Below are positions 1 through 53,806 of a DNA stretch of 53,806 bases, piece after piece. The DNA is from an uncultured SAR116 cluster alpha proteobacterium. Its GTDB lineage: Bacteria > Pseudomonadota > Alphaproteobacteria > Puniceispirillales > Marisalimonadaceae. Below the pieces are notes generated by a model. The model was not told the DNA's origin. It ran no database searches and saw only the letters and a list, made by a program, of their open reading frames with translations. The stretch's first letter is position 1; the number at the start of each line of letters is the position of its first letter. Where the stretch lies: the NCBI GenBank assembly GCA_902517275.1, contig CABYBQ010000006.1, positions 1 to 53,806 on the forward strand. The letters run 5' to 3'. The translations under genes were made by a program, and so were the position numbers.

Positions 1-1
1 T

Positions 2-196
2 AAAGATTTGCAGCAAGATATGATAACTAAAGGTTTTACTATCCAAATTAAAAATATTATGCAAAGTAATTATCCTTCAAGATTAAATTTAAATTTGAAT
101 AATATAAATGATGAAAATGTAAATAAAATTTTTCAGGAATTATTGGACTTAGTTGATATAAGGAAGATTAGTTTTTCTGAGAATAATCAAAATTGA
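2..196 (+). CDS. dnaG: C-terminal end of a gene cut by the window edge, probably DNA primase
   Basis: The reading frame is open from the first bases of the window to a TGA at 194-196, so only about 64 C-terminal residues are seen. The fragment is hydrophilic and predicted helical, and carries no motif I can identify. The name rests on position alone: in many alphaproteobacteria dnaG lies directly upstream of rpoD, and here the gap to rpoD is 13 bases. The primase C-terminus is the poorly conserved DnaB-binding region, which would explain the lack of recognisable motifs. Upstream sequence would settle it. Confidence 0.5.
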   Translation, partial: KDLQQDMITKGFTIQIKNIMQSNYPSRLNLNLNNINDENVNKIFQELLDLVDIRKISFSENNQN

Positions 197-209
197 AATG
201 AGATAATGT

Positions 210-2228
210 ATGCTGGCCAAAACTGAAAATAAGAGAAATTCTAATAAAAATGTAAATGATAGCCCTATTTTAGATCTTAATAATTCAGCTATTAAATCAC
301 TTATTAAAAAGGGTAAGGTAAACGGTTTTGTTACTTTAGACGATTTAAACTCCGCTTTACCACCAGGAGAATATTCTTCAGAACAGATTGAAGATATTCA
401 TTCCGCGATTAATGATATGGGCTTAAATATAGTTGACCAGCAAGAGGAAACTTCTTTAGAAGAATCAGATGATAAAAATGCTGGAAATTTATCTGATGAA
501 GAGGGTGCTCGTTCTGATGACCCCGTAAGAATGTACTTGAAGGAAATGGGATCAGTTGAACTTTTGTCAAGAGAAGGTGAAATTTCTATTGCAAAGAGAA
601 TTGAAGCTGGAAGAGAGTTAATGGTTGGTGGAATTTATGAATCACCACTAGCTATGAGAGCCTTTATTAAATGGAGAGATGAAGTGGATGATGGAACAAT
701 GTTGTTAAGAGACATTATTGATCTTGAAACAACTTATGCCCGTATTAATGGTGGGGCTAATGAACCCGAAGTTTCAAATGATAATCTCAAAAATGATAAA
801 TCAAATCATTTAAATCCAACATTAAAAATGCATGAAATAGATGTCAATAATACGAGTGACGATATTCTTGAAAAGAATAAAGAAAAAGATAAAACAAACA
901 ACAATGACAATAATGATAATGTCAATGAAGATGATAGTGAAGAAGAAAATGAGGAAGATGATATTAATTTGTCTTTAGTTGCTATGGAAGCTGAAATTAA
1001 AGAACAAATTCTAAAAATGATAGATGAAGTTGCTAAAACTTTTAAAGAAATTCTTACTCTTAGTGAAAGAAGAATTGCAAGATTAAGAAAAGGTGAAAAT
1101 TTAGTTCCAAGATCTGAAAAAAGATTACACGAACTGAGGATCTTACTTATTGAACAAATGGAAAAGATTTACCTCAACAATAATAGACAAGAGGAGCTGA
1201 TAGATCAGATGTATGGTCTAAACAGGCAAATAACGAACGTAGAAGGATCTTTGTTAAGGTTGGCTGAGAACTCTGGTGTAAAAAGAAAAGATTTTATTAA
1301 CAGCTGGGTAGGTAATGAGATTAACCATAATTGGGCAATAAAGCCTGGGAAGTCAAAAAATTGGGACAAATTCGCCTCAGAATATAATGACCAAATAGTA
1401 GGAATTTGTGATCAGGTATTTGATTTTGTAAATAATGTTAGTTTGCCTATTCAAGAATACAAAAAACTTATACAAATAATCCAAAGGGGAGAACGTGAAG
1501 CTGCTCGAGCTAAAAAAGAAATGGTAGAAGCTAATTTAAGATTAGTCATATCTATTGCTAAAAAATATACGAACAGAGGTCTTCAATTTTTAGATTTAAT
1601 TCAAGAAGGTAATATTGGATTAATGAAAGCAGTTGATAAATTTGAATACAGAAGGGGTTATAAGTTTTCGACATATGCTACATGGTGGATAAGACAAGCC
1701 ATAACTCGATCGATTGCAGATCAGGCAAGAACTATCAGAATACCTGTTCATATGATTGAAACCATCAATAAACTTGTTAGGACATCCAGACAAATGCTTC
1801 ATGAAATAGGTAGGGAACCAACTCCTGAAGAATTGTCTGAGAAGATTTCAATGCCACTTGATAAAGTACGAAAAGTTTTAAAAATTGCAAAAGAGCCAAT
1901 TTCACTTGAAACACCAGTTGGTGACGAGGATGACAGTCATTTGGGAGATTTTATAGAGGATAAAATGGCAGTTCAGCCTCTTGAAGCTGCTATTCATGCT
2001 AATTTACGAGAGACTACTACAAGGATATTGGCTAGTCTAACACCAAGAGAAGAAAGAGTTTTAAGAATGCGATTTGGTATTGGTATGAATACTGATCATA
2101 CTTTAGAAGAAGTTGGACAACAATTTAGTGTTACTAGAGAGAGAATTCGTCAAATTGAGGCCAAAGCTTTAAGAAAGTTGAAACACCCAACAAGATCAAG
2201 AAAATTAAGATCATTTCTAGAAAATTAA
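210..2228 (+). CDS. rpoD: RNA polymerase primary sigma factor RpoD (sigma-70)
   Basis: This is the housekeeping sigma factor, which directs core RNA polymerase to -35/-10 promoters. The 672 residues show region 1.2 at about 103-135 ([12 protein letters not shown]). An acidic Asn/Asp/Glu-rich linker follows at about 187-254, within the non-conserved region. Region 2 is at about 436-506, with the [10 protein letters not shown] melting segment. Region 4, from about 609, carries the helix-turn-helix and ends in RKLRSFLEN, a typical RpoD terminus. Length is normal for an alphaproteobacterial RpoD. The low-complexity linker is AAT/GAT-rich and varies in the family. It probably forms an operon with the upstream dnaG-like gene. 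Confidence 0.98.
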
Positions 2229-2252
2229 GTTTAAATCTTTATATACTTACTC

Positions 2253-2281
2253 TTTACATAGTTAATTTGTGATTGTATAAA
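2253..2281 (+). promoter_or_regulatory. Candidate sigma-70 promoter for the tRNA gene
   Basis: TTTACA at 2253-2258 and TATAAA at 2276-2281 are separated by 17 bases, the optimal spacing. The expected transcription start, near 2288, would give a leader of about 29 bases before the mature tRNA. This is a motif match only, in an AT-rich background where chance matches are common. Confidence 0.45.
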
Positions 2282-2316
2282 CCAGCATAAATATTATGAA
2301 GAAATCATAATTATAC

Positions 2317-2393
2317 AGGCCTGTAGCTCAACTGGTTAGAGCCCTCCGCTCATAACGGAGTGGTTGGGGGTTCAAGTCCCTCCAGGCCTACCA
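2317..2393 (+). tRNA. tRNA with CAU anticodon, most likely tRNA-Ile2 (lysidine-modified)
   Basis: A full cloverleaf can be folded by hand. The acceptor is AGGCCUG/CAGGCCU, the D stem GCUC/GAGC, and the anticodon stem CUCCG/CGGAG with loop CUCAUAA. The T stem includes one G-U pair, A73 is the discriminator, and CCA is encoded. A CAU anticodon could mean initiator Met, elongator Met or Ile2. The acceptor pairs C4-G69 and C5-G68 match those of E. coli tRNA-Ile2, which TilS uses to tell it from elongator tRNA-Met (U4-A69, A5-U68). The initiator-specific mismatch at 1-72 is absent, because A1 pairs with U72. A tilS gene lies at 31006-32304. Confidence 0.93.
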
Positions 2394-2483
2394 TTTTCCA
2401 AAAAACATCCTTAATCATTTTTTTTAGAGAAATTTTAATTAATATATTTTATGATAATTAAATTAAAACCTTTAAGAGTAAAA

Positions 2484-4217
2484 ATGACTAAAAAAAAATA
2501 TAAAGATTTAAGAAGTTCAAGATGGTTTTCTCCTCAAGACGTTAGGTCTTTTGGTCACAGATCTAGAGCTATGCAGATGGGTTTGAGCAAAGATGACTGG
2601 GAAAACAAACCACTAATAGGTATAATTAACACGTGGTCTGACATACAACCTTGTCATACACATTTTAAACAGAGAGTTGAAGATGTTAAAAAGGGTATAT
2701 ATCAATCTGGAGGGTTTCCAGTTGAACTTCCCGCTATTTCTCTAGCAGAGATGTATGTAAAACCTACTACCATGCTTTACAGAAACATGCTGTCAATGGA
2801 AGTTGAAGAGTTAATAAGATCCCATCCTATAGATGGTGTTGTTTTAATGGGAGGTTGTGATAAAACGGCACCAGCTTTAACAATGGGATCAATAACTTTA
2901 GACTTACCCACGATTTTTTTACCAGCGGGTCCAATGTTAAGAGGTAATTTTAAAGGTAAGTTTTTAGGAAGTGGTTCTGATGGTTGGAAATATTGGGATG
3001 AATTAAGAGCGGGCAATATAAGTAATAAAGATTGGGAAGATGTTGAAGCTGGAATTGCTAGATCCTACGGACATTGTATGACAATGGGAACTGCGAGTAC
3101 CATGACAGCTATAACAGAGGCTCTTGGCTTATCCTTACCAGGTGCCAGTTCTATTCCAGCCGCAGACTCAAACCACATAAGAATGTCAACAGATGTAGGG
3201 AGAAGAATTGTTGAAATGGTTTGGGAGGATTTAACTCCATCTAAAATAATAACTGAAAAATCAGTTGATAATGCTGTTACTGTAGCTATGGCAATGGGCT
3301 GTTCTACAAATGCTATTATTCACTTAATTGCTATGGCAAGGAGAGCTAGTGTTAATTTGACAATGGATGATTTAGATCAAAAAGGAAGAGAAATTCCTCT
3401 TATTGCTAATATTAGACCATCAGGTAAAGATTATTTAATGGAAGACTTTTTTTATGCGGGTGGTATTTTAGCTCTGATGCATGAATTGAGAGAAAAACTT
3501 AATTTAGATGAAATAACAGTTTCAGGCCTAAGTTTAAGAAAAATTATTTCTGAAACAAAAACTATCAACGATGATATAATTCGTCCATTGGATAATCCAA
3601 TTTATAAAGAGGGATCATTAGCAGTACTCAAAGGTAATTTAGCTCCTGATGGTTGTGTGATTAAACCAGCTGCATGTGATATGAAATTTTTTAAACATAA
3701 AGGTCCAGCTATAGTTTTTGATAGTTATCCTGAAATGAAAGAAATAATAGATAGAGATGATTTCAATGTCACAGAAAATCATATTTTAGTGCTAAGAAAT
3801 GTTGGTCCAGTTGGCGGTCCTGGTATGCCTGAGTGGGGCATGATGCCAATTCCAAAAAAACTTCTCAAAAAAGGAGTTAGAGACATGGTTAGGATATCAG
3901 ATGCCAGAATGAGTGGCACTAGCTATGGAGCGTGTATTCTTCACGTTGCTCCTGAAAGTTTTATAGGTGGTCCATTATCCTTGTTAGAGACTGGCGATAT
4001 TATTGAAATTGACATCGAATTGCGCTCAATTAATATGTTGATTGACAAAGAAACTTTATTTTTAAGAAGAAAAAAAATTAAACCGAAAGAACCTAAAGCG
4101 GGGAGGGGTTGGTTATGGATGTACAGTAATCATGTAACACAAGCAAATAATGGTTGTGACTTTGATTTTTTAGAAACAAATTTTGGAAAATCTGCTAAAG
4201 AACCAGATATTTTTTAG
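2484..4217 (+). CDS. IlvD/Edd-family sugar-acid dehydratase (L-arabinonate-dehydratase type)
   Basis: This family dehydrates an aldonic acid to a 2-keto-3-deoxy acid using a [2Fe-2S] cluster and Mg2+. Three likely cluster cysteines are visible: Cys57 (PCHTH), Cys125 (GGCDKT) and Cys198 (GHCMTMG). Their spacing matches that of the Rhizobium L-arabinonate dehydratase as I recall it. The sequence resembles that pentonate/hexonate branch much more than true IlvD. The frame extends up to 2451, but ATG 2484 has AAGAG five bases upstream and is preferred, giving 577 residues. It leads a three-gene cluster with an RraA-like protein and a UxaA-type dehydratase. The substrate is not decided by sequence. 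A role as the isoleucine/valine IlvD is less likely. Confidence 0.88.
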   Translation: MTKKKYKDLRSSRWFSPQDVRSFGHRSRAMQMGLSKDDWENKPLIGIINTWSDIQPCHTHFKQRVEDVKKGIYQSGGFPVELPAISLAEMYVKPTTMLYRNMLSMEVEELIRSHPIDGVVLMGGCDKTAPALTMGSITLDLPTIFLPAGPMLRGNFKGKFLGSGSDGWKYWDELRAGNISNKDWEDVEAGIARSYGHCMTMGTASTMTAITEALGLSLPGASSIPAADSNHIRMSTDVGRRIVEMVWEDLTPSKIITEKSVDNAVTVAMAMGCSTNAIIHLIAMARRASVNLTMDDLDQKGREIPLIANIRPSGKDYLMEDFFYAGGILALMHELREKLNLDEITVSGLSLRKIISETKTINDDIIRPLDNPIYKEGSLAVLKGNLAPDGCVIKPAACDMKFFKHKGPAIVFDSYPEMKEIIDRDDFNVTENHILVLRNVGPVGGPGMPEWGMMPIPKKLLKKGVRDMVRISDARMSGTSYGACILHVAPESFIGGPLSLLETGDIIEIDIELRSINMLIDKETLFLRRKKIKPKEPKAGRGWLWMYSNHVTQANNGCDFDFLETNFGKSAKEPDIF

Positions 4218-4225
4218 GGTTTCAC

Positions 4226-4933
4226 ATGATAAATAAAGAAATAAAAAAAACTTACTTAAATTCAAGTGTTGCAACAATATGTACAGCATTATTTAAAAGA
4301 GGCTTTCGAAATCAATTTATTCAAGGTATATTCCCTCTTAACCCAAATCTTCCAAATATGGTTGGTTTAGCGTTTACTGTTAGATATATTCCAGCAAGAG
4401 AAGATCTCAATACGTTAGAAGTTTTCAAAAATCCCGATCATCCTCAACGAGTTGCAGTTGAGGAATGTCCAAAGGACCATATTTTAATATTTGATAGTCG
4501 TAAAGATCCAAGAGCCGCTTCTGCAGGCGCTATTTTGGTCACTAGATTAATGGTTAAGGGGTGTGCTGGGGTAGTGACAGACGGAGGTTTTAGAGACTCA
4601 AATGAGATAAAAAATATGCAAATACCCTCATATCATAATAGGGCATCGTCTCCTACCAACCTTACATTGCATCAAGCGGTGGATATTAATGTGCCGATAG
4701 GTTGTGGTGATGTAGCAGTATGGCCCGGAGATTTACTAGTAGGCGATAAAGAAGGAGTAGTGGTAGTACCAGCTCATATAGTAAAAGGGATTGCTAATGA
4801 GGTAAAATCTATGACAATTTATGAGGATTACGTGATTGAAAAAGTTCGAAAAGGTTCGTCAATAAAAGGGTTATATCCATTAACAGATGAAAAAGAGAAA
4901 AGTGATTTTGAGGATTGGTCAAAGAGTAATTAA
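4226..4933 (+). CDS. RraA-like protein (HMG/CHA aldolase superfamily)
   Basis: The protein has 235 residues of the RraA/4-hydroxy-4-methyl-2-oxoglutarate aldolase superfamily. The family signature is present: DGGFRDS, with the Arg123-Asp124 pair that in aldolases binds substrate and the metal, then PIGCGDVAVWPGD and DKEGVVVVP. True RraA inhibits RNase E, but members inside sugar-acid clusters are more likely aldolases or decarboxylases acting on 2-keto acids. The gene starts 8 bases after the upstream dehydratase, with AGGGT as ribosome-binding site, so the two are probably co-transcribed. Working inference: it cleaves or decarboxylates the keto acid made by its neighbours. RNase E regulation is the less likely alternative. 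Confidence 0.82.
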   Translation: MINKEIKKTYLNSSVATICTALFKRGFRNQFIQGIFPLNPNLPNMVGLAFTVRYIPAREDLNTLEVFKNPDHPQRVAVEECPKDHILIFDSRKDPRAASAGAILVTRLMVKGCAGVVTDGGFRDSNEIKNMQIPSYHNRASSPTNLTLHQAVDINVPIGCGDVAVWPGDLLVGDKEGVVVVPAHIVKGIANEVKSMTIYEDYVIEKVRKGSSIKGLYPLTDEKEKSDFEDWSKSN

Positions 4934-4968
4934 TATATATATTTCATAAGTAAGGGGAGTTAAATCAT

Positions 4969-6516
4969 ATGTACCAAAATCAGACTTATGAGGAACACTC
5001 AAAAAGTATAATTTTAAATAATTTAGATAACATAATTATTGCATTAGACAATATGAAAGCTGGACAGTATTTAAAAAATTTTGATGTTATTCTTGATTCA
5101 CCGATATTATCTGGACAGAAGATTGCAAGAGTTAATATTTCTAAAGATAGCCCAATATATAAATATGGAACAATTATAGGTTTTGCTGATTCTAATATAG
5201 TTAAAGGTCAGGTTTTAACTAATTCAAATGTTGTTTTTAAAGAATTTATTAGAGACCACAAATACTGTTCAAAATATCAACCAACTAGATTTGTAAACGC
5301 ATCAAGTGAAAGAAAATTTTTGGGATACAAAAGACCAGATGGAAATGTAGGTACTAGAAACTTTATTGCAGTAGTTTCAACAGTAAATTGTTCTGCGACT
5401 GTAGTACATGAAATTGCGGCATATTTTACAAACGAAATTCTTAAAAATTATCCTAATGTTGACGGTGTAGCTGCGTTTAGTCATTCTACTGGATGTGGAA
5501 TGGAACTTTCTGGAGAGCCTATGGACCTGCTTCATAGAACTCTGGGAGGATATATAAATCATCCAAATGTAGCTTCATCTTTAGTTGTTGGATTAGGGTG
5601 CGAAAGATGTCAAGTCGGTGGTCTTTTTACCAATCAAGGGTTACATGAAAGTTCAAATTTAAAAACTTTAGTTATGCAAGATAATGGTGGAACATCCGCA
5701 ACCATTAAAGCTGGTATAAAATATGTAGAAGAAATGTTAGATAAGGCTAACAAAATTCAAAGGAAGGAGGCTCCTCTATCGTATCTGATGGTTGGGCTTC
5801 AATGTGGTGGCTCAGATGCTTTTTCATCTTTATCTGCCAACCCATCTTTAGGGAAAGCTGTTGATATATTAGTAAGTCATGGAGGTACAGCTATTTTGTC
5901 AGAGACACCAGAAATTTATGGTGTTGAAAATAGTTTAACTGCTAGGGCTGTAAGTGTTTCTGTAGCCGAAAAATTAATGGACAAAGTTACTTGGTGGAAA
6001 GAAGTTTATTCTGTAGGTAGAGATGTACAAATAAATGGAATAGTAAGTCCAGGTAATCAAAAAGGAGGGCTTGCAAATATTTTAGAAAAATCATTAGGGT
6101 CCGCAATGAAGGGTGGTACGAGTGGATTGATGGAAGTTTACAATTATGCAGAAAAAGTTACTAAAAAAGGTTTTGTATTTATGGACACCCCCGGTTTTGA
6201 TCCTGTTTCTGCAACAGGCCAAATTGCTGGAGGTGCAAATTTAGTCGCATTCACTACTGGTAGAGGATCATGTTTTGGTGCTAAGCCAACTCCTTCTATA
6301 AAACTTGCCACTAATACTAATCTTTATAATAAAATGAACGAAGATATGGACATTAATTGTGGGTTAGTAATTGATGGTAAGAAAAATATCGAAGAGATGG
6401 GAGCTGAAATTTTTGAAGAATTTATTTCGTTTGCCTCCGGTAGAAAAACAAAAAGTGAAATTTTAAACCTTGGACGTCACGAATTTGCTCCATGGCAGAT
6501 TGGGATTACTGGTTAA
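4969..6516 (+). CDS. UxaA-family altronate/galactarate-type dehydratase
   Basis: This is a full-length, two-domain member of the UxaA family, which dehydrates hexonic or hexaric acids in an iron-dependent reaction. About the first 100 residues form the SAF-type N-terminal domain. The catalytic part follows with NVGTRNFIAV, VNCSATVV, FSHSTGCG, GLGCERCQVG, GLQCGGSDAFSS and TTGRGSCFGAKPTPS. The length of 515 is typical of fused forms. A strong GGGGAG site precedes the ATG, 35 bases after the RraA-like gene. Substrate (altronate, galactarate or another sugar acid) cannot be told from sequence. Its stop overlaps the stop of the convergent downstream gene by four bases. Confidence 0.9.
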   Translation: MYQNQTYEEHSKSIILNNLDNIIIALDNMKAGQYLKNFDVILDSPILSGQKIARVNISKDSPIYKYGTIIGFADSNIVKGQVLTNSNVVFKEFIRDHKYCSKYQPTRFVNASSERKFLGYKRPDGNVGTRNFIAVVSTVNCSATVVHEIAAYFTNEILKNYPNVDGVAAFSHSTGCGMELSGEPMDLLHRTLGGYINHPNVASSLVVGLGCERCQVGGLFTNQGLHESSNLKTLVMQDNGGTSATIKAGIKYVEEMLDKANKIQRKEAPLSYLMVGLQCGGSDAFSSLSANPSLGKAVDILVSHGGTAILSETPEIYGVENSLTARAVSVSVAEKLMDKVTWWKEVYSVGRDVQINGIVSPGNQKGGLANILEKSLGSAMKGGTSGLMEVYNYAEKVTKKGFVFMDTPGFDPVSATGQIAGGANLVAFTTGRGSCFGAKPTPSIKLATNTNLYNKMNEDMDINCGLVIDGKKNIEEMGAEIFEEFISFASGRKTKSEILNLGRHEFAPWQIGITG

Positions 6517-6716
6517 TTATTTTTAAAAAATTGTAATAGAAAAACTCTAGTAGAGGATGCTAAAGAGGTTTTTCTATTAAGATCTATTCGAGTAATTAAA
6601 CTTTCAATCGAACAATTTTTCATTTTAGAAACTATTTTTATAGCTTCCCAAAATTCTCTCTCTAGAGATAACGAAGTTCGATGTTTGTTTATCGTTATAG
6701 ATCTTTTGATTAACAC
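6513..6716 (-). CDS. Small ribbon-helix-helix protein (RHH_4-like)
   Basis: This 67-residue protein begins with a pattern of basic and hydrophobic residues (KRSITINKHRTSLSLEREFW) typical of the alphaproteobacterial RHH_4 family. A short beta strand is followed by two helices, a fold that usually binds DNA as a dimer. The start is GTG, directly after the TAA of the upstream rlmD-like gene, with AAGG as a possible ribosome-binding site. It is the last gene of the minus-strand run ispB-HTH-rlmD-RHH. Its operator and function are unknown. Autoregulation of the run is possible but is inference. Confidence 0.75.
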   Translation of the reverse strand: MLIKRSITINKHRTSLSLEREFWEAIKIVSKMKNCSIESLITRIDLNRKTSLASSTRVFLLQFFKNN

Positions 6717-8060
6717 TTAATCAACCTTTTTTATCTCAAAAAGACCAACTATTTCAACATGTGAAGAAAATAGAAATTGATCAATTGGTTGAACCCATTT
6801 TAATTCATAATTATTTTCAATCAATGATTTAGAATCTCTTATAAATGTGTTAATATTACAAGAAATACTTACTACAATTGGTACTTTGGACGTTGCAATA
6901 TTTGAAAATTGCAATTGTGCGCCTGATCTTGGTGGATCAACGATAATAGCTTCATATTTTGTTAATTCTTCTGGATCTAGTGGTGTTGTTTTTAAATTTC
7001 TCTTTTTTGTAACAACGTTATTACTTAAGCCATGTTTTTTTGCTGCTATATTAATTGCCTCAAGAGTTTCATTATTTATTTCAAAAGCGTGAATTTTATA
7101 CTTTTTTAAAATAAGAGGTATAGTTATTGTACCACAGCCAGAAAAAAGTTCACATATCAGCTTACTTTTATTGATTTTTTCTAGTGCATTAATTGTATTG
7201 TTAACAATGGCGTTTTCACCTTCAATAGTTGCCTGTAAAAATCCACCAGGAGTAGGGTAAACAGTTGAGGAAAACAATTTATTAGATAAGCTTGTATTTG
7301 TTGTAATAAATAGAAGATCAGTTGTTTTATCGTTATTCTTACGAGTAAATCTAATAACATTATTTTGTAATAAAGTTTCATTAAGTTCGGTAAAGTGATT
7401 AAAAGGAACTTTCTCTAATCCATCTATCAACAAATCAATACCATTATCTAAAAGGTTAGCATGAATACTAATTGTTTCACCAATTTGAAGAAGATTATTA
7501 AGAGGTTTTTCTATATTATTTATTAATTTTACAAGTTGTTCATCAAGTATAATACATTCATTTATTTTAGTGATAAAATTAGTTCTATATTCATTAAAAC
7601 CGACTATTGTAGTTGTTTTAATTTTTTTTGCTATAAACTTAGTGTGCCTTCTGCTTTTTAAAGATGATATCATAATTGGCTTGACATTAGTATTTGAAGA
7701 TAATTTTAAAATTGGTGTCGAAACTTTTTTAAATTTCCAACTTTTATAACTATTAAATTTCCAGTGTTGAAGTGTACAGCCGCCGCACTTAAAAAAGTGT
7801 TTGCATTGAGGATCGATTCTATCGATTGATGACACTTTTATTTCAATTATTTCTGCTCTTATTCCCTCTGAAGAAAAATGAGTTGGTTGAGCTATAATGG
7901 TTTCATTAGGTAAACTAAAAGGAATAAAAAAATTATACTCTTTTTCTTTATAATTAAATTCCGTATTTAAATATGAAACACCTTCTCCTTTTGATCCAAT
8001 GTGGTTAATTGCAAGAACTTTAGAGTCAAAGTTTTGAGGTAATTTATTTTTTCTTTTCAT
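6717..8060 (-). CDS. rlmD: 23S rRNA (uracil-C5)-methyltransferase, RlmD/RumA family
   Basis: This TrmA/RumA-type enzyme uses S-adenosylmethionine to methylate C5 of a uracil in RNA, probably 23S rRNA U1939. An N-terminal TRAM-like part leads to the iron-sulfur cysteines (CKHFFKCGGC, with a later Cys in KINECI). The methyltransferase domain carries LICELFSGCGT for SAM binding, VDPPRSG, and the catalytic cysteine in VSISCN. With 447 residues it has the usual length. The start overlaps the stop of the upstream HTH gene as ATGA, so translation is probably coupled. The exact uridine cannot be fixed from sequence, because the TrmA/RlmC/RlmD group is broad. Confidence 0.88.
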   Translation of the reverse strand: MKRKNKLPQNFDSKVLAINHIGSKGEGVSYLNTEFNYKEKEYNFFIPFSLPNETIIAQPTHFSSEGIRAEIIEIKVSSIDRIDPQCKHFFKCGGCTLQHWKFNSYKSWKFKKVSTPILKLSSNTNVKPIMISSLKSRRHTKFIAKKIKTTTIVGFNEYRTNFITKINECIILDEQLVKLINNIEKPLNNLLQIGETISIHANLLDNGIDLLIDGLEKVPFNHFTELNETLLQNNVIRFTRKNNDKTTDLLFITTNTSLSNKLFSSTVYPTPGGFLQATIEGENAIVNNTINALEKINKSKLICELFSGCGTITIPLILKKYKIHAFEINNETLEAINIAAKKHGLSNNVVTKKRNLKTTPLDPEELTKYEAIIVDPPRSGAQLQFSNIATSKVPIVVSISCNINTFIRDSKSLIENNYELKWVQPIDQFLFSSHVEIVGLFEIKKVD

Positions 8061-8707
8061 TTTTGAAATATTTTAGATCCTTGCCACAAAGCTTTTCCAC
8101 TTACTTTTAATATTTCTGATGAGATATGGAATGGGTAAAATGTTTCTAAGTATGGTTTTACACTCATTTTAGTATTATTAATTTGGCTTATTTCAATGTA
8201 GGCTAAAAAAAAATTATTTTTATCATGTAGAAGGTATAAGTCAGGCTTTTTATATCTATTTATTCCAACATCCACAATAGTGGTTACCATACCTTTATTT
8301 GTATTAGTTTGGAAAAAAAATAAATTATCTAATTTTGAGAAATCTGTATCTAATAATAGTTTTTGTGAAATTGAGATATATTTGTTATCAAGTGAGTCTG
8401 TCTCTATATTTTTAATCGTTATTAGTTTTTCTTCAGGTGTAAATTGTTTTAACCAATTTGGTGTTAATTCTGTGATGTTGACATTAAGAATTTCAGCTAA
8501 TCTGTGCCTAAATTCCTCGGGAAGAATTTTAGGAGTGCCTCGAAATAGATATTGTTGTAAGTATGCATCATTTTTCTTCAGAGTTCTGGACAAATCACGA
8601 AGATTATACTTTTTATCTCTTTTAATAATAATTTTTATTTTCTCTCTTATATTGTCATTTTCTATATCCTTTTTATTTACAAAATTATTTTTTGAGACTT
8701 TATTCAT
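8057..8707 (-). CDS. HTH regulator with a degenerate S24/LexA-like C-terminal domain
   Basis: The protein has 216 residues. The part around residues 35-82 (NLRDLSRTLKKNDAYLQQYL, then PEEFRHRLAEILNV) matches a family of alphaproteobacterial HTH proteins with a C-terminal S24 peptidase-type domain. The C-terminal half keeps the family outline, but where the catalytic GDSM motif is expected it reads NKGM, so the nucleophilic serine appears lost and self-cleavage is unlikely. It starts 8 bases after ispB, with GAGAA as ribosome-binding site, and ends in an ATGA overlap with rlmD. The targets are unknown. The S24 relationship is moderate and would need a profile search. Confidence 0.65.
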   Translation of the reverse strand: MNKVSKNNFVNKKDIENDNIREKIKIIIKRDKKYNLRDLSRTLKKNDAYLQQYLFRGTPKILPEEFRHRLAEILNVNITELTPNWLKQFTPEEKLITIKNIETDSLDNKYISISQKLLLDTDFSKLDNLFFFQTNTNKGMVTTIVDVGINRYKKPDLYLLHDKNNFFLAYIEISQINNTKMSVKPYLETFYPFHISSEILKVSGKALWQGSKIFQK

Positions 8708-8715
8708 TTATTTTC

Positions 8716-9720
8716 TCATTTAGATCTTTCAATGCTCTCATCTGCCAAACCAAATAAATATTCTTTAAACTTTGTATTTGGCAATTCAAAAAGCGCTTGT
8801 TGAGCTATTGATATAAATTCTTGTGCTCTATTTTTGCACTCGTCAAATACATTATATTTGTTTAGGATAGTTAATGCTTCGCTAAAATCAGAAGATTCTT
8901 GTTTTAGTTCTTTAATTGTTTTAATCCAAAACTTTCTTTCTGATGAGTCACTTTTTTTCCAAGCTAAAATTACAGGCAGAGTTGTTTTACCTAATTTAAA
9001 ATCATCACCTAAATTTTTACCCATTTTATTTGAATTATTATTAAAATCCATGAGATCATCAACGATTTGAAAAGCCAAGCCTAAGTTATATCCATAGTTA
9101 TAAGCTGCTTTTTGTTGTTTAACATTTCCACTAGCAACTATTACACCGCTTTCACAAGACGCTCCAAACAACTCAGCTGTTTTCTTTCCTATAACTTCAA
9201 AATATTTTTCAATACTGGTATCTGGTTTATTTGAAATTTGCATTTGCTGAAACTCACCTTGAGTAATTTTACAGGATGCTGTCGCTAAACTTGACAACGC
9301 TTCAATTGATCCTGTTTCAACCATTAACTCAAATGATTGAGCAAATAAAAAATCTCCAGCTAGAACGCTAAATTCATTCCCCCAAATCATATTAGCAGTT
9401 TTTTTTCCTCTTCTTAAATTTGATTCATCCACAACGTCATCATGAAGTAATGTGGCAGTATGAATAAATTCAACAGCAGCAGCTAATATTTTTGGATTTT
9501 TAGAATAATCGTTAAATTGTGCTGCCATAGCTAATGTAAGAAGAGGACGAAGTCTTTTGCCTGAAGCTTTAATTAGGTGCTGTCCAATATCATTGATTAA
9601 GGGTATAGATTTATCAAGTCTAATTATTATTTCTTTATCTACATCATTTAAGCTTTGTTCAAGAGCTTTATGTAGTTTAAAAACATTATCAGTGGATTTT
9701 TCTTTAATAACTTTATTCAT
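8716..9720 (-). CDS. ispB: Polyprenyl diphosphate synthase (octaprenyl/decaprenyl type)
   Basis: This enzyme is a trans-prenyltransferase that builds the long isoprenoid side chain of ubiquinone. Both Asp-rich motifs are present: LLHDDVVDES (first, binds the allylic substrate) and FQIVDDLMDF (second). GKRLRP, an IPP-binding segment, is near residue 52. The 334-residue length and the small residues before the first motif suit a long-chain enzyme. Chain length (C40 or C50) is not decided by sequence. It is the first gene of a minus-strand run with the HTH regulator and rlmD, divergent from the trmN6-like gene across 85 bases. Confidence 0.93.
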   Translation of the reverse strand: MNKVIKEKSTDNVFKLHKALEQSLNDVDKEIIIRLDKSIPLINDIGQHLIKASGKRLRPLLTLAMAAQFNDYSKNPKILAAAVEFIHTATLLHDDVVDESNLRRGKKTANMIWGNEFSVLAGDFLFAQSFELMVETGSIEALSSLATASCKITQGEFQQMQISNKPDTSIEKYFEVIGKKTAELFGASCESGVIVASGNVKQQKAAYNYGYNLGLAFQIVDDLMDFNNNSNKMGKNLGDDFKLGKTTLPVILAWKKSDSSERKFWIKTIKELKQESSDFSEALTILNKYNVFDECKNRAQEFISIAQQALFELPNTKFKEYLFGLADESIERSK

Positions 9721-9805
9721 CTATATTTTCCAAACTGTAATTTTATATTATAATTCGTTAATAAAATATATTAAATCTTTATATAACTTTATTTTAAGAG
9801 ATATT

Positions 9806-10552
9806 ATGTATTCTATGGATAGAACCGTTGATAATATATTAAAGGGAAAAATTTCAATCATTCAGTTGAAACATGGTTTCAGATATGGATTTGATGCAGT
9901 TTTTTTAGCAGCTTTCGTAAATGGGTTTTTGCAAAAATATAAAAAAAAAGATGTTTCATTGGCTGATATTGGTTCTGGTGTAGGCACTATAAGTTTAATA
10001 ATTGCTTACAAAAACGAAAAAATTAAACTTACTGCAATAGAAAACAATAATCAGTATCTTGAATTGGCTAAAGAAAATATTTTAAATAATAATTTGAAAA
10101 AACAGATTAAACTTTTGAATAATGATATTTTTAAAATTAACAAATCTCTTGTCAACACTTTTGATGTTGTTGTATCTAATCCGCCATTTTATAAAGAATA
10201 TAAAAATAGATCTAAAAACAAACTAGAAAATTATGCTAAAGTGATAAAAAATCTAGAGCAATGGATAAATAGCTCAGTTAAATTACTGAATAGTAAAGGT
10301 ATAATTTTCTTAATTATAAAAAGTGAAATTTTAGATTTAGTATTGTATCATTTAAGAGAGAAAACTGGCTCATTTAAAATTTTTCCATTTTGGCCAAATT
10401 ATAAAAAGTCATCTAAAAGAATCATTCTAGTTGCAAGAAAGGGTGGTGCAAGTTCAACAGAATTAATGTCAGGATTAAAATTATATAACAAAAATGGTTT
10501 GATGACAAAAAAAGCAAAGATGATAAGTGAGGTAGGAATTTTTAATTATTAG
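9806..10552 (+). CDS. tRNA1(Val) adenine-37 N6-methyltransferase-like protein (YfiC/TrmN6)
   Basis: This is a class I SAM-dependent methyltransferase of about 248 residues. It opens with a family-typical segment (LKHGFRYGFDAVFLAAF), then the SAM-binding motif LADIGSGVGTISL and the NPPF catalytic motif of N6-adenine methyltransferases near residue 125. The closest characterised relative is YfiC/TrmN6, which modifies A37 of tRNA1(Val). The frame is open upstream to 9557, but that part runs antisense through ispB. ATG 9806, with AAGAG five bases upstream, is the sensible start. The family also includes protein methyltransferases, so the substrate is inferred. Confidence 0.82.
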   Translation: MYSMDRTVDNILKGKISIIQLKHGFRYGFDAVFLAAFVNGFLQKYKKKDVSLADIGSGVGTISLIIAYKNEKIKLTAIENNNQYLELAKENILNNNLKKQIKLLNNDIFKINKSLVNTFDVVVSNPPFYKEYKNRSKNKLENYAKVIKNLEQWINSSVKLLNSKGIIFLIIKSEILDLVLYHLREKTGSFKIFPFWPNYKKSSKRIILVARKGGASSTELMSGLKLYNKNGLMTKKAKMISEVGIFNY

Positions 10553-10558
10553 TAAACA

Positions 10559-10582
10559 ATTTATTTAAGAAATTAAATAAAT
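10559..10582. repeat. Perfect inverted repeat with GAAA loop
   Basis: A 10-bp perfect palindromic stem made only of A-T pairs (10559-10568 with 10573-10582) closes a GAAA loop. It lies 7 bases after the stop of the trmN6-like gene. No T-run follows on either strand, so it is not a classical intrinsic terminator. It may be an mRNA 3'-end stabiliser, a protein-binding site, or chance in AT-rich DNA. Confidence 0.5.
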
Positions 10583-10644
10583 GTTGTACTTTAAGATTTT
10601 GTCACTAATTAATTAAATAATAAATTAACAGATAGAGGTACTCC

Positions 10645-11454
10645 ATGGGTCTCCTTTCTATTTTTAGAAAGTCTCAAAATGTTTCGGTAATCCCACTTAA
10701 TGGAATTATTGCACCTAATATGGGTAGAAGAAAAGGATTGAATTTACATGAAATCGACAAAAATATTGAAGATGCCTTTTCAGCAAAAAATTTAAAAGCA
10801 GTTGCATTGCAGATAAATTCTCCTGGTGGATCTCCTGTCCAATCCGAAATGATATCCAAACGCATTAGAAGTTTATCAGAGAAAAAAAATATTCCAGTCA
10901 TAGCCTTTGTTGAAGATGTGGCTGCATCAGGTGGTTATTGGTTAGCATGTTCAGCAGACGAAATTTTTGCAAGCAAAGCTTCAATAATTGGTTCAATAGG
11001 TGTTGTATCTTCTGGATTTGGTTTTGACAAAGCAATTCAAAAACTTGGAATAGAGCGTCGCCTTTACACTTCAGGCGATAATAAAGCGATTTTAGATCCA
11101 TTTTTACCTGAAAATAAAGACGATGTTAAAAGATTAAAAGGAATCCAAAAAGAATTGCATAATCAGTTTATTTCATTTGTTAAGTCAAGACGAGGTAGTA
11201 AAATTACAAATGAAAATAAAGAAATTTTTACTGGTGCTTTTTGGTCAGGCGAAAAAAGTTTAGAACTTGGATTAATAGATTCTTTTGGTGAAATGAAAGC
11301 AGTTTTAAAAGATAGGTTCGGAGAAAATTTAAAAATAAAAGAGTTTGCACCAAAGAAAAAGCTTTTTGGTTTTGGAAGTTTATTGTCTGGAGCTCTAGAT
11401 ATGTTGATTAACAAAGTTGAAGAAAGAAGTGCTTTTAATAAGTTTGGATTGTAA
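10645..11454 (+). CDS. S49-family serine peptidase (SppA/SohB-like)
   Basis: S49 peptidases use a Ser-Lys dyad to degrade signal peptides and membrane-protein fragments. The likely nucleophile is Ser95 in VAASGGYWLA and the likely general base Lys147 in GDNKAILDPF. INSPGGSP provides the typical oxyanion loop. The protein is short at 269 residues, with a single catalytic repeat and no convincing transmembrane helix, so it may act at the inner face of the membrane. GAGG precedes the ATG. The next gene starts 1 base after its stop, and glyQS follows, an arrangement I recall from other alphaproteobacteria. Confidence 0.88.
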   Translation: MGLLSIFRKSQNVSVIPLNGIIAPNMGRRKGLNLHEIDKNIEDAFSAKNLKAVALQINSPGGSPVQSEMISKRIRSLSEKKNIPVIAFVEDVAASGGYWLACSADEIFASKASIIGSIGVVSSGFGFDKAIQKLGIERRLYTSGDNKAILDPFLPENKDDVKRLKGIQKELHNQFISFVKSRRGSKITNENKEIFTGAFWSGEKSLELGLIDSFGEMKAVLKDRFGENLKIKEFAPKKKLFGFGSLLSGALDMLINKVEERSAFNKFGL

Positions 11455-11455
11455 A

Positions 11456-11674
11456 ATGATGCTTTCTGTAGGTAAAATTTTTTGGCTATTAATTATTCTT
11501 GTTTCAGTATGGTACATTTTTAAAATAATAGAAAAAAGAAAACTTAACTTTAGAAACAAAAATGAAAATAAATCTGATACCAATAAAAAAGGCATTGACG
11601 CATTTAAATGTGATAAATGTGGTTTATGGAGCACTGGTGACCGCTGCAACAACAAAGAATGTTCAAAAATTTAA
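11456..11674 (+). CDS. Small membrane protein with a C-terminal zinc-ribbon-like motif
   Basis: I cannot name this 72-residue protein. Residues 5-25 form one hydrophobic helix (GKIFWLLIILVSVWYIFKII), then a Lys/Asn-rich stretch. The C-terminus has four cysteines spaced as CxxC then CxxxxC (FKCDKCGL, RCNNKEC), a plausible zinc knuckle. The frame continues upstream inside the S49 gene, but ATG 11456, one base after that stop, is the natural start. Position between the peptidase and glyQ suggests co-transcription with the peptidase. The cysteine pairs suggest selection for metal binding, so I believe it is a real gene. Confidence 0.7.
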   Translation: MMLSVGKIFWLLIILVSVWYIFKIIEKRKLNFRNKNENKSDTNKKGIDAFKCDKCGLWSTGDRCNNKECSKI

Positions 11675-11747
11675 TTTTGATATCATCTAAATTATTTAGT
11701 ATTCAAATATAGAATAAAATTATTATAATTAGGTCAAAAGCTTTTCA

Positions 11748-12635
11748 ATGGATAAAAATAAATCATTTCAAAATATTATTATGAAGTTGCAGTATTATTG
11801 GATGGATCAAGGCTGTGTTTTAATACAACCTTATGACACTGAAGTTGGTGCAGGTACGTTTCATCCTGCTACAGTTTTGAGAGTTTTGGGTCCAGATCCT
11901 ATTTGGAAAGCAGCTTATATTCAACCATGTCGCAGACCAACTGATGGAAGGTATGGAGAAAATCCTAATAGGCTTCAACATTATTATCAATTTCAAGTTA
12001 TTATTCAACCTTCTCCAGACAATATACAAAACCTTTACTTGGAAAGTTTAAATGCTGTTGGTTTAAATTCCAAAAATCATGATATCAGATTTGTTGAAGA
12101 TGACTGGGAAAGCCCAACATTAGGAGCTTCAGGGTTGGGTTGGGAAATTTGGTGCGATGGTATGGAAATAAGTCAATTTACATATTTTCAACAAGTTGGA
12201 GGAATAGAAGTAAAACCCGTTGCTAGTGAAATTACATATGGTTTAGAAAGATTAGCAATGTTTATTCAAAAAGTTGAAAATATCTATCATTTAGACTGGG
12301 ATGGATTAGATAAAGACAAAGGTGGAAAAACTTATGGAGATATTTTTTTACAACAAGAAAAAGAATTTTCAATTTATAATTTTGAAAAGTCAAATTCATC
12401 TGTTTTAATTCAACATTTCAATGATGCTGAAAAAGAATGTTCATTTTTACTAGAAGATAAAATTAACCCTTTACCTCTTCCTGCCTATGACCAGTGTATT
12501 AAAGCAAGCCATATTTTTAATTTATTGGACGCAAGAGGTGTTATCTCTGTTTCAGAAAGACAAGCTTATATTTTAAGGGTAAGAAACATGTCAAGATCAT
12601 GTTGTTTAGCTTGGATGGATAAATCAAATGTCTAA
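11748..12635 (+). CDS. glyQ: Glycyl-tRNA synthetase alpha subunit
   Basis: GlyQ is the class II catalytic subunit of the bacterial heterotetrameric glycyl-tRNA synthetase, charging tRNA-Gly with glycine in the cytoplasm. The N-terminus ([17 protein letters not shown]) and GAGTFHPAT are diagnostic, as are the later [17 protein letters not shown] and [11 protein letters not shown]. At 295 residues it is full length. The last 8 bases overlap the start of glyS, which suggests coupled translation and balanced subunit amounts. Confidence 0.97.
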
Positions 12636-14721
12636 GAATAAAGGTGAAAAAGGTAGCCTGCTCTTAGAACTTTTCTCTGAAGAAATACCAGCTAGAATGC
12701 AAACTGGTTCAGAAAAACAGTTAACAAGTCTATTTGAAAAGTCATTTATAAATAGGGATATAGGTTATGGACCAATTTCAACCTTTTGCAGTCCAAGACA
12801 TTTATCAGTGATTATAAAAAATATAGATTTGAAACAAAAAAACCAAATAATTGAAAAAAGAGGCCCTAGACTTGGATCAAACGAAAAGGCTATTAATGGT
12901 TTCTTAAAATCAAATAATATTCAAGAAAATGATATTGTTATTAAAGATACAAAAAATGGAAAATTTTATTTTTATCTTAACCAAACTAATGGAATAAATA
13001 CTTCTGAAGTTTTGCCAGAGATTATTAACGAAATTATAAATAATTTCGTTTGGCCTAAAAGTCAAAGATGGGCTTATTCTGAATTGAGATGGGCTAGACC
13101 ACTTAGAAATATTTTGTTGTTATTTAATAATCAACCAATAGAAGGAAAGGTTGCAATAAATGAAAACAATTTTTTAAATTTTTCTACTTATACTTTTGGA
13201 CATAGAAATGAAAATAAAAAAATAGAGGTGAAAAGTATAGATGAATACGAAGAATTATTAGAAAATAATTATATTATATTAGATAGAAAAAAAAGAAAAA
13301 ACAAAATAATAAACGACACAAAATTATTATTAAAAGACAAAGATATAAAATTATTAGATGATGACTATTTATTAGACGAAGTTTTAGGATTAGTAGAATT
13401 TCCTAATGTCTTAATTGGAACTATCGATAAACAATTTATGAACTTGCCTAAAGAAGTCTTAACTACTGCAATGAAAGTTCATCAAAAATATTTTTCAATT
13501 ATTGATGATAAAAATAATTTAGTGCCTAAATTTTTATTTGTTTCAAATACGACCCCAAAAAAAGAAAGAGATATAAGTGTAATTGAGGGTAATGAAAGGG
13601 TATTAAAAGCTAGATTGTCTGACGCTGATTTTTTCTGGAAGACAGATATTGCTACTAAAATTGAAAGTTTCAATGAGAAATTAAAAAAAGTTTTATTTTA
13701 CGAAGGATTAGGTTCTTTACATGATAAAACAATTAGATTATCAAAAGTTTCTAAATATTTTTCTAGTTTTTTTAAAGTAGACGTTTCTTTAGCTAGAGAA
13801 GCTTGTATTTTGTCAAAATTTGATCTGGTCTCAGAAATGGTAGGAGAGTTCCCAGAGTTACAAGGAATTATGGGAGGACATTACACTAAATTAAATGGAA
13901 AACCAAATGAGATTTCAAACGCAATCTTTGATCAATATAAACCAAAGGGTATTTCAAATGATATGCCTAAAACTAAACTTGGTTGCATGCTTTCTATGGT
14001 TGATAACATTGATAATTTAACAGGTTTTTTCATAATAAATAAAAAGCCGAGTGGCTCAAAAGATCCATTTGCTCTTAGAAGAGCAGGTTATTCTATAGTT
14101 CAAATTTTAATGAAATTAAAATTAAATATTTCAATAAATGATCTTTTTACTGAAGCACTCAAGTCTTATGAAAACTCATCAAAAATGATTAAATTAGATT
14201 TGATTGATTTTATAATCGATAAAGTAAAATTTATTTTAAAAAAACAAAATTTCAGACATGATATCATTGAGTCAGTTATCAGTTTAGAAGAGTCTAAAAA
14301 TTATTTTTTTCCGATTCTGTATGAAAGAGTTAACTGCCTTAACGATATTAAAGATACTAATGAATTCAAAACATTTTTAGTCAATTTCAAAAGATTAAAC
14401 AATATAATCAAATCTAATATACTCTTAGATATATCGAACGTCAAACTTAACACTCATCTTTTTGAGAGTTCTGAAGAACAAGAAATTTATGATAAGTCTA
14501 AGTGTTTAGATTTTAATTTAAAAAAATATTTAACAGATATAGAACATCAAGGAATTCTCTTGAAAGAAGTTATCAGTTTAAATTATGTAATACATTCATT
14601 TTTTGAAAAAATAATTGTAAATCATGAAGACAATAAAATAAAAGTTAACCGTATTAAACTTTTAACTGAATTAGCAGAAAGACTATTAAAATTTAGTAAT
14701 TTTCATTATATAGATAATTAG
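12628..14721 (+). CDS. glyS: Glycyl-tRNA synthetase beta subunit
   Basis: GlyS binds tRNA-Gly and completes the alpha2-beta2 enzyme. The 697 residues start with the family-typical [15 protein letters not shown] and contain the conserved [16 protein letters not shown] and [14 protein letters not shown] segments. The alpha-helical tRNA-binding C-terminal part is diverged but complete. It is translated in overlap with glyQ. The TAG stop shares the four bases TTAG with the stop of convergent rpmE, leaving no room for a terminator between them. Confidence 0.97.
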
Positions 14722-14945
14722 TCGGTTTTAACCCCGAGGCCTGAAAATCGTTTATTAAAACGAGCAACTTGACCACCGGAATCTAATATTCTGTGCTGGC
14801 CTGTCCAAGCAGGATGAGATTTTGGATCTATATCGAGTTTAAGGGTGTCTCCTGCTTTTCCCATAGTTGATTTAGACTTATATTCAGTTCCATCAGTCAT
14901 AATAATGGTGATTTCGTGATAATCAGGGTGAATATCTTTTTTCAT
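14718..14945 (-). CDS. rpmE: 50S ribosomal protein L31, cysteine-free form
   Basis: L31 is a small protein that bridges the large and small ribosomal subunits. The 75 residues start with [12 protein letters not shown] and include the typical SHPAWTG and RFNKRF segments. There are no cysteines, so this is the zinc-independent (C-) form. Having only this form would avoid a zinc requirement, but other copies elsewhere cannot be excluded. It is the last gene of the minus-strand run from the aldolase at 19966, separated from its upstream neighbour by 69 bases, and overlaps the end of glyS. Confidence 0.95.
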
Positions 14946-15014
14946 ATTAAACTCTTAAACGATTTAATTTATGATTGTTTACAATTAAATTTTAATAATT
15001 ACAAGTTATTTGAA

Positions 15015-15311
15015 TTATTTTATAATTCTAAGCCGTTGAAGAAATTTTTTCTCAAATTTCCAGAAATAATCAAATTCCCCAAAAAGTGAGGCTATTAAAA
15101 TTAATATTAATTGATAAATGGGAATAATTAAAATTATTCTTACAAAAATATATAGAGGATAGAACGTAATTAATTTATCTAAACCTAGTACAATTAAAAT
15201 TGGAGAGGATATAAATAAAGAACCTGATCCACTTAAGGCAAATATAATAAAAATTATAAATAAATGCCGTATTGAATTTGCTTTAAATTTATTTACTAGT
15301 TTTGCTATCAT
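15015..15311 (-). CDS. Small membrane protein (possibly DUF6787-like)
   Basis: This is a 98-residue protein with two clear hydrophobic segments, roughly residues 18-40 and 53-80, and a basic C-terminus. The pattern around FALSGSGSLFI, an internal tyrosine/glutamine pair and LFGEFDYFWKFEKKFL reminds me of the DUF6787 family, but I am not certain. The function is unknown. It starts 8 bases downstream of the OmpA/MotB-like gene, so it is probably translated from the same mRNA and may belong to that envelope complex. Confidence 0.65.
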   Translation of the reverse strand: MIAKLVNKFKANSIRHLFIIFIIFALSGSGSLFISSPILIVLGLDKLITFYPLYIFVRIILIIPIYQLILILIASLFGEFDYFWKFEKKFLQRLRIIK

Positions 15312-15319
15312 TTATTCTC

Positions 15320-16465
15320 TTATTGATTAGTTTTTGTACTCTGTGTTATTTTCATTTCAATCCTTCTGTTTCTTGCTCTTGCAACATTTGTATTTTTTTT
15401 ATCAATTGGCTGAAAACTTCCATAGCCTGAGGCAGACAACCTATCAGGTTTAATACCTTGCTTTATTAAAAATCTTAGGACAGATAAAGCTCTTTTTGTC
15501 GACAACTCCCAATTATCTAGGTAATTCTGCCCTTTCTTAACTGGTAAATTATCTGTGTGTCCATCGATTTGCAGTATCCAATCAATATCAGTAGGTAATG
15601 ATTTTTCTATATCCATTAAAGTTATTGCAAGCTTAGCCATTTCTTCTTGTCCTTTAATGCCTAATTCTTCTGAACCAACTTTAAAGAGAACTTCTGATTG
15701 AAAAACAAATCTATCCCCTACTATTCTTATCTCTTTACGCCCCTTGATAAGTTCTCTTACTCTACCAAAAAAATCTGATTTGAATTTCTGAAGTTCTTCC
15801 ACTCTTCTAGCAAGAGCAGAATTCATTTCTTTTCCTATGTTAATTGTTTTAACTTTTTCTTTTTTATCTTTTGCCTTGTAGGCTGATAAAAGAGTTTGTA
15901 ATTGAGACAATCTATTTCGTAATTTAAGAGACGCAGATATTAATTCATTTATTTCTTTTTTGTTTGCAGTAATAGTTTCATTCTTTTCATTTATATCTGT
16001 ATCTTTTTTATTTATTCTTTTCTCCAACTCTGAAAGATTATTTTTTAAAAGAACTGAATCTTGTATCTTTATTTTTAGTTTTTCTTTTAAGTCTTCAATT
16101 TTACTCTGATTTAGGCTTAGAACGTTTCTTTGACCAGCTAGCTCTTCTCTAAATTGAGTCACAAGTTCTTTTTCGTCTTTTAAATTTTTTTTAACTTCCA
16201 CTATCTTAGTTTCTAACAAAGATAGTTGTGTTGTTAATTCTGTTGTTGTTTGCCTCTCTAGAGAAAGTATTTCACTTAACTCTACTAAATTGTTCCTTAA
16301 CTCAATTAGGGCTTCATCTTGACCAGTCATTTTTTGTGAAAGAAAAAATTGTGATAAAACAAATATCATTAAGACAAAAATAATTACCATCAATAAACTA
16401 GCCAACGCGTCTACAAATCCTGGCCATGTATAATCTACTTGTCTTCTTCTAACTTTATTTAACAT
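15320..16465 (-). CDS. OmpA/MotB-like peptidoglycan-binding protein, partner of the MotA/ExbB-like protein
   Basis: The protein has 381 residues. One N-terminal transmembrane helix (about 18-42) is preceded by PGFVDALAS, whose Asp may correspond to the proton-carrying Asp of MotB. A long coiled coil follows (about 50-190). The C-terminus is an OmpA-like peptidoglycan-binding domain (IDGHTDNLPV, then LSTKRALSVLRFLI and ARNRRIEM). This is MotB architecture, but no flagellar genes are near. It follows the MotA/TolQ/ExbB-like gene by 32 bases, and this non-flagellar pair recurs in alphaproteobacteria. A proton-driven envelope role is likely but unproven. Confidence 0.85.
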   Translation of the reverse strand: MLNKVRRRQVDYTWPGFVDALASLLMVIIFVLMIFVLSQFFLSQKMTGQDEALIELRNNLVELSEILSLERQTTTELTTQLSLLETKIVEVKKNLKDEKELVTQFREELAGQRNVLSLNQSKIEDLKEKLKIKIQDSVLLKNNLSELEKRINKKDTDINEKNETITANKKEINELISASLKLRNRLSQLQTLLSAYKAKDKKEKVKTINIGKEMNSALARRVEELQKFKSDFFGRVRELIKGRKEIRIVGDRFVFQSEVLFKVGSEELGIKGQEEMAKLAITLMDIEKSLPTDIDWILQIDGHTDNLPVKKGQNYLDNWELSTKRALSVLRFLIKQGIKPDRLSASGYGSFQPIDKKNTNVARARNRRIEMKITQSTKTNQ

Positions 16466-16497
16466 TACAAATTAATTCATCAAATCTTAATATATTT

Positions 16498-17550
16498 TCA
16501 TTTATTATTCAGCTTGTTATATGATTTTTCCATTTCTGATAATTGTTTTGAAATGGCTCTTAACTCTAGAGTTAAATTAGATTGAAATTCTGAAATACTA
16601 TTGGTATTTTGTTCACTTAAATTTTTAAGAATTGACGAAATAGTAATTAAATGATCTTTCACACTTCTATCTTCATCAAGTTTTTCAACAAGTCGATTTA
16701 AAACAATTGTTAGTTCGTTTATATTTTCAGTTATCCTTACTCTTTCATTCTCATTTTGGTTAGCACGTTTGGATACAATTGCTAAATTTTCAACAGCCGC
16801 CTCACTTAAACCGGTACTTCCTCCTTCACTTGCAGTGAAAATAGCCATTTGAGACAACCAATCTTCTAGTTCATTAAAGAAACGATTACTTGCCTGGCCA
16901 ACTTGAAGATCTAAAAATCCCAAAATAAGTGAGCCAGCAAGACCAAATAAGGAAGAAGAAAAAGCTGTAGACATTCCATTAAGAGGAGCACTCAGTCCTT
17001 TTTGAATATCCATGAATAAGGAGTTACCATCGTTAGGATTATTACCAATATTAAAATCAATTGTATTTATAACTCCAGAAACAGATGAAATTGTTTGTAG
17101 TAACCCCCAAAATGTTCCTAGTAGACCTAAGAAGACAAGAAGTCCAATCATATATCTCAAAATTTCTCTACTTTCATCTAATCTTGATGAAACACCGTCT
17201 AGAATAGTCCCCAATGAATTTGCAGATAATAAGGGGTTATCTTTCCTGGTTTCAGTAAGAACAGCTGCTACGGGCGCAAGAAGTGTTGGTTTTATTTTAA
17301 GAGCAACATTAGCAGGCATTAAACTATCTTTTCTTTTAATAAATCTGAGCCATTTAGCCTCTTTGCTTAAACGAAAGGTTTGCCGAAATGAAAAGATAGT
17401 ACCTAAAATAAAAGTACTAATAATTACACTATTAAGTGCGGTGTTGCCTTCGTAAGCTTGTTTTAAAGGAACAAATAAAAATGAAATTAAAATAATTACA
17501 ATAACTAACAAAATTAGCATTCTTAAAGCATATTTATTTGGATCTGTCAT
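16498..17550 (-). CDS. MotA/TolQ/ExbB-like inner-membrane channel protein
   Basis: The protein is about 350 residues with two N-terminal transmembrane segments, then the MotA/TolQ/ExbB core (LLVFLGLLGTFWGLLQTISS, and SSLFGLAGSLILGFLDLQ). A C-terminal helical extension reaches into the cytoplasm. The frame begins at 17562, but ATG 17550 has GGGGA five bases upstream, while the first ATG has its nearest SD-like bases touching it. It pairs with the OmpA/MotB-like gene downstream. It is separate from TolQ, which is encoded at 25917. Function is inferred from fold and pairing: a proton channel stator. Confidence 0.85.
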   Translation of the reverse strand: MTDPNKYALRMLILLVIVIILISFLFVPLKQAYEGNTALNSVIISTFILGTIFSFRQTFRLSKEAKWLRFIKRKDSLMPANVALKIKPTLLAPVAAVLTETRKDNPLLSANSLGTILDGVSSRLDESREILRYMIGLLVFLGLLGTFWGLLQTISSVSGVINTIDFNIGNNPNDGNSLFMDIQKGLSAPLNGMSTAFSSSLFGLAGSLILGFLDLQVGQASNRFFNELEDWLSQMAIFTASEGGSTGLSEAAVENLAIVSKRANQNENERVRITENINELTIVLNRLVEKLDEDRSVKDHLITISSILKNLSEQNTNSISEFQSNLTLELRAISKQLSEMEKSYNKLNNK

Positions 17551-17632
17551 TTTTATCCCCATCTCTTAATAACAAAATCATTAAAACATGACTTTTGTAT
17601 GACACAAAATTATTAATTTCATTTGCTTAAAT

Positions 17633-18433
17633 TTAAAATTTATTATTAATCTTTTTAAGAAGCTCTTTATGTAAGGTTGGGTTTGCACCAATTAATAAAT
17701 CACCAGAAGTTTTGTAAGCATTAATATATTTTAAGTTGGTTAAGTATCCTCCAGCTTCTTTTATTAAAAGTTCTCCACATGCAACTTGATTCTTTTTTAA
17801 ATTATTAGCAAATAAACAATCAATCTTTCCAGAAGCTAACCATGCAAAAGTTAGAGCCGAGGATCCAAATTCACGTGTAACTGACGAGTGCTTAGATGCT
17901 AGACCATATATAGGCTCAAAAATATTGTTAGTAATTTTATTGTTAGTTATTTGACTATCATCGTATATTGAAAAAACACATGAGTTTATTGAACCTCTTC
18001 GAGAAACCCTAATCCTCCTATCATTTAGATAGGATCCCTTTCCTTTTTCAGCAAAAAATAATTCGTTTCTTAATGGATCTAGAATAACAGTAGACAAAAT
18101 TTCGTCATTAAATTCAACAGAAACTGAAATAGCAAAATACGGTAATGCATGAGAAAAATTAAATTGTCCATTTAACGTATCAACTATCCAATAATATTTA
18201 TCTTTAATACTGTGTTCACCAGAATTTAATTTCATTCCCCACGCTGGTCTGGATTTAGTTAAATCCTCCAATAATATTGAATAAATTTTGTTTTTAGTTC
18301 TTGATACGAAATTATCAATAGAGTTTGGGGAAACTTGCAAATTCTCTATTTCTCCAAAATCTCTTAGCACATTTCTTGTAACCCTATTCAAAGACAGAAA
18401 AATAATGTTTAAAAGTGGTGACTTGTTACTCAT
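17633..18433 (-). CDS. Inositol monophosphatase-family protein (SuhB-like), probably catalytically dead
   Basis: The fold is clearly SuhB/IMPase: FGEIENLQVS near the start, FAEKGKGSYLNDRRIRVS, FGSSALTFAWLASGKIDCLF and ELLIKEAGGY. The metal site is degraded. The usual Glu-Glu pair is Asn70-Ser71, DPLDGT is DTLNGQ (Asp85 kept, Asp88 changed to Asn), and the WDxAAG aspartate is Gln in NQVACG. The early catalytic Asp is Lys47. Phosphatase activity is therefore unlikely. E. coli SuhB has a non-catalytic role in rRNA antitermination, which offers one alternative function. ATG 18433 with GGAG five bases upstream is preferred over GTG 18439. It lies 38 bases after efp. Confidence 0.85.
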   Translation of the reverse strand: MSNKSPLLNIIFLSLNRVTRNVLRDFGEIENLQVSPNSIDNFVSRTKNKIYSILLEDLTKSRPAWGMKLNSGEHSIKDKYYWIVDTLNGQFNFSHALPYFAISVSVEFNDEILSTVILDPLRNELFFAEKGKGSYLNDRRIRVSRRGSINSCVFSIYDDSQITNNKITNNIFEPIYGLASKHSSVTREFGSSALTFAWLASGKIDCLFANNLKKNQVACGELLIKEAGGYLTNLKYINAYKTSGDLLIGANPTLHKELLKKINNKF

Positions 18434-18471
18434 TCTCACTCCAAATTAGATATTTGATATATTTACTATTT

Positions 18472-19038
18472 CTAAGTTTTAGCTTTTTCTACATAAGTAC
18501 AGTCTGAAGGTCTAACTACTATTTTAGTACCTACTTCAATATGACCAGGTACCATAACTTTGATGCCATTTTTTAAAATAGCTGGTTTAAAAGATGAGGA
18601 AACTGTTTGCCCTTTTATAACAGCATCAGCTTCAATTATTTCTTCAACACAATTATCAGGCATAATAATAGACACAGGATTTTCATTATATAAATTTATA
18701 ATAACACTCATTCCATTTTGTAAAAAAGCCGCTTGGTCTCCTACCATATCAATATTTACTGTAATTTGCTCAAATGTTTGATTGTTCATAAATATAAGAT
18801 TTTTATTTTCTTGATATAAAAATACATGCGGTGTCTCGTCTAAGATGACCTTTTCTACGTTTTCAGAGGACCTAAAGCGTTCATTAAGTTTTGATCCATC
18901 CTTTAAGTTTTTCATTTCAATTTGTGCAAATGCTCCGCCTTTACCGGGTTTTACATGGCTTATTTTAGTTGCTACCCACAATGCATTTTTATGTTCTATA
19001 ACATTACCTGGTTTTATTGTGTTTCCATTAACTTTCAA
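18472..19038 (-). CDS. efp: Translation elongation factor P
   Basis: EF-P enters the ribosomal E site and rescues stalling at polyproline runs. The 188 residues contain the KOW-like domain with HVKPGKGGAFAQIEM, in which the tip Lys can be modified, followed by two OB domains and the C-terminal signature GTKIVVRPSDCTYVEKA. The start codon is TTG, one base after the aldolase stop, with GAGGA inside the end of the aldolase gene as ribosome-binding site. That spacing indicates strong coupling. The enzymes for Lys modification are not in this window. Confidence 0.96.
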   Translation of the reverse strand: MKVNGNTIKPGNVIEHKNALWVATKISHVKPGKGGAFAQIEMKNLKDGSKLNERFRSSENVEKVILDETPHVFLYQENKNLIFMNNQTFEQITVNIDMVGDQAAFLQNGMSVIINLYNENPVSIIMPDNCVEEIIEADAVIKGQTVSSSFKPAILKNGIKVMVPGHIEVGTKIVVRPSDCTYVEKAKT

Positions 19039-19039
19039 A

Positions 19040-19966
19040 TTACTTTCCTCTGTAAATATTCGTAATTTGGTTTAATAAATCTAAAGCTTCATCATATGGC
19101 CGTTGAAAAGAATTTCTACCAATTATTGATCCGCTTGCTCCGCCTAAAAATAATTCCTTAACTTCTATCAAAAGACTCTCATTATCTCTTGAGTTTCCAC
19201 CAGAAAAAACAACTAACCTTCTCCCATGAAAGCATGATTGTACAACATGTTTTATACGGTCAGTCAAAGTATTGATTGGAATGTTTTCTGACATATAAAC
19301 TTTTTTGGCTTCACTTAGCTCAATAAAAGATGTTGGAGGTTTTACTTTAATTATATGAGCCCCCACTAATGCGGCCATGTGGGCTGCGTAAGAAACAATA
19401 TCTATTGCCGTTTCTCCTTCTTTACTAATATCTCCTCCTCTTGGATAGCTCCAAACTACCACAGCAAGACCCGCATCCTTTGCTTCAAGTGCGATTTCTT
19501 GAATTTCTGTTATCATATCCAAAGCAGCGTCAGATCCTGGATAAATAGTAAATCCCACAGCGGAGCATCCAAGCCTAATTGCTTCCCTAACTGAGCCTGT
19601 TATAGCTTGGGTAGGAGCTCCTTTTTCTCTTGATAAAGAATTAGAACTATTTACTTTCATGATTAGAGGAATTTGACCAGCAAAAGTGTCAGCACCGGCT
19701 TCTAACATTCCTAAAGGGGCTGCAAAAGCAGACAAACCTGCGTTTATTGCTAACTTAAAATGATAATGAGGATCATAACCTAGAGAGTTTTTTGCAAAAG
19801 ATCTTGCTGGACCATGTTCGAAACCTTGATCAACTGGAAGGATAACTAATTTACCAGTACCAGCCAATTTACCAGACATTAAAATATTTGCCAAACTTGC
19901 TTTAACGCCTGGATTATCACTTTCATAATTATTCAATATTTTTTTTATAATTCTAGTCATTTTCAT
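19040..19966 (-). CDS. Class I fructose-bisphosphate aldolase (DhnA/FbaB type)
   Basis: This aldolase cleaves fructose 1,6-bisphosphate to two triose phosphates through a Schiff base. The 308 residues match the DhnA/FbaB family: LPVDQGFEHGP near the start, GFTIYPGS, VVWSYPRGG, and the Schiff-base lysine in HIIKVKPP. VFSGGNS and GASGSIIGRNSFQRP bind phosphate. This metal-free type replaces the zinc-dependent class II enzyme in many alphaproteobacteria. It is the first gene of the minus-strand run aldolase-efp-suhB-like-MotA-like-OmpA-like. It is divergent from the zapA operon across about 160 bases. Confidence 0.92.
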   Translation of the reverse strand: MKMTRIIKKILNNYESDNPGVKASLANILMSGKLAGTGKLVILPVDQGFEHGPARSFAKNSLGYDPHYHFKLAINAGLSAFAAPLGMLEAGADTFAGQIPLIMKVNSSNSLSREKGAPTQAITGSVREAIRLGCSAVGFTIYPGSDAALDMITEIQEIALEAKDAGLAVVVWSYPRGGDISKEGETAIDIVSYAAHMAALVGAHIIKVKPPTSFIELSEAKKVYMSENIPINTLTDRIKHVVQSCFHGRRLVVFSGGNSRDNESLLIEVKELFLGGASGSIIGRNSFQRPYDEALDLLNQITNIYRGK

Positions 19967-20066
19967 TTTTGAAACCCTTTAGAAGTTAGTGATAATATTT
20001 TTATTAATTTTAACTACCTATAAATTTAAACATTATTAAATTCAATAAAATTAATCTATTAAAAAT

Positions 20067-20094
20067 TTGAACTGTTAAATAATTTATCTAATAT
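20067..20094 (+). promoter_or_regulatory. Candidate sigma-70 promoter for the zapA operon
   Basis: TTGAAC at 20067-20072 and TAATAT at 20089-20094 lie 16 bases apart. The start of transcription would be near 20101, about 26 bases before the ATG of the DUF4164-like gene. The divergent aldolase gene is 100 bases away on the other side. This rests on motif matching only, in very AT-rich DNA. Confidence 0.4.
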
Positions 20095-20126
20095 ATTGAA
20101 ATAATAATTTTAAAGTGATTTTACTA

Positions 20127-20372
20127 ATGACAAATAATGATATAAAAACGATTAAACTTGATGAATTAAAAATTATCCAAAAAAATTTCGAAGAAAGTAT
20201 AAAATTTTTAGAAAAAAACATTGCCAAAAATTTAACAAACAAACTTAAACTTGAAGAAATAAAAAAAGACTTAAGAGAAGCAGATAAGAAATTTACTGAT
20301 GCGGAAAGGTGCTTGGATGACCTTAAAATTGAGTTAGATAATAATCAACATGCATTATATGCTAAAGATTAA
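20127..20372 (+). CDS. Small coiled-coil protein next to zapA (DUF4164-like)
   Basis: The product has 81 residues that are almost entirely helical and charged, with heptad-like spacing over roughly residues 10-70. It probably forms a coiled coil. A DUF4164 protein directly before zapA is common in alphaproteobacteria, and this one fits that place and shape. A GTG at 20115 would add four residues, but ATG 20127 is the better start. The function is unknown. The spacing of 11 bases to zapA suggests a link to cell division. Confidence 0.75.
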   Translation: MTNNDIKTIKLDELKIIQKNFEESIKFLEKNIAKNLTNKLKLEEIKKDLREADKKFTDAERCLDDLKIELDNNQHALYAKD

Positions 20373-20383
20373 TAAGGCTACAA

Positions 20384-20704
20384 ATGTCAAATAAAGTAAC
20401 TGTTAATGTGGATGTCAATGGTATAAAATATCCTGTATCATGTATATCTGGAGAAGAAGACAGACTTATTGAGTCTTCCCAAGAGGTAAATAAAGTTATT
20501 GAAGATTTATCCAAGATTTCTGGCGTAGTAAGTGAGACAAGATTATTAGCAATGACCTCTTTAATATTAGCTGACAAAATTTTAAATAAAGAATCCAATT
20601 CTGATAAAGATTTAAATTTAATTGAAATTGAGGATTTCATTGATTGGTTATCTAAAGCTACTGATAGAATGAATAAAGTTGCAAAGTTACTTGAAAATAA
20701 ATAA
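20384..20704 (+). CDS. zapA: Cell division protein ZapA
   Basis: ZapA binds FtsZ and promotes bundling of its filaments at the division site. The 106 residues show the family N-terminal beta domain (NKVTVNVDVNGIKYPVSC) followed by EEDRLIESSQEVNKVIEDL and a C-terminal helix that would form the tetrameric coiled coil. AAGG precedes the ATG. Its downstream neighbours are 6S RNA and the 5-formyl-THF cyclo-ligase, the well-known zapA-ssrS-fau order. Confidence 0.9.
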   Translation: MSNKVTVNVDVNGIKYPVSCISGEEDRLIESSQEVNKVIEDLSKISGVVSETRLLAMTSLILADKILNKESNSDKDLNLIEIEDFIDWLSKATDRMNKVAKLLENK

Positions 20705-20714
20705 AATAAGTTCA

Positions 20715-20864
20715 GAAAGCTGGATTTTTTGTTAGGAATTTTAATCCTTGGGGCCATAAGTATCTTTAGGGAGCCGTCTCTTCTGTAACCCTGGTTACAG
20801 TATATGGCGCCCACCTGTTAAACAGGCAACATAGGATAACTTATCCAACGACTATTTGGCTTTC
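20715..20864 (+). ncRNA. ssrS: 6S RNA
   Basis: 6S RNA mimics an open promoter and holds the sigma-70 polymerase during slow growth. The 176-base gap between zapA and the fau homologue is where ssrS lies in many proteobacteria. A closing stem joins GAAAGC (20715-20720) to GCTTTC (20859-20864), extended by wobble pairs. Inside it, ATAAGT (20756-20761) can pair with ACTTAT (20839-20844), and GGGAGCC with GGCGCCC across one mismatch. CTGTAAC/GTTACAG is an apical hairpin and CCTGTTTAACAGG-like bases another. The region is richer in GC than its neighbours, as expected for structured RNA. Exact ends are uncertain by 10-15 bases. Confidence 0.8.
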
Positions 20865-20880
20865 GTATTTTCGGCCGAGC

Positions 20881-21486
20881 ATGGAAATGAAAAAAAACCT
20901 TAGAATATTAGCTAAAAACAAAAGATCCGAAATTAAATTAGATTTTTTATCTAAAACAAACTTAGCCAAACAAATAAAATATTGTTTAGATGATATATTT
21001 TTTTATAATAATAACATCAAAACAGCATGTTTATATTACCCTATAAACAATGAGATAGAACCTTTTGAGTTTGTAAAACACTTTGAGGACAGACATATAG
21101 TTATGAGTTTGCCAGTTATAGATATGGCAAAAAAATCTATGCTATTTAAGAAATGGTCTCCTGAAGATAAATTAAAAATTGGTTTTTTAGGAAATCTAGA
21201 ACCTACTAATGACAAAAATATCATTTTTCCTCAAATGATGATTGTTCCAATGTTAATGTTTGATAGAAAATTTTTCAGACTTGGATATGGAGGTGGATAT
21301 TATGACAAATCTATAATTAAATTAAAAAAACACTTTCAAAAAGAAAAAAAGTTTTTTATTACAATTGGACTTTCGTATAGTGAACAAGAAATTGATAAAA
21401 TACCTTATGAAAATCATGATATGAATTTAGACTACATAGTCACAGAAAAAGAATTTTTATCTAGAAAATCTTCAGCGCTTAATTAA
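20881..21486 (+). CDS. fau: 5-formyltetrahydrofolate cyclo-ligase
   Basis: This ATP-dependent enzyme converts 5-formyl-THF to 5,10-methenyl-THF, returning stored folate to one-carbon metabolism. The 201 residues contain the basic ATP-binding N-terminus (KNLRILAKNKRSEI), EIEPFEF for substrate, and the diagnostic RLGYGGGYYDK near residue 140. Two ATGs (20881, 20887) are possible starts, and no strong ribosome-binding site favours either. The gene starts only about 16 bases after the predicted 6S RNA core and is probably on the same transcript, so processing of the 6S precursor would affect its mRNA. Confidence 0.93.
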   Translation: MEMKKNLRILAKNKRSEIKLDFLSKTNLAKQIKYCLDDIFFYNNNIKTACLYYPINNEIEPFEFVKHFEDRHIVMSLPVIDMAKKSMLFKKWSPEDKLKIGFLGNLEPTNDKNIIFPQMMIVPMLMFDRKFFRLGYGGGYYDKSIIKLKKHFQKEKKFFITIGLSYSEQEIDKIPYENHDMNLDYIVTEKEFLSRKSSALN

Positions 21487-21498
21487 AAGAAGGAATCA

Positions 21499-22308
21499 AT
21501 GAAAGTTTTATTTTTAGGTGATATTGTAGGAAGAAATGCAAGAAATTTAGCACAAAAAAAAATAGCTGAATTCAAAACACAATTAAAACTTGATGCTATT
21601 ATAATAAATGTAGAAAACTCTGCTGGTGGATTTGGAGTAACACCTTCAATCTGCAATGACTTTTTTAATGCAGGCGCTGACGTTTTGACGACTGGTAACC
21701 ATATTTGGGATAAAAGAGAGATAATTTCCTATATATCCAAATCTGATAGATTACTTCGGCCGATGAATATGATCGAAGGAACGCCTGGTTTAGGTATGAC
21801 AATTGTTAGAGTAAATGCTGGTACTATTGGTGTTGCTAATGTTATGACAAATTTATTTATGTCTAGATCAGATCCTGTTTTTGATAAAGTACCATTAATA
21901 ATTAAGCATCTCAAATTAACATCAAATGTTGATTTTTCTCTTATAGATGTCCATGGTGAGGCATCTTCTGAAAAAATGGCTATTGGGTTTGCGCTTGATG
22001 GCAAAGTTTCCGCGGTTGTTGGTACTCATACGCATGTGCCTACTGCAGATCATCAAATTTTAGAAAATGGTACTGCTTACATAACTGATGTTGGAATGAG
22101 CGGTGATTATAACTCTATTATTGGTATGAATAAAAATGATGCCCTTAAAAGATTTATGTATCCTGACGAAAAAAAAACTAGACTTGAAGTTTCATCTGGA
22201 GAACCAACTCTTTGTGGTGTTGTTATAGAAACTGGCACAAATGGTTTGAGTAAATCAATAATTCCTCTAAGGTTTGGGGGTATATTGGAACAGACTACTT
22301 TGGTTTGA
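21499..22308 (+). CDS. YmdB-family metallophosphoesterase (TIGR00282)
   Basis: Relatives hydrolyse 2',3'-cyclic nucleotides or other phosphodiesters with a dinuclear metal site. The 269 residues start with the metal-binding FLGDIVGRNA. NVENSAGGFGVTPSIC, TGNHIWDKREI, DVHGEASSEK and GTHTHVPTADH supply further ligands in the family order. AAGGA stands before the ATG, 12 bases after fau. The physiological substrate in alphaproteobacteria is not known. In Bacillus the homologue affects biofilm formation and sporulation, which may not transfer. Confidence 0.92.
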   Translation: MKVLFLGDIVGRNARNLAQKKIAEFKTQLKLDAIIINVENSAGGFGVTPSICNDFFNAGADVLTTGNHIWDKREIISYISKSDRLLRPMNMIEGTPGLGMTIVRVNAGTIGVANVMTNLFMSRSDPVFDKVPLIIKHLKLTSNVDFSLIDVHGEASSEKMAIGFALDGKVSAVVGTHTHVPTADHQILENGTAYITDVGMSGDYNSIIGMNKNDALKRFMYPDEKKTRLEVSSGEPTLCGVVIETGTNGLSKSIIPLRFGGILEQTTLV

Positions 22309-22339
22309 TTAATTTAAAGGATAAACTAGGGGCGTTTAA

Positions 22340-23086
22340 ATGGCTGGGCATTCAAAATTTAAAAATATTATGCATAGAAAGGGGGCTCAAGATGCCAGAA
22401 GAGCAAAAAGATTTGCAAGACTTACAAAAGAGTTACAAGTAGCGGTTAGAGGTGGTACTGATCCCTCTAGTAACCCTAGATTAAGATCTGCGCTATCAGC
22501 TTGTAGAGCTGTAAATATGCCAAAAGACAATATTGAAAGGGTTATTAAAAAAGCTGAAGATGGAGAAAACTCTAACTTAGAAGAGATAAGATATGAAGGA
22601 TATGCTCCAGGTGGTGTGGCTTTAATTGTAGATGCACTTACAGATAATCGAAATAGAACTGCTGCTGAAGTAAGGTCTTCTTTTACAAAATATGGAGGTA
22701 ACTTAGGAGAAACTGGTTCAGTATCTTTTATGTTTAATAATGTTGGTCAAATTGTATATAAACAAAATATAATAAGTGAAGACGAAATTTTTGATATTGC
22801 AATCGAAGTTGGCGCTAATGACGTCAAAGTAGACGAAAATAATTATGAAATAATAACTTCTATAAATGAGTTTAACAATGTTCGTGAAAAACTCGAAAGT
22901 GCTTTGGGGGCTCCAGATATGGCGGAATTGATATGGTCCCCTGAAAATAATGTTCAAATTGATGATGAAAGAAAAGCCACTTCGATCTTAAAGCTTTTAG
23001 ATACACTCGATAATTGTGAAGATGTTCAAGGAGTTTATGGTAATTTTGAAATTAATGACGAAATTTTAAAAAAAATTGATCTATAA
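22340..23086 (+). CDS. yebC: YebC/PmpR-family translational or transcriptional regulator
   Basis: The 248 residues begin with the family hallmark MAGHSKFKNIMHRKGAQD and include YEGYAPGGVALIVD and the GNLGETGSVSFMF segment. YebC/TACO1 proteins are linked to translation of proline-rich stretches, and some to transcription of quorum or recombination genes. Placement directly before ruvC is typical of bacteria. The ribosome-binding site is AGGGGC. Binding partners are not visible from sequence. Confidence 0.95.
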   Translation: MAGHSKFKNIMHRKGAQDARRAKRFARLTKELQVAVRGGTDPSSNPRLRSALSACRAVNMPKDNIERVIKKAEDGENSNLEEIRYEGYAPGGVALIVDALTDNRNRTAAEVRSSFTKYGGNLGETGSVSFMFNNVGQIVYKQNIISEDEIFDIAIEVGANDVKVDENNYEIITSINEFNNVREKLESALGAPDMAELIWSPENNVQIDDERKATSILKLLDTLDNCEDVQGVYGNFEINDEILKKIDL

Positions 23087-23100
23087 AAAAGGTTATAACT

Positions 23101-23649
23101 TTGCGTATAATTGGAATTGACCCAGGATTAAGAAATACAGGCTGGGGAATAATTGAATTTAAAAATAATAGATTAATTCATGTTGATAATGGAAGTATAT
23201 CTCCGCCATCTACATCTTCAATTGGAGAAAGGCTTCTTTTTATAAAGAATAAATTATCATTAATTGTTAAAAATTATGATCCAAATATATCTGCTATAGA
23301 ACAGATATTCGTTGGACCAGGAACGGGTTCAAGTTTGAAGCTTGGAATGGCAAGAGGGGTTTCAATTTTAGTTTTAGCCCAGGCAAGGCTTCAAATTAAA
23401 GAGATTCCTCCGAAGCTAGTAAAAAAAACAGTTACAGGCTATGGCTCTGCTTCAAAAGATCAAATTAAATCAATGATAGAAAAATTATTAAATATTATTC
23501 CTAAAAACGAAGATAGCTCAGATGCATTAGCAATAGCTATTTCTGCTCAACATTTAGATTACGATAATATAACCACTAAATTATCGGATGATTACAATGG
23601 TTTAAATTCAGCAATAGCTAAAGCTTTATTAAAAGAAAAAAATGTATAA
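23101..23649 (+). CDS. ruvC: Holliday junction resolvase RuvC
   Basis: RuvC is the dimeric endonuclease that cuts Holliday junctions. The four acidic residues appear in IIGIDPGLRNTGWG, SAIEQIFVG and DSSDALAIAIS. Length is 182. The start is TTG, immediately before the conserved RIIGIDPG, 14 bases after yebC. The ruvC-ruvA-ruvB order follows directly, so resolvase and branch-migration motor should be made together. Confidence 0.95.
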   Translation: MRIIGIDPGLRNTGWGIIEFKNNRLIHVDNGSISPPSTSSIGERLLFIKNKLSLIVKNYDPNISAIEQIFVGPGTGSSLKLGMARGVSILVLAQARLQIKEIPPKLVKKTVTGYGSASKDQIKSMIEKLLNIIPKNEDSSDALAIAISAQHLDYDNITTKLSDDYNGLNSAIAKALLKEKNV

Positions 23650-23679
23650 TGTATCTGTAATCAAATTTTTAGGTCTTTA

Positions 23680-24357
23680 ATGATAGCTTCTCTTAGTGGA
23701 ATATTAACCCTAATAGGTAAATCTGAGATTGTCTTGGAGGTTAATGGTGTTGGATATCTTTTGAACGTCTCATCAAAATTAATAACCTCTTTAGACGAAA
23801 TAGGATCAGAATTGTCATTATTTACTGATTTGCAAATTAGAGATGATAAAATAGTTATATATGGTTTTGCATCATCGAAGGATCAAAATATTTTCAAATT
23901 ATTACAAACTGTTCAAGGTGTTGGCCCTAGAGCAGCTCTTTCTATTCTTTCAACGTTAAATGTTGATGAATTAATCTTAGCAATTTCGTCTGGAGATAAA
24001 GTTATGATTTCAAGAGCAGATGGAGTTGGTCCCAAAGTTGCAGGCAGGATAACAACAGAATTAGTTGAAAAAGTATCAAGTTTAAATAATAGTCTATTTG
24101 ACAATTCTATTAGTAAAAATATTCCAGTAACACGTCAAGAAAAGTTAAATAATAACAAAAATAGTGTTTCTAGTGATTTGTCAGTCGAAATTGAAGATAT
24201 TATTTCAGCACTAGTAAATTTGGGATACTCTAGGAGTGAAGTTTTTTCAGTTGTAATGAAGATTAAAAAGGATTTTATTCTAAATAATAAAAATAAAAAT
24301 TTCACTGTCAGTCAAATAGTACCAATTGCTCTCAAAGAACTGTCAGGAGGAAAATAA
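23680..24357 (+). CDS. ruvA: Holliday junction branch-migration protein RuvA
   Basis: RuvA binds the four-way junction and loads RuvB. The 225 residues contain the N-terminal OB domain (MIASLSGIL to about 65), the helix-hairpin-helix domain with [14 protein letters not shown] and [12 protein letters not shown], and a C-terminal UBA-like domain that contacts RuvB ([19 protein letters not shown]). The linker before it is Asn/Ser-rich. Its TAA stop overlaps the ruvB ATG by one base. Confidence 0.95.
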
Positions 24358-25421
24358 TGTCGGACGAAAAAAAAGTGGATGATAGGTTAGTTCACCTTGA
24401 AACTTTAGAGCACACAGAAAATCACGATTTCAGCCTAAGGCCAAAGCAACTGAAAGAATTTATTGGTCAACCTCAAGTTCAAAAAAATTTATCCACCTTT
24501 ATTTCTGCAGCTAGCACAAGGCAAGAGCCTATGGATCATGCTTTATTATTTGGTCCCCCCGGTCTTGGTAAAACAACATTAGCACAAATTATATCATTTG
24601 AGTTAGGGGTTGGGTTTAGATCCACATCAGGTCCTATTATAAATAAGGCTGGAGATCTAGCGGCTTTATTAACGAATTTAAGACCTAAGGACGTTTTATT
24701 TATAGACGAAATTCATCGTCTATCTCCAAATATTGAAGAAATCTTGTATCCGGCAATGGAAGATCTTCAGTTAGATTTAATTATTGGTGAAGGCCCTTCG
24801 GCAAGAACTATTAAAATTGATTTACCACCTTTCACTCTTGTCGGTGCAACCACTCGGTCTGGTTTGTTAACAACGCCATTGAGAGATAGGTTTGGTATTC
24901 AAATAAGAATGGAGTTTTATAGTTCTCAAGATTTAGTAAAGATACTTTTAAAGTTAGCCCAAAAACTGCAATTAAATCTTGAAGAGAGTGGTGCTTATGA
25001 AATTGCAAAACGTTCAAGAGGAACTCCAAGAATCGCAGGTAGATTATTAAGGAGAGTTAGAGATATTTTTTCTATATCAAAAAGTAAGATAATAGATAAG
25101 AATTTTGCGGATAATGCTCTAACACAGTTGGATGTAGATAGATCAGGGTTGGATGCAATTGATAGAAAATATTTAAATGTTATTATTGAAAAATTTCAAG
25201 GTGGTCCAGTAGGACTGGATACTTTGTCAGCAATTTTGTCAGAACAAAAAGATATGATTGAAGAAGTAATAGAGCCTTATTTGTTGCAACGTGGATTAAT
25301 TCAAAGATCTTCAAGAGGTAGATTTGTTTCTGCTTCAGGTTGGAGACATTTAGGCTTAAGTCCCCCAAAAAATGCAGAAGAACAATCTGATATGATGAAT
25401 TCGAATGAGAAAGAAGTTTAG
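24357..25421 (+). CDS. ruvB: Holliday junction branch-migration ATPase RuvB
   Basis: RuvB is the hexameric AAA+ motor that drives branch migration. Walker A is GPPGLGKTT, Walker B is [11 protein letters not shown], sensor 1 is GATTRSG and the arginine-finger segment is LRDRFG. The C-terminal winged helix ends with [14 protein letters not shown]. With 354 residues it is normal length. It is translationally coupled to ruvA, and the Tol-Pal cluster starts 14 bases downstream with ybgC. Confidence 0.97.
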
Positions 25422-25435
25422 GATTTTTTTGCTAA

Positions 25436-25894
25436 ATGGAAATAAATTTTCAGAATCTTGATGGTATTATAAAAAATAATATACATCATTATGTTGTCAA
25501 AGTTTTTTTTGAAGACACCGATGCAGGTCAGATTGTTTATCATACTAACTATTTAAAATATTTTGAAAGGGCGCGCACTTCTCTCCTAAATTTATTAAAA
25601 ATAGATCAAATAAATTTAAAAAAAAATCATGATATTATTTTAGTTGTAAGAAAGGCTGATATTAAATGGTTCAAACCAGCTATTCTTAATGATACATTGC
25701 TGGTAGAAACATGCCTTAAATATGCCAAAAATTCTAGTATAACTATAGAGCAGTTAGCATACAGGTATTGTGATTTGGACAAAACAAGAGAGTTGTTAGT
25801 CAGTGGAATTATTCAAATAGTAGCTATGAGTAGTAGCTTTCAAGTAAGGCGTATTAATAAGGTTTTAAAAAACCCTTTTTTTCAAAATAATTAA
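25436..25894 (+). CDS. ybgC: Tol-Pal-associated acyl-CoA thioesterase YbgC
   Basis: This hotdog-fold thioesterase hydrolyses acyl-CoA esters. The active-site motif is present as FEDTDAGQIVYHTNYLKYFE, with the catalytic Asp in DTDAG. The N-terminus carries about 15 additional residues before the fold. It has 152 residues and sits directly before tolQ, its usual place, and may link lipid supply to envelope constriction. No transmembrane segment is seen. Confidence 0.92.
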   Translation: MEINFQNLDGIIKNNIHHYVVKVFFEDTDAGQIVYHTNYLKYFERARTSLLNLLKIDQINLKKNHDIILVVRKADIKWFKPAILNDTLLVETCLKYAKNSSITIEQLAYRYCDLDKTRELLVSGIIQIVAMSSSFQVRRINKVLKNPFFQNN

Positions 25895-25916
25895 CTGTAA
25901 CTTTAAAGGTTAAAAA

Positions 25917-26630
25917 ATGAATTCAGAAGTTAAGACAGAGGTTATTGCAAGCGGGCCTGATTTGACTATATTAGGTCTTTTTTTTCAAGCAGATCCTTTT
26001 GTTAAAGGAGTAATGTTTCTTCTTATTTTTGCTTCCATATGGTGTTGGACTATTATTATTAATAAGTCCAATACTATTAGAAAGGAAAAAAAATTTTCTA
26101 TGGAATTTGAGGATGTTTTTTGGTCTGGTGTTAATTTAGACAATTTGTATCAAGAATATTCTGAAAATATAAATAGTGCCCAAGTAAGGGTTTTTATAAC
26201 TGGAATGAGTGAGTTTAATAGAGTAAATTCAAAACATTCGCTATCTACGAGTAAACTCAACGAAATATTTCAAAGAATTAATAATTCTATGCACATCTCT
26301 ATAAGTAGAGAGATTGAAAAATTAGAAAGAGGTATGAGCTTCTTAGCCTCAATAGGGTCTGTAGCACCATTTATAGGTTTGTTAGGAACTGTTTGGGGTA
26401 TTGTTAATGCATTTCAATCGATAGCTATTAGTAACAACACAAGTCTAGCGGTTGTTGCACCTGGCATAGCCGAGGCTTTGTTTGCAACAGCATTAGGTTT
26501 ACTAGCAGCTATACCTGCAGTAGCAGCTTATAATAAATTTTCTAATGATATAGAAAAATTGTCTAATAATTTAGAATATTTCGCAATAGAATTTTCATCA
26601 GTTTTGCAACGACAGGTTGAAGCAAATTAA
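25917..26630 (+). CDS. tolQ: Tol-Pal system proton channel TolQ
   Basis: TolQ forms the inner-membrane proton channel that powers Tol-Pal during outer-membrane constriction. The 237 residues have three transmembrane helices: one near 30-50, and two in the conserved core (FLASIGSVAPFIGLLGTVWG and APGIAEALFATALGLLAAIP). AAAGG precedes the ATG. tolR starts directly after its stop codon, so the two are coupled. Confidence 0.96.
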   Translation: MNSEVKTEVIASGPDLTILGLFFQADPFVKGVMFLLIFASIWCWTIIINKSNTIRKEKKFSMEFEDVFWSGVNLDNLYQEYSENINSAQVRVFITGMSEFNRVNSKHSLSTSKLNEIFQRINNSMHISISREIEKLERGMSFLASIGSVAPFIGLLGTVWGIVNAFQSIAISNNTSLAVVAPGIAEALFATALGLLAAIPAVAAYNKFSNDIEKLSNNLEYFAIEFSSVLQRQVEAN

Positions 26631-27056
26631 ATGTATAATCGTTTACTCAATAAAAATAATCATAAAAAAAACAAAACTATGAGCCAAATAAATGTTACAC
26701 CATTTGTTGACGTAATGTTAGTTCTGTTGATTGTTTTTATGATAACCGCCCCCTTATTGACTGTTGGTGTGTCAGTAGATCTTCCAAAAACAAAGGCAGC
26801 TCAATTAAATTCAAAGGGTGATCCAGTTGTGGTTAGCATAAAGCAAAATGGTGATTTATATATTCAAGAGAGATTAATCGATACTCTTAAACTTTTGCCT
26901 CGTCTTAATGCAATTTCGTCGGGTAATAAAAATCTTAGGATATATGTTAGAGGTGACAAAAATGTTCCTTATGGAATAGTTCTAGATACTATAGCTAAAA
27001 TAAAAAGCTCTGGTTTTAAGAAGGTTGCGTTAGTAGCTAAGTTAAAAGAAAGTTGA
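26631..27056 (+). CDS. tolR: Tol-Pal system protein TolR
   Basis: TolR is the single-pass ExbD-like partner of TolQ. The 141 residues show the transmembrane helix with the proton-relay Asp in NVTPFVDVMLVLLIVFMITA, then the periplasmic domain (VSIKQNGDLYI, then YGIVLDTIAKIK). No space separates it from tolQ. Length is normal. Confidence 0.95.
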   Translation: MYNRLLNKNNHKKNKTMSQINVTPFVDVMLVLLIVFMITAPLLTVGVSVDLPKTKAAQLNSKGDPVVVSIKQNGDLYIQERLIDTLKLLPRLNAISSGNKNLRIYVRGDKNVPYGIVLDTIAKIKSSGFKKVALVAKLKES

Positions 27057-27060
27057 AATT

Positions 27061-27942
27061 ATGGTTATGTCGACTTTCATCTCCCTCGGGCTTCATGTTT
27101 CTCTTATCATATTTGCTTATTATGGCTTACCTTCTTTTAAAGTTAAAGAGCCTATTGAGTTACCCATTGATATTGTAGAAGATACTCCAATTAGTTCTAA
27201 AACATCCCTTAAGCTAGGAGATACAAAAGTAAAAGAAATAAAAAAAAATAAAAAGACTATCAAAGAAGAAAATATTAAAAAAACACCTCCTCCTCCACCA
27301 TTGCCAAGTAAAAAAATAATTGAAAAAAAGAATTTGGAGTTAAAGAAGAAAAATGAAATTAAAGAAATTGCAGAATTAGTTAAAAAAAAACCAAAGCTTA
27401 AAATAAAAAAAGAAAAAAAGAAAGTGCCTCCAAAGGTTGTAAATAAGCCAGAAAAAATAAAGAAAAAACAAAAAGAAAATTTTGCAAAAGGCATCCTTAA
27501 TACACTAATAAAGCCTGAACAAAATATTAAAAGTAGTAAGAAAGAAAAGAATAAAAATAATAACAAAGAAATGTTAAAAAAAATTAAAAAAATAGCAGGT
27601 AACTCATACAGGCAGGTGCAACAAACTGACTTAAATTTAAGTCAAACTGATATTAATAAAATAGAAAACCATGTAAGAAAATTCTTTAATGTTTCTTATG
27701 CAGCAAGCGAACTTAGAATGGTCATAACTCTCAAGATTAGTGCGAATTTAGATGGAACAGTGAAAAGAGTACAAATAATTGATGAGTCTTTATATGCTAA
27801 AAACAAATTTTACAGAGCAACAGCCGATGCCGCAAGAAGAGCTGTTCTCGATAGCTCTCCTTTACCACTTCCAAAAGGTAAGGAAAAATTATTTGAGAAT
27901 ATAGAGTTTGATTTTAATCCGTCGTCTATTTTCACTTATTAA
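27061..27942 (+). CDS. tolA: Tol-Pal system protein TolA
   Basis: TolA spans the periplasm and links the TolQR motor to Pal/TolB. An N-terminal transmembrane helix (about residues 4-24) leads to a Lys-rich low-complexity region (about 55-185) with a short proline run. The C-terminal domain contains LRMVITLKISANLDGTVKRV and ADAARRAVLDSSPLPLP, which is the TonB/TolA-like fold. Length 293. The identity rests on position between tolR and tolB and on the tripartite layout. Confidence 0.93.
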   Translation: MVMSTFISLGLHVSLIIFAYYGLPSFKVKEPIELPIDIVEDTPISSKTSLKLGDTKVKEIKKNKKTIKEENIKKTPPPPPLPSKKIIEKKNLELKKKNEIKEIAELVKKKPKLKIKKEKKKVPPKVVNKPEKIKKKQKENFAKGILNTLIKPEQNIKSSKKEKNKNNNKEMLKKIKKIAGNSYRQVQQTDLNLSQTDINKIENHVRKFFNVSYAASELRMVITLKISANLDGTVKRVQIIDESLYAKNKFYRATADAARRAVLDSSPLPLPKGKEKLFENIEFDFNPSSIFTY

Positions 27943-28018
27943 TTGAACAATTTTTAAATTTTGCCATAATCCTGCCTCATAGAAGATAATAATCTTATCA
28001 TGTAACTAATTTTAAAAT

Positions 28019-29371
28019 ATGGGGTATATTTTGAGAAGCTATTTGAACTTTTTTGCGTTTAAGGTTTTAATTTTATTTTATCCTTTTTTAATATCCAATG
28101 TTTCTGCCGATGATCTAAGAATAAAAATTAATTCTGGTCAGGTTGAACCTCTGCCATTAGCAATTGCTGACTTTACCGGCGAAGAGGGCAAGGCAAATAA
28201 AATTGGCCGACAAATTGCTGAGGTAATATCAGATAATTTGGTTGGATCTGGTCAATTTAAAGCAGTTGAAAGCGCAGCTTTTATAGCCCCCCCAACAAGT
28301 CCTTCAGTTAGACCAAATTTTACAGATTGGACACCTTTGGGAATTAAAGCGTTAATTACTGGCTCAGTTAAAAGTATAAATGAACAACAAATAGAAGTAG
28401 AATTTAGATTATGGGATATAATTGCCGAAACTGATCTTATAGGATTAAGATTAAGTGTTGATTCAAAAGCTTGGCGCAGAGTTGCTCATATAATTTCTGA
28501 TGAAATCTTTGAGAGATTATCAGGTGATAGTGGTTATTTTGATACAAGGATAGTTTATGTTGCGGAATCTGGTCTTCAAAATAAACGATTAAAAAGGCTT
28601 GCTATAATGGATCAAGATGGTGAAAATCATCAATACTTAACAGACGGAAGTTTTTTAGTATTAACTCCAAGATTTTCTCCAACAACTCAAGAAATTACAT
28701 ATTTAGCATATTTTAAAAACGAACCAAGAGTATACATTTTTAATTTAGAAACAGGAGAACAAGAATTATTGGGTTCATTCCCTGGTATGACCTTTGCTCC
28801 AAGGTTTTCTCCACTTGGTGATAAAATTATTATGAGTTTGGCAGAAAAAGGTGTTACGGATATCTATACCATGAATTTAAATAATCAAGAAGTAATTAGG
28901 CTCACAAACAGTCCCTCTATAGATACATCACCTAGTTTTTCTCCTAATGGTAAAAAAATTATCTTTAATTCTGATCGTGGTGGTTCGCAACAAATATACA
29001 TAATGGATGCTAATGGGAAAAATGTTAAAAGAATTTCTTTTGGTAAGGGCAGATATGCAACACCTGTATGGGCTCCAAAAGGAGAATTAATTGCATTCAC
29101 TAAAATGCTTAAGAATAAATTCTACATAGGTGTAATGTCGCCAGATGGATCTGGAGAAAGACTACTAGCAAAAGGCTATTTAGTGGAAGGCCCCACTTGG
29201 GCACCTAATGGAAGAGTTTTAATGTATTTTAAACAACAGGCTCCCATTGATGATGGGAAAAGTTCTAATGTAAATTTATATAAAATTGATATTACTGGTT
29301 TTAGAGAAACAAGAGTTATTACGCCCAGTGATGGTTCAGACCCTGCTTGGTCTCCTCTTATACCTAATTGA
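28019..29371 (+). CDS. tolB: Tol-Pal system beta-propeller protein TolB
   Basis: TolB is the periplasmic propeller protein that competes with Pal for binding. A signal peptide (about residues 1-31, ending VSA before DDLR) precedes an N-terminal domain and a six-bladed propeller with repeated [28 protein letters not shown] and WAPNGR strands. ATG 28019 has little ribosome-binding sequence. A TTG at 28031 lies about seven bases after GGGG and is an alternative start. It follows tolA by 76 bases. Length 450 (446 from TTG). Confidence 0.95.
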
Positions 29372-29472
29372 TTAAAATCATATTTTAAAAATGTTGAATT
29401 TTAAATTTATTTAGTTTAAAGTTTACAAAATTTTAGAGAGTTATTGGAATAAGCTAGTTTAAGGAGTTTGAA

Positions 29473-29994
29473 ATGAATAAGAAAATTATTGCTTTAATAG
29501 GAGCTATGGCTCTACTTTCAGCTTGTGAAACAGCTTCCCAAAAAGTGGTTTCTGGTAGTGCAGCATCTTCAAGTGGATCCACTTCTTCCTCAACTTCAAG
29601 CTCAGTTGATAAAAAGAAAAGTTTATTTGCGCAAGCCAAACAGACTGCATCAGATAAATTAATCGCTGTTGGTGATAGAGTTTTATTTGATTATGACTCA
29701 GCTAAATTAGATTCAAGTGCTAAAATACTTCTTGATGCACAATCAAGGTTTCTCAGAGCAAACACTGATTTAAACTTAATAGTTGAAGGTCATTGTGATG
29801 AAAGAGGCACACGTGAATACAACTTAGCCCTAGGTGAGCAGAGAGCTACTGCTGTAAGAGATTATTTAGTTATACAAGGCATTGATCCTGACAGAATTAA
29901 GGTTATTTCTTATGGAAAAGAAAAGCCTGCAGTCGTTGGATCAAATGGCATGGCTTGGTCAAAAAACAGACGTGCTGTGACTGTTATTGATTAA
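29473..29994 (+). CDS. pal: Peptidoglycan-associated lipoprotein Pal
   Basis: Pal anchors the outer membrane to peptidoglycan. The lipobox LLSAC places the acylated Cys near residue 18, followed by a Ser-rich linker. The OmpA-like domain is complete: VLFDYDSAKLDS, VEGHCDERGTREYNLALGEQ, and KNRRAV with the peptidoglycan-contacting Arg. A strong AAGGAG precedes the ATG. It has 173 residues and ends the core Tol-Pal set. Confidence 0.96.
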   Translation: MNKKIIALIGAMALLSACETASQKVVSGSAASSSGSTSSSTSSSVDKKKSLFAQAKQTASDKLIAVGDRVLFDYDSAKLDSSAKILLDAQSRFLRANTDLNLIVEGHCDERGTREYNLALGEQRATAVRDYLVIQGIDPDRIKVISYGKEKPAVVGSNGMAWSKNRRAVTVID

Positions 29995-30061
29995 TTTAAA
30001 AAATAATTAATTCATTTTGTATTCTATATCTAGTCAAAGTTAAAATAGCACAGAGACAGTA

Positions 30062-31009
30062 ATGTTTAATTTAAGATATATATTTATATCAATTTTATTA
30101 TTTTTTTATATTGTACCTGTTTTATCTCAGACTATAGATGGACTAAAAGATATTGTATCTTTTCAACAAGAAAAAATCTCTAGAATTGAAGACAATCTCA
30201 AAAAGGTGGTTGGTTTAATAGAAGAGCAATCCAAATTGAAGACTTCTAATAGTAGATTTAATTTATTGGAAAAAGAGATAAACGACCTTAATGATAACTT
30301 AAGACTAATTGAAAATAAAATAAAAAACATCACTAATTTGGCTTATGATTTAGAATTTGCACTCAAACGAGTTGAACGGCATCTTCAATTATCATCCATG
30401 AAATCTGTTCAAGAAAAGATAGTTGTTACGGAAAATAATGATAAAAATAATAATAAAATTAAAAAGAAAGTTAATGTTAAAAAAAATAGTTTACAAGGTA
30501 AAACAAATGGTGTTTTAGGGTTTGTAAAAGAGGACACTTCAAATGATAATCAGAATAATGACGTAATAACTGGTAAAAATTTAGAAGATGATAAAAAAGA
30601 AACAATATTACCATCAGGTACTGTAGAGGAAAATTATAATTATGCACTTGATTTAGCTAGTCAGCTTGACTTCGTTAATGCTGAAAAAGCATTTAAAGAG
30701 TTTCTAGTTTTACATAAAGAAAGTGAAAAGGCCGCTGATGCACAATATTGGCTTGGTAGAGTGTATTTTGCACAAAAGAAGTTTGAAGAGGCTGCTATTG
30801 CTTTGGCTGAGTTTAATAGTGTGTTCCCTAATGACCCAAGATTTCAAGAGACAACCTTACTTATTGCAGAAGCAGCGGTAAACTTTGCGCCACAAGATCA
30901 ATTATGCGATATTTTAAATCAATCACTAGAATTTATGATTAATCCTTCTGAAAAATTTATAAAGAGAATTAATTTTTTAAAGAATGAAAAGCAATGCGCC
31001 CCTGAATGA
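30062..31009 (+). CDS. cpoB: Tol-Pal coordinator CpoB/YbgF
   Basis: CpoB is a periplasmic protein that connects Tol energy to cell-wall synthesis. The 315 residues have a signal peptide (about 1-22, ending VLSQ), a coiled-coil trimerisation region (about 25-115), an Asn/Lys-rich linker, and TPR repeats in the C-terminal part (NYNYALDLASQLDFVNAEKA, YWLGRVYFAQKKFEEA). The TGA stop overlaps the tilS ATG as ATGA. This link between cpoB and tilS is usual in alphaproteobacteria. Confidence 0.92.
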   Translation: MFNLRYIFISILLFFYIVPVLSQTIDGLKDIVSFQQEKISRIEDNLKKVVGLIEEQSKLKTSNSRFNLLEKEINDLNDNLRLIENKIKNITNLAYDLEFALKRVERHLQLSSMKSVQEKIVVTENNDKNNNKIKKKVNVKKNSLQGKTNGVLGFVKEDTSNDNQNNDVITGKNLEDDKKETILPSGTVEENYNYALDLASQLDFVNAEKAFKEFLVLHKESEKAADAQYWLGRVYFAQKKFEEAAIALAEFNSVFPNDPRFQETTLLIAEAAVNFAPQDQLCDILNQSLEFMINPSEKFIKRINFLKNEKQCAPE

Positions 31010-32304
31010 TTGGAACTTTTAACAATCATTTCAAACAAATTTGTATTAATTTAAATCCAATCAAAAAAGTATTTGTTCTTGGTTTATCTGGTGGAATGGA
31101 CTCAATGGCGCTTTTATATTTATTGAAAAATTTTTTAGAAAGTAATAAGAGTTTTGATACAGAAATTTTTCCAGTGATAATTGATCATAATTTGAGACAA
31201 GAATCTAGTAAAGAAGCTCATGAGGTAGAAAATATAGCAAAAAAACTTGGTTTTAAGACATCTATAAAAAAAATCTGTGGCAAAAAACCAACTGGGAATA
31301 TTCAAAACTGGGCAAGAAAAAAAAGAAGAGATCTTTTGTGTGAAGCCACACATAAATTATCAGCGAATTTACTCTTAGCCCATCATTTGGACGATCAAGC
31401 AGAAACTTTATTTATGCGTTTTAAAAAAAAGTCGGGCCTTGATGGACTTCAAGGAATGCAATCAATTAAATTTTGGAACGGAATTTTAATAATAAGACCA
31501 CTTCTTGTTTTTAAAAAAAAACAATTAAGAACTTTTATAAATCAAAATAATATTAATTTTTTTGAAGACTCTTCTAATACGATGCTAAAATTTGAAAGAG
31601 TAGAAACAAGATATTTACTTGATAAAATTAGCGAAAAAAAATGGCCTAATATTTCACAAGAATTAAATAAATTTAGCAATACAAACACTATGTTATTAAA
31701 AAAAATTAAAGCGCTTTTTGAAGATTGGGTTTCTGAAAATATATTGATTGACAAGACAGGAGCTGCAAGGGTCGATTTAGAAAATTTAAAAACAATTTTT
31801 GAGAAATCAAATTTTCTTACTATTAATATTATTGGTAAAATAATTCAAACTGTTGGAGGAAAAGAATTTCCACCAAAAAGAAGAAAAACATTAAATTTAA
31901 TTAGTGCATTACTTTACAGCAATTCAAGGAATAAAACCTTAGGTAATGTAAAAATATTTCAAAAAAATAATTATTTATTTTTTGTAAGAGAGCTAAGAAA
32001 TTTGAATTTAAATATGCAGATTAAAAAAAATAAAAATTATATATTTGACGGAAGGTATATAATTGTAAGTTCAGAGTCTGGCAATTTAGTTTCATCTAAT
32101 GGAAATGATGTTAGTAGATTTAGCAATAAACATCCTTTTTTTGAATATAGAGATATAATTAATAATACAATTCCTTGCTTAAGCACCCTTGAAGGCTCAT
32201 GTATTAAACCCCATTTAAATATTATTGAAGTAAATTCAAATATAAATGAAAAATTGAATAAAAAATCTTTTAGTCTTTACCTCATGAATAAAGTATTGGT
32301 ATAA
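31006..32304 (+). CDS. tilS: tRNA(Ile)-lysidine synthetase
   Basis: TilS attaches lysine to C34 of tRNA-Ile2, changing its decoding from AUG to AUA and its charging from Met to Ile. The PP-loop motif is [16 protein letters not shown] near residue 25. [10 protein letters not shown] and [16 protein letters not shown] are further family hallmarks. At 432 residues it is full length, though the C-terminal domain is diverged and Lys/Asn-rich. A likely substrate tRNA is at 2317-2393. It is coupled to cpoB by ATGA and lies 25 bases before ftsH. Confidence 0.95.
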
Positions 32305-32329
32305 TTTATTAAATCAAAAAAGGAAAATA

Positions 32330-34258
32330 ATGAATAATTTTGGAAAGAATATAGCTGTTTGGGTAATAATATCTCTTGTACTTGTTGCCATTTTTAATGT
32401 GTTTCAAGGTGGTTCTTCAAAAAACACGGGCAATGCAATTGCTTACTCAGACTTTCTTGCAAGAGTTAACGCAGGTGAAGTTCGAGAAGTGAGTATACAA
32501 GGCGATAAAATTTTTGGAGCTTCGAGCAGTGGTGTGCCTTTTTATTCATTTATACCAAAAGAAGATGAATTAGCTAATAAGTTGTCAGAAAAAGGTATTA
32601 AAGTTACTTCTGAGCCAGTGGAAAGTGGTATGCCAGGTATATTATCAGTTCTTATATCATGGTTCCCAATGTTACTTTTTATAGGTGTTTGGATTTTCTT
32701 TATGAAACAGATGCAGGGCGGTGCCAAAGGAGCTATGGGTTTTGGAAAGTCAAAAGCTAAACTTTTGACTGAGCATCGAGATAAAATTACTTTTAGAGAT
32801 GTTGCGGGTATTGACGAAGCAAAAGCTGAACTTGAAGAAGTTGTTGAATTTTTAAAAGATCCAAGTAGGTTTCAAAAACTGGGTGGTAAAATCCCCAAAG
32901 GAGTATTGTTAGTTGGTCCTCCTGGAACTGGTAAAACTTTATTAGCTAAAGCAGTTGCCGGTGAAGCTGGAGTTCCTTTTTTTACAATATCAGGCTCGGA
33001 CTTTGTTGAAATGTTTGTAGGAGTTGGTGCTTCTAGAGTAAGAGACATGTTTGAGCAAGGTAAGAAAAACTCACCTTGCATAATATTTATAGACGAAATT
33101 GACGCCATGGGTAGACACAGAGGTGCTGGTTTAGGTGGAGGAAATGACGAACGAGAGCAAACCCTAAATCAACTGTTAGTTGAAATGGACGGTTTTGAAA
33201 CGAATGAGGGTGTTATCCTTGTTGCAGCTACTAATAGACCGGATGTTTTAGACCCGGCATTGTTAAGGCCCGGAAGATTTGATAGACAAGTTGTCGTACC
33301 TAATCCAGATATGATCGGAAGAGAAAAAATTTTGAAGGTCCATATGAAGAAAGTGCCTTTGTCCTCTGATGTTATAACCAAAACTTTAGCTCGTGGTACT
33401 CCTGGGTTTTCAGGAGCAGATTTAGCCAACCTAGTAAATGAAGCTGCCCTGTTATCTGCGCGCAAAGGTAGAAATAATGTGAGTATGATTGAATTTGAAG
33501 AAGCTAAAGATAAAGTCATGATGGGATCTGAAAGAAGATCCATGGTAATGACAGAAGATGAAAGAAAACTAACTGCTTATCATGAAGCAGGTCATGCGGT
33601 TGTGGCGGCTTATTCACCTGCAAGCGATCCGATACATAAGGCAACTATAATACCTCGAGGAAGAGCTTTAGGTATGGTTATGAGATTGCCTGAGGGCGAC
33701 AGGGTCTCAATGGCTAAAGATAAACTTTATGCAGACCTTAGAGTAGCATGCGGTGGAAGAATTGCTGAAGAAATGATATTTGGAAAGGAAAAAGTTACCA
33801 CAGGTGCGAGTTCTGACATTAGAATGGTGACTGATATTGCTAGACGGATGGTGACAGAATGGGGACTTTCTGAAAAACTTGGATTTTTAGCTTACGAAGC
33901 TAACGAGCAAGAGGTTTTTCTCGGAAGATCTGTTTCTCAACAAAAAAACTTGTCAGATAATACCGCCTCTATAGTAGATAACGAGATTCGTAGAATTGCA
34001 GACTCTGTTTACGTAGACGCAGAAAAAATTTTAAAAAAGTATTCTAAGCAACTTAAGAGAGTTGCAGAAGCTTTATTAGAATATGAAACCCTAGATGGCA
34101 AACAAATTCAAGATTTATGCAAAGGATTAAACATTTCTATCAAAAAATCTGATAATGATGACAGTACTCCAAAAGCAAAAAAGCCAAAGAAAAGGGCAGG
34201 TATTCCGTCGACAACAGCTAAACAAACTATTGTTACTAATGAAATAGATAATTCTTAA
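32330..34258 (+). CDS. ftsH: ATP-dependent zinc metalloprotease FtsH
   Basis: FtsH is the membrane-anchored AAA+ protease that degrades misfolded membrane proteins and regulators such as sigma-32. Two transmembrane helices flank a periplasmic domain (about 1-125). Walker A is [10 protein letters not shown], Walker B is [11 protein letters not shown], the second region of homology is [19 protein letters not shown], and the zinc site is HEAGH. The last 40 residues are Lys-rich. Length 642. AAGGAA precedes the ATG. rpoH is also in this window, so both partners of a classical heat-shock loop are seen. Confidence 0.98.
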
Positions 34259-34285
34259 TTTTAATTATATTACATTATGTATTGA

Positions 34286-35419
34286 ATGACTAATGTTGAA
34301 AAAAATAATGACCTGTTCGCACCACCATTTTGTGAAACAGTTGAAACCTTTATTGCACCTATCCCTACATTTAAATTTGAAACTACCAATAGTCTTAGAA
34401 TTGGTGGAGGCTGGAAATATTTTGATCAGCTAAAAGTTATACAAAAAAACAATGATTCATATGTTGAAGTTATTATGTCTCCTTCAAAATTATTAAGTTC
34501 TTCTAAAACTCATAGTAAAAGTTGTCTATTAAGAGCTGAAATGAATTTAGAAAATATTTTAAAACAAAGATTACCGTATTCTAAACTTGACATGTCAAAA
34601 CCCCACATTATGGGTATAGTAAATATAAATAGTGACAGTTTTTATAAGAATAGCCAAAAAATGGATTATGGCTCTGTTAAAAAAACTTTTGAAAAAATGC
34701 AACGTTTTGGTGCGTCAATTATTGATTTAGGAGGAGAGTCTACAAGACCTGGATCAAAAAAGATTTCACCCTGTGAAGAACAGGATAGAGTGATACAAAT
34801 AATCCAGAGTTTAAAAGAACACAATTATAAATCCTTAATATCTCTAGACACACGAAATTTTTCTACTATGAAAAAAGGTTATAGAAAAGGTGTAGATATT
34901 ATAAATGATATTACTGGTTTTAATGATAAAAAGAAAATTGACTTTGTATCAAAAAATAAAACGCCAATAGTAGTGATGCATATGCAAAGAGACCCTGAGA
35001 ATATGCAAAAAAATCCTAAATATAATTTTGCACCAATAGACATATATAAATTTTTTCAAAAAAAAATTAATGAATTACTAGATATGGGAGTTGATTCAGC
35101 AAACATAGTGATTGACCCAGGAATTGGCTTTGGTAAAAATAAATTTCATAATTTGGATATTCTACGTAATTTGTCACTTTTCCATAGTCTAGGTGTTCCA
35201 ATTTTAATTGGAATAAGTCGAAAGTCATTAATTGAAGAGCTTACGATTGACAATTTTAAATCTCGCGGAATTAATAAATCATCAGTGAGTCCAAGTAAAA
35301 GGTTGAGCGGTTCAATAGCTTTTGCTATGCATGCTATTAATAATGGTGTTCAAATTATAAGAACTCATGATGTATTTGATACAAACCAGGCATTAATATG
35401 CCAAAGAGCTTTAATTTAA
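34286..35419 (+). CDS. folP: Dihydropteroate synthase
   Basis: FolP condenses pterin diphosphate with p-aminobenzoate in folate synthesis and is the target of sulfonamides. The catalytic barrel begins about residue 105: IMGIVNI, DLGGESTRPGS, IINDITGF, VVMHMQRDPENMQ, IDPGIGFGKN, ISRKS and RTHDV are all present. About 100 residues precede the barrel, more than in E. coli (282 residues). Flexible loop 1 is unusual: the canonical NVTPDSFSDG reads NINSDSFYKN. It lies between ftsH (27 bases) and glmM (11 bases). Confidence 0.93.
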   Translation: MTNVEKNNDLFAPPFCETVETFIAPIPTFKFETTNSLRIGGGWKYFDQLKVIQKNNDSYVEVIMSPSKLLSSSKTHSKSCLLRAEMNLENILKQRLPYSKLDMSKPHIMGIVNINSDSFYKNSQKMDYGSVKKTFEKMQRFGASIIDLGGESTRPGSKKISPCEEQDRVIQIIQSLKEHNYKSLISLDTRNFSTMKKGYRKGVDIINDITGFNDKKKIDFVSKNKTPIVVMHMQRDPENMQKNPKYNFAPIDIYKFFQKKINELLDMGVDSANIVIDPGIGFGKNKFHNLDILRNLSLFHSLGVPILIGISRKSLIEELTIDNFKSRGINKSSVSPSKRLSGSIAFAMHAINNGVQIIRTHDVFDTNQALICQRALI

Positions 35420-35430
35420 AAAGGTTTTAA

Positions 35431-36813
35431 ATGATAAAAACATCTTTTAAAAGTAGCCAAAGATTGTTTGGTACGGATGGTATTAGAGGCACTGTAAATG
35501 AAGACAAGGTAACTGCTTTAATGGCAGTTAATTTAGCGATGGCCGCGGGTGAATATTTTTATGGTAAAGCAGGAACAAAAAAATCACGAGTACTAATAGG
35601 TAAAGATACTAGATTATCTGGATATATGCTTGAACCAGCTTTAGTCGCAGGTTTTACGTCTGTAGGTTTAGATTCTATTACAACCGGCCCCCTTCCAACG
35701 CCAGCTATTGCCCATCTAACAAGAGTTTTAAGATGCGATTTGGGAGTAATGATTTCTGCATCACATAATCCTTATGAAGATAACGGTTTAAAATTATTTG
35801 GAGCTGATGGGTTTAAATTGAATGATGAAGTAGAAAATGAAATTCAGTTAAGAATGTCTAATGGTTCTATCCTTGCAAAATCTGCAAATTTAGGTAGGGC
35901 TAGAAGAATGGAAGATGCAATTGGAAGGTATTCGGAATTTGTAAAACAAATATTACCAAAAAGTGAAGATTTAAGTTTAATGAAGGTTGTTTTGGATTGT
36001 TCTAATGGAGCTTCATACAAGGTAGGACCTGAAGTTTTATTTGAGCTAGGGGCTGATTCAGTAATTATTGGCGCGGAACCAAATGGTAAAAATATTAATT
36101 TAGATTGCGGAGCCATGTTTCCAGAAAAAATGGCTAAAATGACTCAATTAGAGAAAGCTGATTTAGGAATTGCACTTGATGGAGATGCGGATAGAGTAAT
36201 TTTTTCTGATGAGAAGGGGAAAATAATTCATGGAGACCAGATAATAGCAGTATTAGCCAGAGATATGAAAAAAAATAATCAGTTAAATGACAATAAAGTT
36301 GTAGGTACTTTAATGTCCAATTTAGGATTAGAAAATTATTTAAACAAACAAAATATTGGTTTTTTCAGAACTAAAGTAGGTGATCGTTATATTCTAGACA
36401 AAATGATTAAATATAACTGTAAACTTGGAGGTGAACCATCAGGACATATTTTATTATCTGATTTTGCCAAAACAGGGGATGGTTTGTTGACAGCAATAAA
36501 GATACTTTCTTTACTTAAAAAATCTGGTTTAAAAGCCTCGGAATTTTTAAGACCATTTACACCTATACCACAATCAATAAAAAATCTTAAAAATGTTAAT
36601 AAAGATATATTATATAAAGATAAAATTACTAACTTAGTCAAAACTCAGCAAAATATTCTTGGTCCAAATGGGAGAATTTTATTACGACCGTCTGGAACAG
36701 AAGACTTGGTAAGAATTATGGTTGAGTCTAATGATGAAAAGAAAGTTAAAGAAATTTCTGAAAATTTAGCTAATATTATTCTTAAAGAAAATAAAATTGA
36801 AAAAAATAAATAA
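35431..36813 (+). CDS. glmM: Phosphoglucosamine mutase
   Basis: GlmM turns glucosamine-6-phosphate to glucosamine-1-phosphate for peptidoglycan and LPS. The phosphoserine loop is ISASHNPYEDNG, Mg2+ is bound by DGDADRV, the sugar loop is GGEPSGH, and the phosphate-binding loop is RPSGTEDLVRI. Length is 460. The family start LFGTDGIRGTVN is present. It ends in a 17-base overlap with thiD. Confidence 0.97.
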   Translation: MIKTSFKSSQRLFGTDGIRGTVNEDKVTALMAVNLAMAAGEYFYGKAGTKKSRVLIGKDTRLSGYMLEPALVAGFTSVGLDSITTGPLPTPAIAHLTRVLRCDLGVMISASHNPYEDNGLKLFGADGFKLNDEVENEIQLRMSNGSILAKSANLGRARRMEDAIGRYSEFVKQILPKSEDLSLMKVVLDCSNGASYKVGPEVLFELGADSVIIGAEPNGKNINLDCGAMFPEKMAKMTQLEKADLGIALDGDADRVIFSDEKGKIIHGDQIIAVLARDMKKNNQLNDNKVVGTLMSNLGLENYLNKQNIGFFRTKVGDRYILDKMIKYNCKLGGEPSGHILLSDFAKTGDGLLTAIKILSLLKKSGLKASEFLRPFTPIPQSIKNLKNVNKDILYKDKITNLVKTQQNILGPNGRILLRPSGTEDLVRIMVESNDEKKVKEISENLANIILKENKIEKNK

Positions 36814-37630
36814 TTTATCTAAAACAGTTTTAGTTATTGCAGGTTCTGATCCAAGTGGAGGTGCAGGAATACAAGCTGATTTAAAAACACTTACAAGCCT
36901 AGGTGTATATGGTATGACAGCAATTACAGCATTGACTGAACAAAATACAAATGGAGTTTCTGATATATTTGAAATTCCTTTAGACTTCGTGGTTAAACAA
37001 ATAAATTGTTGTTTATCCGATATTGATATTAATGCTGTTAAAATTGGAATGTTACATAGTGCAGAATTAATTTTTGCAGTATATGAAGCCTTAAATGATA
37101 ATAATATTCTTAGTAAAAAAGATATAAATATAGTATTGGATCCGGTAATGGTTGCAAAGGGAGGGCATAAATTATTAAAAGAGAATGCCGTAGATGCTCT
37201 CAAAAATTTTATTTATAAAGTTCATCCTGTTTTGACACCTAATATTCCTGAGGCAGAAATATTAACTGGAATGAAGATTAACAATTTAACAGATATGAAA
37301 AATGTTGGAAAAGAAATAATTAAACTTGGAGCAAGTCATGTTATTTTGAAAGGCGGACATATGGAAACACCAGTTATGACAGATCTTTATATAAATGACT
37401 CAGAAATTTATTCAATTGAAACTAAAAAAATTCTAACTAATCACACTCATGGTACAGGGTGCACGATGGCCTCAGCATTATCAGCTTTTTTGGCAAAATC
37501 TTTTAACGTTAAATTTTCTTTTGAAAATGCTCATAAATACGTTAATAATGCTATAAAAACTTCTCCTAAATTTGGTAGAGGTAATGGGCCTATAAATCAC
37601 TGTTATAATATTATTGAATTTACAGTTTAG
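36797..37630 (+). CDS. thiD: Hydroxymethylpyrimidine/phosphomethylpyrimidine kinase
   Basis: ThiD phosphorylates HMP and HMP-P in thiamine synthesis. Ribokinase-like motifs are VIAGSDPSGGAGIQADLKT, LDPVMVAKGGHKLL, LTPNIPEAEILTG, and HGTGCTMASAL with the catalytic Cys. The start is probably TTG 36797 inside the end of glmM, since no ATG precedes the conserved IAGSDPSGG. Length 277. No other thiamine genes are near, so in this genome it may salvage HMP. The end overlaps the convergent GST gene by 11 bases. Confidence 0.93.
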   Translation: MKKINNLSKTVLVIAGSDPSGGAGIQADLKTLTSLGVYGMTAITALTEQNTNGVSDIFEIPLDFVVKQINCCLSDIDINAVKIGMLHSAELIFAVYEALNDNNILSKKDINIVLDPVMVAKGGHKLLKENAVDALKNFIYKVHPVLTPNIPEAEILTGMKINNLTDMKNVGKEIIKLGASHVILKGGHMETPVMTDLYINDSEIYSIETKKILTNHTHGTGCTMASALSAFLAKSFNVKFSFENAHKYVNNAIKTSPKFGRGNGPINHCYNIIEFTV

Positions 37631-38276
37631 TTAGCTTAAGAATTTTTTTATACCATATAAAAATTGGGTCATTTACATCTAACAAGTCACAGGAACTACA
37701 AGAATATACCCATTTAAAATTCCCAAAGAATATGTAGTCTTCTACTCCAGGCTCTTTTCCAGAAATAAAACCATTTATTTCAATTATTTTTCTAATGGGG
37801 CTTATTAATTTTCTAAACTCTTTAATAGAGTTAGATATTGTAGATTGGAATTTAGTTATAGGACCATTTATTCTTTCTTCTCTGGTTCTAATAAAGTAAT
37901 CTAAGTCTTCTCCTTCTAAAATATTTGGTATTTCGTGAGCAATTATCTTAAACAAAATTGGTAAAAGCTGTCTAGATGTCCAAAGGTACAAAAAATAAGA
38001 GAAGTTTTTAGATGAAAGATTGCAAAATATGTTTTTATTATCATATTTTTCGTTAAGCCAGTTAAGTATATTCCATGAATCACAAACAAATCCATTCTTA
38101 TATTTTAAAATAGGTACTAATTGTTGATTAGAAAATTCTATTTTATTTTTTTCAGAAAATCTAACTGGCTCAGTTTCAAAGTTAATTTGTTTATGTATTA
38201 GGCAAATTTTAACAATCCAACAAGGAGGGCTAAATCTTAAATCATTTTTTCCTGACAAATCGTATAACTTGAGCAA
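37620..38276 (-). CDS. Glutathione S-transferase-family protein
   Basis: The protein has 218 residues. The N-terminal thioredoxin-like domain has a possible catalytic Ser/Cys in SPPCWIVK and a glutathione-binding QLVPILKYKNGFVCDSW, where the cis-Pro is conserved. The C-terminal domain is helical and Trp/Tyr-rich. It looks closer to beta-etherase-like GSTs than to standard classes, but I cannot assign a substrate. The start is TTG with GAGGA upstream. It is divergent from serC by 99 bases and convergent with thiD. Confidence 0.8.
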   Translation of the reverse strand: MLKLYDLSGKNDLRFSPPCWIVKICLIHKQINFETEPVRFSEKNKIEFSNQQLVPILKYKNGFVCDSWNILNWLNEKYDNKNIFCNLSSKNFSYFLYLWTSRQLLPILFKIIAHEIPNILEGEDLDYFIRTREERINGPITKFQSTISNSIKEFRKLISPIRKIIEINGFISGKEPGVEDYIFFGNFKWVYSCSSCDLLDVNDPIFIWYKKILKLTKL

Positions 38277-38330
38277 AAGTTCCTCTTTTTTTGGTTGTTG
38301 ACAAAAATTAAATAATCTTTAAAAAAATAA

Positions 38331-38356
38331 TGGGCGATTGCTTCCCAACAAGCAAT
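38331..38356 (+). promoter_or_regulatory. Candidate structured leader of serC (stem-loop or H-type pseudoknot)
   Basis: A perfect 7-bp stem (ATTGCTT 38337-38343 with AAGCAAT 38350-38356) encloses the loop CCCAAC. The loop bases CCCA (38344-38347) are complementary to TGGG just upstream (38331-38334), which would give an H-type pseudoknot with 2-base connecting loops. The ribosome-binding site AGAGG (38366-38370) lies 9 bases downstream and the serC ATG at 38376. A serC RNA motif upstream of serC has been described in alphaproteobacteria, and this may be a member. I do not remember its consensus well enough to confirm. A TTGACA lies at 38298-38303, without a clear -10. Confidence 0.55.
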
Positions 38357-38375
38357 AACATTTTTAGAGGTTAAT

Positions 38376-39539
38376 ATGACCAGACCATTAGTCAAGCCAA
38401 TACGTCCTGAATTTTCTTCTGGACCTTGTGCAAAAAGACCAAGATGGTCTTTTAAGTTTTTAAATAATAGTACTCTTGGTAGATCTCACAGACATACAAT
38501 AGCAAAGTCAAAACTTCAAAAGGTAATTGATTTAACGAAATCAACGCTGAACATCCCCAGTGATTACTTAGTAGGCATTGTTCCAGGTTCAGATACTGGA
38601 GCCATCGAAATCGCAATGTGGAACCTTCTGGGGCCTAGACCTGTTAATATGTTAGTTTGGGACAGTTTTAGTTCGGATTGGGCAAATGACATAAAATCTC
38701 AGCTTAAATTAGAAAATGTTCACATCTATAAAGTTGATTATGGCAAGCTACCTGATCTTACTAATAATCCATTAAAAGGAGACATTGTTTTTAACTGGAA
38801 TGGCACAACTGCTGGTGTTTGTGTGCCAAACGCGAACTGGATCAATTCCACACGAAATGGTTTAACTATTTGTGATGCTACTTCTGCTGCATTTGCAATG
38901 GATATTGATTGGTCAAAATTAGATGTTGGGACATTTTCTTGGCAAAAATGCCTTGGTGGTGAAGCAGGTCACGGTGTCCTTGTCCTATCACCAAAAGCCG
39001 TTGAAAGAATTAACTCATACAATCCACCTTGGCCTATACCAAAGTTATTTCAGCTCAGAAAAAATGGTAAGTTAAATCTTGAAATATTCTCGGGCGCCAC
39101 AATAAACACTCCGTCCATGTTGTGTGTTGAAGACTTTTTAGACGCGCTTAATTGGACTAAAGAAGTTGGTGGATTATCTGGATTAATAAGTAGGTCAAAA
39201 AACAATTTAAATATAATTAAAAATTGGGTTTCAGTTTCTCAATGGGCCGACTTTTTATGTGAGGACGTTAATAATTTATCTAGTACATCTATATGCTTAA
39301 AGTTGACTGATCCTAAAATAATTGATCTTCCAATAGAGATAAAAAATAATATTGAAAAAAATATTATTAAATTATTAGAACAACATAAAGTTGCATATGA
39401 TATAGGTAGTTATAGGTCAGCTCCCCCTGGATTAAGAATTTGGGGTGGTCCAACAGTTGAAAATGAAGATGTTAAGAATTTATTACCCTGGTTAGATTGG
39501 GCTTATTACGAAACATTAGACCAATTAAAAATCATATAA
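38376..39539 (+). CDS. serC: Phosphoserine aminotransferase
   Basis: SerC transfers an amino group from glutamate to 3-phosphohydroxypyruvate in serine synthesis and also serves pyridoxine synthesis. It belongs to the alphaproteobacterial type, opening with RPEFSSGPCAKRP. PGSDTGAIEIAMWN binds PLP phosphate, and the Schiff-base Lys is in FSWQKCLGGEAGHGVL. Length 387. serA follows 16 bases downstream. The leader may be structured (38331-38356), so end-product or cofactor regulation is possible. Confidence 0.96.
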   Translation: MTRPLVKPIRPEFSSGPCAKRPRWSFKFLNNSTLGRSHRHTIAKSKLQKVIDLTKSTLNIPSDYLVGIVPGSDTGAIEIAMWNLLGPRPVNMLVWDSFSSDWANDIKSQLKLENVHIYKVDYGKLPDLTNNPLKGDIVFNWNGTTAGVCVPNANWINSTRNGLTICDATSAAFAMDIDWSKLDVGTFSWQKCLGGEAGHGVLVLSPKAVERINSYNPPWPIPKLFQLRKNGKLNLEIFSGATINTPSMLCVEDFLDALNWTKEVGGLSGLISRSKNNLNIIKNWVSVSQWADFLCEDVNNLSSTSICLKLTDPKIIDLPIEIKNNIEKNIIKLLEQHKVAYDIGSYRSAPPGLRIWGGPTVENEDVKNLLPWLDWAYYETLDQLKII

Positions 39540-39555
39540 AAAAGAAAGTGGAATA

Positions 39556-41142
39556 ATGCCAAAAGTTCTCATAAGCGATAAATTAAGTGAATCTGCTGTA
39601 AACGTTTTTAAAAAAAATAAAATTGAAACTGAATATAACCCAGGATTGAGTAATGACGAATTATTAAAACTAATTGGTAAGTTTGATGGGCTTGCAATAC
39701 GCTCTGCAACAAAGGTTACTGAGGATATTTTTAAGTATGCAAAAAATTTAAAAATAGTTGGGCGCGCTGGTATTGGTACAGATAATATAGATAAAGTAGC
39801 TGCAACTAAACATGGTGTGGTTGTAATGAACACACCTTACGGAAATGCAGTAACTACAGCCGAACATGCCATCGCTCTCATTATGTCTTTAGTCAGAATG
39901 ATACCCCAAGCCGATACATCTACTAGACAAGGAAAATGGGAAAAATCGAAATTTAATGGTACCGAGATTAGTGGTAAATATTTAGGTCTCATAGGTTGTG
40001 GTAATATAGGATCTATTGTAGCTAATAGAGCACTAGGCCTAAAAATGAAAGTTTTTGCATTTGATCCATTTCTAACGCAAGAAAAATCATATGAATTAGG
40101 TGTTGAAAAGGTTGATTTAGAGTATTTGTTAAAAAATTCTGATATAATATCACTTCATACGCCACTTACAGAAGATACTAAGAATATAATTTCATCTGAA
40201 GCTATTAGTATGATGAAAAAAGGCTCAAGAATTATTAATTGCGCTAGGGGAGGTTTAGTCGATGAAGTTGCTTGCAGGGCAGCCTTAGAGAACAAGCATT
40301 TAGCTGGAGCTGCTTTTGATGTTTTTGTGGAAGAACCAGCTAGGGAAAATATTTTATTTGATGCTCCTAACTTTATAGCTACACCTCATTTAGGTGCAGC
40401 TACTTTAGAAGCTCAAGAAAATGTTGCACTACAAATAGCGCAACAAATGTCAGATTATTTAAATACTGGAGCAGTTGTAAATGCACTCAACTACCCAAAC
40501 GTGTCTTCAGAGGAAGCACCGATATTGAAACCATATGTAAAGCTGGCTTACTTAATGGGATCTTTTTTAGGCCAAGTTACACAAGAAGGTATATTGAGTG
40601 TAAAATTAGAATTAGAAGGCAAAGCTTCATCTATCCAAGGCATCCCATTAATGGCAAGTAATCTTGTTGGTTTGTTTGAACCCACATCGGCCGCTGTAAA
40701 TAATATAAACTCATCTTCTATTGCTTCAAGTAGAGGAATTGATTTAACAACGATTAAGCATGAAAGGCGTTGTGATTATGAGACATTACTCAAGATCACT
40801 ATTAAACATGATAAAGGCGAAAGAACAATTTCTGGAACATTAATTGCAGGTAACAAACCAAGAATCATAAATATTCAAGGGATTGCAATTGAATCAGATT
40901 TTCCTAAAAATGCCCTTTATTTAAGAAATTATGACAAGCCGGGTTTTATTGGTGATTTAGGCAATACCTTAGGAAAGAAAAACATCAATATAGCGTCTTT
41001 TCATTTAGGACGAAGAAATGTAGGTGGAGAGGCTATTGCACTAGTTGAAGTTGATGGTAAAGTAGATGAAAAAATCATTTCTCAATTACGATCTTTACCT
41101 CAAGTTGCTCGAGTTAACATTATTAACTTCGAAAATAATTAA
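39556..41142 (+). CDS. serA: D-3-phosphoglycerate dehydrogenase
   Basis: SerA oxidises 3-phosphoglycerate, the first step to serine. It is the long form of 528 residues: substrate and NAD domains (VGRAGIGTDNID, LGLIGCGNIGSIVA, the catalytic His in ATPHLGAATLEAQ), then an ASB-type intervening domain (about 330-450) and a C-terminal ACT domain (LRNYDKPGFIGDLGNTLGKK) that binds serine for feedback in many relatives. AGTGGA precedes the ATG. It is likely co-transcribed with serC. Confidence 0.97.
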   Translation: MPKVLISDKLSESAVNVFKKNKIETEYNPGLSNDELLKLIGKFDGLAIRSATKVTEDIFKYAKNLKIVGRAGIGTDNIDKVAATKHGVVVMNTPYGNAVTTAEHAIALIMSLVRMIPQADTSTRQGKWEKSKFNGTEISGKYLGLIGCGNIGSIVANRALGLKMKVFAFDPFLTQEKSYELGVEKVDLEYLLKNSDIISLHTPLTEDTKNIISSEAISMMKKGSRIINCARGGLVDEVACRAALENKHLAGAAFDVFVEEPARENILFDAPNFIATPHLGAATLEAQENVALQIAQQMSDYLNTGAVVNALNYPNVSSEEAPILKPYVKLAYLMGSFLGQVTQEGILSVKLELEGKASSIQGIPLMASNLVGLFEPTSAAVNNINSSSIASSRGIDLTTIKHERRCDYETLLKITIKHDKGERTISGTLIAGNKPRIINIQGIAIESDFPKNALYLRNYDKPGFIGDLGNTLGKKNINIASFHLGRRNVGGEAIALVEVDGKVDEKIISQLRSLPQVARVNIINFENN

Positions 41143-41223
41143 ACTATGTGTTTTTCTTAAATTTTATTAGATACATTATATACTTTGATATATATATAAT
41201 ATTTTTATTTGAAAGCTACTATA

Positions 41224-42363
41224 ATGTCGAGTTTATCAAATCAAAAAGGATTGTTACCTGCGGGGCTTAGTGACATTCTTTATCCAAATGCTCAAACTCA
41301 GTCTAAAATAATAGAAAGTTTACTAGATATATTTTCTAGCTATGGATATCTAAGAGTTAAACCTCCTCTAGTTGAATATGAAGAAACTTTGCTATCAGAC
41401 GGTCCAGGTGAAGTTTTAAAAGATTCTACTTTCAGAGTTATGGATCCCTTATCACAAAAAATGTTAGCATTGAGAGCAGATGTTACAGCACAAATTTCTA
41501 GAATTGCTTCTACTCGATTGTCACACTTATCTCGTCCATTAAGATTATCTTATTCTGGTGACGTTTTAAGAGTAAAAGGTGACAGTTTTAATATGGAGCG
41601 TCAGAAAACTCAAGTAGGTGCTGAATTAATAGGACCCAAATCTGAAGTAATAGATGCTGAAATAATGCTCGTTTGTGTCAAAGCCCTCAAATCAATAAAT
41701 ATAGATAATTTAACAATTGATATTAATTTACCATTTTTGAGAAAATATCTTTTAACAGGTATTTCACCATCGTTAAAACACACTATCAATCAATATATAG
41801 ATATTAAAGACAAACAAAGTCTTAAAAAATTCAAATTCGAAAATCTAAATATTATATCTGAATTAATGGACGTTGTTGGAGATCATTTAAATGTAATCAA
41901 ATATCTTCAGGAATTAAAATCCAAAGGTATTTTAGTTGATATAATAGACCATTACTTAACAGTCATAAATATTGTTAGAAAAAATGATAAGTCTATTAAA
42001 CTTTCAATAGATCCACTTGAAAACAGAGGGTTTAAGTATCACACAGGGATAACTTTTACAATTTTTTCTGACAAATTAAAAGGCGAAATAGCAAAAGGTG
42101 GAAGTTATAATATCTTAACAGGAGAAACTGCAACGGGATGTACAATTTATACCGAAAAAGTTTATCCCAACCTTATGTTAAATTTAGATAAAGACTTAGT
42201 GTATATACCTTACTTAAACATGAAAGATGCGGACAAGATTATACAAAAAGGTTATAGAATCGTTTTTGGTTCTATTTCTAACTCAGAGTTTGAAAAAGAA
42301 GCTTCGGAAATGAATTGTAAATATATTTGGAAAGATAATACTATTCTTAAATTAAAATCTTAA
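41224..42363 (+). CDS. hisZ: ATP phosphoribosyltransferase regulatory subunit HisZ
   Basis: HisZ is a histidyl-tRNA synthetase paralogue that activates the short HisG in histidine synthesis. The HisRS-like core is visible (YGYLRVKPPLVEYEETLLSD, LRADVTAQISR, SYSGDVLRV, then FKYHTGITFTIFS), and the anticodon-binding domain is missing, as expected. ATG 41224 has GAAAG eight bases upstream and is preferred over TTG 41209. It gives 379 residues. hisG is not in the window. The downstream neighbour is purA, 29 bases away. Confidence 0.92.
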   Translation: MSSLSNQKGLLPAGLSDILYPNAQTQSKIIESLLDIFSSYGYLRVKPPLVEYEETLLSDGPGEVLKDSTFRVMDPLSQKMLALRADVTAQISRIASTRLSHLSRPLRLSYSGDVLRVKGDSFNMERQKTQVGAELIGPKSEVIDAEIMLVCVKALKSINIDNLTIDINLPFLRKYLLTGISPSLKHTINQYIDIKDKQSLKKFKFENLNIISELMDVVGDHLNVIKYLQELKSKGILVDIIDHYLTVINIVRKNDKSIKLSIDPLENRGFKYHTGITFTIFSDKLKGEIAKGGSYNILTGETATGCTIYTEKVYPNLMLNLDKDLVYIPYLNMKDADKIIQKGYRIVFGSISNSEFEKEASEMNCKYIWKDNTILKLKS

Positions 42364-42392
42364 TAAATTAACCCAAAACTAAGGAATATTTT

Positions 42393-43688
42393 ATGAGTAA
42401 TATAGTTGTTGTTGGAACACAATGGGGCGATGAGGGTAAAGGTAAGATTGTTGATTGGTTATCAAACAAAGCTGATTTAGTTGTAAGATTTCAAGGTGGC
42501 CATAATGCTGGACATACATTGGTTATTGAAGATAATGTTTTTAAGTTATCTTTATTACCTAGTGGAATTGTAAGAGACAATACAATTGTCTTGATTGGTA
42601 ATGGAGTCGTTGTTGATCCATTTCATTTGGCAAAGGAAATTAAGCAATTAGAAGAAAAAAATATAAAAATAACTCCAGAAAATTTAATTATATCAGATAC
42701 AGCTTTTTTAATTCTGCCTATACATCAATTAATTGATAATATTAGAGAAAATAAACATAGCATAAATAAAATTGGAACAACTGGCAGAGGTATAGGACCA
42801 GCTTATGAAGACAAAGTGGGAAGACGAGGTATAAGAATATGCGATTTCCTTGATAAAGATGATTTTTTCCTAAAACTTAAAAAATTATATGAACACCATA
42901 ATATTTGGTTGTCTGCTATCGGAGAAAGCAAACAAGACCCAAATGAGATTTTTTTAAAGTTATGGAAGCAAGGCCAATTTATTTTGAGTTTTGTTCAACC
43001 AGCTTGGTTTTTAACACGCAAATATGTTACTGCTTCTTCTAATATCTTGTTTGAAGGTGCTCAAGGCACTTTTTTAGATATAGACCACGGAACTTATCCC
43101 TATGTAACTAGTAGTAATACTGTTTCATCTCAAGCTGGAATTGGATCTGGCATTGGACCAACATCAATAAATTATACAATAGGAATAACTAAAGCTTACA
43201 CAACTAGAGTTGGATCAGGTCCATTTCCAACAGAGGAAAAGGGAGAGGATGGGATCAATTTAGGTAAAAAAGGTCATGAATTTGGAACTGTAACTGGAAG
43301 ACAAAGACGTTGTGGTTGGTTTGACGCTATTTTAGTAAAACAAGCTGTAGCATTGTCAAGTATTGATGGTATTGCGTTAACAAAATTAGATGTTTTAGAC
43401 GGTTTTAAGGAGATTAAAATATGTACAGGTTATTATTTAAATAATGAAGTCATAACTTATCTACCTTCATCAGAGAAACAACAACAACAAATAAAACCAA
43501 TTTATGAAGTATTGGATGGTTGGGAAGGTAGCATAGTAGGTACTAAAAAGTTACAAGACCTACCAAATCAAGCTAAAAATTATGTTAAAAGGATTGAAAA
43601 ACTTATTGGTTGTAGAATAATTATAATTTCAACAAGTCCTGAGAGGCATGATACAATTTACCTAAAAAATCCATTTGAATCTAATTAA
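42393..43688 (+). CDS. purA: Adenylosuccinate synthetase
   Basis: PurA joins IMP and aspartate using GTP, the first committed step to AMP. It opens with the diagnostic VVVGTQWGDEGKGKIVDWL, has FQGGHNAGHTLV with the catalytic His, IGTTGRGIGPAYEDK, and TVTGRQRRCGWFD for the aspartate loop. Length 431. TAAGGAA stands before the ATG. The TAA stop shares TTAA with the stop of convergent rpoH. Confidence 0.98.
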   Translation: MSNIVVVGTQWGDEGKGKIVDWLSNKADLVVRFQGGHNAGHTLVIEDNVFKLSLLPSGIVRDNTIVLIGNGVVVDPFHLAKEIKQLEEKNIKITPENLIISDTAFLILPIHQLIDNIRENKHSINKIGTTGRGIGPAYEDKVGRRGIRICDFLDKDDFFLKLKKLYEHHNIWLSAIGESKQDPNEIFLKLWKQGQFILSFVQPAWFLTRKYVTASSNILFEGAQGTFLDIDHGTYPYVTSSNTVSSQAGIGSGIGPTSINYTIGITKAYTTRVGSGPFPTEEKGEDGINLGKKGHEFGTVTGRQRRCGWFDAILVKQAVALSSIDGIALTKLDVLDGFKEIKICTGYYLNNEVITYLPSSEKQQQQIKPIYEVLDGWEGSIVGTKKLQDLPNQAKNYVKRIEKLIGCRIIIISTSPERHDTIYLKNPFESN

Positions 43689-44593
43689 TATTCATTAGTC
43701 CCAATTAGTTTTAACTCTTTAGCCTTAATCTTCATAGCTTCTTGAAGCTTCTCAAAAGCTCTTGTTTCAATCTGTCTAACTCTTTCTCTGCTCACCTTAT
43801 ACTCTTGGGACAATTCTTCAAGTGTTTTGGGGGTATCAATAAGACGCCTTTTAATTATTATGTCTTTTTCCCTCAGTTTCAAATGTTCCAAGGCTTCAAC
43901 CATCATTTTATTTCGAATATTTTTTTCTTGATTATTCACAAACTGTGTTTCTTGATTATCTCTTTCATCAGATAACATATCCTGCCATTCAGCCTCTTCT
44001 CCATCATTACGATTTATCTGTGAATTTAGTGAATGATCTCCTCCAAGCATTCTTCTATTCATGCTAATAACATCATCTTCTGCAACATCAAGTGTTTTAG
44101 CAATATGATTAACTTGATTAGGTGAAAGATCTCCATCTTCTAGTGCATTAATTTTAGCTTTGATTTTTCTTAGGTTAAAAAATAATTTTTTTTGACTTGC
44201 TGTAGTTCCAATTTTAACCTGTGACCAACTTTTCAATACAAACTCTTGTATTGCTGCCTTAATCCACCACATCGCATATGTAGCCAATCTAAAGCCTTTT
44301 TCAGGGTCAAACTTTTTAACAGCATGCATCATACCGATATTGCCTTCAGCAATAAGATCTGCGACAGGAAGCCCATAACCTCTATATCCCATTGCAATCT
44401 TTGCAACTAATCTTAGGTGACTTGTAACAAGTTTATGAGCAGCTTTAGTGTTTTGTTTATCTAACCAATCTTTTGCTAGAACATACTCCTGATCAGCATC
44501 CAACATTGGAAATTTTTTTATTTGATCTAAATATCTTCCCAGATTATTGTCTGGGGATAATAACGAAACACCAGTTGAATTCAAATTATTCAA
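43685..44593 (-). CDS. rpoH: Heat-shock sigma factor RpoH (sigma-32)
   Basis: RpoH directs RNA polymerase to heat-shock promoters. The 302 residues show region 2 (HLRLVAKIAMGYRGYGLPVA, then FRLATYAMWWIKAAIQEFVL), the RpoH-box QKKLFFNLRK that distinguishes it from RpoD, and region 4 (LSQEYKVSRERVRQIETRAF). The start is TTG with AGGAG seven bases upstream, a strong site paired with a weak codon. FtsH, a protease that degrades sigma-32 in E. coli, is encoded at 32330. It is the first minus-strand gene after the rluD region. Confidence 0.96.
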   Translation of the reverse strand: MNNLNSTGVSLLSPDNNLGRYLDQIKKFPMLDADQEYVLAKDWLDKQNTKAAHKLVTSHLRLVAKIAMGYRGYGLPVADLIAEGNIGMMHAVKKFDPEKGFRLATYAMWWIKAAIQEFVLKSWSQVKIGTTASQKKLFFNLRKIKAKINALEDGDLSPNQVNHIAKTLDVAEDDVISMNRRMLGGDHSLNSQINRNDGEEAEWQDMLSDERDNQETQFVNNQEKNIRNKMMVEALEHLKLREKDIIIKRRLIDTPKTLEELSQEYKVSRERVRQIETRAFEKLQEAMKIKAKELKLIGTNEY

Positions 44594-44658
44594 TATAAAG
44601 CTCCTGACTATTTGTATTTAATGTTTTTATAAGTTTTTTTAAGAATTTCAATAAAAAT

Positions 44659-45678
44659 TTAGTATTTTTTTTTTAAAATGTCGATTAATTGAATTATATC
44701 TTTTGGTAAAGGGCTAATAAAGTCTATATATTTTTTTGTGATGGGATGATTTAAACTGAGTTTTGTAGCGTGTAAAGCCTGCCTGTTAAAAGACTTAATA
44801 CTTCGAATCTTTTCTTTGTAAGAACTATCTCTGTATTTATTCTCAGACAATGATTTACCATATAAATCATCACCAATAACGCTATGACCCATATCAGAAA
44901 GGTGAACTCTAATTTGGTGAGTTTTTCCTGTTTCAAGCTTACATTCAATTAAGCTAGCAAGAGGTGCATAAACGTCTAGCACTTTCCATTTAGTTCTAGC
45001 CACTTTACCTTTAAGTGATATAGCCATTTTTTTTCTATTAAAAGTTGATCTTCCAATAGGTTTTTCAATAATACCTATATTTGAAGGTTGGCCCCAAACG
45101 ATTGCGTTATACCTTCTATCTAAATCATGATTGCTAAAGGTTTTGCACAAATTAACGTGAGCAGTTTCAGTTTTTGCAACTACCATCACTCCACTGGTAT
45201 TTTTGTCTAATCTATGAACGATTCCAGGTCTTTTAACCCCGCCAATACCCTCCAAACTTTTTCCACAATGATACAATAAGGCATTTACTAGAGTACCATT
45301 GGGAGAACCTGGAGCAGGATGAACAACTATACCTGCTTGTTTATTTAAAATTATTATATATTGATCTTCATAAAGAATTTCTAAATCAATCTTTTCTGGT
45401 AAAGGAATAGGGTTGTCTGCAGGAGGAATTTGAATAGTAATAAGTTCACTATTTTTAATTTTAAATGATGGATCCTTAACTTCTAAGCCATCAATTTTTA
45501 TATTCTTTCCTTCAATTAATTTTTTTATCCTGCTTCTAGATAAAAAAAGATTGCTATCATTTAATTCTTGTTTTGCAAAGTTACTTGCTTTAATAGCTTC
45601 AGTAACCCATGAATCAAGTCTGTCATTGGGAATGTCAAAGTCTTTAATAAAAAGTGAAATTTTAATAGGATTTATCAT
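44659..45678 (-). CDS. rluD: 23S rRNA pseudouridine synthase, RluD-type (RluA family)
   Basis: RluD isomerises uridines in helix 69 of 23S rRNA. The S4-like RNA-binding domain fills about residues 20-80. The catalytic domain carries VVHPAPGSPNGTLVNAL and the active-site Asp in GIVHRLDKNTSGVMVVAK, then LETGKTHQIRVH. ATG 45678 is preferred; TTG 45693 would add five residues. The ATG overlaps in the palindrome CATG with the start of the divergent gene at 45677. The RluA family is broad, so RluC- or RluA-type specificity is possible. Confidence 0.9.
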   Translation of the reverse strand: MINPIKISLFIKDFDIPNDRLDSWVTEAIKASNFAKQELNDSNLFLSRSRIKKLIEGKNIKIDGLEVKDPSFKIKNSELITIQIPPADNPIPLPEKIDLEILYEDQYIIILNKQAGIVVHPAPGSPNGTLVNALLYHCGKSLEGIGGVKRPGIVHRLDKNTSGVMVVAKTETAHVNLCKTFSNHDLDRRYNAIVWGQPSNIGIIEKPIGRSTFNRKKMAISLKGKVARTKWKVLDVYAPLASLIECKLETGKTHQIRVHLSDMGHSVIGDDLYGKSLSENKYRDSSYKEKIRSIKSFNRQALHATKLSLNHPITKKYIDFISPLPKDIIQLIDILKKKY

Positions 45679-46069
45679 GTCTAACTTATCCAACTCAAAA
45701 TCAGAAAATGAGTCTAGTTTAATTTCTAATATAAGGGTTATAAAAATAATTTCTATAATTTTAGGATTATTAATTATTTTAGGATTATTTGTTTTGTTTA
45801 TTGGATTGTCAAATAGTTACAATAATTTAGATAAAACCGAAAAAAACAAAAATGACATTTTAACCATGGATGAACAAAAGTTAAATCAGTTAAGCTTTAT
45901 GCAACCTGTTAGTGCACAATTGATCTCTTCATCGTTAGGGCAAGGCGATGAAATTCTATTGAGATACCTTTATGAAGGTAATAACGTTTTAGTAATTTTA
46001 AATAGTAAAACAAAGCAAATAAGATCTATCATAACTTTAAAAAAAGGTTCTCAATTTGGTATAAATTAG
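45677..46069 (+). CDS. Small single-pass membrane protein beside rluD (DUF6476-like)
   Basis: The protein has 130 residues. A hydrophilic Ser/Asn-rich N-terminus (1-20) precedes one strong transmembrane helix (about 23-48) and a small domain with GQGDEILLRYLYEGNNVLVI and KTKQIRSIITLKKG, possibly periplasmic. Alphaproteobacteria often have a DUF6476 protein divergent from rluD, and this matches by place and shape. The open frame extends upstream to 45551, but ATG 45677 is the only sensible start because the rest is antisense to rluD. Function is unknown. Confidence 0.72.
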   Translation: MSNLSNSKSENESSLISNIRVIKIISIILGLLIILGLFVLFIGLSNSYNNLDKTEKNKNDILTMDEQKLNQLSFMQPVSAQLISSSLGQGDEILLRYLYEGNNVLVILNSKTKQIRSIITLKKGSQFGIN

Positions 46070-46090
46070 TAATGATTGAAAGAGTTTAGA

Positions 46091-47173
46091 ATGAATAGAA
46101 CAAAAATTCTTATTGGCACTGATACTATTTCTGGAATAGCTCCTCAGATCTTGAGAGCATTCTTACAAGCGTCAGCTAAAAAAACACTTCCATATGGAAA
46201 TGATGTTTTCACTGAAAAATGTAAAAAAATCATTATAGAGATTTTTGAAAAAAAGGATTTAGAAATTATACCAATGATGTCTGGAACAGCTTCTAACTCT
46301 CTAGCTTTATCCTCTTTCCTTCGTTCTTACGGAAGTATTTTATGTCATAGTGAAGCACATATAAATAAAGATGAAGGAGGAGCACCAGAGTTTTTTTCTG
46401 GTGGAGGGAAGCTGCTGTCTATCTCCAATAATACTGGTAGGCTCAATTCTAGAGATATTACCAATAAACTTGATGAATTGAATTTTAAAGGTAAGGAGCA
46501 CTCAAAAATTTCTGGTATTTCAGTGACACAATTAGCAGAAAATGGAACATTATATTCTCAAAATGAAATAATGGCTATCAGCAAAATTTGTAAAGAAAAT
46601 AATTTTTATTTACACATGGATGGAGCTAGATTCTCTAATGCTTTAGTTTCTCAAAAATCCGTCTCCCCTGCTGAGGCAACATGGAAAATAGGAATTGATT
46701 GTTTATCATTGGGAGCAACAAAAAATGGTGCAATGGCTGCAGAAGTTATTATTTTTTTCGATAAAAATCTTGCAGCAGAAGCAAAAAAAATGATCAAGCA
46801 AACTGGACACATTATACCCAAAACAAGATTTATTTCTGCTCAATTAAATGCATGGTTTAAAGATGATTTATGGTTAAAACTAGCACAAAAGGCAAATGAA
46901 AATGCAACATATCTAAGTAGTGAATTATCAAAATTTCAGGATTTTAAACTTTTATATCCATCACAAGGTAATGAAGTATTTTTAAGAATTAGTAATAAAA
47001 CATACAAAAAAATTCTTGAATTAAATATTATTCCTAATCTTTGGCGTAAAATAAATGACGAAGAAATTGAAATAAGATTTGTAACATCTTTTGAAACAAA
47101 GTTTAGTCTAATTGACGAAATTATTTATAGATTTAAATCTTCTTTTACTTATAATTCAGAGCCCATAATTTAA
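46091..47173 (+). CDS. ltaE: Low-specificity L-threonine aldolase
   Basis: This PLP enzyme cleaves threonine or allo-threonine to glycine and acetaldehyde. Conserved parts are PYGNDVFTEKC, the catalytic His in CHSEAHINKDEGGAPEFFSG, LHMDGARFSNALVS for PLP, and the Schiff-base lysine in LSLGATKNGAM. Length is about 360 from ATG 46091, which has GAAAGAG seven bases upstream. A TTG at 46076 is less likely. The last 18 bases overlap the end of the convergent membrane protein gene. It could provide glycine alongside the serine pathway. The gene symbol follows E. coli usage. Confidence 0.9.
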   Translation: MNRTKILIGTDTISGIAPQILRAFLQASAKKTLPYGNDVFTEKCKKIIIEIFEKKDLEIIPMMSGTASNSLALSSFLRSYGSILCHSEAHINKDEGGAPEFFSGGGKLLSISNNTGRLNSRDITNKLDELNFKGKEHSKISGISVTQLAENGTLYSQNEIMAISKICKENNFYLHMDGARFSNALVSQKSVSPAEATWKIGIDCLSLGATKNGAMAAEVIIFFDKNLAAEAKKMIKQTGHIIPKTRFISAQLNAWFKDDLWLKLAQKANENATYLSSELSKFQDFKLLYPSQGNEVFLRISNKTYKKILELNIIPNLWRKINDEEIEIRFVTSFETKFSLIDEIIYRFKSSFTYNSEPII

Positions 47174-47530
47174 ATATAGAGCTATATTTAAAATTACTGA
47201 TTTAATTTGTTCAATTATTTGTTTTTCAAATATGAAAGCAAACTTACCTATGTAAGAGTATCCTAAGAGTAAGGGCAAAAAGTATATTCTTATCATAAAA
47301 AAAAGCCATGCTATATAGAGAGGTATAAGAGGTTGAACTATAAATTTTGGAGTTATTCTTAAAGTAGCATAGAGGATAGGAGAAGTTATTTTTGTAAAAA
47401 ATGTAAAAAAACTTAAATTACTTTCCTCACTAATAAATAAGTTTAATACAAACTTTAAAATTAAAATAGCCATTATTAGAGCTAAAATATAGTCAATTAT
47501 AATTAGCCATATAGGAAATGCAATGTTCAT
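47156..47530 (-). CDS. Inner-membrane protein, possibly YggT-like
   Basis: The product has 124 residues with three hydrophobic segments (about 6-32, 45-60 and 64-90). The spacing of FTKITSPILYATLRITPKF resembles the PIRxxIP element of YggT proteins, but the match is not strong. YggT proteins affect membrane potential or secretion in some bacteria. It lies alone on the minus strand between the threonine aldolase and ettA. The function is not known. Confidence 0.6.
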   Translation of the reverse strand: MNIAFPIWLIIIDYILALIMAILILKFVLNLFISEESNLSFFTFFTKITSPILYATLRITPKFIVQPLIPLYIAWLFFMIRIYFLPLLLGYSYIGKFAFIFEKQIIEQIKSVILNIALYLNYGL

Positions 47531-47581
47531 AATTTATTATACAAATATAATGGTAAAAATAAAAATTATTATTTAAATTAC

Positions 47582-47610
47582 TTAAACGAATAAATAACTC
47601 CAAATATAAT
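47582..47610 (+). promoter_or_regulatory. Candidate sigma-70 promoter for ettA
   Basis: A perfect TATAAT at 47605-47610 lies 17 bases after TTAAAC (47582-47587). A start near 47617 would give a leader of about 38 bases to the ettA ATG at 47655. It lies in the 124-base gap between the divergent membrane protein gene and ettA, where a promoter is required. Confidence 0.5.
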
Positions 47611-47654
47611 TTTATGTTAATTAATAAACGGTATTAAATTTCTGAGGTAAACTA

Positions 47655-49334
47655 ATGAATAATCCACAATATATCTACTCAATGTATAAATTGAATAAAA
47701 TTTATCCTGGAGGCAAACAAGTTATTAAAGATATTAGCTTGTCATTTTTACCTGGAGCAAAAATTGGTGTTTTAGGGGGAAATGGCGCAGGAAAATCTAC
47801 TCTTTTAAAAATTATGGCAGGAGTTGATAAAGAGTATAATGGTGACGCAAAATTGGCAGATGGTATAAAGGTTGGTTATCTTGCTCAAGAACCTGAATTA
47901 AATAGTGATTTAAATGTATATGAAAACGTCATGGAGGGTATGGCTGAAGCAAAAAAACTTGTCGATGATTTCAATACTATTTCATTAAAATTTTCTGAGA
48001 ATTTAACTGACGAAGAAATGAATGAAACAATTGTTAAACAAGGAGAACTACAAGAACAAATTGATAATATGGATGCCTGGGATATAGATAGAAAAGCTGA
48101 AATTGCAATGGATGCACTAAGCTTGCCTCCTGCAGAAGCAAATATAAAGCACTTGTCAGGCGGTGAAAAAAGAAGGGTAGCATTAGCACAATTATTATTA
48201 TCAAATCCTGATTTTCTGTTATTAGATGAACCAACAAATCATTTGGACGCTCTATCAGTTGCTTGGTTACAAAGATTTCTTCATGATTTTCCAGGTACAG
48301 TTGTAACCATTACTCACGACAGATATTTTTTAGATGAAGTGGCTGGATGGATTTTAGAATTAGATCGTGGAGAGGGTATTCCTTATAAAGGTAATTATTC
48401 AGGATGGTTAGAACAGAAACAAAAAAGATTAGAACTAGAAGGAAAGATAGAAGAAGCAAGAAAAAGAAAATTAAATGAAGAGCTAGAATGGATTCAATCA
48501 GCGCCAAGAGCAAGACAGGCAAAATCAAAAGCACGAATATCTTCTTATGAAGAGTTAGTAGCAAGAGAACAAAAAAAAGAAATTAACTCTGGTAATCTTG
48601 TTATACCTCCTGCTCCTAGGCTAGGTGATGAAGTAATAAATTTTGAAAATGTATCCAAGTCTTTTGAAGATAAATTGTTAATAGATAATTTGAGTTTTAA
48701 GTTACCTCCAGGTGGAATTGTAGGTGTTATTGGAGCTAATGGCGCAGGAAAAACTACTTTATTCAGATTAATCACAAAAGAAGAAAAACCAAACAGTGGA
48801 GATATTTCAATTGGTAATACAGTACGTTTAAATTATGTAGATCAGTCTAGAGACATTTTAAAGCCTCAACAAAACGTTTGGGAATCTATTTGTGACGGAT
48901 TAGATGAAATAGAGATCGGGAAAAAAACAATTCAAAGTAGAGCATATGTAGGACAATTCAATTTCAAAGGATCTGATCAACAAAAAATTGTAAGCCAGTT
49001 ATCAGGAGGTGAAAGAAATAGAGTTCATCTTGCAAAGATGTTAAAAACTCCTGGAAATGTATTACTTTTAGATGAGCCTACTAACGATTTAGACGTTGAT
49101 ACTTTAAGATCTTTAGAGGAGGCAATTTTAGATTTTTCTGGATGTGTCGTTGTAATTTCACACGATAGATGGTTTTTAAACAAACTTGCTACACACATAT
49201 TAGCATTTGAGGGTGGAAGTCATGTCGAATGGTTTGAGGGTAACTATCAAGATTATGAAAATGACAAAAAAAGAAGATTAGGAGATGATGCATTAAACCC
49301 TAAAAGGATTAAATATAAGCCAATATCTAGATAA
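47655..49334 (+). CDS. ettA: Energy-dependent translational throttle protein EttA (ABC-F)
   Basis: EttA is an ABC-F ATPase that sits in the ribosomal E site and gates early elongation according to ATP levels. Two ABC domains are complete: Walker A GGNGAGKSTL and GANGAGKTTL, signatures LSGGEKRRVA and LSGGERNRVH, Walker B LLLDEPTNHLD and LLLDEPTNDLD. The arm lies near residues 95-140. The 559 residues and the C-terminus (NPKRIKYKPI) fit EttA better than other ABC-F proteins. GAGG precedes the ATG. Its stop is one base from the stop of convergent mlaC. Confidence 0.97.
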   Translation: MNNPQYIYSMYKLNKIYPGGKQVIKDISLSFLPGAKIGVLGGNGAGKSTLLKIMAGVDKEYNGDAKLADGIKVGYLAQEPELNSDLNVYENVMEGMAEAKKLVDDFNTISLKFSENLTDEEMNETIVKQGELQEQIDNMDAWDIDRKAEIAMDALSLPPAEANIKHLSGGEKRRVALAQLLLSNPDFLLLDEPTNHLDALSVAWLQRFLHDFPGTVVTITHDRYFLDEVAGWILELDRGEGIPYKGNYSGWLEQKQKRLELEGKIEEARKRKLNEELEWIQSAPRARQAKSKARISSYEELVAREQKKEINSGNLVIPPAPRLGDEVINFENVSKSFEDKLLIDNLSFKLPPGGIVGVIGANGAGKTTLFRLITKEEKPNSGDISIGNTVRLNYVDQSRDILKPQQNVWESICDGLDEIEIGKKTIQSRAYVGQFNFKGSDQQKIVSQLSGGERNRVHLAKMLKTPGNVLLLDEPTNDLDVDTLRSLEEAILDFSGCVVVISHDRWFLNKLATHILAFEGGSHVEWFEGNYQDYENDKKRRLGDDALNPKRIKYKPISR

Positions 49335-49335
49335 A

Positions 49336-49971
49336 TCACTCACTCTTAGTAAAGGTATTTAATAAAGCTTTAAAATCGCCCTTATATCTTCGTAGTATAG
49401 CCATTGTTTCAGCTTTATGTGAACTTACTAGTGATACGCCTTCAATCTCTAGATCAAGCACAAGAAAATTTCCTTTTTTATCCTTTGCCAATTTCCATAA
49501 AAGATTTACATCAGGAATTTTTTTACTATGATCCTTTATTATACCCTTTACATATACTAATTTTTTACCTCTTGCTTCAGATTTCAAAGGTTTGTATGCC
49601 AATGTAGCTAGTGTGTTTAAATGTTCTTCAATTGTATTTACAATTTGTTTAAGTAAAGCACTTTTATATTTTTCTTTTTGGGTATTAGTAGCTTTTTTCC
49701 AATAACTTCCAGTAGTTGCTCTCGCCATAAAATCCAAATTAATAAATTGCTTTATCAATATTTCAATTTTCAATGATCTTTCTTTTGGTGAGAGCTTTAT
49801 TGTTTTTACAGCATGCTGTTTAGCATCGGCAATCATCTTTTGAACAATTACTTCACCATTTTTTACATTATCAGAATAAGATTGAGATGTTAAAAATTGA
49901 AAAAATAAAAATGAAAAAAGAGTAATGCATAAAACTTTTTTTAAATTTAGATTATTGTAAGAGTTTTTCAA
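49336..49971 (-). CDS. mlaC: Phospholipid-transport periplasmic protein MlaC
   Basis: MlaC shuttles phospholipids from the outer membrane to the inner-membrane MlaFEDB complex. The 211 residues have a signal peptide (about 1-33) and the MlaC fold (FINLDFMARATTGSYWKKAT, GIIKDHSKKIPDVNLLWKLA). The start is a TTG within the last 20 bases of mlaA, so the two genes overlap and may be translationally coupled. MlaFED is not in the window. Its neighbour mlaA supports the assignment. Confidence 0.9.
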   Translation of the reverse strand: MKNSYNNLNLKKVLCITLFSFLFFQFLTSQSYSDNVKNGEVIVQKMIADAKQHAVKTIKLSPKERSLKIEILIKQFINLDFMARATTGSYWKKATNTQKEKYKSALLKQIVNTIEEHLNTLATLAYKPLKSEARGKKLVYVKGIIKDHSKKIPDVNLLWKLAKDKKGNFLVLDLEIEGVSLVSSHKAETMAILRRYKGDFKALLNTFTKSE

Positions 49972-50689
49972 ATTCTATATCCAATTTGTTGTTTTTATCT
50001 TCGAGATATGTATCACCATACACATTTTTTCTTCTATTTTGTATATAATAAGACTTCATTTTTGTATAAGGGTCAGGTGATTCATAAATATTTTCAATAT
50101 TTTTTGCAAGTTTACTTCTTTTATCAACTAAGTTGACTGGGATTTCTACCAAGCTCAATTTATTGACAGAATTAGATGAAACATTGCTTAAATTTTGCCT
50201 GTCTGACAACGTTCCTGTAAAATCCCGAGCAGTTTTAGGACCTAATAAAGGTAACATTAAAAAAGGACCTTCTGGAACATTAAGCTTGGCTAAAGTAGAC
50301 CCTAAATCTTTTTTTTGGATTTTAGTTTCATTATTATCAAAGTCATAAAAACCAAATGATAGCCCATTTAACATAAATTTTGCGGAAGCTAAAATTGTAT
50401 TTTCTAAGTCCATCTGCAGGGCGCTATTTACTATAGTACTAGGAGTATCCATCCACTCTAAGTGATTACTTATATTTTTTCTAATTGAATGAGGGATTGT
50501 TTTAACGTATGCGGTACTTACAGGAGAAACTATGTTTTGATCTAAAGATTTATTAAAAGCAAAAATATTCCTATTTAGACTTTCAAATGGATCTGTACTT
50601 TCAGCAGAGTTTTTTAAATTGGTAGAACAGCTACTTAATACAAACAATAATATTAACAAATATGAAAATACAAATTTATTTTGTTTCAT
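49952..50689 (-). CDS. mlaA: Outer-membrane lipoprotein MlaA (VacJ)
   Basis: MlaA removes misplaced phospholipids from the outer leaflet and gives them to MlaC. The lipobox LSSCS puts the acylated Cys near residue 21. The hallmark DPFESLNRNIFAFNKSLDQN is near residue 33. EGPFLMLPLLGPKTARDFTG and the C-terminal YIQNRRKNVYGD are also typical. It has 245 residues. The gene overlaps mlaC by 20 bases and is divergent from uvrD across 126 bases. Confidence 0.95.
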   Translation of the reverse strand: MKQNKFVFSYLLILLFVLSSCSTNLKNSAESTDPFESLNRNIFAFNKSLDQNIVSPVSTAYVKTIPHSIRKNISNHLEWMDTPSTIVNSALQMDLENTILASAKFMLNGLSFGFYDFDNNETKIQKKDLGSTLAKLNVPEGPFLMLPLLGPKTARDFTGTLSDRQNLSNVSSNSVNKLSLVEIPVNLVDKRSKLAKNIENIYESPDPYTKMKSYYIQNRRKNVYGDTYLEDKNNKLDIEFEKLLQ

Positions 50690-50815
50690 TTCAAGTAATT
50701 ACTTTCTTAATTATTAACTAAATTTATTATCATTTATTTATTAATTTTCTACAAGTTAAACCATTGATATGTTAGAAATAAAAATTAATTATAATCAAGA
50801 AACTTTTTAAAATTT

Positions 50816-53053
50816 ATGAACAACTTTTATAACCACCGGGCATTTATTGATCTAAACCCATCTCAAAAAGAAGCAGTAAAAAATTTAGAGGGTCCTTTAT
50901 TGGTTTTATCGGGAGCGGGAACCGGGAAAACAAGAGTGCTTACTGCCAGACTTGCAAATCTCTTATATAGTAATAAGACCAAACCTTGGAATATACTTGC
51001 AGTAACTTTTACGAATAAAGCTGCAAAAGAAATGAGGATTAGACTAGAAAGTTTAATAGGCCCTTCAGCAAACTCGGTTTGGTTAGGAACATTTCATTCA
51101 ATAGCTGCCAGAATATTAAGAGAAAACGCTGAAATTGTAGGGTTAAGTTCAAATTACACCATTATTACTCCAGATGATCAAGTAAGACTATTAAAACAAA
51201 TAATGCTTGACGATGAAATTGATATTAAAAAATTTACTCCAAAATCAATGTCAAATTTAATTGGGAAATGGAAAGATAAAGGTTATAAGCCAGAAGATTT
51301 AAAAATTTCAGATATTGATTATTTCGCGAATGGTAAAGCCATTAATGTTTATAAAACTTATCAAATGAGATTGATTACTCTTAATTCAGCTGATTTTGGA
51401 GACTTGCTTCTTCATAATTTAACGATTTTTTCAAAACACTCAGATATATTAAATCAATATCATTCCAAAATATTATATTTTTTAGTTGATGAATATCAAG
51501 ATACCAACACTATACAATATTTATGGTTAAAACTTTTGGCTGATAAAACTAAAAATATTTGCTGTGTAGGAGACGATGATCAGTCTATATATGGATGGAG
51601 AGGTGCCCAGGTTGGAAACATATTAAGATTTGAAAAGGATTATCCATTAGCAAAAGTTATAAAATTAGAAGAAAATTACAGATCCACTGGAAGAATTTTA
51701 CAAGCTGCTAATAGTGTTATTATAAATAATAAAGAAAGATTAGGCAAAAATCTTAAAACTTCTTCAAAAGAAGGAGACAAAATTGATTTAATATCTGTAT
51801 GGGATGGAATGGAAGAGGCGAAAAAGACTAGTTTAGAAATTGAAAATCTCTATTCTGCAGGTTTTAGGCATGATCAGATGGCAGTCTTAGTTAGAGCTGG
51901 TCATCAGACCAGATATTTTGAAGAAAGATTTGTTGACATTGGAATTCCTTATAAAGTTATAGGCGCTAAATTTTATGAAAGAATGGAAATTAGGGATGCT
52001 TTGGCATATCTCAGGGTAGTTCAACAGCCTAATGATGATCTTGCTTTAGAAAGAATTATTAATATTCCAAAACGTGGATTAGGAACAAATACTACAAGCA
52101 TGATACATTCTTACGCACAAAAAAATAATATTTCTTTTTTTTCCGCATCTCAAGAATTGTTAATGACTGACGAACTTAGGCCAAGTGTTAAAAGAACTTT
52201 GCTAAATCTAATAAATCAATTTTTAGATTGGAATAATAAAATAAAAGAAATTCCTCATACGGATTTAGCATTAAAAGTACTGGAAGAGTCAGGATATATT
52301 GGACATTGGCAAAATGAAAAATCTCTTGATGGAGAAGGTAGACTGGAAAACTTAAAAGAATTAATAAATGCTATGAGTGGTTTTGAAAATCTTTCTGGTT
52401 TTTTAGAACATATTTCACTTGTTATGGACGGTGATAACACAGCTGATGCAGGTGAAGTATCGTTAATGACTTTACATGCCGCTAAGGGACTTGAATTCGA
52501 TGTGGTTTTTTTACCTGGATGGGAAGAGGGACTGTTTCCTAGTCAAAGGTCTATAGATGAATTAGGCTTGGCAGGATTAGAAGAGGAAAGACGACTAGCC
52601 TATGTAGGCATCACTAGAGCAAAGCAAAGATTATTTATAACCTTTGCAGCTAATAGACAAATTCACGGATTATGGCAAGGATCGATCCCATCAAGATTTA
52701 TAAGTGAACTTCCAAGACATATTCTTAACGAAAATATAGAAGGAAATATTGGTGCTGATGCGTCAAGCTACAATCAAATTGATTTTGGCTTGTCTACAAA
52801 AAATGCATCTTACGGACCAGGATTTTTAAGGGCAAAGCAAAATGGAATAAAAGGAATTAATCCTTATAATAAAGCTCATATAAATACTAATATTTTAAAC
52901 TCTAATATTGAATTTGATAATGGGCAGAGAGTTTTTCATCAAAAATTTGGAATGGGCCTTATTATTTCTTCTGATGGCGATAAATTAAATATAAACTTTG
53001 ACAAAGCAGGCGAAAAGAAAGTTGTATCAAGCTTTGTTAAGTTGATAGATTGA
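50816..53053 (+). CDS. uvrD: ATP-dependent DNA helicase UvrD/PcrA type
   Basis: This superfamily 1A helicase unwinds DNA in nucleotide-excision and mismatch repair. Helicase motifs in order: Q motif LNPSQKEAV, Walker A SGAGTGKT, Ia FTNKAAKEM, II VDEYQDTN, III DDQSIYGWRGA, IV ENYRST, V LMTLHAAKGLEFDVVFLP, VI LAYVGITRAKQRL. The C-terminal part (from about 700) is a Tudor-like RNA-polymerase-binding domain (GQRVFHQKFGMGLII). Length 745. A TATAAT at 50790-50795 precedes the ATG, but its best -35 (TTGATA) is 20 bases away. Confidence 0.97.
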   Translation: MNNFYNHRAFIDLNPSQKEAVKNLEGPLLVLSGAGTGKTRVLTARLANLLYSNKTKPWNILAVTFTNKAAKEMRIRLESLIGPSANSVWLGTFHSIAARILRENAEIVGLSSNYTIITPDDQVRLLKQIMLDDEIDIKKFTPKSMSNLIGKWKDKGYKPEDLKISDIDYFANGKAINVYKTYQMRLITLNSADFGDLLLHNLTIFSKHSDILNQYHSKILYFLVDEYQDTNTIQYLWLKLLADKTKNICCVGDDDQSIYGWRGAQVGNILRFEKDYPLAKVIKLEENYRSTGRILQAANSVIINNKERLGKNLKTSSKEGDKIDLISVWDGMEEAKKTSLEIENLYSAGFRHDQMAVLVRAGHQTRYFEERFVDIGIPYKVIGAKFYERMEIRDALAYLRVVQQPNDDLALERIINIPKRGLGTNTTSMIHSYAQKNNISFFSASQELLMTDELRPSVKRTLLNLINQFLDWNNKIKEIPHTDLALKVLEESGYIGHWQNEKSLDGEGRLENLKELINAMSGFENLSGFLEHISLVMDGDNTADAGEVSLMTLHAAKGLEFDVVFLPGWEEGLFPSQRSIDELGLAGLEEERRLAYVGITRAKQRLFITFAANRQIHGLWQGSIPSRFISELPRHILNENIEGNIGADASSYNQIDFGLSTKNASYGPGFLRAKQNGIKGINPYNKAHINTNILNSNIEFDNGQRVFHQKFGMGLIISSDGDKLNINFDKAGEKKVVSSFVKLID

Positions 53054-53065
53054 TAAATTTTTATT

Positions 53066-53806
53066 ATGGATTTATGGTCAGTAAGATTTGATATACAAGA
53101 TAATTTCAAAAATATATTTTCAGAATATGTTGAAGATTTTGAAGGTTATATATCTTCCAGCTTATTTGTAAATGAAGATAAAAATAAAAAAAAATATACT
53201 AATTTTTATTTAAATAATATTGCAAGTAATAAATTTGGAGAATTTCACCAAAATCAAATTTGGGTATTAGAAGTTTTTTTAAATCAAAAACCTGATATTA
53301 ATAATATCAGTCGTAAATTAAATTATCTCGCTAAAGAGTTGAAAACTACAGAATATTTTTTTTATGATTATTCAAGAAAAGATAAATATAGAAATAGACT
53401 TAATGTAAGTAAGATCTCACAAAAGAATTGGCTTAAACACAATAGAAAATCTTTCCCAATAATTAATATAGATAACTTTTATATCTACGGGTCACATAAT
53501 AATAAAGATTGTTCAGCAAGTAAAATTCCTATAAAAATAGATGCCTCTACTGCATTTGGAACTGGATCCCACGAAACTACTAAATGTTGTTTAAAAGCTC
53601 TAACTTTTATATCTAGAGATACTAAATTAAACCAGATTTTAGATTATGGATGTGGGACAGGTATATTGGGAATATCCTCAAAAAAGATATTTAAAAAAAG
53701 TAAGGTAACTTTTGTTGATATAGATAAAAATGCTGTGAAACTCACAAAAGAAAATCTTAAACTAAATAACATTGTACTAAACAATGTTTATTTAACTAAT
53801 TCATAC
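53066..53806 (+). CDS. prmA: Ribosomal protein L11 methyltransferase PrmA, 5' part
   Basis: The frame is open from ATG 53066 to the window edge, giving 247 residues of a protein about 290-300 long. The N-terminal substrate-recognition domain is diverged and very Asn/Lys-rich. From about residue 165 the family is clear: IDASTAFGTGSHETTKCCL, then the SAM-binding LDYGCGTGILGI and FVDIDKNAV. PrmA trimethylates ribosomal protein L11. It starts 12 bases after uvrD, an adjacency I recall from other alphaproteobacteria. The rest of the gene lies beyond the window. Confidence 0.93.
   Translation, partial: MDLWSVRFDIQDNFKNIFSEYVEDFEGYISSSLFVNEDKNKKKYTNFYLNNIASNKFGEFHQNQIWVLEVFLNQKPDINNISRKLNYLAKELKTTEYFFYDYSRKDKYRNRLNVSKISQKNWLKHNRKSFPIINIDNFYIYGSHNNKDCSASKIPIKIDASTAFGTGSHETTKCCLKALTFISRDTKLNQILDYGCGTGILGISSKKIFKKSKVTFVDIDKNAVKLTKENLKLNNIVLNNVYLTNSY

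Follow-up and report, generated by a model that had tools for sequence, protein, structure and literature searches.

A SuhB ortholog without metal ligands beside efp in the SAR116 cluster: a probable pseudophosphatase retained for a non-catalytic role

The window, which is the whole stretch of 53,806 nucleotides that was analysed, comes from an uncultured alphaproteobacterium of the SAR116 cluster and carries a suhB ortholog without metal ligands (Table 1). The gene is part of the run fba-efp-suhB-motA-ompA, which is present in the window and in its relatives from the same family (f1). Names for the four neighbouring genes were assigned by us from sequence, that of fba without a family search. 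ORF reading gives an uninterrupted frame over 266 codons that follows efp immediately and in the same orientation, which places the gene in the efp-linked SuhB group of Alphaproteobacteria and bears out an earlier sequence-only reading that described an intact gene in a tight run after efp. Other families of the order have at least efp-suhB in common, usually together with motA-ompA. Canonical and ligand-dead relatives have the same operon neighbours, and the efp-suhB adjacency is held across the class in both forms. Synteny and sequence together establish the orthology of the window gene with efp-linked suhB, and in our reading it was inherited vertically.

Table 1. Features of the suhB locus and related elements. 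Positions are those of the window unless a locus is named.
Feature	Position	Strand	Remarks
suhB ortholog without metal ligands	17633..18433	(-)	266 aa, ATG start at 18433
efp	18472..19038	(-)	Directly upstream of suhB; class-wide conserved neighbour; from ORF list and relatives' loci
fba, class I fructose-bisphosphate aldolase-like	19040..19966	(-)	Upstream of efp; named from sequence
motA, MotA/TolQ/ExbB-like membrane protein	16498..17562	(-)	Downstream of suhB; named from sequence
ompA, OmpA-domain protein	15320..16465	(-)	Downstream of suhB; named from sequence
RDFGEIENLQ, residues 24-33	18335..18364	(-)	Signature of canonical and most dead alphaproteobacterial SuhB
Lys47	18293..18295	(-)	Replaces Asp47 (third metal/water-activating pair); alignment
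Asn70-Ser71	18221..18226	(-)	Replaces Glu-Glu; alignment
Asp85 (IMPA1 Asp90)	18179..18181	(-)	Sole metal-binding acid left; alignment
Asn88 (IMPA1 Asp93, E. coli Asp87)	18170..18172	(-)	Replaces second Asp of DPLDGT; alignment
Gln90 (IMPA1 Thr95)	18164..18166	(-)	Replaces catalytic Thr of DPLDGT; alignment
Gln216 (IMPA1 Asp220)	17786..17788	(-)	Replaces WDxAAG Asp; alignment
K256-E-L-L259	17657..17668	(-)	Counterpart of E. coli Lys251/Leu254 in the alignment (site of NusA-AR2 contact, PMC6614801)
Conserved rRNA-leader element	L209:1305-1350; L218 about 1500, minus strand		

The window protein matches PF00459 (Pfam Inositol_P) with an E-value of 4.8e-28 and 98.8 bits against a gathering cut-off of 27. 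Its best-scoring NCBIfam model is NF008027, the SuhB/inositol-1-monophosphatase equivalog, although the score of 115 bits falls below the cut-off of 332. The nearest solved structure is that of Bartonella henselae SuhB (3luz, E 1.7e-41), and the closest named relatives are from SAR116 cluster genomes, mostly with names in the style of single-cell isolates. An AF2 model, for which 60 window and locus sequences served as input, adopts a predicted IMPase fold with a mean pLDDT of 89. Its best Foldseek matches are the SuhB structures 3luz, 8wip and 9j90, and the matches also include the E. coli SuhB-NusA-AR2 entry 6ib8 and the rrn antitermination entry 6tqn. Foldseek and VIA-align both rank SuhB at the top, with Z scores of 31-34 against SuhB chains over about 235-261 residues. 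The fold is intact in this model, in keeping with the fold-defining segments that the sequence-only reading had described as well kept.

Seven positions are diagnostic for the metal and catalytic site: D47, E70, E71, D90, D93, T95 and D220, in a numbering that we take to be that of human IMPA1. When aligned with canonical alphaproteobacterial SuhB, the window protein retains one of the seven, D90 (its Asp85), with Lys, Asn, Ser, Asn, Gln and Gln at the others; DPLDGT has become DTLNGQ, and WDxAAG has become NQVACG. The Asn at position 93, fixed here, is the same type of change as D87N, reportedly one of the IMPase-defective E. coli suhB mutants that are not associated with the cold-sensitive defect. 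The substitutions named in the sequence-only reading (DTLNGQ, NQVACG, Asn-Ser and the early Lys) are therefore correct by this alignment, with two refinements. The Lys at position 47 is confined to the window strain plus two relatives, with Glu found in 22 of 25 same-genus sequences, and the metal-binding acid Asp85 is kept in most of the genus. Other acidic residues in the metal site, which had been named as evidence that would count against a pseudoenzyme, are not placed consistently at the ligand columns. Across the same alignment the seven positions are invariant in 27 of 27 canonical sequences and most of them are lost in 32 of 32 SAR116 sequences from f1 and a second family of the order (f2), a pattern that, judged on these sequences, is far beyond chance. 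Because the carboxylates of both catalytic metals and the water-activating Thr/Asp pair are gone, we strongly infer that the window protein is devoid of Mg2+-dependent phosphatase activity.

Ligand loss is not a one-genome oddity. A count of ligands across the clade, which had been proposed as a check, gives zero to two of seven in every ortholog read from f1 (four genera) and f2, versus seven of seven in families f3 and f4 of the same order (about two dozen genomes read). Among the 58 genomes of the window's family, 51 yield at least some hit with the window protein, and the ortholog proper is present in about 40; those where the ortholog was not found are incomplete genomes. The EFP tree groups f1 with f2 (support 94) beside f3/f4, and therefore a single loss in their ancestor explains both.

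The replaced positions drift across f1/f2, with R, K or Q at T95, N or S at D93, and Q, F, D, L, E and others at D220. It has to be asked whether such replacements could instead have remodelled the pocket into a new catalytic or ligand-binding site, for example a metal-free one with Lys/Arg at position 90, leaving the protein an enzyme still or an anion sensor. The presence of Arg, Lys or Gln at position 90 in 31 of the 32 f1/f2 sequences, the invariance of the adjoining Asn92 and Gly89, and the frequent retention of one acid, Asp85, would agree with this proposal. However, no common new residue set is apparent across f1/f2 (position 70 is N/S/K/D/Y, and position 216 is Q/F/D/L/E) or in other dead lineages. 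Since the ligand columns of the dead lineages have no new set in common, they indicate decay and not a new shared chemistry, and we consider remodelling improbable.

The window suhB is under purifying selection, like efp and ompA. Its median dN/dS is 0.136 for 21 pairs among seven close genomes of one genus only (Nei-Gojobori), and the medians of its neighbours are 0.121 for efp, 0.115 for ompA, 0.077 for fba and 0.070 for motA. The gene is also intact in about 30 same-genus genomes, mostly named as single-cell (AG-) isolates or MAGs. In one relative (G008; L133 about 2020), suhB is interrupted after about residue 84 by unrelated sequence, which is probably a chimeric join in the assembly. This truncated copy, along with the 53% completeness of the source genome, might be taken to mean that the window gene is a decaying pseudogene or an artefact of sequencing or assembly. 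Against this stand the intact copies, the dN/dS of 0.14 in the closest genomes, the likeness of the G008 case to a chimeric join, and substitutions that are common to the whole clade. Clade-shared substitutions and selection rule this explanation out for practical purposes, leaving it only the slightest probability. Rather, clade-wide ligand loss, purifying selection and an intact fold support the original view of the protein as a likely pseudoenzyme.

A second canonical SuhB, for which a search had also been proposed, could in principle back up the dead copy, but none was found among the PF00459 proteins of the f1/f2 genomes searched. The other PF00459 proteins of these genomes are CysQ-like, HisN-like or of a third IMPase type (names given by us from motifs), and they keep the ligands at alignable positions. 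They score 38-116 bits against the SuhB model, compared to about 300-375 bits for true SuhBs. Likewise, the 13 non-SuhB paralogs met in the class survey described below all retain seven of seven. In the PF00459 family tree, all SuhB proteins, dead and canonical, fall together and apart from the paralogs, with a support of only 62. These HisN-, CysQ- and other IMPase-family phosphatases thus belong to PF00459 like the window protein, but differ from it in keeping all ligands, in not being found beside efp, and in falling on the other side of the tree. With ligands kept in the paralogs and no second SuhB found, only the efp-linked gene shows the loss, and no canonical copy backs it up. In several f1 genomes (L001, L141, L143-L146), the CysQ-like domain is part of an open reading frame some 600 codons long.

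The class-wide survey covered 385 genomes spread over the Alphaproteobacteria, which were searched with canonical SuhB. Genes were read for more than 60 high scorers, for 30 genomes with middle and 34 with weak scores, and for 20 of those that gave no hit at the initial cut-off, with ligand-poor defined as four or fewer of the seven residues. Ligand-poor SuhB is present in at least 36 of the 385 sampled genomes, the window's included, representing 28 family codes; these are lower bounds because the middle scorers were read in part. Examples are L224, L227, L228, L230, L238, L241, L242, L247, L248, L250-L257, L302, L319-L327, L332 and L341. Among the high scorers, 59 of 60 have all seven ligands and one carries D93N, and six extra ones are also complete. 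Ligand-poor proteins right downstream of efp are common among the weak and missing scorers, and at a few ligand-poor loci (e.g. L238, L253, L255, L257, L314 and L320) efp was not seen within the part read. For the most divergent cases (L326, L327, L332, L335 and L341) the N-terminal signature RDFGE..LQ is weak or absent, and orthology is assigned from efp adjacency and profile score.

Ligand states are bimodal among 69 efp-linked genes (39 with seven ligands, 27 with zero to three, and three with four to six), a sample that favoured weak scorers and is not to be read as a frequency. Partly eroded SuhBs, given in ligand order, include L267 (DEEDDTN), L298 (DEEDGSH), L308 (DGEDDTN) and L367 (DEEDNTD), and these might represent early stages of loss. 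Genomes with a dead SuhB span 0.6 Mb (L324, G152) to 4 Mb (L224, G202), and therefore the condition is not only a product of extreme genome reduction. The very small alphaproteobacterial genome at the lower end of this range, G152, consists of one contig and has an efp-adjacent SuhB with three of seven ligands; G283, which carries the same genus code, yielded no match.

Ligand loss is recurrent in other alphaproteobacterial lineages beyond the clade of the window. Dead and canonical genomes co-occur inside one family code for five codes (INDEPENDENCE), several with canonical sister genera: f71 (dead G202 versus canonical G321 and G414), f106 (dead G237 and G342 versus canonical G431 and G508), f107 (dead G509 versus canonical G432, G343 and G238), f111 (dead Endolissoclinum-like G346 versus canonical G512) and f84 (G421, with four of seven, versus canonical G215). 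The subset of ligands retained also varies among dead lineages. On the EFP tree, 17 changes of ligand state are required, four of which are forced by strongly supported branches, and the SuhB gene trees require six to eight changes (eight after masking of the ligand columns). The AU test, run on a 41-row subset masked in the same way, rejects a single origin of the dead forms (p 0.0036 when all dead rows are held together). Dead rows are clustered more in the SuhB gene trees than in the EFP tree, which is probably due to long-branch attraction, and the exact number of losses is therefore not fixed.

What is preserved in the dead orthologs differs sharply from what is lost. Over 30 rows, each standing for a family or genus, mean retention is 0.15 for the seven ligand residues versus 0.78 for other invariant or near-invariant canonical columns (Mann-Whitney p 1e-4). 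The columns kept include R24, D25, F26 and E28 of the N-terminal signature, as well as N92, G133, R140, R142, G202, E226, G228 and G229. The RDFGE..LQ segment is nearly invariant in canonical SuhB and mostly kept in the dead forms. It is positioned at the end of the first helix predicted by the AF2 model and was not found in E. coli SuhB nor in the paralogs examined. To our knowledge, RDFGEIENLQ, the most conserved segment of the protein, matches no known Nus contact. By its conservation, this segment stands out as the leading candidate for a surface that acts independently of catalysis, though folding could also require it. We think it probable that the efp-linked SuhB turned into a pseudophosphatase on many independent occasions without giving up its operon position or N-terminal signature, and that its function in the class is non-catalytic, possibly exerted through a partner surface not known from E. 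coli.

These same features could be read as signs of a different, Alphaproteobacteria-specific role in EF-P function, ribosome assembly or translation, with binding through the RDFGE..LQ helix end and no part as a Nus factor. The class-wide adjacency of efp to both canonical and dead suhB could point to such a translation role, as could a segment that is retained by most dead forms and peculiar to this group among the proteins compared. Yet conservation of adjacency is weak evidence of a direct interaction, and the only worked-out non-catalytic role is that of E. coli-type SuhB with the Nus factors. SuhB is not known to us to be tied to EF-P, either physically or genetically. On balance, we regard this alternative as rather unlikely, though far more credible than remodelling of the site.

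The reading that we favour, and consider probable, is that the window protein is a pseudophosphatase kept for the structural role of SuhB, which is most likely that of a Nus factor during transcription of rRNA; the Nus role, argued by analogy, is the less firm part. Phosphatase activity is probably not what keeps the gene in these cells, because the gene is intact and selected and the same loss has occurred several times in other alphaproteobacteria. Presumably, the cells ceased to need the SuhB phosphatase, and the active site would then have decayed while partner-binding surfaces stayed under selection. The retained SuhB would form a dimeric hub keeping NusA, NusE/S10 and NusG in place on RNA polymerase while rRNA is transcribed, and it might assist the folding of rRNA and the assembly of 30S subunits, as it does in E. 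coli. In that organism, SuhB is a Nus factor that binds NusA-AR2 (SuhB-AR2 structure, PMC6614801) and the rRNA signal RNA, the SuhB dimer is the structural hub of rrnTAC with NusA, S10 and NusG (PMC10250234), and SuhB promotes 30S biogenesis (PMC6614801, PMC10250234, PMC4807359). The growth function is separate from IMPase activity: in earlier work cited by one of these reports, IMPase-defective mutants are not linked to the cold-sensitive defect (PMC4807359). The linkage of the phosphatase and Nus functions is left open there (PMC4807359). A structural role in transcription or translation, as first proposed from the sequence, is thus plausible and consistent with the E. coli data. In the literature searched we found neither binding nor activity measurements for any SuhB from Alphaproteobacteria, and the papers contained no report of a ligand-dead SuhB, of SuhB D87N or of alphaproteobacterial suhB essentiality bearing on it.

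Two features of the SAR116 sequences are suggestive, and only suggestive, of a Nus role. The NusA-AR2 hot-spot positions carry Lys in 28 and Leu/Ile in 30 of 32 f1/f2 sequences (Lys/Leu in the window), and NusA of f1, f2, f3 and f4 genomes has a C-terminal extension that can be read by eye as both acidic-repeat domains. The Lys251 equivalent is Lys in only four of 48 canonical alphaproteobacterial SuhB proteins, and therefore contact with NusA-AR2 of the E. coli kind may not hold throughout the class. The hot spot was dropped as a class-wide argument for this reason.

Matches to the E. coli-type boxA (TGCTCTTTNACA) near rRNA are few per genome and somewhat above the reversed control, and none was found ahead of a recognisable 16S start; rRNA genes were detected in one of 14 genomes examined, and the rRNA leader was readable in two f1 genomes only. 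Within the window, boxA-like sites are no more numerous than expected by chance, and none stands out near efp/suhB. A sequence, CTGTTTGAYATTGTTAATTxAGAAGAGATTCACxGACGGCGGTT, is conserved in two f1 genomes of SAR116 (G040 and G044), where it precedes the 16S rRNA by 194-198 nt, and this element may be a local antitermination signal. At L217 about 1500 (G042:C14:23373), the same 14-mer CTGTTTGACATTGT is followed by GAAAAAAAGGAG just before an ATG, with no 16S downstream. It may be a 5' UTR element resembling boxA, or a chance occurrence.

That the active site has repeatedly been lost in nature, while the gene, its place in the operon and its other invariant residues were kept, amounts to an evolutionary separation of the two functions of SuhB. 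Such loss implies that the phosphatase is dispensable in these organisms and that something else is selected. It also makes native catalysis-free SuhBs available for structural and binding studies, and marks RDFGE..LQ as residues to mutate. Moreover, it suggests that a sizeable minority of alphaproteobacterial genomes carry such genes under a mistaken inositol monophosphatase annotation.

Among known systems, E. coli SuhB differs from the window protein in keeping all metal ligands and activity, in lacking RDFGE..LQ, and presumably also in that its gene is not adjacent to efp; the two proteins are about 25% identical. Nevertheless, this IMPase and Nus factor (6ib7, 6ib8, 6tqn) has the fold in common with the window protein over nearly the whole length together with a SuhB-type sequence, and it has a documented function independent of phosphatase activity (PMC4807359). 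Bartonella henselae SuhB (3luz, 3lv0) has a similar N-terminal segment, RDYGEVQNLQ in 3luz, but all seven ligands are present. Canonical alphaproteobacterial efp-linked SuhB proteins have the operon neighbours seen in the window and, unlike the window protein, all seven ligands. The SuhB of Candidatus Endolissoclinum faulkneri L5, which has a reduced genome, is efp-linked and ligand-poor like that of the window, with three of seven ligands. Its losses are Glu70 to Lys, Glu71 to Ala, Thr95 to Ala and Asp220 to Asn, with Asp47, Asp90 and Asp93 kept. Because these lost residues differ from those of the window protein, the comparison suggests that the two losses were independent.
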